Of a DNA stretch of 45,427 nt, positions 1 to 45,427 are shown one piece after another. The notes below the pieces were generated by a model. That model was not told where the DNA came from, made no database searches, and saw nothing but the letters and a program-made list of their open reading frames with translations. Each line of letters begins with the position of its first letter. Position 1 is the first letter of the stretch. A program made the translations under genes and the position numbers. The DNA comes from Cyanobacteriota bacterium (GTDB taxonomy: Bacteria > Cyanobacteriota > Vampirovibrionia > LMEP-6097): assembly GCA_027618255.1 (NCBI GenBank), contig JAQCFG010000010.1, positions 1 through 45,427 of the forward strand, in the 5' to 3' direction.

Positions 1-93
1 CCTGGTTCAACTCGTACTCTTCAAGCAACAGAAGCGTATGAATTTGTCTATGACGGCAATGCCTGGTTCTTGATTTCAAGATATATTCTATAA
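1..93 (+). CDS. C-terminal end of an unidentified protein (partial)
   Basis: The first 90 bases read open in frame 1 and stop at TAA (91-93). The visible end is about 30 residues and finishes EFVYDGNAWFLISRYIL. The pattern EFVYDGxxW is common at the C-terminus of phage-tail or surface beta-structured proteins, but that is only an impression. An intrinsic terminator follows 23 bp later, which supports a real gene end. The rest of the gene lies outside the window, so no function is assigned. Confidence 0.6.
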   Translation, partial: PGSTRTLQATEAYEFVYDGNAWFLISRYIL

Positions 94-115
94 GGATTAA
101 TTTCTTTGTTTTAAA

Positions 116-145
116 AGCCCTCTTATGCCAAGAGGGCTTTTTTTT
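116..145 (+). terminator. Rho-independent terminator of the partial gene
   Basis: Perfect 9-bp stem (agccctctt / aagagggct) with a 5-base loop, followed by a run of eight T. It lies between the end of the partial gene and the start at 162, so it separates the two transcripts. Confidence 0.9.
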
Positions 146-161
146 GTGTTAGGATGAAAAT

Positions 162-734
162 ATGAAATTATTTAATCTAGTTTTGATTATTGTATTAGCC
201 TTTAGTGCTGCGCCTCCTGTATCTGCTCGCAAGCACAAAAAACACAAAGAAAATAAAGAACACAAAAAGCAAATAGTTGAAAAAGCTGCTGCCGTGATCA
301 TTCAACCAAGGCTTGAACCTCTCAAAGATGCCAAGGTCTTATCGAAGTTTGAAAATGCTCAACAGATCAAGGCTGAAGTTGACAACATTGATAAATTAGA
401 TGAAACAGCTTTGAAAAAACAACTCCATGAAGTTCACGTAAAACGAGAGAAGCAAAGTCAGGCATTAAATCATCTTAGACAAAATGAACTTGCTAACATA
501 CACAATCGTAGAATAATACTTCAAGAAGCCAAGACTGCTTTAGAAGAACAAGGGCTAGAACCCACTTCAGCAAAGGGGCTGATGAATAAAGTCAAGTACA
601 TGGTTAAAGATACCCAAATGAAACAAGTCATAAGTGATGAAGCTGCAGTTGAAGCAAGAGTCAAAAAATTAACCGATCAAGTTGCTGTCAATCAGATGTT
701 TGAGAATTACTTGACGAAGAAAGTTGGACAATAA
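162..734 (+). CDS. Hypothetical Lys-rich secreted protein
   Basis: 190 residues, family not recognised. Residues 1-22 form a clear signal peptide: MK, a hydrophobic core, then a PVSA-R cleavage-like end. A very basic segment of repeated KHKK/KEHKK follows, and then mostly charged helical, probably coiled-coil sequence rich in K, E, Q and A up to the C-terminus. An AGGATG sequence lies 7-11 nt before the ATG. It sits alone between the terminator at 116-145 and a convergent gene ending at 740. The signal peptide indicates export to the envelope or periplasm; nothing catalytic is visible. Confidence 0.75.
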   Translation: MKLFNLVLIIVLAFSAAPPVSARKHKKHKENKEHKKQIVEKAAAVIIQPRLEPLKDAKVLSKFENAQQIKAEVDNIDKLDETALKKQLHEVHVKREKQSQALNHLRQNELANIHNRRIILQEAKTALEEQGLEPTSAKGLMNKVKYMVKDTQMKQVISDEAAVEARVKKLTDQVAVNQMFENYLTKKVGQ

Positions 735-739
735 TTAGA

Positions 740-1222
740 CTATATACTTGTTAAAAGTCTTGCTCGGCTAGCTAATGATTTTGCAAGCTGACTTGAATTA
801 TCACTCATCTGCTGATGGACTCTAGTTGTTTTAGCAAAGTATGTTGTTGCAAGATCTCTAATCACTGGATCATCAAGTTGTGTTCCTGCTAATTTTTTTG
901 CCTCTTTAGAGTCCCTTTCTGGTTTTAATGCAATGTAAATTTCTGTTTTAGCTACATCGCTTAGTGCCTTTAATTCTGCGTCTTTACCATTGATTTTAAT
1001 ATTCTCTAACTGAGCTTCAGGGTATTTCTTGCCTTTGATACTATTACTTGTGAAAAATATTTCAAGAATATTTAATTTACCTGATTCTTGATAATTTATT
1101 CGTAACTTACGAGGTCCTTGATTGTGCACCTCCACAATAGAGCTAATTGTCACTGGATTTTGATGGGAGTCAATCTCGTGTTGAAATAGTGGATGGAATC
1201 TAAATTGATTAATTCTATTCAT
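740..1222 (-). CDS. Hypothetical protein (160 aa)
   Basis: Not recognised. A soluble protein with no signal peptide or membrane segment. The first 75 residues look beta-rich (VTISSIVEVHNQGPRKLRI and following). The second half looks helical and ends in a Ser/Ala/Arg-rich tail. It is convergent with the secreted Lys-rich gene (5 bp between stops) and divergent from the gene at 1365. Codon use looks like its neighbours. The coding call rests on length and tight packing. Confidence 0.65.
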   Translation of the reverse strand: MNRINQFRFHPLFQHEIDSHQNPVTISSIVEVHNQGPRKLRINYQESGKLNILEIFFTSNSIKGKKYPEAQLENIKINGKDAELKALSDVAKTEIYIALKPERDSKEAKKLAGTQLDDPVIRDLATTYFAKTTRVHQQMSDNSSQLAKSLASRARLLTSI

Positions 1223-1364
1223 ATTTACAATAATAGCAGGTATTTACGCATTGGTCAAGTATTATGAAACTTTTTCAAGTAACTGACTAGTATATCCTTC
1301 TCTATTTTGACTATTGTCTTGCTAATGTCTTTATATTGCCTTAAGATTAGAGTAGCTCAAATTA

Positions 1365-1964
1365 ATGCCAAGAACAACAATAGATCATCTCAAGCATATA
1401 CGCTCTTCTGCTGGAAGATCAAAAGTGGCTAGTGGCTTAAGAACTAAAAGCCCTATTAATAGATTAATACGTGTTAATCGCGAGAATCAACGACTATTTC
1501 ATATTAGGAATAACAATACAGCTAGTGGTAGAGTTTGTAATTTATTGCCTGATACTGAAGCTACTCAAGCTAAAACTCGCTCTGATAAAACGTTACCAGA
1601 GTTGAACTCTAGCACTCTTTGTCTACTGAGGTGGCAAATTAGAAATAGAATTGAAGAGGAGTCTTTGGCGCAAAATAAAGATTCTCTGCTTGATCAGCGA
1701 GATGATCTTGAGTCAACGAGAACAGCTGATTTAATTATTGGTTCTGGTGAGACTGAGTTACTTATTAAATTACAGACAATAGTTGGTAAAACAATCCTCA
1801 TTTCTCAAACTAGTGATTTTTATGATGATGTTTCTATAGGAAAAGTCAATCTTGATTTCTCTGATGATAAAAATATCGTATTATTTGATGGTTCTAATGG
1901 TGAGTGGGGTACTTTTGCTGCCGAGCCAGATGCTGATATTAAAATATGGATTATAAACCCCTAA
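1365..1964 (+). CDS. Hypothetical protein (199 aa)
   Basis: Not recognised. The N-terminal 50 residues are basic and probably disordered (many R, K, S). The C-terminal 80 residues look like a small beta-rich domain containing a LLIKLQTIVGKTILIS segment and an acidic DDV..DFSDDKN stretch. Its last 14 bases overlap the end of the convergent ETF-QO gene. It may be lineage-specific: a disordered basic head followed by a small domain recurs in other unknown genes of this window. Confidence 0.55.
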   Translation: MPRTTIDHLKHIRSSAGRSKVASGLRTKSPINRLIRVNRENQRLFHIRNNNTASGRVCNLLPDTEATQAKTRSDKTLPELNSSTLCLLRWQIRNRIEEESLAQNKDSLLDQRDDLESTRTADLIIGSGETELLIKLQTIVGKTILISQTSDFYDDVSIGKVNLDFSDDKNIVLFDGSNGEWGTFAAEPDADIKIWIINP

Positions 1965-3777
1965 AATCAGGACCAGCACCGGCATAAGCAGGGTTAACTC
2001 TTAGGTTTTGTTCAGGACAAATCAATTCACAAGTGCGGCATTGTACACAGTTTTCTAGTGACATACCGTGGACTTTGATTCCTTCTCCACTTATATCAAG
2101 TCTGTGAACTTCAGCAGTACAGTCAGAGACGCAAGGTACGTCGAGTTTGACGGCATCATATTTATTGATGCACTTCAAGCAAGTGTCAGCACTAAATTCA
2201 TCAATATGTTCTGGATGTTCAATGTATTTAGTTTGAGCATAGAAAACAGCATCTTCACGCGAGTAGATGGTAGTTTTGTCGAATTCCTGTCTACCCTGAT
2301 TACGTTTAATTAGTTCTTTAGAGAAGTTCGGGTTGATTGCTTTGTAGCCAGCTTTGTAAACAATCTCTTCTTTCACATCATCAGGTGCATTCATTTTGAC
2401 TCCAGCATCAATGGTCTGTGCCAAAGCTTTAATTGGACTAGAAAGTCCAACTATAAGTGCTCCAACAAGAGGTCCAAGCAAGCCACCAATCAAGGGTACG
2501 TTAGTTAGTTCAATTCCTTTAAGGAACTTAGGTAAGAATTCACTTAGAAGTTCAGGGTTATCCAAAAATGCTTTACGGAAATACTTGTTAGCTTTGAACT
2601 TGTCCATGAACGGGGAGTGCATCAAATCTTCTTGATATGTCGATAAACTATTAGCAGAAAAATCTCTTGTCTGTAGTGCATTGAAAGCCGTTTGAGCAGC
2701 TAGATAGCCTGACTCAAGTGCTTTGTCAACACCCGCTAATGATTTCATGTCAAGTAAGCCAAGCGCGTCACCAAGTAATAATGAGCCATTAGTTTGAAAC
2801 TGTTTTGGAAGACTAGCAAGACCACCTTCTGGTAAAACTGCCGCTCCATAATTAAGTAGTTCAGCTCCTTTGAGAAGTTTTTGTAACCAAGGATGTTTTT
2901 TGTATTCTTGTAATTGTTTTTGTGGATGAATATTGGGGTTCTTGGAATCAAGTGAAATCACCAATCCAATAGTCAGACGTTTGTGATCTAAGCCATAAAC
3001 AAATCCACCACCAAGAGTACCATCTAGTGTTGGGTAACCAAGACTATGATAAACCTTGCCCTTCATGCATGGAGTCTCCTCGGCTAGTTTCCAGGTCTCC
3101 TTAACGCCAACTGACCAAAGCTGTGGGTTGCCTTCTAAATTAAAATGCTTAATGATATCTTTTGACAAAAATCCTTTGTCACCAAATGCAATAATAGAGG
3201 CGTATACATTGTCTTCGACTGGATCACCAGTCTTGCCAACACGCACTCCAATGACCTTGTCATCCTCAATGATTGCTTCGTGAGCTGCAAAGCCAGGGAA
3301 CATATCAACTGTAATATTTGGTATTTCATTTGCTTTAGTGACAAGAGTTTGAGCCATCCATTCAACAACGGCTGAAAGTGTCAGCACGTAGTAACCGTCT
3401 TTGACAAAATCAGGCAAAGCAGCACGAGTAATAACTGAAGGAACATCCCACTTGGCGTTTTCGCTCAAAATAGAAAAATGACTTTCTTTACAAATGGACT
3501 CTATTGGCATGCCATCAGCGACATGATTAGGATAGACCTTATCAAAAATAGTTTTGTTAACTACAGCACCTGAAACTATATGAGCACCAAATTCTTCTGC
3601 TTTTTCAAGAATAGCCACCGAGATATGCATCTCTGGTTTAGTTCTCGCCAAGTCACAAAGCCTGTGAGCCATTGTTAGGTTGGAAGGGCTGCCACCAACT
3701 AGTACAAGATCATATGTGATTGGTTCTTGTTTTTTATTAGTGTTTTGTTCTATTTTGTCTTGTGTTTTAGTTGCCAT
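1951..3777 (-). CDS. ETF-quinone oxidoreductase (FixC-FixX fusion-like)
   Basis: 608 residues, the usual length for ETF:quinone oxidoreductase, which passes electrons from reduced ETF through FAD and a 4Fe-4S cluster to membrane quinone. An N-terminal Rossmann-like FAD domain begins at residue 22, an LLLGDALGLLDMKSLAG-type segment lies mid-protein, and a ferredoxin-like domain is at the C-terminus (CVQCRTCELICP, residues 577-588, ending GPDFRGL). Oddities: the dinucleotide motif GxGxxG reads GGSPSN (28-33). There are eight Cys at the C-terminus (533, 536, 549, 553, 577, 580, 583, 587), more than one cluster needs. It lies 6 bp after etfA in the operon. It could equally be called a FixCX fusion. 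Confidence 0.9.
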   Translation of the reverse strand: MATKTQDKIEQNTNKKQEPITYDLVLVGGSPSNLTMAHRLCDLARTKPEMHISVAILEKAEEFGAHIVSGAVVNKTIFDKVYPNHVADGMPIESICKESHFSILSENAKWDVPSVITRAALPDFVKDGYYVLTLSAVVEWMAQTLVTKANEIPNITVDMFPGFAAHEAIIEDDKVIGVRVGKTGDPVEDNVYASIIAFGDKGFLSKDIIKHFNLEGNPQLWSVGVKETWKLAEETPCMKGKVYHSLGYPTLDGTLGGGFVYGLDHKRLTIGLVISLDSKNPNIHPQKQLQEYKKHPWLQKLLKGAELLNYGAAVLPEGGLASLPKQFQTNGSLLLGDALGLLDMKSLAGVDKALESGYLAAQTAFNALQTRDFSANSLSTYQEDLMHSPFMDKFKANKYFRKAFLDNPELLSEFLPKFLKGIELTNVPLIGGLLGPLVGALIVGLSSPIKALAQTIDAGVKMNAPDDVKEEIVYKAGYKAINPNFSKELIKRNQGRQEFDKTTIYSREDAVFYAQTKYIEHPEHIDEFSADTCLKCINKYDAVKLDVPCVSDCTAEVHRLDISGEGIKVHGMSLENCVQCRTCELICPEQNLRVNPAYAGAGPDFRGL

Positions 3778-3783
3778 CTTGTT

Positions 3784-4851
3784 TTACGCCAATGCGGGCT
3801 CCTTTTTACTAGCTTTGATTTGTGAAATCATTTCAGGAATTACGTGATATAGATCACCAACTATGCCGTGGTGAGCAAATGAAAAAATTGCTGCATCTGG
3901 ATCTTTATTGATTGCAATAATCAAGTCTGATTTTTGCATTCCAACTCTGTGTTGCAATGCTCCAGAAATCCCGCAAGCAATATATATCTTTGGTCTTACT
4001 GTTTTGCCAGTTTGACCTACTTGATATGGATAAGTGATCCAGCCCAAGTCAACAGCTTTGCGTGAAGCTGCTACAACTGAGTTTTCAAAACAATCAGCAA
4101 GTTCTTGAAGTAATTTAAATCCTTCAATTGAACCAAGTCCAAAGCCACCAGCAATAATTACATCAGCTTCAGTTATATCAATCTTGCTACCTGCTTCTCT
4201 TAGGATTTTACTGATTCTTACTCTATTGTCGGAGTCTAGTATCTTAATTTCTACGTTTTTGATTTTGGTAACTTCTGATCTGGGCTTTGAAACCATCTCA
4301 GGAAGCGGAAATACGCCTGGTCTTATCGTTGCCATTTGTGGATCTTTCCATGGTCCCAAGATGCGCGCCTTGAGTGATTCACCAAAACTTGGTCTGTTTG
4401 CATAAAGACATTCTGGGAAATAGCCGATTTTGGATTTATCCACTCCGGCTTTGTGTTCGTAAGGTCCAATATCTAATTCGATAGTATCAGCCGTTAATCC
4501 AGTTTCAAAGTAGGCTGCGATGCGCGGAGCAAGGTCTCTACCAGAGGTAGTTGAACCCATGAGCATAGTATGCGGTGGTGTGCTCCAAGTGTTGATCTCA
4601 TCAATAATCACACGTCTATAAGGAAGTGTTTTGTATTCAGCAAGTTCAGGATGATCTGCTACGTAGACTTTGTCAGCACCTGCTGCAATTACTCTGTCTA
4701 CTTGGCTGTCAATATTGTGACCAAGAATAAAACAACTAAGAGGTGCATCTAGCTTCTTTGCTAATTTTTTTCCTTCTCCAAGTAATTCAAGAGTTACGTT
4801 GGCAATAATGCCATCTACTTGTTCCGCTATAACCAATACTTCCTTAGCCAT
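3784..4851 (-). CDS. etfA: Electron transfer flavoprotein alpha subunit
   Basis: 355 residues, EtfA/FixB family. It forms a heterodimer with EtfB, binds FAD and passes electrons to the ETF-QO encoded next. The C-terminal FAD domain is clear: GGFGLGS near residue 237, then YQVGQTGKTVRPKIYI, CGISGALQHRVGM, INKDPDAAIF and HGIVGDLY. The usual Arg of the GGRG motif is Phe here. The start MAKEVLVIAEQ has an AGAATTTTA leader that is duplicated 133 bp upstream. The gene overlaps the stop codon of a 46-codon ORF, so its translation may be coupled to it. Confidence 0.95.
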   Translation of the reverse strand: MAKEVLVIAEQVDGIIANVTLELLGEGKKLAKKLDAPLSCFILGHNIDSQVDRVIAAGADKVYVADHPELAEYKTLPYRRVIIDEINTWSTPPHTMLMGSTTSGRDLAPRIAAYFETGLTADTIELDIGPYEHKAGVDKSKIGYFPECLYANRPSFGESLKARILGPWKDPQMATIRPGVFPLPEMVSKPRSEVTKIKNVEIKILDSDNRVRISKILREAGSKIDITEADVIIAGGFGLGSIEGFKLLQELADCFENSVVAASRKAVDLGWITYPYQVGQTGKTVRPKIYIACGISGALQHRVGMQKSDLIIAINKDPDAAIFSFAHHGIVGDLYHVIPEMISQIKASKKEPALA

Positions 4852-4998
4852 TAAAATTCTCCAGTATGCTTTCGCTACTTCCTTTGTTATGCGCCCGGCT
4901 AGACATAGCCTCTATTCTGTTTAATTCAACAGTTTCCAGTTTGTTGTTACGGCTATGTTGACGAGCTCGTACTTCTTTAGCCATTAAAATTCTCCAGT
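4837..4998 (-). repeat. 29-bp direct repeat of the etfA initiation region
   Basis: Positions 4837-4865 and 4970-4998 match at 28 of 29 bases. Both contain the presumed ribosome-binding stretch and MAKEV codons of etfA. Inside the 104 bp between the copies is an 8-bp inverted repeat (acatagcc at 4903-4910, ggctatgt at 4951-4958). This could be a tandem duplication or an inserted palindromic element with a long flanking duplication. Confidence 0.85.
4844..4984 (-). CDS. Possible 46-aa leader ORF between etfB and etfA
   Basis: A 46-codon frame starts with ATG at 4984 and ends with TAA at 4846-4844, overlapping the first 8 bases of etfA. Its first five residues, MAKEV, are the same as those of EtfA because a 29-bp initiation region is duplicated. 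The rest is basic, polar and unlike any family I know. It could be a translated coupling peptide or merely the by-product of a duplication or insertion. No homology can be claimed. Confidence 0.35.
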   Translation of the reverse strand: MAKEVRARQHSRNNKLETVELNRIEAMSSRAHNKGSSESILENFNG

Positions 4999-5006
4999 GC
5001 AAAGCC

Positions 5007-5864
5007 TTAAGCCTTTGCATATTCCTTTATAGTTTGTTGGTTTGTGTTAATTACTTCACTAACTAATTGGTCTGCGCTTTTACCTTGGTGCATTTTACAA
5101 CTGCCACCTACCGTTCCTATTTTCCAAGTTGCTGAAACAATAGTTGGTGAGCCAGGTAGACCACATCTTGCGTCTTCAGCTTTGCAGTCAGCCAGGTCAA
5201 TTATTTCAACGAATTGTTTTTGCATTGCTTCATTACGTTTGACTTCTTGAACGAACTTAGCCCCGCGAAATGTCTTGTGCTCTAGACGATTGTAACTATT
5301 TGCAATTGTAATTAAAGCTGGCAAGTCAGCCTCGACTTCCATCGCCCCTCCTTCGATCACCTTGCGTGCATGAACCAAATTGTTTCTAATTTCAAAACCC
5401 TCACAGTATGTGATTTGGGTAAGGTCCATACGTTCACAAATCTCAGGTCCCACTTGTGCTGTATCTCCGTCGGTTGTCTGCAATCCGCAGAATACTAAAT
5501 CAGCCGGTCCGTCTTTTTCTTGAAGGTAGGCGAGAGTTTGCGATAAAGCATAAGCAGTTGCCAAAGTATCAGAAGCTGCTAGTTTACGATCTGAAAGTAT
5601 GCATGATTTGTCGATACCGTGCTCTAGAGCTTGATATAGAATTGCGATTGCTGGTGGAGGACCCATTGTCACAGCTGTGATCTTAGAATTGGGGCCGCCC
5701 ATTGCTTTAGCGTCAATTGCAGCTTGCATTGCATATGCATCAAAGGGATTGAGCATCTTGCCAGCTTTGGCTCTATCAATAGTACCGTCTGCGTTAACTC
5801 CAGCTTTCGATTTGGTGTCAGGCACTTGCTTGATTAGTACGTATATATTTAAATCTTTATTCAT
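5007..5864 (-). CDS. etfB: Electron transfer flavoprotein beta subunit
   Basis: 285 residues, EtfB/FixA family and partner of the EtfA encoded downstream. Signature features are YVLIKQVPDT near the N-terminus, LNPFDAYAMQAAIDAK, the nucleotide-binding loop TDGDTAQVGPEICERMD, and GLPGSPTIVSA toward the C-terminus. The length is close to FixA. It begins 4 bp after the frr stop, so it is co-transcribed with frr. With EtfA and the fused quinone oxidoreductase it would form a FixABCX-like electron pathway. Whether it bifurcates cannot be read from this sequence alone. Confidence 0.95.
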   Translation of the reverse strand: MNKDLNIYVLIKQVPDTKSKAGVNADGTIDRAKAGKMLNPFDAYAMQAAIDAKAMGGPNSKITAVTMGPPPAIAILYQALEHGIDKSCILSDRKLAASDTLATAYALSQTLAYLQEKDGPADLVFCGLQTTDGDTAQVGPEICERMDLTQITYCEGFEIRNNLVHARKVIEGGAMEVEADLPALITIANSYNRLEHKTFRGAKFVQEVKRNEAMQKQFVEIIDLADCKAEDARCGLPGSPTIVSATWKIGTVGGSCKMHQGKSADQLVSEVINTNQQTIKEYAKA

Positions 5865-5868
5865 GGTT

Positions 5869-6414
5869 TTAAACTGTTAGTATCTCTTGTTCTTTTTTCT
5901 TGCTCATTTCTTCAATTTGTTTGATGAAATCGTCAGTAAGCTTTTGTACTTCTTCTTGCTGACGTTTTTTGTCATCTTCAGAACCTTCGTCTGATTTTTT
6001 AATTCCATCCATTGCGTCTCGTCTAGCGTTACGAATTGATACTTTGGCTTTTTCAGCTTCTTGTCCAACTGTTTTAGCTAATTCTTTTCTGCGTTCTCCT
6101 GTAAGTTCAGGAATGCTAATCATAATACGGTTGCCATCATTGTTTGGATTTAAACCAAGATCACTTTCGTTAATTGCTTTTTCAATATCCTTAAGTGAAG
6201 ATTTATCAAATGGATTAATAATTATTGTTCTTCCGTCTTGAACACTAATATTTGCCATTGCCTTTATTGGGCTTGGATTACCGTAATAATCTGCTTGAAC
6301 TCTATCAAGTATTGTGGGATTGGCTCTGCCAGTTCTAATTGCTTGAAATTCTCTTTCGAGTGCTTCTATCGCCTTGTCCATTTTGCTTTGGGTATCTTCA
6401 ATCGTTAAAGTCAT
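5869..6414 (-). CDS. frr: Ribosome recycling factor
   Basis: 181 residues, close to the usual 185. RRF splits terminated ribosomes together with EF-G. Conserved features are EFQAIRTGRANP near residue 24, a DGRTIIINPFDKSSLKDIEKAI core, IMISIPELTGERRKEL, and the C-terminal long helices. It is first in the operon with etfB-etfA-ETF-QO, which is unusual since frr normally follows pyrH/tsf. An AAAGGAA site lies about 10 nt before the ATG, and a TTATAA-type -10 lies further upstream (about 6437-6444 on the plus strand). So this gene has a leader, unlike many neighbours. Confidence 0.97.
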   Translation of the reverse strand: MTLTIEDTQSKMDKAIEALEREFQAIRTGRANPTILDRVQADYYGNPSPIKAMANISVQDGRTIIINPFDKSSLKDIEKAINESDLGLNPNNDGNRIMISIPELTGERRKELAKTVGQEAEKAKVSIRNARRDAMDGIKKSDEGSEDDKKRQQEEVQKLTDDFIKQIEEMSKKKEQEILTV

Positions 6415-6576
6415 ATACTTGTTCCTTTAGTATCACTTTATAATAACTCTAAGTCGAGTTTTCGAACTTGATTTAGAAAATATTTGTTTTTTTTGAGGAT
6501 GACCGTATTATCTTATTCATTACTCATAAAATTTTGATTTTTGAATTATTTTTTATATGATAAAGTTAAGAAGCTT

Positions 6577-8679
6577 ATGGAAAACATCGTAGTTATAGCA
6601 ATAGTAGCCGCAATTTTGGCAATAATTTTTGGACTTGGATATGCATTTTGGATATATAAGTTAGACACGGGTACCGCCGCTATGAAAGAGATAGCCGCCG
6701 CCATTCAAGATGGTGCAGAGGCCTTTCTTAATCGCCAATATAAAACAGTGGCAATGGTTGGATTAGTTTTAGCTGTCCTTATTGGTTATTTCCTCGGCAC
6801 CACAATGGCGATAGGATTTTTAGTTGGTGCGATTTTAAGTGGTTTGGCTGGATTTATTGGAATGAATGTTTCAGTCAAGGCAAATATCAGAACTGCACAA
6901 GCAGCTACTATTAGTATGAAGGATGCTCTTGATGTGAGTTTTCGCGGTGGTGCTGTTACTGGTTTACTTGTTGTTGGTCTTGGTTTACTTGGTGTTGCTG
7001 GTTTTTATCAGTACCTTATGATCACTAACCCAGGCAACGTTGAAGAGAATGTAGCTTCTTTAGTTGGACTTGCATTTGGATCTAGTTTGATTTCTGTTTT
7101 TGCGAGATTGGGTGGTGGAATTTTCACTAAGGCTGCTGATGTTGGTGCTGACTTAGTTGGCAAGGTTGAAGCAGGAATTCCAGAGGATGATCCTCGCAAT
7201 CCTGCTGTAATTGCTGACAACGTTGGTGACAATGTAGGTGACTGCGCTGGAATGGCTGCTGACTTGTTTGAGACTTATGCTGTTACTGCAACGGCTGTAA
7301 TGCTTCTTGGTGTTTTAGTTTTCCCTCATCAAATCGAGGCTGGTAATTTAGCTCCAGTACTTTATCCACTAGCGATGGGAGCTGCTGCAATTGTTGCTTC
7401 TATTATTGGTAATTTCTTCGTGAAATTGGGTGAAGACGAGAATGTAATGAAAGCTCTTTACAAAGGACTGATTGTTAGCGGGACTGTTGCTGCAATTGCA
7501 TTTTATTTTATTACCAAAAACATGATGGTCGGTTTTGAGAAACCATCGTTTAATTATTTTTTATGTGCTTTAGCTGGTTTAGTTTTAACTGGACTCTTTG
7601 TTGTAATTACTGAGTACTATACATCTACTGAATATGCACCTGTACGCAGGATTGCTGCAGCTTCTGAGTCTGGACACGCGACCAATATTATTGCTGGTTT
7701 AGCTGTTTCAATGGAAGCGACTGCATTGCCGATATTAGTTATTGTTGCTGCTATTTTACTTACTTATACTTGGGCTGGAGTTTATGGTGTTGGAGTTGCT
7801 GCAATGAGTATGCTGTCAATGGCTGGAATAATTGTGGCGCTTGATTCTTATGGTCCGATTACTGACAATGCTGGTGGAATCGCTGAGATGGCAGGAATGG
7901 ACGCTAGCGTAAGAGCAATCACTGACCCGCTTGACGCTGTTGGCAATACTACTAAAGCTGTTACTAAGGGCTATGCAATTGGTTCTGCTGCACTTGCCGC
8001 AATTGTATTATTTGCTTGTTTCCAAGCTGACTTGGTTAAGGCTATTACCCAATTTAATCTAACGGATGTTACTAGTAAACTAGTAGTTCCTAGTTTTGAT
8101 ATTTCTGACCCTTATGTACTTTCTGGACTGTTTATTGGTGGAATGATTCCATTTTTATTTAGTGCACTTGCAATGATGGCAGTTGGTAAAGTAGCTGGTT
8201 CTGTAGTTACAGAAGTTAGAAGACAATTTAAAGAAATCAAAGGCATCATGCAATTTAAAGCTCGTCCTGATTATGCTAGTTGTGTTGATATTGTTACTAA
8301 GGGTGCAATTAAAGAAATGGTAGTACCTGCTCTTATTCCTGTTTTGCTTCCTATCATCATTGCCTTAATTGGTAAGTTCTTCTTAAATGAGTTTGAAGCG
8401 ATGGGCGCAGCAAGAATCATGGGTGGAATTCTAGTTGGTAGTATTGTTACTGGTTTATTCCTTGCAATCTCTATGACCTCTGGTGGCGGTGCTTGGGACA
8501 ATGCTAAGAAGTATATTGAAGATGGTAATCACGGTGGCAAAGGTTCTGATGCCCACAAAGCATCAATTACTGGTGACACTGTTGGTGATCCTTATAAAGA
8601 TACTGCTGGACCGGCTATTAACCCAATGATCAAGATTATTAATATCATTGCTTTATTGCTAGTTCCTTTCTTGCTGTAA
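6577..8679 (+). CDS. hppA: Membrane H+-translocating pyrophosphatase (K+-independent type)
   Basis: 700 residues from the ATG at 6577; an upstream TTG at 6541 would add 12 poorly hydrophobic residues. It couples PPi hydrolysis to ion pumping across the membrane, with about 16 membrane segments. Signatures are [45 protein letters not shown] and [16 protein letters not shown]. The GNTTKA loop has Lys at residue 460. In this family Lys at that site marks K+-independent H+ pumps and Ala marks K+-dependent ones (established from the Carboxydothermus A460K work). The gene is monocistronic, and a palindromic repeat begins 6 bp after the stop. Confidence 0.97.
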
Positions 8680-8684
8680 CTACT

Positions 8685-8732
8685 AGACCTCCGCACAACG
8701 AAGTTTGCTAGTGATGTCGACCTTTTTTGTAA
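8685..8732 (+). repeat. Partial palindromic TA element (type A) behind hppA
   Basis: After TA (8683-8684) comes gacctccgcacaacgaag, then tttgctagtgatgtcg and a T6 tract. This matches the left arm of the full elements at 42939 and 12657. Only about 48 bp are recognisable. The T-tract points in the direction of hppA transcription. Confidence 0.75.
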
Positions 8733-8832
8733 GTCTGAATATCAAACTCTGTATTGAGTTTAAATTATAGATTCATGATACCGATTGTGGGTCTTCAAAA
8801 ATATCCGTAATATTAATTTTGTTTGTTCTGAA

Positions 8833-8904
8833 TCTAGTGAAAACTCGAGAGCTTGCTCTGGGAGGATTGACGGAATGACGATTAAAGTTTTGCCGGTCAT
8901 TTTC
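8833..8904 (+). repeat. Dispersed repeat D, copy 1
   Basis: About 72 bp starting tctagtgaaaactcgagagc and continuing with a gggaggattgacggaatgac core. It recurs inverted at 38073-38143 with only scattered differences. It contains a small palindrome (agagc-tt-gctct). There is no reading frame worth noting. The source of this repeat is unknown. Confidence 0.8.
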
Positions 8905-8980
8905 AAGTCAAATTCATGGTTTACTATAAAACTTTATTATTTTTCAATTGCAAAAAAATAGCTGATGAGCTTAATTTGGT

Positions 8981-9021
8981 AGAGTTCTTTCGGACCCATT
9001 TATGGGTTTCGCAAGAACTCT
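8981..9021. repeat. Nested inverted repeat
   Basis: Outer arms agagttctt / aagaactct (8981-8989, 9013-9021) enclose an inner palindrome acccatttatgggt. There is no T-tract on either strand, so it is not a typical terminator. Possibly a degenerate palindromic element. Confidence 0.6.
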
Positions 9022-9118
9022 AATTTATAAATCCAAATTTCCCATTTCCCTCCAGCTACTGGCAAGTGGAGTTGTTTCATAAAACAACATAAAGAGGAAA
9101 ATCTTGCTTGTTTTGCAT

Positions 9119-11656
9119 TTAACCGGCATTAGCCATTACATTATTAGATCTTTGCTTAATTTTATCCTCTAATAAACCTAGTCCTTCTAGCTCTGGATTA
9201 GTGTCTATTAATTGTTTGGCTGAGTTGCGTGCATAGACTAACAGCTCTTCTTGATCTACTAATCCTTGCAGGGCGGTGTCTGATAGCCCAGATTGCTTGA
9301 GCCCAATAATGTCACCAGCTCCGCGGATTCTTAGATCTTCTTGGGCAATGATGAATCCGTTATTAGTTTTTTCCATGATTGCTAGTCTTTCTCTACTTGT
9401 TTGACTGGATGAGCTGCTTGCCAAGAGGCAATAGGATTGTTTGTCATTACGACCGACTCTACCTCTTAGTTGATGCAATTGCGCTAAGCCAAAACGCTCT
9501 GATGATTCAATCATTATGACTGTTGCATCTGGCACGTCGACACCAACTTCAATGACTGTTGTTGCAATTAATATATCTAATTCTTTGTTGCGAAACTCTT
9601 GCATGATCTGGTCTTTCTGGTCATCTTTAAGTTTGCCATGTAGTAATCCAAGTCTATAATTCTTGAAAGTTGTTTTGCTAAGCCTTTCGTACTCTACCGT
9701 TGCTGCTTTGGCAGATAGTGTTTCTGATTCGTCAATTAATGGAAATACAATGTATGCCTGATTACCTTTGTCAAGCTCTGACTTGATTAGTTTATAGGCA
9801 TCTGCTTTTCTGTCGACAATTTGAGTTTCAATTGTTTTTCTGCCTGCTGGCAGCTCGTCTATCTCTGACATGTCAAGATCTCCGTGCATTGCAAGAGTGA
9901 GTGTGCGCGGGATGGGAGTTGCTGTCATGAAGAGCTTTTCGACGCTAATATTGTTTTTGGATTCGAATTCTTTGTCATTATTTTTGAGGCTAAGTTGTCT
10001 ATCATCTGCTTGGCTAGCTTTACGAGCAAGCAACTCTCTTTGCTTAACTCCGAAACGATGTTGTTCGTCAATTACTACAATGCCAAGATTGTTAAACTCA
10101 ACGGATTCTTGTATTAGTGCATGGGTACCAACGACAATATCTATAGTGCCTGATTTGATTCCGGCAAGTATTTCTCTTCTGACCTTGACACCTTGCTTGC
10201 CAAGCAAAAGTCCAATATTGAGCCCAAGTGCTTGTGCCCATTCTGTGAACTTCTTGTAGTGCTGTTCAGCAAGTATCTCAGTTGGTACCATGATTGCAGC
10301 TTGATAACCATCAGCGACTGCAACTAGCAGTGAAAGAAAGGCAACGACTGTTTTGCCGGAGCCAACATCTCCTTGTAGTAATCTATGCATTGGCTGGCTA
10401 CTTACCATGTCTGGAAGTATTTCTTGATAGAATACCCTTGTTTGAGCATAGGTTAATTCAAATGGTAGCGAATTGATGAACTTGTCTACTAGCCCATTTT
10501 CAAAACAATTGAATTTGATACCCTGTTTGTCTTTTTTGTAATGTCGTCTTAGCTGCATGAATCTAAGTTGCATCAAAAACATCTCATTAAAGATTAGTCG
10601 TGTTGCTGCTCTATTTTTCATCTCTAGACTTGAGGGGAAATGAATCTCTTCAATTGCTTGATCATAGGCGATTAAATTGTTTTTGCTGATTACAAAACCA
10701 GGCAAGAATTCATGAAGATTATTTTTGTATAACTTGAGAGCTTTGTGGATAATCTTACGTAAGTTGAGTAGTGAAACACCTTCAGTAAGAGGATATATTG
10801 GGACTATTTTTGCGGTATGTGCTTTGTCAGATCTATTCTCTTCACTGAAATCATCTGAGATCAGTTCTATTACTGCGTTATGGATGGTTTTTTGATTGGA
10901 ATTTTTTTCGGCTTTGACCTTGCCGACACAGATACAAAAAGCACCAGTTGGGTATTGTGCGTTGTATTGTTTGAGATAGAAATGACTAGAGTTGCCTTGA
11001 AAGAATTTGTTGATTTTGATTTGCCCACTTGTGTCTTTAATAAAAATACTTAATATGATCAGGTTTGAACGTGGACTTTTAAAAGCAGAAATACGATTGA
11101 TCCGTCCCATGATTGTTGCGTCTTGATCAATTTGAAGGTCTTTGATATTGGTTATTTCTGAGTATGAAATATGTTCGCGCGGCAAGTAGTTCAAAAGATC
11201 TTCTATTGTTGCTACTCCGAGTTTATTTAACTTGGCAGCTAGTGCCGGTCCAACACCTTTGAAGTATTGAATATTGAGCTTGGAGATATCAAGACTTGGA
11301 TCAATGATTTCTTCTTCTACAACGAGTGGTTTTGTGATTTCTTCTTTAGTTATTTCGCTACTGTAATATTCTTCTAAGTCATTTAGAATATGGATTACCT
11401 TCTTGCAAATATTCATACGACTAGGTAGGTCAAGAAAGGCATAGCGGTCGATTAGGACAAAGATACTTTGCCAGTTTTGACTATCTGGATATAGCAGCAC
11501 TGCTTTGCGGCATTCATTTCGAATAAAGGTCCTGAAATCTCCACTATTGCCGATGGCGTTGATATATTGATGCTTAATCTCAAAATCCATTGCTGCCTTG
11601 ATTCTATGGATTATTTCCAGTACTTGTTTTTCTTTGCTAGTGGTTTCTTGGCTCAA
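9119..11656 (-). CDS. recG: ATP-dependent DNA helicase RecG
   Basis: 845 residues, longer than the usual 690-820 because of an extra N-terminal region of about 130 residues before the wedge domain (KLNIQYFKGVGPALAAKLNKLG). It remodels stalled replication forks. Helicase motifs are Walker A LLQGDVGSGKT (about residue 430), DEQHRFG (about 529), TATPIPRTLTLAMHGDLDMS, and the C-terminal motifs TTVIEVGVDVPDA and QLRGRVGR. A polar insert of about 30 residues follows the DEQH box. The start is TTG at 11656, 10 nt after a TATAAT box on the minus strand. The gene diverges from cysK. Confidence 0.97.
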   Translation of the reverse strand: MSQETTSKEKQVLEIIHRIKAAMDFEIKHQYINAIGNSGDFRTFIRNECRKAVLLYPDSQNWQSIFVLIDRYAFLDLPSRMNICKKVIHILNDLEEYYSSEITKEEITKPLVVEEEIIDPSLDISKLNIQYFKGVGPALAAKLNKLGVATIEDLLNYLPREHISYSEITNIKDLQIDQDATIMGRINRISAFKSPRSNLIILSIFIKDTSGQIKINKFFQGNSSHFYLKQYNAQYPTGAFCICVGKVKAEKNSNQKTIHNAVIELISDDFSEENRSDKAHTAKIVPIYPLTEGVSLLNLRKIIHKALKLYKNNLHEFLPGFVISKNNLIAYDQAIEEIHFPSSLEMKNRAATRLIFNEMFLMQLRFMQLRRHYKKDKQGIKFNCFENGLVDKFINSLPFELTYAQTRVFYQEILPDMVSSQPMHRLLQGDVGSGKTVVAFLSLLVAVADGYQAAIMVPTEILAEQHYKKFTEWAQALGLNIGLLLGKQGVKVRREILAGIKSGTIDIVVGTHALIQESVEFNNLGIVVIDEQHRFGVKQRELLARKASQADDRQLSLKNNDKEFESKNNISVEKLFMTATPIPRTLTLAMHGDLDMSEIDELPAGRKTIETQIVDRKADAYKLIKSELDKGNQAYIVFPLIDESETLSAKAATVEYERLSKTTFKNYRLGLLHGKLKDDQKDQIMQEFRNKELDILIATTVIEVGVDVPDATVIMIESSERFGLAQLHQLRGRVGRNDKQSYCLLASSSSSQTSRERLAIMEKTNNGFIIAQEDLRIRGAGDIIGLKQSGLSDTALQGLVDQEELLVYARNSAKQLIDTNPELEGLGLLEDKIKQRSNNVMANAG

Positions 11657-11665
11657 ACTAAGACT

Positions 11666-11693
11666 AATTATAGCTTTGCAAGGTGCTATAATT
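11666..11693. promoter_or_regulatory. Symmetric divergent promoter for recG and cysK
   Basis: A perfect 9-bp inverted repeat, aattatagc (11666-11674) and gctataatt (11685-11693), places one TATAAT on each strand facing outward. The plus-strand -10 (11687-11692) has an extended TG one base before it and ends 8 nt before the cysK ATG. The minus-strand -10 (11667-11672) ends 10 nt before the recG TTG. No good -35 box is seen on either side. The two starts are only 44 bp apart. Confidence 0.65.
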
Positions 11694-11700
11694 GCAATTT

Positions 11701-12657
11701 ATGACAACAACTACCGCAAAAATAGCTAATGATATCTCTGAATTAATTGGAAAAACACCACTTGTCAGGCTTAACAAGATGGCAAAGGAAGCTGATGTGG
11801 TCGCTGATATAGTACTCAAGCTTGAGTTTTATAATCCAGCTGGATCTGTCAAAGATAGAATTGGTTACTCGATGATTAATGAAGCTGAAAAGGCAGGACT
11901 AATCACTGCAGGCAAAACTACAATTATTGAACCCACTAGTGGTAATACTGGAATCGCTTTAGCTCTAGTAGCTGCTGTCAAGGGCTATAAACTCATTCTT
12001 ACAATGCCAGATACTATGAGCATGGAAAGACGCAAATTGCTCAAAGCCTACGGTGCTGATTTGGTACTTACTCCGGGAGCACTTGGCATGAAGGGTGCAA
12101 TTGAGAAAGCCAAAGAGCTTTGCGAGACTACTGCTGATTCATTCTTACCTCAACAATTTGCTAACCCTGCTAATCCCAAAATACACAGAGAAACTACAGC
12201 TCTGGAGATTTGGAATGACACTGATGGCAAAGTTGATTTTGTTGTCTCTGGTGTTGGTACTGGCGGAACTGCAACGGGAGTTGCGACTGTACTTAAAGCT
12301 AAAAAGCCCTCTTTTAAACTAGTTGCTGTTGAACCTGAAGAATCACCGGTAATCAGTGGTGGTGAACCTGGTCCTCATAAGATCCAAGGTATTGGTGCTG
12401 GTTTTATTCCAGGAAATTTGCAAGTAGATCTTATTGATGAAGTGATTCAAATTAATAGTGAAACTGCCATGAAGACGGCAAGAGCTTCTGGTATTAAAGA
12501 AGGTATACTTTGTGGTATTAGTTCAGGAGCTGCAATTGCTGCTGCGATACAACTTGGTAAACGCCATGAGAATAAAGGCAAGCTGATTGTTGTAATTATT
12601 CCTTCTAATGGTGAAAGATATCTTAGTTCGGCTTTGTATGCTGATTTGGTTGATTAG
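11701..12657 (+). CDS. cysK: Cysteine synthase (O-acetylserine sulfhydrylase)
   Basis: 318 residues from ATG 11701. A TTG at 11692 is also possible and has an AGGTG 6 nt upstream, but it overlaps the -10 box. This PLP enzyme makes cysteine from O-acetylserine and sulfide. The PLP lysine is K51 in [12 protein letters not shown]. The substrate loop [12 protein letters not shown] and the C-terminal GISSGAA motif are present. The stop codon TAG (12655-12657) coincides with the TA/TIR boundary of a palindromic element, which also supplies a terminator-like stem. Confidence 0.95.
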
Positions 12658-12765
12658 ACTTCCTGCGAAAGTCCCCTTTATCTTTACTAATGGAACTAGT
12701 GCTTCGCACCGTTCCGCCCTTTTTTATGTCGATATCACTAACCAAACTTCGTTTTGCAGGATGTC
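12657..12765 (+). repeat. Full-length palindromic TA element, type A (109 bp)
   Basis: Flanked by TA on both sides (12655-12656 and 12766-12767). The left end gacttcctgcgaaagtcc and the right end gttttgcaggatgtc are terminal inverted repeats. The inner stem ggaactagtgcttcgcaccg and following bases, then a T6 tract (near 12720-12725), form an intrinsic-terminator-like structure in the direction of cysK. The right end holds a second palindrome. The left TA lies inside the cysK stop codon. Confidence 0.9.
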
Positions 12766-12825
12766 TATTGGGAGTCTGACATAACTGACAGCACTGTTTA
12801 TCACGTTATCTACTTGTATCACTTG

Positions 12826-12854
12826 TTGATCCTCTATAAACACGCTAATATATA
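12826..12854 (+). promoter_or_regulatory. Promoter for ilvB
   Basis: TTGATC (12826-12831), 17-bp spacer, TATATA (12849-12854). The -10 ends 6 nt before the ilvB ATG, so the transcript would start at or next to the start codon. Confidence 0.5.
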
Positions 12855-12860
12855 TAGCTA

Positions 12861-14678
12861 ATGCCAGAAAAACTCGAAACTAGCACTGGTGCAAAGTCAC
12901 TACTCAAAGAACTCAAGCGCCAAGGTGTCAAGAGATTCTTTGGATATCCTGGTGGAGTTTTACTTGGACTTTATGATGAGCTTTATGGCGAAGATGAGTT
13001 GATGCATATTTTGGTGCGTCATGAGCAGGGTGGAGTTCACGCAGCTGAGGGCTATGCCAAAGTTGCTGGAAGACCAGGAGTGGTACTTGCAACTAGTGGA
13101 CCTGGTGCTACTAATTTAGTTACAGGAATTGCTGATGCGTATATGGACTCAGTGCCGATTGTTTGTTTAACCGGACAAGTACCGACTTTTGGTATTGGTA
13201 CAGATTTTTTTCAAGAAGCTGATATTACTGGAATCACATATCCGATTGTTAAACATAGTTACTTAGTCAAAAAACCAGAAAACCTAGCCAAGGCTGTTGC
13301 TCATGCGTTTCACATTTGCCAGACAGGTAGACCTGGTCCTGTTTTGATTGATATGCCCAAAGATGTTTTGAATGATGAGTTTCTAGTTACGAAGGAAAAT
13401 AGAATTGACGCTAGTTTTAAACCTGATATCAAGGGCTACAACCCCCGTACCAACGGTAATCCAAAACAAATTGCTAATGCAGCCATGCGTATCCTCTCAG
13501 CAAGGCGTCCTGTGATTTATGCTGGTGGTGGTGTTATTAATTCAAATGCTAGCAAGCTACTTTTGCAATTAGTTGAGTCATGCAATATTCCTGTAACTAC
13601 GACATTGCAGGGCAAGGGTGCAATCCCGCACAAACATCCATTGTTTCTTGGCATGCTTGGAATGCATGGAACTGCTTATGCCAATTTTTCTATTTACAAC
13701 TGCGATCTATTGATAGCTATTGGTGTTCGTTTTGATGATAGGGTGACTGGCAAGATTGCAACTTTTGCGCCTGACGCTGATGTGATTCATATTGATATAG
13801 ACCCAGCTGAAGTCGGCAAAATTCGGAAGATGCGCAATGATATTGATATACCGATAGTTGGTGATGCCAAGTCAGTACTTAAAGAATTGATTACCAAAAT
13901 ACAAGAGAAAAAACCTGATACCCAAGAATGGTTAAACAAGGTCACTGAGTGGAAAGAAGAATATCCACTTGATCATGATCCAATTGCAGAAGAACTAATT
14001 AGTCCGCAACATATACTTAAAACTATCTACAAATTAGCTGGCGACAAAGTTATTTATGCCACTGATGTAGGACAGCATCAAATGTGGGCAGCACAACACG
14101 CCGAAATTAACGGACCGCGCAAATGGCTCACCAGTGGCGGGGCTGGAACTATGGGCTTTGGTTTGCCTGCTGCAATGGGAGCTGCTGCAGCGCTTAAGGA
14201 CTCAGAAGGAACTGATAATGATAGATCAGATGAGATTGTAGTCAATATCAGCGGTGATGGAAGTTTTCAGATGTGCCAGCAAGAACTTGGAACTCTTAAG
14301 GCTTATGATCTTAAAGTAATCAATTGTATTTTCAATAACAAAAATCTTGGAATGGTGAGGCAATGGCAAGATCTTTTTTATGATAAGCACTATTCTCATG
14401 TAGATCTTAAGCATGGTAGTCCTGATTTCGTGAAACTAGTTGAGGCTTATGGTTTGCGCGGATACAAACCAGAAACAAGAGCTGACGTTGAAGAGATTAT
14501 CAAAACTGCAATTGAGGATGAGGCAGCTACACTAATTGATTTCCCGATGGCTTATGAGATGAATGTCTGGCCAATAGTGCCTCCCGGCGCCTCCAATATG
14601 GATATGATGGGTGTTGATTCATGTACTTTGACTAGTAAACAACGCGAGACTCCTGATTTTGATTGGGAACAGGTTTAA
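12861..14678 (+). CDS. ilvB: Acetolactate synthase large subunit
   Basis: 605 residues, normal for IlvB. It makes acetolactate or acetohydroxybutyrate for Val, Ile and Leu with ThDP, FAD and Mg. The N-terminal GYPGGVLLGLYDEL and the catalytic Glu in RHEQGGVHAAEGYA (about residue 55) are present. The ThDP/Mg motif GDGSFQMCQQELGT starts at about 465 and is followed by NNKNLGMVRQWQ. No regulatory small subunit ilvN follows; the next gene is an unrelated P-loop protein. Promoter-like boxes sit directly before the ATG. Confidence 0.96.
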   Translation: MPEKLETSTGAKSLLKELKRQGVKRFFGYPGGVLLGLYDELYGEDELMHILVRHEQGGVHAAEGYAKVAGRPGVVLATSGPGATNLVTGIADAYMDSVPIVCLTGQVPTFGIGTDFFQEADITGITYPIVKHSYLVKKPENLAKAVAHAFHICQTGRPGPVLIDMPKDVLNDEFLVTKENRIDASFKPDIKGYNPRTNGNPKQIANAAMRILSARRPVIYAGGGVINSNASKLLLQLVESCNIPVTTTLQGKGAIPHKHPLFLGMLGMHGTAYANFSIYNCDLLIAIGVRFDDRVTGKIATFAPDADVIHIDIDPAEVGKIRKMRNDIDIPIVGDAKSVLKELITKIQEKKPDTQEWLNKVTEWKEEYPLDHDPIAEELISPQHILKTIYKLAGDKVIYATDVGQHQMWAAQHAEINGPRKWLTSGGAGTMGFGLPAAMGAAAALKDSEGTDNDRSDEIVVNISGDGSFQMCQQELGTLKAYDLKVINCIFNNKNLGMVRQWQDLFYDKHYSHVDLKHGSPDFVKLVEAYGLRGYKPETRADVEEIIKTAIEDEAATLIDFPMAYEMNVWPIVPPGASNMDMMGVDSCTLTSKQRETPDFDWEQV

Positions 14679-15339
14679 TAAGATAGCTATCATTGGAGCT
14701 GCTGGAGTCGGTAAAACGACTCTCTTAAATTCTCTATTTGAAGATTCAACTATCTCAGTTAAGTATACAAAAATAGAAGAAGTAGTTCGTAAGCTCTGTG
14801 CTGAAAGAGGGTTTGAGAATCCTTATTCGATTACGGGCGATCTTGATCAATTTCGCCATGATGTTTTAATGCGACAAATTTATGAAGAGAATAAAGCAGA
14901 GAGTTTTATATCTGATAGGTCCACTATTGATGCTTGGGCTTACTACATGCGCTGGTCTTGGAATACTAGCACCGTTGAAAAGACTGAAGAGTTTTATCAA
15001 GCTGCTTATAAGCAAGCTCAGCAATATGATCAAATAATTTATTTGCCCATTATGTTTGAGGAGAGGAATCCTGCAAACCAAAGTTTTGCTAGTGATGCCG
15101 ACACAAAAAAGGTCGGGACCATGCAAAGCATGAGTCCCGCTAGTAAAAAACAATGGAATTTTCGCGAGAATCCTATACAAGATGATGGCTTTCGCTGGAA
15201 TAATGCTATCTATCAAAAACAAATTGATAGACTTTTGAGATCAATAATCTATGATTGGGGTTTCAGTGATAAAGTATATGAAATCAAGTCAGAGACTATA
15301 GACCATAGGCTGCAAGAGCTGTTTGATTTGGGTTTTTAG
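14659..15339 (+). CDS. P-loop ATPase/kinase-like protein (AAA_28/NadR-like) with translated repeat
   Basis: 226 residues from TTG 14659, overlapping ilvB by 20 bases; no better start exists before the P-loop. Walker A is GAAGVGKTT (14-22). A DRSTIDAWAYY segment (about 86) and a DDGFRWNNAIYQKQIDR segment near the C-terminus resemble the NadR-type kinase/AAA_28 family. The substrate is unknown. Residues about 136-172 are encoded by a full 109-bp palindromic TA element that stays in frame; it lies just before the DDGFRW motif. Without it the protein would be about 189 aa. Confidence 0.85.
   Translation: MIGNRFNKIAIIGAAGVGKTTLLNSLFEDSTISVKYTKIEEVVRKLCAERGFENPYSITGDLDQFRHDVLMRQIYEENKAESFISDRSTIDAWAYYMRWSWNTSTVEKTEEFYQAAYKQAQQYDQIIYLPIMFEERNPANQSFASDADTKKVGTMQSMSPASKKQWNFRENPIQDDGFRWNNAIYQKQIDRLLRSIIYDWGFSDKVYEIKSETIDHRLQELFDLGF
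15065..15173 (-). repeat. Palindromic TA element inside a coding sequence
   Basis: Aligns without gaps over 109 positions to the intergenic copy at 42939-43047, with about 79 identical bases by hand count, including a 15-base exact run (cacaaaaaaggtcgg). The right flank is TA (15174-15175). The left flank has decayed to GA. 109 + 2 = 111 bp = 37 codons, and there is no stop in the host frame. The T-tract orientation opposes the host gene. Confidence 0.88.
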
Positions 15340-15344
15340 GTTTT

Positions 15345-15372
15345 TTGACACGATTAAATCCTGCGATAAACA
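15345..15372 (+). promoter_or_regulatory. Possible promoter upstream of an 18-codon ORF
   Basis: Consensus TTGACA at 15345-15350, with TAAACA at 15367-15372 after a 16-bp spacer as the best -10. The -10 is weak. The start site would fall close to the GGAGG ribosome site of the small ORF. Confidence 0.3.
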
Positions 15373-15389
15373 ATAATGGAGGAGTGATT

Positions 15390-15446
15390 ATGATTATTAA
15401 GGTGATTATTGCAAGTGGGTTAATTGGTTCCATGTTAGTCCTTTAA
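15390..15446 (+). CDS. Possible 18-aa hydrophobic peptide
   Basis: ATG at 15390 preceded by a strong ggaggag (15378-15384) at good spacing. The peptide MIIKVIIASGLIGSMLVL is hydrophobic throughout and could insert in the membrane. Its end overlaps the 3' end of the convergent small membrane-protein gene by 12 bp. A TTGACA box lies upstream. Candidates include a small membrane peptide or a type I toxin-like peptide, but nothing proves translation. Confidence 0.35.
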   Translation: MIIKVIIASGLIGSMLVL

Positions 15447-15635
15447 TTTATTGAATATATTGTTTAGTATAAATCCAGATACTAATGAGAGTATAACTGA
15501 AAATATGAATCGAGTAAAGTTAACAAAATTGGCTCCTGTTAAGTAATTTAGGAAAATAGTTCCTATAGGCAGTAGTAGTGAAATTGCAATTATGCTCCAA
15601 AACCAATATATAAATGTTCTTTGCCTTTCATTCAC
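15435..15635 (-). CDS. Small two-helix membrane protein
   Basis: 66 residues with two hydrophobic segments (about 8-30 and 38-60) separated by a short polar loop (LTGANFVNFTR). It ends in a charged NKLKD tail. No family recognised. A CATAAT sequence on the minus strand lies 11 nt before the ATG. It faces a possible 18-codon ORF with a 12-bp overlap at the 3' ends. Confidence 0.55.
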   Translation of the reverse strand: MNERQRTFIYWFWSIIAISLLLPIGTIFLNYLTGANFVNFTRFIFSVILSLVSGFILNNIFNKLKD

Positions 15636-15693
15636 ACAAGTAATTATGCCTGAAATCGAGACTAATATTTTACAGTTAGGTGTCTACCACATG

Positions 15694-17046
15694 CTAGCTT
15701 CGCACAAAAGCAAGCCTCTGAGAATGTGATTTCTCGCAAAACTTACCATTCTGATAAATTACAGAACCATTAATGATCGTATGGCTAATCGATGATTTGA
15801 AACTATCTCCCTCAAAGGGTGACCAGCCGCATTTGTATAAAATATTGCTAGAGTCCACTGTCCAAGGCTTATTGAGGTTGACGAGAGTTAGGTCAGCATA
15901 GTAACCCTCTTGAAGAAATCCACGCTTGTCAATTTTAAATCTCTTCGCTATATTATGCGATGTCTTTTGAACTATAGTCTCTAAACTAAAAACTCCTTGA
16001 TGATACATCTCAAACAAAGCTGGCAATGCATGTTGCACCAGTGGACCACCTGCGGCGCATTTGAAATAATTGGAATTAGTTTTTTCTTCAATGGTGTGCG
16101 GCGCATGATCTGTTGCAATGATATCGATCCTTCCTTGGTTTACTGCTACTCTAATAGCTTCTCTGTCTTCTATTGCTTTGATGGCGGGGTTCCATTTGAT
16201 TTTGCTGCCTTTGCTAGTGTAGTCTTGATCTGTAAACCAGAGATGGTGTACGCAGGCTTCAGCTGTAATATATTTTGAATCTATTTCTGCTGCATCAAAA
16301 AGCTCAAGCTCTTCTTTAGTACTAATGTGCAGTACGTGTAAATTAGCTTTGTGTTTTTGGGCTAAGCCAATTATATTTTTGGTGCATTTGTAACAAGCCT
16401 CTCTTGAACGAATTTCTGGATGATGCTTAATATCAATCTCATCTCCATACTTCGCTTTGTATTTGGCTGCGTTTTCCACAATGGTTGCTTCATCTTCACT
16501 ATGTACGGTGCAGATCAAACCTGTTTGAGCAGAGTATTTGAGCACTTCTTCTATTACTTCAGGGTTGTCTACAAGCATATTGCCTGTTGAAGCTCCTAGA
16601 AAGATCTTGATCCCGCAAACAGTGGCTGGGTCAGTTTTTAAAACCTCCTCAAGGTTGTCATTAGCTGTACCCATATAAAACGAATAATTGGCAAATGATT
16701 TCTCGGCGGCTATTTTGTATTTATCTTCTAGTAAGTCTTGCGTGAGTGCTCGCGGCACAGTGTTGGGCATCTCCATAAAACTAGTAATTCCACCTGCTAC
16801 TGCCGCTCTTGATTCAGTATAAAGATCACCTTTGTGTGTAAGCCCTGGATCACGGAAGTGCACTTGATCATCTATCATGCCCGGAATAAGGTATTTGCCA
16901 CTTGCGTCTATGATCTGATCAGCCTCAGTGATTGATTGACTTCTATCAATTGTTTTGATGTATTCGCCTTCAATTAAAAGATCAGCTTGAAAGATCTCTC
17001 CTTCATTAATTAGCTTTGCATTCTTTATTAATATGGTTTTGTTCAT
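15694..17046 (-). CDS. pyrC: Dihydroorotase
   Basis: 450 residues. It cyclises carbamoyl aspartate to dihydroorotate in pyrimidine synthesis. Key features are GMIDDQVHFRDPGLTHKG (56-73), AGGITSFMEMPNTVP, GIKIFLGAST with the lysine expected to be carboxylated, the H in CTVHSED, LHVLHIST, and IIATDHAPHT with the catalytic Asp. The first metal-binding His of the usual HxH is Gln61 (DQVHF), as in a known subgroup common in Bacteroidetes. Its ATG overlaps the stop of the upstream transporter gene (ATGA), so the two are co-translated. Confidence 0.93.
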   Translation of the reverse strand: MNKTILIKNAKLINEGEIFQADLLIEGEYIKTIDRSQSITEADQIIDASGKYLIPGMIDDQVHFRDPGLTHKGDLYTESRAAVAGGITSFMEMPNTVPRALTQDLLEDKYKIAAEKSFANYSFYMGTANDNLEEVLKTDPATVCGIKIFLGASTGNMLVDNPEVIEEVLKYSAQTGLICTVHSEDEATIVENAAKYKAKYGDEIDIKHHPEIRSREACYKCTKNIIGLAQKHKANLHVLHISTKEELELFDAAEIDSKYITAEACVHHLWFTDQDYTSKGSKIKWNPAIKAIEDREAIRVAVNQGRIDIIATDHAPHTIEEKTNSNYFKCAAGGPLVQHALPALFEMYHQGVFSLETIVQKTSHNIAKRFKIDKRGFLQEGYYADLTLVNLNKPWTVDSSNILYKCGWSPFEGDSFKSSISHTIINGSVIYQNGKFCEKSHSQRLAFVRS

Positions 17047-17777
17047 AAGTGAAATGGATTAAAGTCTGTGTCTTTATCGTAATAGTCTTCATGTTCTTTG
17101 TTTTTGAGAAACCTTATCAAGTGAACTGTAAGCAATGGATAAGCGAGAATTTCCCAAATGACTTTGATTAGGTACTTGCTGCCCATTAGTTTAAACATTA
17201 GTTCTAGCGGATACCCATCTGCGCCAATAAAGGCAAGTGGAATAATAATGATTGTATCAACTAGCTCACCGGCCATTGTTGAGCCGATAATTCTGACAGA
17301 TTGGTATTTGCCCTTGGTCCAAAGTTTGAGTTTGGCAATTACATAACTATTAGTGAATTCGCCAGCTGCAAAAGCAATAATACTGGCAACACTTATGCGC
17401 AGGCTCATATTAAAGACCTGTGAATATGCGCCTTGCAGCCCCCAATTTGGGTCAGCAGGCAAGATGATAAAGAATTGAATTATCAGATTGGCAAGAATTA
17501 ACGCTCCAAACCCAGTCCAAATTACCTTGCGCGATTGAGCGTAACCATAAACCTCTGTCAAGATGTCGCCAATCAGATAGGAGACTGGAAAGAGCAAGAC
17601 ACCTGTTGTAGTGCTAAAACAAAACCATTGTCCTAGACAAAGCTGGGTGATTTTGACACTACCTATTAAGTTACTAAGTATTAGTACCAGAACGAAACAG
17701 ATTGTGATTGTTTCAAGGTATTTATAGTGCTTACGCTCTAGCATTGAAACAAGTCTATCACGCTGTGTTAGTATCAT
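17043..17777 (-). CDS. YhhQ-type transporter (queuosine precursor family)
   Basis: 244 residues with about six membrane helices. VUT_1/YhhQ family members import queuosine precursors. The motif LLFPVSYLIGDILTEVYGYAQSRKVIW (residues about 60-87) is typical, as is AGEFTNSYVIAKLK. A TATAAG box on the minus strand (17786-17791) ends 8 nt before the ATG. Only 13 bp separate this start from the divergent nuclease gene. It is translationally coupled to dihydroorotase, an odd partner that may reflect only compaction. Confidence 0.88.
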   Translation of the reverse strand: MILTQRDRLVSMLERKHYKYLETITICFVLVLILSNLIGSVKITQLCLGQWFCFSTTTGVLLFPVSYLIGDILTEVYGYAQSRKVIWTGFGALILANLIIQFFIILPADPNWGLQGAYSQVFNMSLRISVASIIAFAAGEFTNSYVIAKLKLWTKGKYQSVRIIGSTMAGELVDTIIIIPLAFIGADGYPLELMFKLMGSKYLIKVIWEILAYPLLTVHLIRFLKNKEHEDYYDKDTDFNPFHL

Positions 17778-17790
17778 ATTTCTAGCTTAT

Positions 17791-18312
17791 ATGCAGTTTT
17801 TTTTGATATTTATATTATTATTTCTCAGTTCTTGCCAGGTATCAGAACCTGTTTATAGACTGGTACATGCCAATGATGCTGATTCTTTTTATGTCACAGA
17901 CTATAATTGCCAGATTGATTGCCAGCGTCAAGAACTTAGATTGATTGGTATCGACGCTCCTGAGTATTCGCAAGATCCTTGGGGCAAAGCTGCTATGAAT
18001 TATGTAGTTGATCGAATTAAACCTGATACTATGATTTATTTAGAAAACGGACTCACTCCTATTGATAAATATGGTAGAAGGCTTGTTTTCTTTTCATACC
18101 TTAATGCCGATAAGCAAAGGGCGATGCTTCAATTGGACTTGCTTGAACATGGATTTGCTCAGTTATTTACCTTTGATAAGCGTCAAAAGTATCTTGACAG
18201 ATTCAAGTCAGCTGAATTAACAGCAAGATCTAAGCATCTCAATATTTGGGATACTAATAATGGTCTTGAGATGAGCCCATCTAAGTATAGACGCAAGCAA
18301 AAACACAAATAG
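17791..18312 (+). CDS. Staphylococcal-nuclease-like lipoprotein
   Basis: 173 residues. The lipoprotein signal MQFFLIFILLFLSSC has its lipobox Cys at 15, so the enzyme should sit outside the cytoplasmic membrane. The SNase fold is clear: metal-binding D29/D31, R50 before LIGIDAPEY with E58, and DKYGRR with R96. These match the D21, R35, E43 and R87 roles of the classical enzyme. It degrades DNA or RNA. It is divergent from the YhhQ gene with a 13-bp gap. The stop TAG is followed directly by a palindromic element. Confidence 0.92.
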   Translation: MQFFLIFILLFLSSCQVSEPVYRLVHANDADSFYVTDYNCQIDCQRQELRLIGIDAPEYSQDPWGKAAMNYVVDRIKPDTMIYLENGLTPIDKYGRRLVFFSYLNADKQRAMLQLDLLEHGFAQLFTFDKRQKYLDRFKSAELTARSKHLNIWDTNNGLEMSPSKYRRKQKHK

Positions 18313-18390
18313 ACCTAAGGTCACACTGAAAAACGAAGTTTTCTAGTTGAGTCTCTAAAAAAGCTTCTTAGGGTTCAGTGAATGTCTTGG
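18310..18390 (-). repeat. Palindromic TA element, variant F, copy 1 (short)
   Basis: Begins at the nuclease stop codon (TAGACC) and continues through cacactgaaaaacgaag, ttttctagttgag and an A6 run to a right end near gttcagtgaatgtc. It has the same architecture as the copy at 32900-33009 but with a shorter interior. The T-tract is on the minus strand, so it would not terminate the nuclease gene. The right boundary is approximate. Confidence 0.65.
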
Positions 18391-18513
18391 ATAGTGGTTG
18401 ATTCTAGGCGAGGCGTCATATTATGCATTTTCATAGATCCCTAATTAATACAATAGTTGTTAAGAAAGAACTTATCCTTTTCAACAATTAAAAATACTCG
18501 TTATAATAAAAAT

Positions 18514-19113
18514 ATGTCTGTATCCTTCAAACTTGAAGACAATTTTGCTGACCTCTATTCAACAACCAGCCTTGTGGAGATAGGAGTCGATATGCCACGT
18601 ATTATTCGTACTGTCGAAGCTATGAATGCTTCAAGTCAAGAGCTCTGTCCGCAAAATCTTGCTTACCAGCTTGGTATCCCCAAAGCCTTACTCTATCAGG
18701 ATCTTGAGATCCTTGAATATATTTACAAGAATCAAGAATCACTTGTAGGCGCTGATAAACTAATTGCAAACTTGATACAAAAAATCAAATTCAAAAACCG
18801 TCACATCACTCGATTAAAAAATCAGCTTCAAGATCACAGCAAAAATTCGGAGAGCTCTTTCAATGAAGGCTTTGTACAAGGTGCTGCTATCAGTTATCAG
18901 AAAAAACCTTCTAATACTGACTTAGCTAAAGAGGTTTGGGCACGGGGGACACTTTATTTATCTATTGACGATGAGCTTAATGCTCAGACTATAAAGTCTG
19001 CCTATAGACGTCTGGTGACCTTATTTCACCCTGATCAAAGTGCTAAAGATACTGCTGACTATCTCGATACCCTTAAAAAAGCTTATGATTTACTAATGAG
19101 CTTTTACTCTTAG
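18514..19113 (+). CDS. Protein with C-terminal J domain
   Basis: 199 residues from ATG 18514. A TATAAT (18502-18507) ends 6 nt before it; an upstream TTG would add 19 residues that overlap this promoter. The C-terminal 55 residues are a J domain (SIDDELNAQTIKSAYRRL, then HPD at 172-174), which stimulates DnaK ATPase. The N-terminal half has a helix-turn-helix-like segment (LCPQNLAYQLGIPKALLYQD). It is followed by a basic coiled-coil stretch. A C-terminal J domain without Gly/Phe or zinc regions points to a specialised co-chaperone, client unknown. Confidence 0.85.
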   Translation: MSVSFKLEDNFADLYSTTSLVEIGVDMPRIIRTVEAMNASSQELCPQNLAYQLGIPKALLYQDLEILEYIYKNQESLVGADKLIANLIQKIKFKNRHITRLKNQLQDHSKNSESSFNEGFVQGAAISYQKKPSNTDLAKEVWARGTLYLSIDDELNAQTIKSAYRRLVTLFHPDQSAKDTADYLDTLKKAYDLLMSFYS

Positions 19114-19166
19114 TACTTTTGAGTTAGAATAATCAAGCGTCTACCTTAAACGCCTTGATTTTACGT

Positions 19167-19254
19167 GCCGGTGTGGCGGAATCGGTAGACGCAACAGACT
19201 TAAAATCTGTTGGGATTTTTTCCCGTGCCAGTTCAAGTCTGGCCACCGGTACCA
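19167..19254 (+). tRNA. trnL-UAA: tRNA-Leu (UAA)
   Basis: The acceptor gccggtg pairs with caccggt, with CCA encoded at 19252-19254. The D arm contains tggcggaatcggtagacgc. The anticodon stem acaga/tctgt encloses loop cttaaaa with anticodon TAA. There is a long variable arm (tgggattttttccc) and a T arm with gttcaagtc. It is a complete class II tRNA. Many cyanobacterial tRNA-Leu(UAA) genes contain a group I intron in the anticodon loop; there is none here. A terminator follows. Confidence 0.97.
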
Positions 19255-19262
19255 TTATAAAA

Positions 19263-19296
19263 ACAAAACCCAGGCGCCGACCTGGGTTTTGTTTTT
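19263..19296 (+). terminator. Terminator of tRNA-Leu
   Basis: Arms acaaaacccagg and cctgggttttgt with loop cgccga, followed by T5. It directly follows the tRNA. Confidence 0.9.
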
Positions 19297-19299
19297 ACA

Positions 19300-19465
19300 T
19301 GATAGCTATGACTAGACTATATGACTTCTAGTCTCAAGCATGGTTGTGGGAAGACTTGTGTTTATCATTCCATACTGTGACCCACGCTGCTGGCGAAACC
19401 AGCGCCGGTACCATGAGCATCCTTATGACAAGCAAAAAAGATCTTAAGAGTGATCTTTTTGTGGG
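19300..19465 (+). ncRNA. Candidate small structured RNA
   Basis: No ORF. A region bounded by the tRNA terminator and another intrinsic terminator contains a stem gtggg/cccac (about 19350 and 19380), a strong hairpin gctgg-cgaaa-ccagc (near 19387-19402), and a short palindrome gactag...ctagtc (about 19311-19335). A terminator then follows (aaaaagatc / gatcttttt, about 19434-19461). A TTTACA/CTATAT pair near 19294 and 19318 could be a promoter. No known RNA family is recognised. Confidence 0.35.
19434..19461 (+). terminator. Intrinsic terminator ending the candidate small RNA
   Basis: Stem aaaaagatc / gatcttttt with an 8-base loop (ttaagagt) and a final T-run. It could work in either direction. 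No protein gene ends here; the preceding gene is the tRNA, which has its own terminator. Confidence 0.65.
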
Positions 19466-19486
19466 TATGTGGTTTTAGTATCCCCA

Positions 19487-19529
19487 ATTTTAAAGCGACA
19501 TCACTAGCAAAACGGGTTGTGCAGGATGT
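19487..19529 (+). repeat. Right half of a palindromic TA element
   Basis: The segment aaagcgacatcactagcaaa continues to gttgtgcaggatgtc and is followed by TA (19530-19531). It matches the right half of the full element at 20211-20318. The left half is missing or too changed to see. Confidence 0.8.
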
Positions 19530-19585
19530 CTATTAAGTGAATTGCGTAGACCTGTCCCTTATTTTTTCTGTTCTATAATTAATTA

Positions 19586-20035
19586 ATGAACAAAACAAGA
19601 TTTTTTTCAAGCTTTATTCTGACTTTCTGGTTAGGTATGATTTGTGGAGTTTCTTTTTTTGCTACACCAATTAAGTTTCTAGTGCCAGGCTTGTCTAGGG
19701 AACTAGCTTTGCAACTTGGTGATTTAAGCTTTAGATATCTTAATTATATTGAGTGGTTGTTAGTTGTTTGCTTATTTTTTGTTCTTCTTAACTATATTCA
19801 GGTCAATTTTGTCAAACTACTCTTGATCGTTTTATTTTCTATACTTCTTCTTGATAGCTTCTATTTATTACCTGCTTTGCACAGTTACGTTGTTGCATTG
19901 TCGAGTCCGGAAGGACAAGTTAGTTTGGCTATGGATATTAGTTTTTATCATCGTTTTTATGTTTTAGCTGAATTTACCAAAGTGTTGATTCAGTTGTTTC
20001 TATTGTTTCAGCTTAATAATAGGATACGACCCTGA
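19586..20035 (+). CDS. Four-helix membrane protein (DUF4149-like)
   Basis: 149 residues with four hydrophobic helices (about 8-32, 53-70, 74-96, 124-145). FWLGMICGVSFFATPIKF at the start and the late FYHRFYVLAEFTKVL segment resemble DUF4149 integral membrane proteins of unknown function; the match is by eye. A TATAAT (19574-19579) ends 6 nt before the ATG, predicting a leaderless message. The gene stands alone between repeats. Confidence 0.7.
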   Translation: MNKTRFFSSFILTFWLGMICGVSFFATPIKFLVPGLSRELALQLGDLSFRYLNYIEWLLVVCLFFVLLNYIQVNFVKLLLIVLFSILLLDSFYLLPALHSYVVALSSPEGQVSLAMDISFYHRFYVLAEFTKVLIQLFLLFQLNNRIRP

Positions 20036-20039
20036 TATG

Positions 20040-20210
20040 CTAGCTAACAAAAGTCACTGCAGCATCATTTAATTCAATAATGCCTTCAGAGCAACTTTCA
20101 TTAGCGAGTTTCTCAATTTTGAGTGATTGCTTGCTGACAAGTTCAATTGCAATAACATGACTCGCTGCTTCTTCTGTTTGTGGATATCGATCTTCAACTT
20201 CATAACAATA
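20040..20210 (-). pseudogene. Truncated gene remnant next to a palindromic element
   Basis: A 56-codon open stretch on the minus strand (tag at 20042-20040) reads like protein: YCYEVEDRYPQTEEAASHVI and onward to NDAAVTFVS. It has no start codon of its own, and its N-terminal side ends exactly at the TA (20209-20210) where the element at 20211-20318 begins. It is best read as the C-terminal remnant of a gene cut off at the element. Family unknown. Confidence 0.45.
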
Positions 20211-20318
20211 GACTTACTGCAAAAGTCGGAATTATTCTTAAAGCAAACGCAACATTCGTTGCGGTTGCTACCTTTTTTAAAGCGACATCACTAGCAAAAC
20301 GGGGTTTTGCAGGATGTC
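20211..20318 (+). repeat. Full-length palindromic TA element, type B (108 bp)
   Basis: TA on both sides (20209-20210, 20319-20320). The left end gacttactgcaaaagtcgg and right end gttttgcaggatgtc are inverted repeats. An inner stem-loop (gcaacattcgttgc within longer arms) is followed by T6. The interior matches the elements at 24261 and 34468 (inverted), and the right end matches the type A copies, so it links the two types. Confidence 0.9.
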
Positions 20319-20552
20319 TAATAAATATTGCCATCAAATGATTATTGCAATGCAGGCTCTTACTGCATTTGTCGGCTATCTAGGCACCATCACAATAGAT
20401 TGTAGCTTTGCAATTCCATTTATTCTTATGATTAGCATTGCTAGTCTAATTGGTTCATTTTTAGTAATAAAATAGACCAAGAATTACTTAAGATGATTTT
20501 TGCCTGGTTATTACTGCTAGTTTCAGCTGGGATGACGTTGAGTTTGTTTTGA
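20319..20552 (+). pseudogene. TauE/SafE-like permease remnant
   Basis: Two frames together look like the C-terminal end of a TauE/SafE-family membrane permease: MQALTAFVGYLGTITIDCSF plus a GS-containing helix up to TAG near 20475. The sequence then resumes in another frame as QELLKMIFAWLLLLVSAGMT, ending TGA at 20552. The 5' part is missing; the reading starts at the edge of the element. It is a truncated and frameshifted remnant. The family call is by eye. Confidence 0.5.
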
Positions 20553-20576
20553 CTTATTTTTTTTCAGTGATAATAT
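20549..20576 (+). promoter_or_regulatory. Promoter of the M48 protease gene
   Basis: TTGACT (20549-20554), 16-bp spacer, TAATAT (20571-20576), ending 6 nt before the ATG at 20583. This is a good sigma-70-type promoter and implies a leaderless transcript. Confidence 0.6.
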
Positions 20577-20582
20577 CAAATT

Positions 20583-21194
20583 ATGAACAGATTATTTTTG
20601 ATTTCTTTGATTTTATTAATGGGCTCAGTGGTATCAGCTGATTACCAAACTGAAGTACAAGAACTTCTAAACAAGTTTGTTGTTAGCATTGATAAAGACC
20701 CCAAACAATATTCTATTATTGTTGAAGAGAATGAAAAAATTAATGCCTATGCAAGTATGGGCAAAAAAATTGTCGTCTACACAGGACTTATCAAAGAGCT
20801 AGAAAATGAATCAGCACTTGCAATGGTGGTTGCTCATGAGCTTGGACACATAGAAGAGCGTCATATGATCAATGGTATGGCAAGGCAAGGGTTCTTCGCT
20901 ATCTTGCGTCGTTTGTTTAGCAGTAAACCTAATGCTCTACAAGTCTATGACGGAGTTACTTATATGGGTGGTTTACACTATAGCCGTGGAGCGGAAAAAG
21001 AGGCTGATGTTTTTGCAATTGATTTAATGAATAAGTTATATTGTAATGAATCTGGTAAATTAGAGTTCTTTGAAAAGAATTCAGCTAATCAAAAAGCAAC
21101 CAAGATTGATGAGTATTTTAGTACTCATCCACTGTCTAGCACTCGTCTAGAATACCTAAATACTCTAATTATTGAAGCTGGTTGTATTGTTTAG
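20583..21194 (+). CDS. Secreted M48 family metalloprotease
   Basis: 203 residues. Residues 1-19 are a signal peptide ending SVVSA-D. The zinc motif HELGH is at 85-89 (ligands H85 and H89, catalytic E86), and the third ligand is E140 in RGAEKEADVFAIDLM. The late THPLSSTRLEYL segment is typical of the M48C/BepA-YcaL-Oma1 type. It probably works in the periplasm on misfolded envelope proteins. It is short, with no TPR domain or other extension. Confidence 0.92.
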   Translation: MNRLFLISLILLMGSVVSADYQTEVQELLNKFVVSIDKDPKQYSIIVEENEKINAYASMGKKIVVYTGLIKELENESALAMVVAHELGHIEERHMINGMARQGFFAILRRLFSSKPNALQVYDGVTYMGGLHYSRGAEKEADVFAIDLMNKLYCNESGKLEFFEKNSANQKATKIDEYFSTHPLSSTRLEYLNTLIIEAGCIV

Positions 21195-21217
21195 CTTGCT
21201 CTCAACTTTATTCTGAG

Positions 21218-21289
21218 CTGCGCGATGAACTGACATCTAGTCGGTGCCCGCAGGGTCAAAATTTGCGTAGATAGCTCGCCAGCTTTGCT
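21218..21289 (+). repeat. Dispersed repeat C, copy 1
   Basis: About 72 bp beginning ctgcgcgatgaac and containing gtcaaaatttgcgtagata followed by gctcgccagctttgc. It recurs at 26566-26636 with small differences. It could be the left part of a longer palindromic unit, since gaactgacatc here and agtgtcatttc near 21382-21392 are roughly inverted. A small hairpin ggtccgaaggacc lies at about 21352-21364. Confidence 0.75.
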
Positions 21290-21436
21290 GAGAGGAATAT
21301 CACGGTTGTGAGAAAACCCTTATCATTCAATCTTAAGCATGTCCCGTGATAGGTCCGAAGGACCTCGCAATTTTAGGCGGAGTGTCATTTCTACAATAGA
21401 CCTAATTGATAACAAAATAGGTTAAAATAAGATAAC

Positions 21437-22690
21437 TTGGCAACTATTCCTACTAATTTTAAACCTGGATTTATCAGAGCAAATCATAATTCATCAAGCG
21501 GTGTAGTTAGTCCTTCACTTCGTATCTCACAGAGTTCTCGCAAAATAACTGATAGCAAGAGACCATTTGGTTACAATTTGAAACACTGGCACTCATCATC
21601 TAAAACTGCTGCAAATCAATTAGCCATACCAACTCCTAATGTTTTTTACGGCAGTGCAAAACCCAATGCAAGAAGGCAGGTCACAGTTGAGCCAGAACTT
21701 GTTGTCATGGCTGATCCTCTAGTTGATGCTTTGCTCAATAAACTTCAAGCACAAAACTATTTCCAAGATATGGACAATAATGCTCAAATAGAATTATTGA
21801 TTTGGTTTGATAATTTAGTTAGTCAAGAGACTGATTTAACTAGAACAATTGATCTTGGTTTTTCTAAGAATGCCACCTTGATTCCTATTTCTATAACACC
21901 ATTTGAGTGGTTTGATTTATTAATTACCAATTTTCATAGTGATGAGCAAAAGCTGCAAATCTATGGATTGAAATCCATAGATGAAAAAAAGAAATCTCAA
22001 ATTAATCCACAAGATCTTTCATATACTAGAGGCATTTTTTTTGAACAACGTTTTGATTTAGTTGCTTCTATACTTAAGTTTCTTGGATTCATCGAGAAAT
22101 TCGAATCATTTGATAAAAGCCATTGGCAGGATAGAGCTGGTGTTGACAAATTTATTCATTTTAAAGTTGATGACAGGATTTATGGTTTACCTATCCAGCT
22201 CAAGCCCACTGTTGAAGCAGCAAAATCTTTTTCTAGACAAATAATTACCACCAGAATTAAACAATTAGATACTACAACAAGTTGCTTGATCCCCAGCAAA
22301 ATTGATGAATATATATTATGGCAAATACTATCTGGAATTAGGACAAAGCCAAAGCAGGATTTTACTGGTGACGAGCCTGATATCACTGCAAAACGCAAAA
22401 ATATTTTAACTTTGCCTATGCAAGAGTTTTCTATTGAGTATTTAATTAAGTTCTTTTCAGGCTTAGTTAAGCTTGATTCCTCTATCTGCCCTGCCACGAA
22501 ATTACGTAAGAGTGCTTCTGATGGTCATTCATCTATGACTATAAGTTTGAATAGTTCAGCTTCGTCGCTCCAGGAGCAACAAGTGAAGCTACTAAACACA
22601 AACGACTATGATGATTTAAAATCGGAATCTGTAAAACAAAGGGTTTTCGGTGAATTATATATCAGAGCTATCAATCCTAAATCATTTTAG
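21437..22690 (+). CDS. Hypothetical protein, possible PD-(D/E)XK nuclease-like core
   Basis: 417 residues from TTG 21437 (a TAAAAT lies 7 nt upstream). The first 95 residues are basic and probably disordered. Residues 95-300 are folded. RAGVDKFIHFKVDDRIYGLP with Asp237, followed by QLK (254-256), resembles the Asp...(E/Q)-x-Lys signature of restriction-endonuclease-like folds, preceded by a helix with FEQRF. This is a pattern match only. The C-terminal 60 residues are Ser-rich. The next gene is 41 bp away and also unknown. Confidence 0.65.
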   Translation: MATIPTNFKPGFIRANHNSSSGVVSPSLRISQSSRKITDSKRPFGYNLKHWHSSSKTAANQLAIPTPNVFYGSAKPNARRQVTVEPELVVMADPLVDALLNKLQAQNYFQDMDNNAQIELLIWFDNLVSQETDLTRTIDLGFSKNATLIPISITPFEWFDLLITNFHSDEQKLQIYGLKSIDEKKKSQINPQDLSYTRGIFFEQRFDLVASILKFLGFIEKFESFDKSHWQDRAGVDKFIHFKVDDRIYGLPIQLKPTVEAAKSFSRQIITTRIKQLDTTTSCLIPSKIDEYILWQILSGIRTKPKQDFTGDEPDITAKRKNILTLPMQEFSIEYLIKFFSGLVKLDSSICPATKLRKSASDGHSSMTISLNSSASSLQEQQVKLLNTNDYDDLKSESVKQRVFGELYIRAINPKSF

Positions 22691-22731
22691 ATTTTGATTT
22701 TATGACAACCCTACTTGATTATTGTTAAAAT

Positions 22732-23727
22732 ATGAATGTGAAAAAGGGCTATTCTATTACTACTCATGCAGGTTTGATTGCAAATGCTTTATGGCAAAAT
22801 CCGGAACTTGCCTTTGCCGGTTATCCTGATTCCCTTAAGTTTTTTGATAAATTATTTGGTCCTGATGATTTTGATGCTAGACATAAGATGTTTTTGGATC
22901 AATGTTCTCTTCTTGCAGAAAGGCATGCTGCAAGACAAGAACAAGAACTACTTTCTAAAACGACTGCTGCATTAGGTCTGCCAGATTACTTAGTTAGTGA
23001 GAAAGTGCACCCTTTGACAGTTGCTAGGTCATTGAGAGCCAAAGGCATTAAAGCCCAAGGCATTAAAGTAAAGAAAAGACCAGTCTTGCTACATAAGCCG
23101 AGTGTTAACAAAGTTAAAACGAAAACTCAACTTGAACCTAAAACGAGATTGGAGTTTAAATTACATACTCAAGCTAGCGGAGCTAAAGCTGTTAGATTTT
23201 CTAAATCACATATCTTTGGCATGGTTGTTGCAAAGCAAATCAATGAACTGATTGCAGCGACTAAAGATGAGCAAGAGCTTAGAGCTGTTGCTCGCTTATT
23301 GATAAAATATTTTCATCCCAAACTAATTAAAGAGTTAGTAAAGCAATTTGGCTTTGACAATTCAACAGATTCAATGCACAAAATTACTCATTCAAAATCA
23401 TTGCCTTTTGATGATTATAATTCTAATTCTTCTGATACACTTCAATTGATTAAATTATCTACCCTTGTACAAAGTCATATTAATGATCTTTCATTGGATT
23501 CTTCTTCTAGGATCAAAGAAGCATTAGCACAAGACTTCAGAGAGGCTTTTGCTAGCAAGATTGGCAGAGCTTTTGCTCGTTCTCTTTTTGCTGAACTCAA
23601 TATCAAAGAGAATATTCCACAACAAGGTATCTTAAAACAAGAGTTGAATTACTTTCTGCGTGTTTTTATGAAGATAAAAATAAACATAGACCAAAGCCGC
23701 TTATTGAACGTAATCTTGTGCTATTAA
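22732..23727 (+). CDS. Hypothetical protein, frameshifted near its 3' end
   Basis: 331 residues as read, family unknown. It is rich in basic residues, with a short internal repeat AKGIKAQGIKVKKR (about 104-117). Mostly helical segments follow. After LNYFLRVF the reading becomes unlike the rest, while another frame continues as YEDKNKHRPKPLIERNLVLL up to TAA at 23819. Adding one T to the T-tract at 23664-23668 would restore a 362-residue protein. It is either a real frameshift mutation, a sequencing slip, or slippage during expression. It may pair with the gene at 21437. Confidence 0.65.
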   Translation: MNVKKGYSITTHAGLIANALWQNPELAFAGYPDSLKFFDKLFGPDDFDARHKMFLDQCSLLAERHAARQEQELLSKTTAALGLPDYLVSEKVHPLTVARSLRAKGIKAQGIKVKKRPVLLHKPSVNKVKTKTQLEPKTRLEFKLHTQASGAKAVRFSKSHIFGMVVAKQINELIAATKDEQELRAVARLLIKYFHPKLIKELVKQFGFDNSTDSMHKITHSKSLPFDDYNSNSSDTLQLIKLSTLVQSHINDLSLDSSSRIKEALAQDFREAFASKIGRAFARSLFAELNIKENIPQQGILKQELNYFLRVFMKIKINIDQSRLLNVILCY

Positions 23728-23839
23728 AAAAAGAACTAGATAATCAAATAAAAAAACCATCAACCAAGCCTTTTGAGAGAGAATTTTATGCTCATGCCTT
23801 GAATTCCATGGTTGCATAATTATCTGTTAGATTTGTAAT

Positions 23840-24250
23840 ATGTCTCAAGAGATAATCAAGTTTGAAGTAGTCGCAGCTATCATAATCAAAGACCGCAAGG
23901 TTTTAATGTGCCGCTCGCGTGGCAATGAGCTTTATTATTGCCCAGGCGGCAAGCTTGAACCGGGTGAAACAGAGTTTGATGCAATAATTCGTGAGTGCAA
24001 AGAAGAGCTTGATATAGATCTAATTTATGGATCAATTAAAAAATATTCACGATTTGAAGCTGATGCTTATGGCTTCACGCAGCCGCGAATTGTGGTGATG
24101 AATTGTTACCAGTTTGAATACACTGGTGAGATTAAAGCAAGCGCTGAGATTGATGATATTTTTTGGGCTTCATCAATGGATAGTGAGAGGCTTGCACCTG
24201 CTGCAAGGGTTTTGCTTGAGCAATTAGTCAGAGATTCTTTAGTGCTTTGA
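23840..24250 (+). CDS. Nudix hydrolase
   Basis: 136 residues, one Nudix domain. The box is GGKLEPGETEFDAIIRECKE (from G36), giving G37-x5-E43-x7-R51-E52-x2-E55-E56. The Gly near its end is Asp58. It hydrolyses a nucleoside diphosphate derivative; the substrate cannot be read, although oxidised nucleotides or nucleotide sugars are usual. It lies 20 bp after the restored end of the preceding gene, with TTAGAT as a poor -10 close to the ATG. A type B palindromic element follows. Confidence 0.9.
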   Translation: MSQEIIKFEVVAAIIIKDRKVLMCRSRGNELYYCPGGKLEPGETEFDAIIRECKEELDIDLIYGSIKKYSRFEADAYGFTQPRIVVMNCYQFEYTGEIKASAEIDDIFWASSMDSERLAPAARVLLEQLVRDSLVL

Positions 24251-24260
24251 TTTCTTCGTA

Positions 24261-24335
24261 GACTTATTGCTCCAAAAGGTAGCAACCGCGCTGAATGCGC
24301 GTGTTGCCTTTGGAGATAATTCTGACTTTCAAAAC
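24261..24335 (-). repeat. Palindromic TA element, type B, internally shortened
   Basis: Flanked by TA at 24259-24260 and 24336-24337. The interior ggtagcaaccgcgctgaatg and gcgtgttgcctttggag matches the 34468 copy. On the minus strand the stem ggcaacacgcg...cgcggttgc is followed by a short T-run, so it could terminate the minus-strand gene ending at 24335. The right TA is inside that gene's TAG stop codon. Confidence 0.85.
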
Positions 24336-25165
24336 TACTTAAATCTAACAATATTTTCTGGTTGGATCGTGAATTCTCTTCTTTTAGCATCCTTTGCTAC
24401 TGTTTTATGTATTTGAGTGATAAAGTTACCTTTTCCTTTAGCCCTAGGATCATTATTCTGATTTGCTTTCACATGGACTTTAATTGCCGTCTTTTTCTCA
24501 GATCCAGTTGCATTATTCAGGCTTGCTGTTGTTCCTATTACTACAGCTTCTCTCTCTCCATTGCTTTCAAGATGATTAGCTCCTGTTATTGCACGTGCCT
24601 GACTTATTATGATTCTGCTATCTTTAGGATATAGTCCGTTTAATAGTGCTTTTGATAAGCCTTTACTTTCGTTATATGTGTTTGTTGTATTAGTTGCTTT
24701 ATCTAGTTTTTTTAATAGCTGAAGGTCATGTTCTATAGATGTTAAATCTATATTCTTGTTCTTGTTATAAAAAGCTCTTACTGTATCAAGATCAAGTTTT
24801 TGTTTAGTTTTGATGATATTTGATTGATTGATCAAGTCTGTAAGTTCAGTTAACTCTATTGTTCCATCCTTGATCTTTGCTGCTTCACCAAGCTTGCGAG
24901 CTATCAGCTGATTAATCTTGGATTTCGTTTGTTTGCTAAGTTCATTTTCTTTATAACCCAGCTCCAGCGCTTTTCTTAATTCTTCTTGTGTTGGTATTTC
25001 AATTGCTACTAAAGATTTTCTTGCTCTAGTATGTAATATGCCAATTTGCACTGAGTGTATCCCAAGTGACGGCCTATTTATTTGATCTGATTTACGATTT
25101 CCACCATTTGAAGGCATCCTTCCCTCTGCTGGTATATATCTTGTACTAAAATATTTTTCATGCAT
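24335..25165 (-). CDS. Hypothetical protein (276 aa)
   Basis: Not recognised. The ATG at 25165 is preferred over an upstream TTG (25201) because a TATTAT on the minus strand (25173-25178) ends 7 nt before it. The N-terminal 45 residues are basic and likely disordered. The middle (IPTQEELRKALELGYKENEL and on) is helical. The C-terminal 80 residues look like a mixed domain with ITGANHLESNGEREAVVIGT. The C-terminus is Lys/Arg-rich. Its TAG stop lies on the boundary of a palindromic element. Confidence 0.65.
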   Translation of the reverse strand: MHEKYFSTRYIPAEGRMPSNGGNRKSDQINRPSLGIHSVQIGILHTRARKSLVAIEIPTQEELRKALELGYKENELSKQTKSKINQLIARKLGEAAKIKDGTIELTELTDLINQSNIIKTKQKLDLDTVRAFYNKNKNIDLTSIEHDLQLLKKLDKATNTTNTYNESKGLSKALLNGLYPKDSRIIISQARAITGANHLESNGEREAVVIGTTASLNNATGSEKKTAIKVHVKANQNNDPRAKGKGNFITQIHKTVAKDAKRREFTIQPENIVRFK

Positions 25166-25444
25166 GCTCCAAATAATAGCCCAGCGTCGCACGATTATCA
25201 ACGAAATTAAGCTTTATATCATTTATATCCCAAGATTAACATTAATTAATCCGTAATACTAATCTTAAGACATGATTAAGATGTACAATAGTATACCCTC
25301 TCCCGGAACGAATCTGGTTAGAATTACTACTATATATAAAGATTAGTACGCAATATGGCTCAGTTGAGCAAAATTTATTACACGCGGGCCACTCAATCTA
25401 ATATCAAAGACTAGAACCAATTAACTTTATATAAAGGAGAGTGT

Positions 25445-26506
25445 ATGGCAAAAAAAAGAGCTGTTGCAACTAAAAGCATGTTAGACGACGAAACTATGAC
25501 TTATGACGCAGAAGGATCAGACCTTGATGAGGCTGGTAATTTTGATTCGCTAGCATTTGAATCGGTAGATATCGATATCGATACCGATATAATTTCATCT
25601 GCGGCTTCAAGAATCAAGGAAGAGAATGAAAACAACAGTAATCGTATTACCGAGAGTGTTTCACCTCTTTCTGATGACTCAGTGAAGATGTATCTTCGTG
25701 AGATCGGTAGAGTTCCACTTTTGACTGCAAAAGAAGAAATTGAATTAGCTAGAAGAATTGGCGAAGATGATATTGTTGCCAAACGTAAACTAGTGAGACA
25801 CAACCTGAGATTGGTTGTATCTATCGCCAAAAAATATATCAACAGAGGATTACCGTTTCTTGATTTAATTCAAGAAGGCAACCTTGGTTTGATCCGTGCT
25901 GCTGAGAAGTTTGACCCTGAACGTGGTTACAAATTCTCTACTTATGCTACTTGGTGGGTTAGACAAGGGATCACAAGATCACTCTCTGACAAGTCTAGAA
26001 CTATTCGTGTACCAGTACACATGGTTGAAACTATCAACAAATTCAAAAAGATCGCTCGTAAGTTAGGTCAAGAACTTAACCGTAGACCGACTGAAGAAGA
26101 GCTTGCAAAAGTAATGGAAGTATCTGGTCAAAAGATCAAAGAGATCGTTGCTGCCATGAGAACCCCAGTGAGTCTTGAGTCTCCGATTAATAACGAAGAC
26201 GACGGTAAGCTAGAGGATTTTATTGCTGATTCAAATCAGTCAATTAGACCAGAGTTTGCTGCTACTGAGAATTTACTTGCAGAGGACATTCTACGTGTAC
26301 TTGATACTCTTACTCAAAAAGAGAAAGCAGTAATTCAATTACGTTTTGGAATTGATTCTGGACAAGAACGTACTCTTGAAGAAGTTGGTCGTATGCTCCG
26401 TATTACTCGCGAGCGTGTTAGACAACTTGAGTTTAGAGCACTCAAAAAACTCAGACATCCTGAGCGTGCTATCAAACTTAGGGACTATCTAGAACTCGCA
26501 CTTTAA
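25445..26506 (+). CDS. rpoD: RNA polymerase primary sigma factor (SigA/RpoD)
   Basis: 353 residues. An acidic N-terminal 75 residues replaces region 1.1. Region 1.2 is [17 protein letters not shown]. Region 2 carries [39 protein letters not shown] and [14 protein letters not shown] (promoter -10 recognition). Region 3 is [11 protein letters not shown], and region 4 is [20 protein letters not shown] (-35 binding). The gene has a canonical Shine-Dalgarno aaggag (25433-25438) and a long AT-rich upstream region. It is monocistronic with a strong terminator. The organisation is like group 1 sigma factors of Cyanobacteria and relatives. Confidence 0.97.
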
Positions 26507-26532
26507 CTGAAATACTAAAAGCAATTTTGGAG

Positions 26533-26557
26533 AAACCGCCCCCGGGGGGCGGTTTTT
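26533..26557 (+). terminator. Terminator of rpoD
   Basis: GC-rich stem aaaccgccccc / ggggggcggttt followed by T5, 26 bp after the rpoD stop. Confidence 0.95.
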
Positions 26558-26565
26558 ATTATGTA

Positions 26566-26636
26566 CTGCGCGATGAACGGACACGTAGCCGGTGCTCGCA
26601 GGTCAAAATTTGCGTAGATACCTCGCCAGCTTTGCA
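26566..26636 (+). repeat. Dispersed repeat C, copy 2
   Basis: Matches 21218-21289: ctgcgcgatgaac, then ggtgctcgcaggtcaaaatt and tgcgtagata, then cctcgccagctttgc. It lies between the rpoD terminator and the rpmE terminator. The following bases (26640-26700) are GC-richer than their surroundings and have no clear role. Confidence 0.75.
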
Positions 26637-26712
26637 AAACGATAGGCAACGCCAACCCGACATCGTCGAGGACTTTGCTAAATACTTCAGCAAACTTTAT
26701 TGTTTACTATAC

Positions 26713-26754
26713 AAAAAAAAGCCGAGCAATGTAGATACGACTAAAACTCGGCTT
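26713..26754 (-). terminator. Terminator of rpmE
   Basis: Stem aagccgag (26719-26726) / ctcggctt (26747-26754); on the minus strand it is followed by T8. It ends the ribosomal protein gene just upstream of it. Confidence 0.9.
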
Positions 26755-26774
26755 GTGTTAAATGGTTATGGCCC

Positions 26775-26978
26775 TTATGCGCCTTTGTTGTATTTCTTTT
26801 GGAATTTGTCGATTCTACCAGCAGTATCAATAATTTTGTCAGTACCAGCATAAAATGGGTGGCAGCTAGAACATATCTCAACCCTTAGTGATGGAAGTGT
26901 TGTTTCTAATTCAAATTCAGCTCCGCAAATGCAGCTAGCTATAATTACATTAGTTTTTGGATGAATGTCTGTTTTCAT
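26775..26978 (-). CDS. rpmE: Ribosomal protein bL31 (zinc type)
   Basis: 67 residues from ATG 26978; an upstream in-frame start would add six residues and lose the promoter spacing. bL31 sits between the ribosomal subunits. MKTDIHPKTN at the start, the C-x-C and C-x-x-C pairs (CICG and CSSCHPFYAG) of the zinc-binding form, and a basic IDKFQKKYNK end are all present. A TAATAT on the minus strand ends 8 nt before the ATG. It has its own terminator. Confidence 0.93.
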   Translation of the reverse strand: MKTDIHPKTNVIIASCICGAEFELETTLPSLRVEICSSCHPFYAGTDKIIDTAGRIDKFQKKYNKGA

Positions 26979-26997
26979 GATTATCAATATTAACATA

Positions 26998-27026
26998 TTG
27001 AAGCGAAATCTTCCGGCGTTTATAAT
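26998..27026 (+). promoter_or_regulatory. Strong promoter for the palindromic mini-gene
   Basis: TTGAAG (26998-27003), 17-bp spacer, perfect TATAAT (27021-27026). The expected start site (about 27033) falls in the Shine-Dalgarno of the 28-codon ORF. Confidence 0.65.
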
Positions 27027-27042
27027 TGTTTAAGGAGTTACT

Positions 27043-27129
27043 ATGAGCTTAATCACCTTTGGGTCCAATTCCCCGCAGCTCTGCTGCCTATCTGAAGATA
27101 GACTGGTTTGGACCCATAGTGGTGATTAA
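27043..27129 (+). CDS. Possible 28-aa peptide encoded by a palindrome
   Basis: ATG at 27043 with AAGGAG (27032-27037) at a 5-nt spacing, and TAA at 27127-27129. The peptide reads MSLITFGSNSPQLCCLSEDR plus LVWTHSGD. Almost the entire coding region is a nested inverted repeat (27049-27129), so the mRNA would fold on itself right after the start codon. It could be a real small protein, a regulatory RNA with an incidental ORF, or a mobile palindromic unit. The promoter and ribosome site together make it notable. Confidence 0.4.
   Translation: MSLITFGSNSPQLCCLSEDRLVWTHSGD
27049..27129. repeat. 81-bp nested inverted repeat (cruciform-like)
   Basis: Outer arms ttaatcacc / ggtgattaa, then gggtccaa / ttggaccc, enclose two small hairpins (gcag-ctct-gctg and ctatc-tgaa-gatag). 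The shape is a four-way-junction-like fold. No T-tract follows on the plus strand. It is unrelated in sequence to the TA elements. Confidence 0.9.
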
Positions 27130-27142
27130 AAAACAACAAAAA

Positions 27143-27550
27143 TTAGCCAAAATTGGGCAATTGTGGCTCTACCATAGCATCAGGATCTCGACTTAGTATC
27201 TCTATTAATGCCTCTTGCTTAGAGCTGAGCTGTTCAAAATCAATCAATTGGCTATTGAGCTTCTTGTTTAGTTCTATCATCTTGTGTAACTCTTCGTATA
27301 GGTTTTTAAGCTCTTTTTCGCGCTCACTAATCTGCCAGCTAAGCCTTTGTACATCAAAGTTTTTGTTGTCTAGCTCTTGTGACATTAGCTCTATTTCAGA
27401 GTGGTCCTGGTCTTTACGGCTTTTACGGTATTGAATAAACTCACGAGTTTGCTGGTAATCAGCATTCCAAAGCTCGTCAAATCCCATAAGATCCAGTTCA
27501 GTAGGTGCTTCAATGGCTGTCTTGCCTATTGGTATATGCTTATTGTCCAT
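27143..27550 (-). CDS. Coiled-coil hypothetical protein
   Basis: 135 residues. Residues 1-45 include FDELWNADYQQTREFIQYRK. Residues 45-120 are a long coiled coil with heptad-like L/I spacing (QRLSWQISEREKELKNLYEE and on). The tail is IEILSRDPDAMVEPQLPNFG. TAAAAT on the minus strand ends 8 nt before the ATG. It is divergent from another coiled-coil gene (27657) with 106 bp between starts, so the two may share a function, perhaps scaffolding. No family recognised. Confidence 0.65.
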   Translation of the reverse strand: MDNKHIPIGKTAIEAPTELDLMGFDELWNADYQQTREFIQYRKSRKDQDHSEIELMSQELDNKNFDVQRLSWQISEREKELKNLYEELHKMIELNKKLNSQLIDFEQLSSKQEALIEILSRDPDAMVEPQLPNFG

Positions 27551-27656
27551 CTGTTTATATTTTATCTGATTAAGCTATTAAGTCAAGGTTTTTGCTAATC
27601 CATTTGCACGCTCTTGCAAATCATCCTGTATAATTGGTATATAGAGTTATATATTT

Positions 27657-28013
27657 ATGTACGAAGAGGGAATATCAGAGACTAGTACCGAAAAGAAGCC
27701 AACTGCAAAAGCAGTTGCTCCCAAAAAACCGCTCATGACAGAGCCGATAATATCTGAAACTCATAATTTGCCTGCCATTTTAAGTGAAAGTCCTGATGTA
27801 CTTGAAGCTAGTATCAAAAAAATTGAACAGCATCTTAATTCTTTAATGAAACAGCAATCTGGTGTATCTGCTGAGTTTAATGCCTTAATGGATGGATACG
27901 TTAACAAAGCTAATGAGAGTCAGGAATTTAAAGTTAGATACGAATCGCTCAATTCTCAAGTTGAAGATCTCAAGAATGAATACAAAACGCTTAAAATAAA
28001 TAATAAAAAATAA
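27657..28013 (+). CDS. Coiled-coil protein, N-terminal part before an in-frame stop
   Basis: 118 residues to TAA at 28011-28013. The N-terminal 45 residues are Lys/Pro-rich, then a coiled coil begins (EASIKKIEQHLNSLMKQQSG). The reading continues in the same frame past the stop to 28583 with the same coiled-coil character, so an original protein of about 308 residues is likely. A TATAAT (27629-27634) lies 22 nt before the ATG. The gene precedes a cell-wall amidase. No family recognised. Confidence 0.55.
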   Translation: MYEEGISETSTEKKPTAKAVAPKKPLMTEPIISETHNLPAILSESPDVLEASIKKIEQHLNSLMKQQSGVSAEFNALMDGYVNKANESQEFKVRYESLNSQVEDLKNEYKTLKINNKK

Positions 28014-28583
28014 AAAGACGAATTAGAAGCAGCGAAGGAAGCTCTACGTGCTTCTGAGTCTGATTTACAAAGAAGTCACAAAGATATACTGACTCAGAAA
28101 AAACATTATGACGAGCAAATTTATGATTATACCGAAGAGCGTGAGAGACTGAAAACTAAACTAAAACAACTAACTGATTACAAAGACAAAAGTACAACAG
28201 AATACAATAAACTCAAAACGGAGTTTCTTGAAATGCAATATCAAGCAAAACAAAATCAACAAGAAAAAAATGTTGCCACGGAAACAGCTGATAGAGCGGT
28301 TAAGGAGTCTCACAAAATAGTTGATGAACTTAAAGACAAACTAGAACTAAGAACTAGAGAGATTGAATATAAAGACGCACTTTTGAATCAATTGATTAAA
28401 CAAATCTCTGCTGATGATTCAATCAAAGATGCAATGCGTGGTGATATCAAAAATATCAAGCCAGAACGACCAAGACAGGAGACTCGTAATACTGATGCAA
28501 TTGCAGATTTTGGTACAGAAGCTCCCAATGGACTCAAGATTAAAGATCCAAGCTCTAGAACTTGGGGTTCTTTTCGTAATTAA
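28014..28583 (+). pseudogene. Downstream part of the coiled-coil gene after the TAA
   Basis: In frame with the part ending at 28013, open for 189 codons: KDELEAAKEALRASESDLQR and further heptads, then a linker and a final GLKIKDPSSRTWGSF. The first in-frame ATG after the stop is at 28233, so an independent 116-residue product is possible but has no clear ribosome site. Whether this is dead or read through is unknown. Confidence 0.6.
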
Positions 28584-28592
28584 TTAAATTAG

Positions 28593-29732
28593 ATGGGATT
28601 AATTACTTACCCCCCTAATAAACATGAGACTGATAGCAAGTCTATATTTTTTGTTGGGTCGGCGACAGAGACTTGTCGTATTAATGATCAGAGAGTCGAG
28701 CTAGCTGATAATGGCAATTTTGCATATATAGTGAGCCTTAAACTTGGTAATAATCAGTTTGATATTGACTTGGATGGTGAGAGCATTGAATATACTATTG
28801 TCGGAGTTAAGCCTGATGAGCCTCATCCGATTGCTTACGGACGTATCTATGATTCTTTTCCAGCTAAACAACCAAGTAAAAAAAATATATTACGTAGTAT
28901 TTTAGTGTCTGAAAATAGAATAGAAATCCCTCTTAATCGGGCACCGATGTATAGCTTAGAGAGGCTTGGTAAGTATAAATATTTCTTGGATTTACCTGAT
29001 ACCGATATGGATTTGGATTGTATTCATTATCAAACACAATCAAGTCCTATTATTATTGGAGAAGTTATTCGCTCCAATGTTCCGATTATTTTCAAAAAAC
29101 CCGTTACCTCTATTCACGAGAAATGGGAAAATAATTCACTAGTTTTTGAGATTGAATACTATCAGCAAGACTTTGCTGTTTGCATAGATCCTGGTCACGG
29201 CGGCGATCAGTGTGGTTCACGTTCTCCCAAAGGGATTTGGGAAAAAGAACTTAATTTGAGTTTCTCGCAATTACTTAAAGAAGAGTTGATTAATCTCAAT
29301 ATTAGTACTGTGATGACTAGAGATAATGATGAATTCATTAGTCTTGAGCAGCGAGTTGATACTGCTCAAAAAGACGATAGCTTATTGTTTTTGTCTATTC
29401 ATCATAACGCCTTGCCTGATGCTCGTGATCCGAATTTAGAACGAGGTGCTTCTTGTCATTATTTTCATGAACAAAGTAAACCATTTGCTAATTATTTACT
29501 GAACAAAGTTGTTGAACATACTGAATTAACTTACTCTGGTTTATTTAGACAAAACTTGCATGTGCTTAGAGAAAACCCAGATAGGATTTCTGTGCTACTT
29601 GAGCTTGGTTATTTGATTCATCCTATTGAATCTGATTTGATTACTAGTGCTGATTTCCAGGCTAAAACAGCTAGAATAGTAGCCAAGGCTATTAAAAACT
29701 TCTTTTTGAATGAATACCCAACAAAAGATTAA
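28593..29732 (+). CDS. N-acetylmuramoyl-L-alanine amidase (Amidase_3)
   Basis: 379 residues. The C-terminal 190 residues are an Amidase_3 zinc domain that cuts the amide between MurNAc and the stem peptide. DPGHGG has H202, a second ligand Glu lies in WEKELNLSF, a third is in SIHHNA, and the catalytic Glu is in LLELGYL. Residues 1-185 form a beta-rich domain that could be an AMIN-like or cell-wall-binding domain but is not recognised. There is no signal peptide at this start, which is odd for an exported enzyme. The gene is 9 bp after the coiled-coil reading frame. Confidence 0.88.
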   Translation: MGLITYPPNKHETDSKSIFFVGSATETCRINDQRVELADNGNFAYIVSLKLGNNQFDIDLDGESIEYTIVGVKPDEPHPIAYGRIYDSFPAKQPSKKNILRSILVSENRIEIPLNRAPMYSLERLGKYKYFLDLPDTDMDLDCIHYQTQSSPIIIGEVIRSNVPIIFKKPVTSIHEKWENNSLVFEIEYYQQDFAVCIDPGHGGDQCGSRSPKGIWEKELNLSFSQLLKEELINLNISTVMTRDNDEFISLEQRVDTAQKDDSLLFLSIHHNALPDARDPNLERGASCHYFHEQSKPFANYLLNKVVEHTELTYSGLFRQNLHVLRENPDRISVLLELGYLIHPIESDLITSADFQAKTARIVAKAIKNFFLNEYPTKD

Positions 29733-29760
29733 AAATAAAATCTTGCTACACGTCATGATA

Positions 29761-29813
29761 TATAATTATATGAATTACAGGCAGGATAAAGCAGTTTGTC
29801 ATTTACCTGTAAT
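29761..29813 (+). promoter_or_regulatory. Promoter and 5' hairpin upstream of nadB
   Basis: TATAAT at 29761-29766 predicts a transcript beginning near 29774. That is exactly where an 8-bp perfect inverted repeat begins: attacagg (29774-29781) and cctgtaat (29806-29813), with a 24-base loop. The second arm ends 10 nt before the nadB ATG. It could be a regulatory RNA hairpin at the 5' end or a protein operator. It does not match the NrtR or NiaR operators I know. Confidence 0.5.
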
Positions 29814-29823
29814 TTAATTTCTT

Positions 29824-31500
29824 ATGCAAGAATACGTTAATCATTTTGATACTGTTGTTATCGGTTCAGGTTTGGCTGGTCTTAATGTGGCACGCAAGCT
29901 TGCTGCTGCTGGGCAAAGTGTTTTTATTTGCTCTAAACATGCAATCACTGAGGGCTCGAGTAAGTATGCTCAGGGTGGTGTTGCTGTTGTTAGTCCACAC
30001 AACCTTGAAGACAGTTTAGAAAGTCATATTGCTGACACTCTGAAGTCTGGTCAAGGTCTTTGTAATGAAGAGGTTGTTAGTTCAATACTTACTCGTTCTT
30101 GGGCACAAGTGAATGAATTGATAGAACTTGGAGTTCAATTTGATGATGGTTTTAATTTAGAAGGCTCACACAGCTATAACCGTATTATGCACGTTGGTGA
30201 TGCCACTGGTAGAGCTATTATTAAACCATTGATTGATGCTGTTTCTCGCGATAACAAGATCCTTGTTTCACAAGGATATGAAGCAATGAGCCTAATTAAA
30301 CTCAAAAATGGTTCTAAAGTGATTGGAGTTAAGCTTGAGACTCTTTCAGGACAGGATATGGAAGACATTAACCAAAATGTGATGACTGTTAATATCTGGG
30401 CTGATAATATCGTACTTGCTACGGGCGGGCTTGGAGCACTGTTTCAAGAGACTACTAATCCTCAATTATTGCGCGGTGATGGAATCGCACTTGCTTATGA
30501 TGCTGGTGCCAAAATTGAGAATTTGGAATTTGTTCAGTTTCATCCAACTGTTTACAAAACTAAATCTGGTAAAAACTTTTTGATCTCTGAAGCGCTTAGA
30601 GGAGCAGGTGCACAATTGCGTAATTCAAAGAAAGCACTTTTTGCAGAGAATTATCATCCTGATGCTGAAATGGCAACTAGAGACATTGTCAGTAGGGCAA
30701 TAGTTTCTGAGATGCGCAAGACTGATTCAGAGTTTGTTTATATTGATGCTACTAAACTATCTAAGGAGTTTTTAAAAAAAGAATTTCCCAATATTTATCA
30801 TTATTGTTTAATTGAGGGCTATGACCTTGCAACTGACTTGCTTCCAGTAAGACCTGCAGCTCATTATAGTATTGGTGGTATTAAAACTGATATTCACGGT
30901 AGAACTAATGTCGAAAGTCTATATGCAATTGGTGAATGTGCGTCTAATGGTTTTCATGGTGCTAATAGATTAGCTAGTAATTCTTTACTTGAATGTATTG
31001 TTTGTGCTGACTTCATTGCTGAGGCTATTCTTGGTCTTAATTTAGACGGAAACATCAATAAAAAACTTATTGATAGTGTTTCTCAAATGGAATCTACACG
31101 TGAGTATGATGAAAACGAGTTTGATGAAGATGAAGAGATTGAATACTGTTCTGATTACAAGCTTACTAATATTTATGATGAGCAAAAAGCTCTCGATGAA
31201 AATTATGACTTGATTAGACAAGTAATTTCAAAAAACCTGGGTGTAGAGAGAAGAGAAAAATCTCTACGTTCTACTTTAAAATATCTTGAATCACTTACTG
31301 ACTGCAAAGAGAAGACAGTTGCTACTTTACTTACTAATTCTGCTTTGCAACGCAAAGAAAGTCGTGGTGCTCATTATAGAGTTGATTCACCCAAGAGTTT
31401 GAGTGCACAAGCTAGATCTACTATCTTGTCTAAAGATTCAATGACAATCAAAGATTCTGACAGATCAAGAAGAATCATATTAAAGGCAGTTGCAAAGTGA
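29824..31500 (+). CDS. nadB: L-aspartate oxidase
   Basis: 558 residues, slightly longer than the usual 530-540. It oxidises aspartate to iminoaspartate with FAD, the first step of de novo NAD synthesis. Features are VVIGSGLAGLNVARKLA (FAD), SSKYAQGGVAVV, ATGGLGALFQETTNP, EFVQFHPT, RDIVSRAI, and PAAHYSIGGIKTDIHGRTN followed by the GANRLASNSLLE signature. An acidic insert (EYDENEFDEDEEIEYCSDY, about residues 427-445) is unusual. The gene overlaps gltX by four bases. nadA and nadC are not in the window. A hairpin precedes the start. Confidence 0.96.
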   Translation: MQEYVNHFDTVVIGSGLAGLNVARKLAAAGQSVFICSKHAITEGSSKYAQGGVAVVSPHNLEDSLESHIADTLKSGQGLCNEEVVSSILTRSWAQVNELIELGVQFDDGFNLEGSHSYNRIMHVGDATGRAIIKPLIDAVSRDNKILVSQGYEAMSLIKLKNGSKVIGVKLETLSGQDMEDINQNVMTVNIWADNIVLATGGLGALFQETTNPQLLRGDGIALAYDAGAKIENLEFVQFHPTVYKTKSGKNFLISEALRGAGAQLRNSKKALFAENYHPDAEMATRDIVSRAIVSEMRKTDSEFVYIDATKLSKEFLKKEFPNIYHYCLIEGYDLATDLLPVRPAAHYSIGGIKTDIHGRTNVESLYAIGECASNGFHGANRLASNSLLECIVCADFIAEAILGLNLDGNINKKLIDSVSQMESTREYDENEFDEDEEIEYCSDYKLTNIYDEQKALDENYDLIRQVISKNLGVERREKSLRSTLKYLESLTDCKEKTVATLLTNSALQRKESRGAHYRVDSPKSLSAQARSTILSKDSMTIKDSDRSRRIILKAVAK

Positions 31501-32900
31501 TTAAAACCAGAATAGCACCAAGCCCAACAGGCAGCCTGCATCTAGGTACCGTAAGAACAGCTCTTTATAACCAATTGCTCGCTAAATCATTAGCTGGCAA
31601 GTTTTGCTTCCGTTTGGAAGATACTGATAGAACTAGAAGCCATGAGGATTTTACCAAAGAAATTATTGAGGGTTTTAAATGGCTCAATATTGATTGGGAT
31701 GGAGAGATGATTCGTCAATCTGAAAGAGGATCTAAGTATCAAGAATATGTAGATCAATTGCTTGCTAATTCCAAAGCCTATAAGTGTTACGCCAACGCAG
31801 AAGAACTTGAGGAAATGCGCAAACTACAAAAAGCTAGCAAGCTCCCTGAGGGCTATGATAATCGTGGACGTAACTTAAGTGCTGAGCAAGTTCAACAGTA
31901 TGAAGCTGAAGCACGCAAATTTGTTATTCGCCTGAATTTAGGAGTTGATCGCAATATTGAATGGAATGATGTTGTTAGAGGTTCAATGTCTATTAATACC
32001 AAAGATCTTGGTGGTGATCCGATTATCCAGAAATTTGATGGTCAAGTACTTTACAACTTTGCTGTTGTTGTTGATGATCATGAAATGTTGATGACTCATG
32101 TCTTTAGAGGTGAGGACCATTTGACCAACACTGCAAAACAAATTGCCATTTACCAAGCTCTTGGTTTTAAAGAACCAATTTTTGGACACTTACCTTTGAT
32201 TTTTACTAAAGACAAACAGAAGTTATCTAAGCGCAAACACGGTGATATAGCGGGTGTAGAGAAATATCGCAAAGAGGGTTATTTACCTGAGGCTCTGGTT
32301 AATTATTTAATTGCTACTAGTTATAGTGCTATTAATGATAATGAAATATATACTCTTGATGAGGCTGCTAAGACTTTTGATCCAAATAGAATAAGTAAAA
32401 GTCCGGCAATTTATGATATTGCCAAACTTAATTGGTTCAATAGAGAATATATCAACAAGTTTAGTCATGATGAATTGATGGCTCACTTGAAGCCTTATCT
32501 CAAATATGACTTGTCTGTTTTTGATGAAACTCAACAAAAAGAATTATTCGATGCAATTAGAGGTAATTTAAACAAGTTTGATGAGATTAATGACAATGTA
32601 TCATACTTCTTTGATGAAGAAACCATTGATGAAAAACAAATTAAATTTGTAACGGAAGCTAAAGCTGTTTTAGAAAAACTCATTGCGATTTTGTCTATTG
32701 AAGGTTTTGACTTTGATAATGCTGTCCAAATCAAAGAAGAAATTAACATGATTGGAGAAGAACTTGGGCTTAAAGCCAAGCAATTATTTTGGCCTATTCG
32801 CATTGCTCTTTGCTCAAGATCACATGGTCCTGACTTAGGATTTATCATCTCTCTATTGGGCAAAGACAAGTCTTTGGCTAGGCTCTCTAAGCATGTCTAA
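31497..32900 (+). CDS. gltX: Glutamyl-tRNA synthetase
   Basis: 467 residues, class I aminoacyl-tRNA synthetase charging tRNA-Glu. The HIGH motif is APSPTGSLHLGTVRTAL near the start, and the KMSKS-type motif is KLSKRKHGD (about 242). The GEDHLTNTAKQIAIYQALGF segment is typical. The start is GTG at 31497, overlapping the nadB stop (GTGA), so it is translationally coupled. A TAA stop at 32898-32900 is directly on the edge of a palindromic element that also holds a terminator-like stem. Confidence 0.97.
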   Translation: MIKTRIAPSPTGSLHLGTVRTALYNQLLAKSLAGKFCFRLEDTDRTRSHEDFTKEIIEGFKWLNIDWDGEMIRQSERGSKYQEYVDQLLANSKAYKCYANAEELEEMRKLQKASKLPEGYDNRGRNLSAEQVQQYEAEARKFVIRLNLGVDRNIEWNDVVRGSMSINTKDLGGDPIIQKFDGQVLYNFAVVVDDHEMLMTHVFRGEDHLTNTAKQIAIYQALGFKEPIFGHLPLIFTKDKQKLSKRKHGDIAGVEKYRKEGYLPEALVNYLIATSYSAINDNEIYTLDEAAKTFDPNRISKSPAIYDIAKLNWFNREYINKFSHDELMAHLKPYLKYDLSVFDETQQKELFDAIRGNLNKFDEINDNVSYFFDEETIDEKQIKFVTEAKAVLEKLIAILSIEGFDFDNAVQIKEEINMIGEELGLKAKQLFWPIRIALCSRSHGPDLGFIISLLGKDKSLARLSKHV

Positions 32901-33009
32901 GAATGCACTGAAAAATGCAAAGTCTCAACCCTTATCTGTCACGTGCGTCGCACGGACAGAACCTTTTTTTATGGACCCGACTAGAAAAACTTCGTTTTCA
33001 GCGTGTCCC
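32900..33009 (+). repeat. Palindromic TA element, variant F, copy 2 (110 bp)
   Basis: Flanked by TA at 32898-32899 (inside the gltX stop codon) and 33010-33011. The left end agaatgcactgaaaaatgc and right end gttttcagcgtgtccc are inverted repeats. The central stem ctgtcacgtgcgtcgcacgg plus acag is followed by T7, in the direction of gltX. The same plan as type A elements with different bases. Confidence 0.85.
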
Positions 33010-33056
33010 TAAGTTTTGAACCCCGTTTTTCTTTTTATATCCTATAATAAAACCAG

Positions 33057-33635
33057 ATGGCAGGTTTAATGACTAAAAAAACAGATTTAGTTGCAAAGAA
33101 ACAAGAAATTCGCAAAACTGCTAGAGATCAGTTAGCTTTAATTGCTGCTGACCGAAAAGATTTTTATGCAAGACAAACAGATTTGATTAATCAAATCTGT
33201 TTGTCTGCTGAGTTTAAAAATGCCAAAGTAATTTTGACTTATTACTCAATAGGTAATGAGTTTGATTTGAGTTCGATGATAATTAGTAATCCTAACAAGA
33301 GATGGGTTTTAGCTCGAGCTATTGGAGCATCTCGGATGCTTTTGTTTGAAGCTGGTGAATTATTTGATTTGATCGAAACCAAGTTTGCTGTCAAAGCTCC
33401 TCCTGCAACCAATACTTTAGTGAATATCACTGAAATTGATTTGATACTTGTACCTGGTTTAGCTTTCTCAAAAACCAAACAAAGAATTGGTAGAGGTGGC
33501 GGTTATTACGATAGATTATTGTCTACAGTAAAACCAAGCTGTAAAACTATTGGCATTTGCCCCAAAGAACTTGTGTTTGATAGTTTATCTGTCGAGAAGC
33601 ATGATAAAAAAGTCAAGAAACTACTGGCTGTTTAA
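33057..33635 (+). CDS. 5-formyltetrahydrofolate cyclo-ligase
   Basis: 192 residues. This ATP-dependent enzyme converts 5-formyl-THF to 5,10-methenyl-THF. The N-terminal KKQEIRKTARDQL basic helix, YYSIGNEFDL, and the late LVPGLAFSKTKQRIGRGGGY motif (then YDRLL) are typical of MTHFS. A TATAAT (33043-33048) ends 8 nt before the ATG. The last 23 bases overlap the convergent aroE, so the two genes share antisense 3' ends with no terminator between them. Confidence 0.93.
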   Translation: MAGLMTKKTDLVAKKQEIRKTARDQLALIAADRKDFYARQTDLINQICLSAEFKNAKVILTYYSIGNEFDLSSMIISNPNKRWVLARAIGASRMLLFEAGELFDLIETKFAVKAPPATNTLVNITEIDLILVPGLAFSKTKQRIGRGGGYYDRLLSTVKPSCKTIGICPKELVFDSLSVEKHDKKVKKLLAV

Positions 33636-34446
33636 AACCAGCTCGCATTGCTTTAATTAAATCATCGGTGATTGCTTCACCTGTCCATAAGGACAATGAT
33701 TGTACTGCTTGAAGAACCAACATCTCTGAACCATTGATAGTTACTAGTTTGCATTTTTGTGCTTCTTGAATCAGGAGAGTGTCTTGGTAAATTAAATCAT
33801 AAATTATAGTACCTTCTCTTAAGAGTTCTAGTTGCGCAATGTTTATTGGCATACTAGTCGAGAGTCTGCCCTGACCGACTGGAGTTGCGTTAATTATTAT
33901 TGCCGTGTCACTGAGTACAACATCATCAGTGTATAGCTTTAAATTCAATTGTGCTTTTTTGATCTGAGGTAGAGTACCTTCCACTTTGTGTACGTTTCTA
34001 ACATAGACATTAATCTCTGCAAGTCCCATATCATTAAGTGCAATGATGATTGCTCTAGATGCGCCGCCTGCTCCAAGGATGGTGGCTTTTTTACCCTTGA
34101 GCTCATAAGCATCAAGCGATTTGATAAAACCCCAGTAGTCGGTGTTATAGCCTTGTAGCTGACCATCTTGCATAATTAGAGTATTGGTTGCGCCGATTTT
34201 TTCTACTAGTGGATCTCTATAATTTAAATACTTGAGAATTTTTTCTTTGTAGGGAATAGTGACATTGAGCCCATCAAGTTGTGAAGCCAAGACATTTATC
34301 TTTGAGGCAAAATTGGATGGATCAATTTCAAACTTGCTATATTCCCCATCAATGCCTAGATGTTTGAGACCTGCAAGTTGAATTTCTGGTGATTTACTCT
34401 GAGCTAAGCTGCAACCTATAAGACCAAGCTTGAAGAATTTGGACAT
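33613..34446 (-). CDS. aroE: Shikimate dehydrogenase
   Basis: 277 residues. It reduces 3-dehydroshikimate to shikimate with NADPH. The N-terminal substrate motif reads LIGCSLAQSKSPE, with Gln where His is usual before SxSP. The catalytic lysine is in GLNVTIPYKEKIL, with Asp in GYNTDYWGF. The cofactor loop is ATILGAGGASRAI. A TATAAA on the minus strand (34453-34458) ends 6 nt before the ATG. It overlaps the folate cyclo-ligase gene by 23 bp. Confidence 0.94.
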   Translation of the reverse strand: MSKFFKLGLIGCSLAQSKSPEIQLAGLKHLGIDGEYSKFEIDPSNFASKINVLASQLDGLNVTIPYKEKILKYLNYRDPLVEKIGATNTLIMQDGQLQGYNTDYWGFIKSLDAYELKGKKATILGAGGASRAIIIALNDMGLAEINVYVRNVHKVEGTLPQIKKAQLNLKLYTDDVVLSDTAIIINATPVGQGRLSTSMPINIAQLELLREGTIIYDLIYQDTLLIQEAQKCKLVTINGSEMLVLQAVQSLSLWTGEAITDDLIKAMRAGFKQPVVS

Positions 34447-34467
34447 AGTTTATTTATACCCTGAATA

Positions 34468-34575
34468 GACCTGTTTGAAATCAAAGTTTCGATTTACAGG
34501 TCGCTCAAATAAAGGTAGCAACCGCACTGAATGCGCGTGTTGCCTTGGAGATAATTCCGACTTTCAAAACAAGTC
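34468..34575 (-). repeat. Full-length palindromic TA element, type B (108 bp)
   Basis: TA at 34466-34467 and 34576-34577. Its left arm gacctgtttgaaatcaaag / cgatttacaggtc forms a palindrome. The interior ggtagcaaccgcactgaatg and gcgtgttgcc matches 24261-24335 and the inverse of 20211-20318. On the minus strand the stem and T-run would terminate carB, whose stop lies 20 bp away. Confidence 0.88.
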
Positions 34576-34596
34576 TAATTATGAATCGTTTGATAC

Positions 34597-37500
34597 TTAT
34601 TTCAATTCTTTAGATGTCGACTTCAGATAACTCTGCAAGGACTTAACCCTTATTTCAGTACTATTGACAGCAGCTAGAGCTTCAACCGTAGCTTCTGAAC
34701 CTGAGCTGGTAGTAATTACCGGGATGTTTTTAGCTTGAGCTATATTGGTGATGACTTGACTATCTTCATAGGCTTCTTTGCCCCAAGGTACATTAAGAAT
34801 CAGGTTAATCTCGCCATTTTTGAGTAAGTCAGTGATATTTGGTCTACCTTCATTCACTTTGAGTACTTTCTCTATTTCAAGCCCGCTTGCTTGTAAAAAT
34901 TTGGCTGTACCACTAGTTGCAACAATCTGAAAACCCAGATCGATTAAGTCTTTGGCTGTCTTGCTTGCTGAGTCTTTGTCTCTATCGTTATAGCTCATAA
35001 AGATCTTGCCTGATTTTGGTAAATTGAGTGAGGCAGCGATTTGAGCTTTGGCAAATGCCATTGGAAACTTGTTACTGATACCCATGACTTCACCGGTACT
35101 CTTCATCTCTGGTCCAAGGAAAATACTACTACCATCAAACTTGTTAAACGAGAATACTGCTTCTTTTACTGAAACTTGATTCTTCGGAATCTTGGTTAAT
35201 AGTTCTCTTACTTTTAATTCTTCAATTGTTTTTCCAACCATGATTAAAGCAGCTAGTTTTGCCCAAGCTATGCCAGTGGCTTTTGAAATGAACGGTACGC
35301 TACGACTTGCACGAGGATTGACTTCTAGGATATATAGTTCTTCATTCTTGACAGCAAATTGAATATTCATTAAGCCAATTACATTGAGTGACTTAGCTAG
35401 TTTGATAGTTGCAGTTTTAATTTCTTCTAGGATTGTAGCAGAGAGTGTTTGCGGTGGATACATACATGCAGAGTCACCACTATGCACACCAGCGTATTCG
35501 ATATGCTGCATGATGCCAGCCAAGACAGTTTCTTTACCGTCCGAAATTGCGTCTACATCAATCTCAATAGCGTTATCTAAGAATTTATCAATAAGAATTG
35601 GGAACTGATCATCTTCTAGGATTACTCTTGCTAGCCAGTTTTCAACTTCTTTTTCGCTATAAACAATTTCCATTCCTCTACCGCCAAGTACATAACTTGG
35701 TCTCATCACTAGCGGGAAACCTATTGCTTTGGCTTGAGCGATTGCTTCATTAGTGCTATTAGCAATTGCATTGCTTGTTTGTTTGAGTCCAAGCTCTTCA
35801 ATTAATTTACCGAAGCGATCTCTATCTTCAGCAAGGTCTATCATATGCGGGCTGGTACCAATGATAGTCACACCGTGGCTTTCAAGTGCTTTGGAGATAT
35901 TGAGTGGTGTTTGTCCACCAAGCTGTACTATTACACCCTTGAGTTTATTGCCGAGTGATTTTTCTTTGTTCCAAATTGATAGTACATCTTCAACGGTTAT
36001 AGGTTCAAAATATAGTTTGTCACTGGTGTCATAGTCTGTAGACACAGTTTCAGGGTTGTTATTGACCATGATACTTTCATAACCTGCGTCTCTAAGAGCG
36101 TGCGAAGCGTGAACACAACAATAATCAAACTCAATACCTTGCCCAATTCTGTTTGGTCCACCGCCAAGTATGATTACTTTCTCTTTGTCACTTGTGGTAA
36201 TTTCATCTTCTTGGTCATAACAAGAATAGTGATAAGGTGTGTAGGACTCAAACTCTCCAGCGCAAGTATCTATAGTTTTGTAGACTGGTTGGATATTGTA
36301 GCTGTCTCTTAGTTCACGAATATCTCTTTTGCGTACCTTAAAGCTAGATTCTATAATCACTGCTATCTGTTTATCAGAGAAGCCTGTTGACTTTAGATGA
36401 TGTAACTTCTCTTCACTGATAAATGATTTGAGCTTGTCTTGGATTGAATCACCGTGGGCTTTTTGGGCTGCTTGTTCTAGAGCGAGAGTTTCTTCTACAA
36501 TTTGATTTAAGTGGCACAAAAACCATCTATCTATTTGAGTTAGTTGATGAAGTTCTTCAATTGTTACTCCAAGGTAAAGAGCATCAAAGACTTGGTAAAT
36601 CCGTTGTGAGTTTGCTGTTGTGGCATCGCGTTTGGATTTTTCTTTGAGCAGTTCTCTGTCATCAGCTGACAGACTGTGTACTTTCCTGAGTAAGTCCTTA
36701 TTAATAAAACCAATAGGTCCTTTGCTCTCTAGCCCTCTTAGAGCTTTCTGGAAACTCTCCTTAAAGCCTCTACCAATAGCCATCGTCTCGCCTACCGATT
36801 TCATTTGAGTGCCTAAGATATCTTTGCTTTCAGGAAATTTTTCAAAAGCAAATCTTGGAATCTTGGTAACTACGTAGTCTATACTTGGCTCAAAACTAGC
36901 CATGGTTTTTTTTGTAATGTCATTTGGGATTTCATCGAGTGTGTAACCAATTGCAAGTTTGGCTGCGATCTTGGCAATAGGGAAACCAGTTGCTTTTGAA
37001 GCCAAGGCACTTGATCTTGATACTCTTGGATTCATCTCTATGATTAGGATCTCACCATTTTCTGGGTTCAATGCAAATTGAATATTGCTACCACCGGTTT
37101 CAACACCGACGGCTCTAATGATTTTGATAGAAGCGTTACGCAAGGCTTGATATTCTTTGTCACTAATGGTTTGTGTTGGTGCAACAGTAATACTGTCACC
37201 TGTATGTATACCCATTGGATCAAGATTCTCGATTGAACAGATGATAACCACGTTGTCTTTGAGATCACGCATGACCTCAAACTCTATTTCTTTCCAGCCC
37301 ATGATTGATTGTTCAACTAATACTTGATCTACAGGACTTGCTGAAATTCCTTTGACAAGAATTGCATCTAGTTCGTCATAGTTATATGCAATACCACCAC
37401 CGTAACCACCAAGTGTAAAAGCAGGTCTCACTATTACTGGAAAGCCGATTCGTTCCGCTATTTTGTGACCTTCCAAGACAGTATTGGCAATTGCAGAAGT

Positions 37501-37932
37501 TGGTGTCTTTAAACCAATAGTGTCCATTAAGTCCTTAAATTTCTCTCTGTCCTCAGCGACCTCTATTGCAGGCAATTTGGCTCCAATGAGCTCTACGTTG
37601 TATTTGTCGAGAACTCCTCTCTTAGCCAATTCTACGGCTGTATTAAGACTGGTTTGACCACCCATGGTAGGGAGGATTGCATCTGGTCTTTCGTTTTCGA
37701 TTACTTTTTCAACATAGTCAGCTGTAATCGGTTCTATATAAGTTTGATGAGCAAATTCAGGATCGGTCATGATAGTTGCAGGATTACTGTTAACTAAAAC
37801 AACTTCATAACCTTCGTCTTTAAGGGCTTTACATGCTTGAGTACCAGAATAATCAAATTCACAAGCTTGTCCTATAATAATTGGACCCGCACCAATAATA
37901 AGTATTTTGCGGATATCAGTTCTTTTGGGCAC
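34597..37932 (-). CDS. carB: Carbamoyl-phosphate synthase large subunit
   Basis: 1111 residues with GTG start at 37932. It makes carbamoyl phosphate for arginine and pyrimidines. Two ATP-grasp halves are visible: the first has [20 protein letters not shown] and [12 protein letters not shown]; the second has [20 protein letters not shown] and [12 protein letters not shown]. The C-terminal MGS-like allosteric domain (about residues 960-1090) contains [12 protein letters not shown]. The small subunit carA is not in the window. A TAGTAT lies 9 nt before the GTG. A type B element lies just after the stop. Confidence 0.98.
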
Positions 37933-38072
37933 TAAAACTAAATACTAGCAGATATTGCTATCTATGAGAAGCTTCTAGTGATTTGAATATAATAAAGTTT
38001 TGCCATGAATTTAACTTATTGGGCTGCAAGCAACCAAGTTTTGCAAGTCAAATTTATCATTTTCTTCAAACA

Positions 38073-38143
38073 TGACAGGCAAAACATTGATCGTCATTCC
38101 GTTCAATCCTCCGAGAGCAAGTTCTCGACTTTCACTATATTAG
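38073..38143 (-). repeat. Dispersed repeat D, copy 2 (inverted)
   Basis: Read on the minus strand, tagtgaaagtcgagaacttg and the gaggattgaacggaatgac core match 8833-8904. It abuts the palindromic element starting at 38143, which suggests nested insertion. Confidence 0.8.
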
Positions 38144-38251
38144 AGTTCCTGCAAAAGTCCCCTTTATCTTTACTAACGGAACTAGTGCTTCGCACCGTTC
38201 CGACCTTTTTTATGTCGACATCACTAGCAAAACTTTGTTTTGCAGGATGTC
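38143..38251 (+). repeat. Full-length palindromic TA element, type A (109 bp)
   Basis: Begins after TA (38141-38142) with gagttcctgcaaaagtcc. The central cggaactagtgcttcgcacc stem is followed by T6, then gacatcactagcaaaac and gttttgcaggatgtc. It is nearly identical to 12657-12765. The right flank is AA, perhaps because the second copy starts 5 bp later. Confidence 0.9.
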
Positions 38252-38256
38252 AATTA

Positions 38257-38312
38257 GACTTCCTGCAAAAGTCCCCTTTATCTTTACTAACGGAACTAGT
38301 GCTACGCACCAG
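38257..38312 (+). repeat. Truncated tandem copy of the type A element
   Basis: After TA (38255-38256), gacttcctgcaaaagtcccc through the cggaactagtgctacgcacc half-stem repeats the first copy almost base for base. It then breaks off. The tandem arrangement suggests a second insertion at the edge of the first. Confidence 0.85.
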
Positions 38313-38389
38313 TCAAATAAAGCCAATAACTACTGATAAGCAAATTAAATAAATGCAATCTCCTTTTATTATAGTTACCGATAAGTGTT

Positions 38390-38554
38390 TTATAATTTGA
38401 CAATGTCCGGACTCCGACTAATAAACATAAAGAACAGATCGAAGAGGCTAAGCTCTTTCTTGTATGAACATTCAATCCTTGAACGAAAGCAAAACCATGC
38501 TAAGGTCCAGGTGATTATTGAAACTGCGATGAGAAAATAATTTAAACTATCCAT
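38390..38554 (-). CDS. Small single-helix membrane protein (54 aa)
   Basis: Open from ATG 38554 to TAA at 38392-38390: MDSLNYFLIAVSIITWTLAW, then FCFRSRIECSYKKELS and on. Residues 6-23 form one transmembrane helix with a basic cytoplasmic side after it, and a second hydrophobic patch (LFDLFFMFI) near 37-45. A TAGTAT on the minus strand (38561-38566) ends 6 nt before the ATG, like many genes here. No family recognised. Confidence 0.45.
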   Translation of the reverse strand: MDSLNYFLIAVSIITWTLAWFCFRSRIECSYKKELSLFDLFFMFISRSPDIVKL

Positions 38555-38867
38555 ACTTATATACTAGCATATAGATGTATGGGTAGCAAGTTAAATATAC
38601 TTAATTTTGTATGGTCATTCATTTAGACTAGGTACAGTTCAAACTAATTCTTAGTTATCTTGACTTCGGACCCCCGTTTTAAGCCAGTTTTATTTATTAA
38701 ATCATAAACCTGTCTGATTATTTTAACTTGATAAGGGCAATTTATTAATCTTGGGAGCTTTAATATGTAGTACAATTTCATCGGTGCACATAAAGTGCCA
38801 ATACATGATTACGTGAGTCCAGTGATTGAGCTTTACGTAATTATATTTGACGTGAGGAACAAAGACA
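38555..38867. other. AT-rich intergenic stretch
   Basis: About 310 bp with no supported gene. Small palindromic bits such as ggtgcacataaagtgcc (38785-38801) and tacgt repeats near 38810-38840 are visible but not assignable. Confidence 0.4.
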
Positions 38868-39908
38868 GTGTCGGCTGGAATACTAGATCTCGGTAATATC
38901 AACAAACAGCCTGCAAGGCTGGAAAGTGTTGACATTGCCAACTCCCCACAACCGGCAAAAGCACCAAATGCCAAATTTACTGATGTCTTAATGCAACTAC
39001 TCAGTAATAACCGTAAAAATATCAGCTCTTCCGATAAGCCAATTAAAAGAAATATTCCAGATCTAAGTAATAAATGGCAGCAATGGTTAAAGTTGATCCA
39101 TTGGGCTGATCATTACTCTTGCTTATCTAACATAATAGCCAGTGGTTTGGGAGCATTTTCTATGCTTACTGGATTACCAACAGTTGTCAAGCAAAAAATT
39201 GAAACGGCTGTCAATTTCATTACTACCCTAAGTTATGTGCCTTATGGGCTTAGTGGTATGAATCAAGGAATTGAAAAAAAAAACATATTCCAGTTAATTG
39301 GTTTTGCTGGTGAAGCGATAATGCCTTGGTTTGGCAACTTGAAGGATATCTATTTGATACGTGGTCTAGACGCTGGTATAAATCAAGTATGGGAGTATTG
39401 CGATAGAAACTCCAGCGGGAAATACAAGGATGGCTATTTCCCAAATTACCTGGAAGGTGCTAAGGAAACTATGGCTATTTGCTTGAAGCTATTCAAGGAG
39501 TCGGTTTTAAACCCTATAACTAGTATAAGCCCCGTTAAATATGACACAACAGAAAAGAGATGGAACTTTGATCCTAGTGGACACAATGGTCTGATAAGTA
39601 GTTTATTAGATATCGTTTCTTCTGTTGGTTACTTATCCACTGGTAAAGAAAAACTCTTTGGTCCAATCAGAGACTTAGGTTCAGCTCTTTTTGATTTCGA
39701 ATTAGCTTGTCAGAACAATATCAAGAAACGAAGTGCTGGTATTCTATTTATAATAGAATCCACTTTTGACTTCATTGCACGTTATCTCGACAATAATAAT
39801 ACGAGGCTCTTTGTTAATATGTTATCCCACGCAGTCGGTCGTGTTGCTTTAATGCTCTATAAGAATTCAGATAAAGCAGCCGAAGCGATCACCCAACCTG
39901 ATAAGTAA
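38868..39908 (+). CDS. Hypothetical protein (346 aa), possibly membrane-associated
   Basis: Not recognised. The start is GTG at 38868 with gaggaac about 10 nt upstream. Residues 1-60 are polar and disordered. The rest has several moderately hydrophobic helices (for example SNIIASGLGAFSMLTGLPTV near 86, IFQLIGFAGEAIMPWFG near 138, LISSLLDIVSSVGYLS near 238), which may pack as a helical membrane-associated domain. No catalytic motif. It stands alone between a repeat-rich region and a convergent gene. Confidence 0.7.
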   Translation: MSAGILDLGNINKQPARLESVDIANSPQPAKAPNAKFTDVLMQLLSNNRKNISSSDKPIKRNIPDLSNKWQQWLKLIHWADHYSCLSNIIASGLGAFSMLTGLPTVVKQKIETAVNFITTLSYVPYGLSGMNQGIEKKNIFQLIGFAGEAIMPWFGNLKDIYLIRGLDAGINQVWEYCDRNSSGKYKDGYFPNYLEGAKETMAICLKLFKESVLNPITSISPVKYDTTEKRWNFDPSGHNGLISSLLDIVSSVGYLSTGKEKLFGPIRDLGSALFDFELACQNNIKKRSAGILFIIESTFDFIARYLDNNNTRLFVNMLSHAVGRVALMLYKNSDKAAEAITQPDK

Positions 39909-39957
39909 ATTAATGACCATGAAACAACATGTACTTATTTAATTCGCTTATCAGAAG

Positions 39958-40428
39958 CTAATCAGCATTATAACGCTTTAGACTCAATGGACTCATTGAT
40001 GACTCCTTGCCAATCTTGATATTGACATTGGAATAATTTCTAATGCGATTATCTCCTGATTGTCTAATCTTTTTCTTGTGATTTATAAACAGATTCTTCT
40101 CAAGCTCATTTCTAGCTTTACCGGTCATACAACTTAAGTCAAGTTCTTCAAGTTCTTCTAATTCAAATATTTCATCTTCCATTCCTGTTTCCTTTTCTAA
40201 ATCATCCAAAAGACCAATTAATTTACTTACAATTGTTGTGCATTCTGATGTTCCATCTTGTGTATTATTCATATTTAAATATTCACCAAGACTTATATCC
40301 TTATTTGAATTGCGCACCAGATCACTCACAAATCTCTCAGAGAGCTCTGATTTAAGCTCCGGCAAATTATTATTCTGTCGTTTCTTTAATTCTTGATATA
40401 TATCATCAAGACTTGAATCTTCTTGCAT
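39958..40428 (-). CDS. Hypothetical acidic protein (156 aa)
   Basis: Not recognised. The N-terminus is helical (EDSSLDDIYQELKKRQ). The middle is acidic (DLEKETGMEDEIFELEELEE), and the tail is basic (KKKIRQSGDNRIRNYS). There is no signal peptide. TATATT on the minus strand (40435-40440) ends 6 nt before the ATG. It lies downstream of trpF with 52 bp between, so it may be a separate transcript. Confidence 0.6.
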   Translation of the reverse strand: MQEDSSLDDIYQELKKRQNNNLPELKSELSERFVSDLVRNSNKDISLGEYLNMNNTQDGTSECTTIVSKLIGLLDDLEKETGMEDEIFELEELEELDLSCMTGKARNELEKNLFINHKKKIRQSGDNRIRNYSNVNIKIGKESSMSPLSLKRYNAD

Positions 40429-40480
40429 ATAACTAATATACGTAATTTTGTGATATTTTCACTACTCCAAATCGATGAAT

Positions 40481-41146
40481 TTACGATTCTAGTCTAGATA
40501 GACTAGTCAGTTCGAACAATGCTTTCATTTTATTGAAAGATTTGATTCCTGGTGATGATTCTAATCCGCTTGAAATATCGATCATATAGGGGTTACAGCT
40601 AGTTAAAGCTTCACCAATATTGTCCAAATTGAGACCACCAGCAAGTGCTAATTTCACATCACTTCTCTTTTGAGCTTTAATATAAATATTCCAATCAAAA
40701 GTCTCACCACTACCACCTAAGACTTCAGGATTATTGGTTTTAGTATCAAGAATTATTACTTCAACACTTGTTTGATAAGTATCAATCGTTTCAATATCTT
40801 CTTCAATTTCAACATGCAACGGTTTAAGAATTCTATAATTCATTAGTTTCAATCTATCTAACTCACTATTGGAGAATGATCCATAAGGCTGCACAATTTT
40901 GATACCGATACTTTTACAAAGATTCATTATTCCATCGATAGTATCAAGATCAGTAAGAATCACTGCCTTGAGACGTTCTTCATCCGTTAACTCAATAAAA
41001 ATATCTTCTATTTGTTGACTAGTAATAAATCGTGGTGAATTTTTTATATTAATAAAACCAATATAGTCAGCACCAAGTTGAAGAGCATTCTTGGCATCAA
41101 TCAAGTTAGTAATTCCGCATATTTTAATTTTGGGTTTCAACAACAA
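40481..41146 (-). CDS. trpF: Phosphoribosylanthranilate isomerase
   Basis: 221 residues, a TIM-barrel step of tryptophan synthesis. The catalytic Cys is in IKICGITNLIDAKNALQLGA (C10). The paired Asp is in VEVIILDTK, and the phosphate-binding end is LALAGGLNLDNI and DISSGLESSPGIKS. The start TTG at 41146 overlaps rimM by 10 bp. It is alone, with no other trp genes nearby, and sits behind rimM. This is typical of scattered trp genes. Confidence 0.92.
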   Translation of the reverse strand: MLLKPKIKICGITNLIDAKNALQLGADYIGFINIKNSPRFITSQQIEDIFIELTDEERLKAVILTDLDTIDGIMNLCKSIGIKIVQPYGSFSNSELDRLKLMNYRILKPLHVEIEEDIETIDTYQTSVEVIILDTKTNNPEVLGGSGETFDWNIYIKAQKRSDVKLALAGGLNLDNIGEALTSCNPYMIDISSGLESSPGIKSFNKMKALFELTSLSRLES

Positions 41147-41634
41147 AGCTCCAGCAAATCCTTATCTAGATTGATTTTAATGTGATCACCAGCGATCACT
41201 TCCAGTATATATTCATCCACAAAAGGCAATATCAACTCACTCTTGGCTGCGTATTCTTCATTTAATTTAATAAATATATGATCCTGTGCCTCTGAAGAAT
41301 AATTACTCACCTTGCCAATTTCTTTGCCAGTTTCATCTTGTACAACTAAATCCATTAGATCCGCAATATAGTAGCCACCAGCTTGCAAATCATCTTCGAT
41401 ATCAGCTTCGATGTGTCCATTGAGCTTTTCTGCGGTAGTTAAATCATTAATCCCTTCTAGTTTGACCATTATTGTATTTTTATGAGGACGTGTTGCAAGC
41501 AACTTATAACTTTGACCTTCAATAAAAATCTCTTCAAGTTCTTTAAATATTGCAAGATTATCTATTAAGGGGAAGATTTTAATCTCTCCCTTTAGCCCAT
41601 GAAACCCTGCAATTTTGCCTATTATTCTTTGCAC
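41137..41634 (-). CDS. rimM: Ribosome maturation factor RimM
   Basis: 165 residues from GTG 41634, four bases after the upstream stop; a longer frame reaching 41706 would overlap that gene and add a non-RimM hydrophobic stretch. RimM helps 30S head maturation. IGKIAGFHGLKGEIKIFPL at the N-terminus is the family signature. The PRC-barrel C-terminal half has YYIADLMDLVVQDETGKEIG and HIFIKLNEE. It overlaps trpF by 10 bp at its end. Confidence 0.93.
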   Translation of the reverse strand: MQRIIGKIAGFHGLKGEIKIFPLIDNLAIFKELEEIFIEGQSYKLLATRPHKNTIMVKLEGINDLTTAEKLNGHIEADIEDDLQAGGYYIADLMDLVVQDETGKEIGKVSNYSSEAQDHIFIKLNEEYAAKSELILPFVDEYILEVIAGDHIKINLDKDLLELCC

Positions 41635-41638
41635 AACT

Positions 41639-42829
41639 CTATAATAACCCAGATTGATAGTCAGATTCAGCATCAAGATCAATATCACTGTCTTGAATGG
41701 TTTCAAGAACCGAGTTACATGCCTTGAGGATAATTGGGTTCAATTTGCCTCTGGCACTGACTTTCAATACTCTTTTCTCACTAACACGAAGGACATTATC
41801 ACCCCATATTTTAATCAAATAATCTATATCATTAAGATCATCACCTATTAAATCATCTAAGTTAGATTCAATAGGAATGGCGATTTCCATTGCCGTAGGG
41901 TCTCCATTGATATTGACAATTAGTTGAGAATTACTCTCTTTATAATAAATTAAAATATGAATCTTGTTAAAGTTGATGGTCTTAATAGATATCGAAGCTA
42001 TCGAATCAAACTGCTCTTCATCTTCACTATTACCATCTTGGCGACTTTGATCTTCTTTGGTTTCTTCTTCATCTTCTTCAAACTCTTCATCAGGCTCCGC
42101 AAATTCAAACTCAAAAGGTATTGGTAAAAACAACTGCAAAAGAGGTACTAAGTAATTACTGTAATCAAGATTGATTTCTCTTATTTGAAAAACAATATTG
42201 TGCAAGATTTTCTTTAACTCAGGTTCATCAGAAAACTCTTCTTGTTTAGATTCAAACAAATCCAGCAATTGATCCCTGTCCATATCGGCGACACTCTCAT
42301 CAATCCCAAATAAAGTAGCCAGACTATCAAAGCTTCTCATATTACCAACTCCAAAGGATTCAAGCATTCCTCTGGCATATTCATTGATGAGCTTCATTCC
42401 ATCTTCTCCGCGCACCAAGGCGTCACCAAGTTTGGTAATGTTGTCTACATGATCTTCATAAGTTGGTTGCAAGCGCTTTGGAATATGTGGCTTTACCTTG
42501 CGCGGGTTGATCGCCCGACCAGCTTGTACTTGCACAGTTGGTTTTGGTGGCTTGGCTTTAGCTTTTTTATTGATAATCTGAATATTTGATTTTTGCTCAA
42601 GCTTGGCAACAAGGATTGGATTTTTGGCTCGCAAGTCAAAATCGTTATTCACTTTACTAGTATCCGCTTGAAGTGATTGTGCTGTTTGTGAATCAGAGTT
42701 TGCTTTATAAAGTGAATTATTGTTAGTTTGTTTCGGTTCAAGCTTTTCTGATTTTTGACTTAAGTCAAAAACATGTGGTTTTGGATCGTTATTTGGCAAA
42801 CCCTGGTTCGGGTTAATGTTTTCAGCCAT
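41639..42829 (-). CDS. Hypothetical acidic protein upstream of rimM
   Basis: 396 residues from ATG 42829; a TTG at 42853 is also possible, but the promoter-like TATACA 8 nt before 42829 favours the later start. Residues 1-110 are polar, disordered and basic. Residues 110-245 are mostly helical. A strongly acidic stretch (EPDEEFEEDEEETKEDQS, about 248-265) is followed by a beta-rich domain. The gene ends 4 bp before rimM, so it belongs to the rimM-trpF operon. Function unknown. Confidence 0.7.
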   Translation of the reverse strand: MAENINPNQGLPNNDPKPHVFDLSQKSEKLEPKQTNNNSLYKANSDSQTAQSLQADTSKVNNDFDLRAKNPILVAKLEQKSNIQIINKKAKAKPPKPTVQVQAGRAINPRKVKPHIPKRLQPTYEDHVDNITKLGDALVRGEDGMKLINEYARGMLESFGVGNMRSFDSLATLFGIDESVADMDRDQLLDLFESKQEEFSDEPELKKILHNIVFQIREINLDYSNYLVPLLQLFLPIPFEFEFAEPDEEFEEDEEETKEDQSRQDGNSEDEEQFDSIASISIKTINFNKIHILIYYKESNSQLIVNINGDPTAMEIAIPIESNLDDLIGDDLNDIDYLIKIWGDNVLRVSEKRVLKVSARGKLNPIILKACNSVLETIQDSDIDLDAESDYQSGLL

Positions 42830-42938
42830 ATTATCAATGTATATTATTAGCAAGGATAAGCCCTTAGCTAATGAACAATTCTAGCGATATTATTCCACAA
42901 TAACCAAGTCTTAACCAAATTATGTTCATTTATTAATA

Positions 42939-43047
42939 GACATCCTGCAAAACATAGTTTTGCAAGTGATGTCGGCACAAAAAAGGTCGGAACGGTGCAA
43001 AGCACTAGTTCCGTTAGTAAAGATAAAGAGGACAGTCGCAGTGTATC
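42939..43047 (-). repeat. Full-length palindromic TA element, type A (109 bp, best-preserved flanks)
   Basis: TA at 42937-42938 and 43048-43049. The left arm gacatcctgcaaaac / gttttgcaagtgatgtc is a hairpin. The central cggaacggtgcaaagcacta gttccg forms another. The right end is the inverted counterpart of gacttcctgc, somewhat decayed. The T-tract orientation is toward the minus-strand gene at 42829. It aligns gap-free with the coding copy at 15065. Confidence 0.92.
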
Positions 43048-43052
43048 TAATG

Positions 43053-43078
43053 TAGACCTGTTTCAAATCAAAACAGAT
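43053..43078 (+). repeat. Fragment of a type B element left end
   Basis: tagacctgtttcaaatcaaa plus acag resembles the left end of the element at 34468. Only about 26 bp can be matched. It lies just upstream of the gene at 43105. Confidence 0.5.
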
Positions 43079-43104
43079 ACAAAATACAGCAAAGAAGATA
43101 AGTC

Positions 43105-44061
43105 ATGGCACAAACCGGAGCCACACCTGCCATTAGTGCAGTAAATAGCCAAACGATAGTAACAACAGCAGCTGCTGCTGCTGCACCAGAGGCTAGTGGC
43201 AGCAAAAAGAAAGGTGTCAGTCTTGATGATATAGCTGGAGAATTAATTGATCCTGGAGAATTAATTGATCCAAGAACAGGTAGGAAATCACAACTTGCTG
43301 CTAGATTTGGAGACACCACGCTTGGTACAAATCCAATTAACCTCAAAAGACGAATTGGTAGAGCCGTAAATGGTAATGGTGTACCGAATAAGCTCACAAC
43401 AAAAACAGTTATACCAGACTTTAGTAATCCATTTGGCGGCACTGTAAACCCGCGTGCACTTGATGAACAATTATTGGCATCAGGTCTCAATCTGGCAGCG
43501 CTTGGTAGTCAATCATTTCCACCATTCTTTCCAAGCTTTGGCGGTCAAGGGAGTGTTGGTGGTGGACCAAGCTCAGGTGGTGATAAAGGTGGCTCAGGTA
43601 AAAGCAAAGACAGAAGTAGTTCTGGTAGCGGTGGATCAAGAGGCGGTTCTTCAGGGTCTAGTGATAGTACGGGAGCTAGTGAAGCGCAGCTTGCTATTGC
43701 AAGAGAAGCTGAACTCAAGGGACGATTAGACGCAAGCAAAGAAAGTATCTCTGAAACATACATTGAAAAAAGAAATGCTGATCCAAAGATAGAAACAAAT
43801 AATGACAGTACTCCTAAAGAACCGGCAGCAGAATATTTAAAGCAAGAACTAAAGACCAAATTACAACCAAAAACAGGGGAAGACTTAGGCGAGGCTGTTG
43901 ACAAACTAATACAAGATCTAGAAAGATCACCACTGACTGATGACGGTAGAAAACAAATGATCCAAGATTTTATACAAGAAAGAGGTTTAAGACCAGAACA
44001 AGCCAAACAGTTAACTGCGGATTTGGAAAATTCAGCTTTGACAAATTTAACTATTAGTTAG
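43105..44061 (+). CDS. Low-complexity Gly/Ser-rich protein, first of a four-gene cluster
   Basis: 318 residues, not recognised. There is a basic disordered N-terminus and an internal tandem GELIDP-GELIDP (about 46-57). SFPPFFPSFGGQGSVGGG leads into a long Gly/Ser linker (about 145-195), and a helical C-terminus ends in a region (ERSPLTDDGRKQMIQDFIQE and on) that looks like a folded three-helix domain. There is no classical signal peptide. Three more small genes follow in the same direction with 59, 3 and -1 bp spacing, so they are probably one operon. Confidence 0.7.
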   Translation: MAQTGATPAISAVNSQTIVTTAAAAAAPEASGSKKKGVSLDDIAGELIDPGELIDPRTGRKSQLAARFGDTTLGTNPINLKRRIGRAVNGNGVPNKLTTKTVIPDFSNPFGGTVNPRALDEQLLASGLNLAALGSQSFPPFFPSFGGQGSVGGGPSSGGDKGGSGKSKDRSSSGSGGSRGGSSGSSDSTGASEAQLAIAREAELKGRLDASKESISETYIEKRNADPKIETNNDSTPKEPAAEYLKQELKTKLQPKTGEDLGEAVDKLIQDLERSPLTDDGRKQMIQDFIQERGLRPEQAKQLTADLENSALTNLTIS

Positions 44062-44120
44062 CATAACCATTTCTTAACTTATATATGCATCAATAGTTAC
44101 AGAATCTAAGGAGATTTGAT

Positions 44121-44576
44121 ATGGCATTAGGTGCAGCAAGTAATCCAAGTAGTAGACAAAGAGACTTAAGTCTCAATAGTGTAGTTGCGCAGCGCTTTGG
44201 TGTTGCTGATAATAAGCAAACTATACAAGAATTAGCAGATCAAACTGTTGCAAATAATTTCACCTCACCACTAAGTCGTAATTCACAAATTGATCCAAAT
44301 CAATCATTTCTAGCTAAATTCATGGAAGAATCTTTTGAAAGAGCACGTAAACAAATGCAATCACAGACATGGTTTGCAATAGCCCAACCAGCCGTAGAAC
44401 TTGGCAAAGAATTGATTGCTGGTATCGGCAGCCTAGCTAAGGGTGGTTCAAATAAAGACAAAGAAACTAAAGAAACAGATGAAGACAAAAAGAAAGAAGA
44501 AGCTGAGAAATTATTAGCAAAGAATGATGCTAAAGAAGCTAAGAAGAATGAAGAAGCAAAAAGGGCAACAGGGTAA
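44121..44576 (+). CDS. Hypothetical protein, second of the cluster
   Basis: 151 residues, not recognised, with a good aaggag ribosome site (44108-44113). It contains SVVAQRFGVADNKQTIQELA (about 21-40), which resembles the AARFGD segment of the first protein. A hydrophobic helix follows (WFAIAQPAVELGKELIAGIG, about 82-101), then a charged Lys/Glu tail (KETDEDKKKEEAEKLLAK). The hydrophobic helix and charged tail could be a membrane or filament interaction. No known family. Confidence 0.65.
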   Translation: MALGAASNPSSRQRDLSLNSVVAQRFGVADNKQTIQELADQTVANNFTSPLSRNSQIDPNQSFLAKFMEESFERARKQMQSQTWFAIAQPAVELGKELIAGIGSLAKGGSNKDKETKETDEDKKKEEAEKLLAKNDAKEAKKNEEAKRATG

Positions 44577-44579
44577 ACA

Positions 44580-44861
44580 ATGTCAGGGCAATCACTACCA
44601 GAAATGCGTAAAATCGCACTAGAACTTAGTATTAGTACTGAACGCACTGGACCTGGTGAAACTCCATTAGCTCCAACACGTGCCAATAATCCTTTAACAG
44701 CACTTGTCGCCAATTTTGGTCAAGGAGTAAGACCAGAATCTAAGGCAGTCACCAACAACCTATCATCCACAAGCTTTAAACCCAATGGAAAGGATGCAAG
44801 CCTCGCAAGTTTAAATGGCATATTTGATTTTATGGATGGTAATGAGGAGATGTTTGGATAA
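44580..44861 (+). CDS. Hypothetical 93-aa protein, third of the cluster
   Basis: Not recognised. It starts 3 bp after the preceding stop. MSGQSLPEMRKIALELSIST, then NPLTALVANFGQGVRPESKA, ends with a short acidic FDFMDGNEEMFG tail. No signal peptide or membrane helix. Its stop TAA shares an A with the start codon of the next gene (TAATG), so the two are translationally coupled. Confidence 0.6.
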   Translation: MSGQSLPEMRKIALELSISTERTGPGETPLAPTRANNPLTALVANFGQGVRPESKAVTNNLSSTSFKPNGKDASLASLNGIFDFMDGNEEMFG

Positions 44862-45427
44862 TGATAGGAAGATTTTCACCAAGACCTGGTTCTAGTAGTG
44901 CTGCACAATACGCTATAGCATCTATAGGAATTAAGATTGATGATTATAGTGGTAGAGGTTTTGGTGTAAAAGGAAGACCTTATTTACCACCAGTAAATTC
45001 ATTTTATGGTGTAGCAAATCCAGCTTTGGGTTATGCTTTAGGAGCTGCAAATTCATTAATTAAAAGCCTTGCCAACATTTCAAGTCCAAGCCCAAGTTCT
45101 AACCCGCAAGAAGACACATATGCAGCAAATGATTCAGGAGCCAATTTGGCAAGCTCTGAGTCAGATGAAGAGACCTTAACTGATTTGGAAAGGCTTGTTA
45201 AAGAACAAGACAAATATAAAAAAGCTGCTGATGCGAAGAAGAAAGAATTAGAAGCGAAGAAAAAAGATTTACCACAAGAAGATGATCCAGCGGCTAGTAT
45301 TGAAATTGAAAATATAAATGAACAAATTGAAAAAATAGAAGAAGAACAAAAAGCATACAACAAGAAAGTCAACGAAACCCTTGAAAAGGCTACAGAATCA
45401 ATCAATGCAAACAAAAAAGAAGGCGAA
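44861..45427 (+). CDS. Hypothetical protein, fourth of the cluster (partial, runs off the window)
   Basis: ATG at 44861 and open for 189 codons to the end of the window. The N-terminus is MIGRFSPRPGSSSAAQYAIA, and the middle is GRGFGVKGRPYLPPVNSFYG followed by a small hydrophobic patch (NPALGYALGAANSLI). From about residue 105 it is a highly charged coiled coil (EEQKAYNKKVNETLEKATES and on). Function unknown; the C-terminus is missing. The one-base overlap with the preceding stop and consistent codon use support it. Confidence 0.7.
   Translation, partial: MIGRFSPRPGSSSAAQYAIASIGIKIDDYSGRGFGVKGRPYLPPVNSFYGVANPALGYALGAANSLIKSLANISSPSPSSNPQEDTYAANDSGANLASSESDEETLTDLERLVKEQDKYKKAADAKKKELEAKKKDLPQEDDPAASIEIENINEQIEKIEEEQKAYNKKVNETLEKATESINANKKEGE

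What the first reader, a model, noticed from the sequence alone, without database searches (positions are those of the whole stretch)
43105..45427. A four-gene cluster of low-complexity proteins with no recognised family
Four small genes are packed with 59, 3 and -1 bp spacing. They encode a Gly/Ser-linker protein, a hydrophobic-helix plus charged-tail protein, a 93-aa protein and a coiled-coil protein that continues off the window. Repeated short motifs (RFG in the first two, NFGQG in the third) hint at common ancestry or mutual binding. This is the best candidate in the window for an undescribed complex, for example a surface or filament system.
Basis: inference. Interest (0 to 1): 0.6.

Follow-up and report, generated by a model that had tools for sequence, protein, structure and literature searches.

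The report
Fast-evolving four-gene cluster, Melainabacteria genus
Four adjacent genes in a probably marine relative of cyanobacteria encode mostly unstructured and coiled-coil proteins that are kept together as a set but change quickly; they match no known family and may be exported out of the cell, though this is unproven.

Summary
In detail: four ORFs at 43105-45427 with spacings of 59, 3 and -1 bp, and no Pfam, PHROG or NCBIfam match. They are real genes: the same order occurs in a second species of the genus and, split over two contigs, in a third, with frames intact and dN/dS about 0.5 against 0.05-0.11 for flanking genes. The missing downstream sequence was found: gene 4 ends on contig C59 (about 273 aa) and abuts a convergent DUF433 gene, then nuoJ and nuoK, so no known system is revealed. 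The cluster sits antisense between two genes that are adjacent in two other genera. In two further genera, genes of similar style occupy the same place, but homology is unproven. The RFG/NFGQG idea fails: the motifs are not conserved and the four proteins show no detectable kinship. The proteins are partly disordered or coiled coil, lack evident Sec signals and membrane helices, and are almost cysteine-free (2 of 4253 residues). My preferred but unproven reading is export to the surface or outside, possibly by one of two flagellar-type export sets these genomes carry. A cytoplasmic scaffold is nearly as likely.

The parts
43105..44061 (+). Gene 1, 318 aa: mostly disordered, Gly/Ser-rich middle, helical C-terminal part; best conserved block about residues 101-143
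44121..44576 (+). Gene 2, 151 aa: polar N-terminus, weakly hydrophobic (not membrane-spanning) helical segment, Lys/Glu-rich tail
44580..44861 (+). Gene 3, 93 aa: small protein with a conserved FGxGxRPE stretch
44861..45427 (+). Gene 4, first 189 aa; the rest (82 aa) is on G000:C59:1-249, about 273 aa in all; disordered first ~97 residues, coiled-coil hairpin, small helical C-terminal part (model made on the G001 ortholog)
42931..43043 (.). 113-bp hairpin-forming repeat inserted between the divergent 404-aa gene and gene 1; absent in G001; not part of the conserved cluster
41639..42853 (-). Flank, not part of the cluster: 404-aa gene of unknown family ahead of rimM and trpF; marks the conserved place of the cluster in the family

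Best explanation
A lineage-restricted, fast-evolving four-gene operon of Candidatus Melainabacteria. It makes four mutually unrelated proteins that are largely disordered or coiled coil, nearly free of cysteine, and without evident Sec signals. Shown: the genes are real, kept in order, and under purifying selection about 4-10 times weaker than their neighbours. Inferred: they are co-transcribed; the proteins are exported by a Sec-independent route, most plausibly a flagellar-type (type III) export apparatus; and they act outside the cell as an accessory surface structure or in contact with other cells, with the coiled-coil hairpin of gene 4 as the structural part and genes 1-3 as flexible partners.
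For: Same order and frames in three species; dN/dS 0.45-0.55 against 0.05-0.11 for neighbours, a pattern common in exposed proteins; 2 cysteines in 4253 residues against 0.92% in 34 other window proteins and 0.39% in hypothetical ones; N-terminal 25 residues rich in S, T, P, Q, N (0.40), like the genome's flagellar export substrates (0.37) and unlike its enzymes (0.24); disordered start and coiled coil in gene 4, disorder in gene 1; no membrane helix by hydropathy; two flagellar-type export sets in the genomes.
Against: No secretion was tested. Low cysteine and polar N-termini are also usual in disordered cytoplasmic proteins, and the pooled orthologs are not independent, so the p-values are optimistic. 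The cluster is not linked to either export set in genus g1. In genera g2 and g5 both export sets occur but the cluster is not at this place. Fast evolution can be mere weak constraint on disordered protein.
Confidence: 0.36

Rival explanations
1. A cytoplasmic scaffold or adaptor complex: disordered and coiled-coil proteins that bind each other or a cell component (cytoskeleton, membrane face, nucleoid) and never leave the cell.
For: No Sec signal is evident; conserved stretches inside disordered regions look like binding segments; operon-like spacing; fast evolution is usual for disordered scaffolds (general knowledge).
Against: Cysteine is scarcer than in hypothetical soluble proteins of the same window; no known cytoplasmic partner or fold was found.
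Confidence: 0.32
2. Drifting lineage-specific orphan genes with little function, kept by chance or as cargo of a recent insertion between DUF433 and the 404-aa gene.
For: Genes 1 and 4 found only in genus g1 by profile over 289 genomes of the class; the flanks are adjacent without the cluster in g2 and g5; weak constraint.
Against: Order, frames and start-stop packing are intact over three species and dN/dS against G001 is clearly below 1; genes of similar style hold the same place in G004 and G005.
Confidence: 0.15
3. A remnant of a phage or another mobile element (virion or tail proteins).
For: Weak PHROG hits to virion, attachment and tape-measure families at E 0.0056-0.022, in low-complexity or coiled-coil stretches.
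Against: Hits are at chance level for such sequence; no capsid, terminase, portal or tail gene was recognised in or beside the cluster; no relative of genes 1 or 4 in viral contigs, nor of gene 4 in phages or plasmids.
Confidence: 0.04

Closest known systems
Substrates of flagellar-type / type III export (axial proteins, translocators)
   Same: No evident Sec signal, polar N-termini, almost no cysteine, disorder plus coiled coil, fast evolution
   Different: No sequence or family match to any known substrate; not encoded beside an export apparatus or a recognised chaperone; export not shown
Taxonomically restricted orphan operons of disordered proteins
   Same: Narrow distribution, no family, weak constraint
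   Different: Four genes stay in strict order over three species, and genes of similar style hold the same place in two sister genera

Membership tests
Type III / flagellar export substrates | Exported in a way that depends on the export apparatus | not testable with these tools
   needs a secretion assay
Type III / flagellar export substrates | Sequence or profile match to a known substrate family | tested here: not met
   no significant match in Pfam, PHROGs or NCBIfam; PDB profile hits only to designed or coiled-coil chains and weak linker hits
Type III / flagellar export substrates | Host genome carries a flagellar-type export apparatus | tested here: met
   two copies each of FlhA, FliP and FliF types in G000
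Type III / flagellar export substrates | Gene linkage to the apparatus or to a chaperone | tested here: not met
   cluster flanked by the 404-aa/rimM/trpF genes and DUF433/nuoJ/nuoK; linkage is usual but not obligatory, so this lowers the claim without excluding it
Type III / flagellar export substrates | Polar, disordered N-terminus without Sec signal | tested here: inconclusive
   composition fits, but disordered cytoplasmic proteins fit as well; Sec signals judged by reading and hydropathy only
   hhalign probabilities 0.1-1.9% for the three pairs run; shuffle tests on all six pairs show no excess consistent over the three species; RFG not conserved
Phage or virion proteins | Relatives in viral genomes or phage hallmark genes nearby | tested here: not met

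The most novel reading that the evidence does not exclude
The cluster encodes external or translocated proteins of the second flagellar-type export set (fliE-fliF-x-fliH, fliPQR, flhA), a flagellum-derived machine of these non-photosynthetic relatives of cyanobacteria, and its rapid change reflects contact with other cells.
Probability: 0.12. Interest if true: 0.75.

Novelty: new member of a known kind. Interest (0 to 1): 0.36.

Why it matters
Little is known of how uncultured Melainabacteria of open waters meet other cells. A conserved but fast-changing set of Sec-less proteins, in genomes that carry two flagellar-type export sets, gives named targets for testing whether one of those sets is a secretion system. 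If the proteins stay in the cell, the cluster is one more lineage-specific operon of disordered proteins.

Tried and rejected
Shared ancestry of the four proteins: rejected. Downstream genes naming a system: DUF433, nuoJ, nuoK and an aminotransferase gene, none informative. Viral, phage or plasmid origin: no match. G006 hit to gene 1 at E = 4e-4: a Gly/Asp-rich linker in a 1696-aa protein that by reading looks like a glycoside hydrolase, rejected. Hits in G276 and G226 at E = 2e-4 and 1.5e-5 cover linker or coiled-coil parts of the profiles in long ORFs and were not followed up. Relaxase_C hit of gene 4 (E 0.0019, below the curated cut-off) and Mu Gam hit of the last G004 gene: rejected as coiled-coil noise. 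Fold search of the gene 4 model against the PDB: nothing at E <= 0.001. Sequence homology of the G004 cluster to the window cluster: the best gene 2 pair has p = 0.003 among 72 comparisons, not significant after correction. Papers: no report of a type III secretion system in Melainabacteria found in the held library.

Full report
Setting. The window is the whole of contig C10 of a 1.99-Mb, 96%-complete assembly. That SI037 stands for Saanich Inlet is my own knowledge, so the marine habitat is inferred. The window stops because the contig stops.

Observation. The four ORFs, their lengths and their spacings (59, 3, -1 bp) are as stated. No Pfam, PHROG or NCBIfam family reaches significance. The genes are not chance ORFs: G001 carries the same four in the same order with intact frames, and G002 carries gene 1 at the end of one contig and genes 2-4 at the end of another, beside the same flanks. 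Against G001, dN/dS is 0.45-0.55 for the four genes, but 0.11, 0.08, 0.08, 0.05, 0.11 and 0.05 for the 404-aa gene, rimM, trpF, DUF433, nuoJ and nuoK. They are constrained, but about 4-10 times more loosely. Values against G002 are near saturation and were not used.

The missing end. Gene 4 continues on contig C59:1-249. Comparison with G001 suggests that only about two codons lie between the contigs, giving about 273 aa. Its stop abuts the stop of a convergent DUF433 gene, as in G001 and (within about 11 bp) G002; in G005 a different coiled-coil gene stops 8 bp from DUF433. Then come nuoJ, nuoK and an aminotransferase gene; the names nuoJ and nuoK rest on reading the sequences. The cluster therefore has exactly four genes in this genus, and its surroundings look like housekeeping genes.

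Place and history. In G006 (genus g5) and G003 (genus g2) DUF433, the 404-aa gene and rimM follow each other directly (match positions in G007 and G008 agree). In genus g1 the cluster lies between DUF433 and the 404-aa gene, on the opposite strand. In G004 (g3) five genes of similar style (about 404, 266, 192, 125 and 567 aa) start divergently from the 404-aa gene. In G005 (g4) a coiled-coil gene ends convergently at DUF433. The last genes of G004 and G005 match each other (E = 1e-4 for a single comparison; shuffle p = 0.003). Between g1 and G004 no sequence match survives correction. So place and style are shared by three genera, while homology across genera is plausible but unproven. Profile searches over 289 genomes of the class find genes 1 and 4 only in g1, apart from one weak linker or coiled-coil hit each. 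Whether the cluster was gained in g1/g3/g4 or lost in g2/g5 is open.

The proteins. AlphaFold2 on three-sequence alignments gives gene 4 (G001 ortholog) a disordered first 97 residues, a helical hairpin (99-138, 144-182) and a small helical tail, with no PDB fold match at E <= 0.001. Gene 1 is mostly disordered with C-terminal helices. The disordered start of gene 4 and residues 101-143 of gene 1 are among the best conserved stretches, a pattern often seen in binding segments. Gene 2 has no membrane helix by hydropathy. The RFG/NFGQG argument fails: the motifs are not kept between species, shared tripeptides are near chance, and the four proteins show no consistent mutual similarity.

Hints of export. 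Cysteine is almost absent: 2 in 4253 residues over five genomes, against 0.92% in 34 other window proteins and 0.39% in ten hypothetical ones. The first 25 residues are rich in S, T, P, Q and N (0.40), like the genome's flagellar substrates (0.37) and unlike its enzymes (0.24). Both are properties of Sec-independent exported proteins, but also of disordered proteins in general, so they shift the odds only moderately. Both comparisons pool orthologs, which are not independent, and the control set was chosen by me from this window.

An export route. Searches for FHIPEP, FliP and YscJ/FliF show two copies of each in nearly every genome of the family. One set sits with flgB- and flgC-type genes, fliE, fliH and a fliI-type ATPase (L085); flgB and flgC are named by reading. 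The other has fliE, a FliF with a weaker C-terminal match, an unassigned 124-aa gene and fliH (L084), with fliP, fliQ and fliR elsewhere (L087). Both FlhA-type proteins score best against the FlhA model, below its cut-off. Which flhA goes with which set, and whether the second set is a flagellum or a secretion system, was not determined. Over the class, family f4 has a single fliP while f1, f3, f8 and f9 usually have two. Published work describes Melainabacteria as flagellated or as carrying incomplete flagellar gene sets (PMC3787301, PMC4040986). The cluster is not linked to either set, so the connection is a hypothesis only.

Judgement. Their function is open. I put export at 0.36, a cytoplasmic scaffold at 0.32, drifting orphan genes at 0.15, a phage remnant at 0.04, and leave the rest to causes not thought of.

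Noticed in passing
L084:10062-13881, L087:5805-7996, L066 and L068 (FlhA-type genes), L085:6003-10838, L086:4824-5818: Nearly every genome of the family carries two flagellar-type export sets (two FlhA, FliP and FliF types). Family f4 has one fliP and f1, f3, f8, f9 usually two. The second set has fliE-fliF-(124-aa gene)-fliH beside ATP synthase genes; whether it is a flagellum or a secretion system is open.
   Followed up: partly
window 42931-43043; further copies at 38135-38256, 12663-12769, 15068-15147: A hairpin-forming interspersed repeat of about 110 bp with 25 further matches in the genome. The copy before gene 1 is a clean 113-bp insertion relative to G001 and folds better than shuffles (z = -4).
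   Followed up: partly
window 42854-43104 and L020:9481-9618: Apart from the inserted repeat, the intergenic stretch between the 404-aa gene and gene 1 is nearly identical in G000 and G001, although the four cluster proteins are only 58-68% identical.
   Followed up: no
L048:11547-13353 and L046:11596-12072: Small helical hypothetical proteins (165, 98, 208 aa in G006; 158 aa in G003) near fliE-fliF of the second export set; the 165- and 98-aa proteins look like paralogs by eye.
   Followed up: no
L069:16788-19844: Next to a FlhA-type gene in G006, a 793-aa protein that by reading has flagellin-like ends and a large repeat-rich insert, and a 192-aa protein with a near-identical start.
   Followed up: no
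L068:4027-9441, L088:480-5147, L021:678-2873: Very large hypothetical proteins (1804, 1555, 731 aa) in G001 with polar N-termini and no evident Sec signal; the first lies beside a FlhA-type gene and has no NCBIfam match.
   Followed up: no
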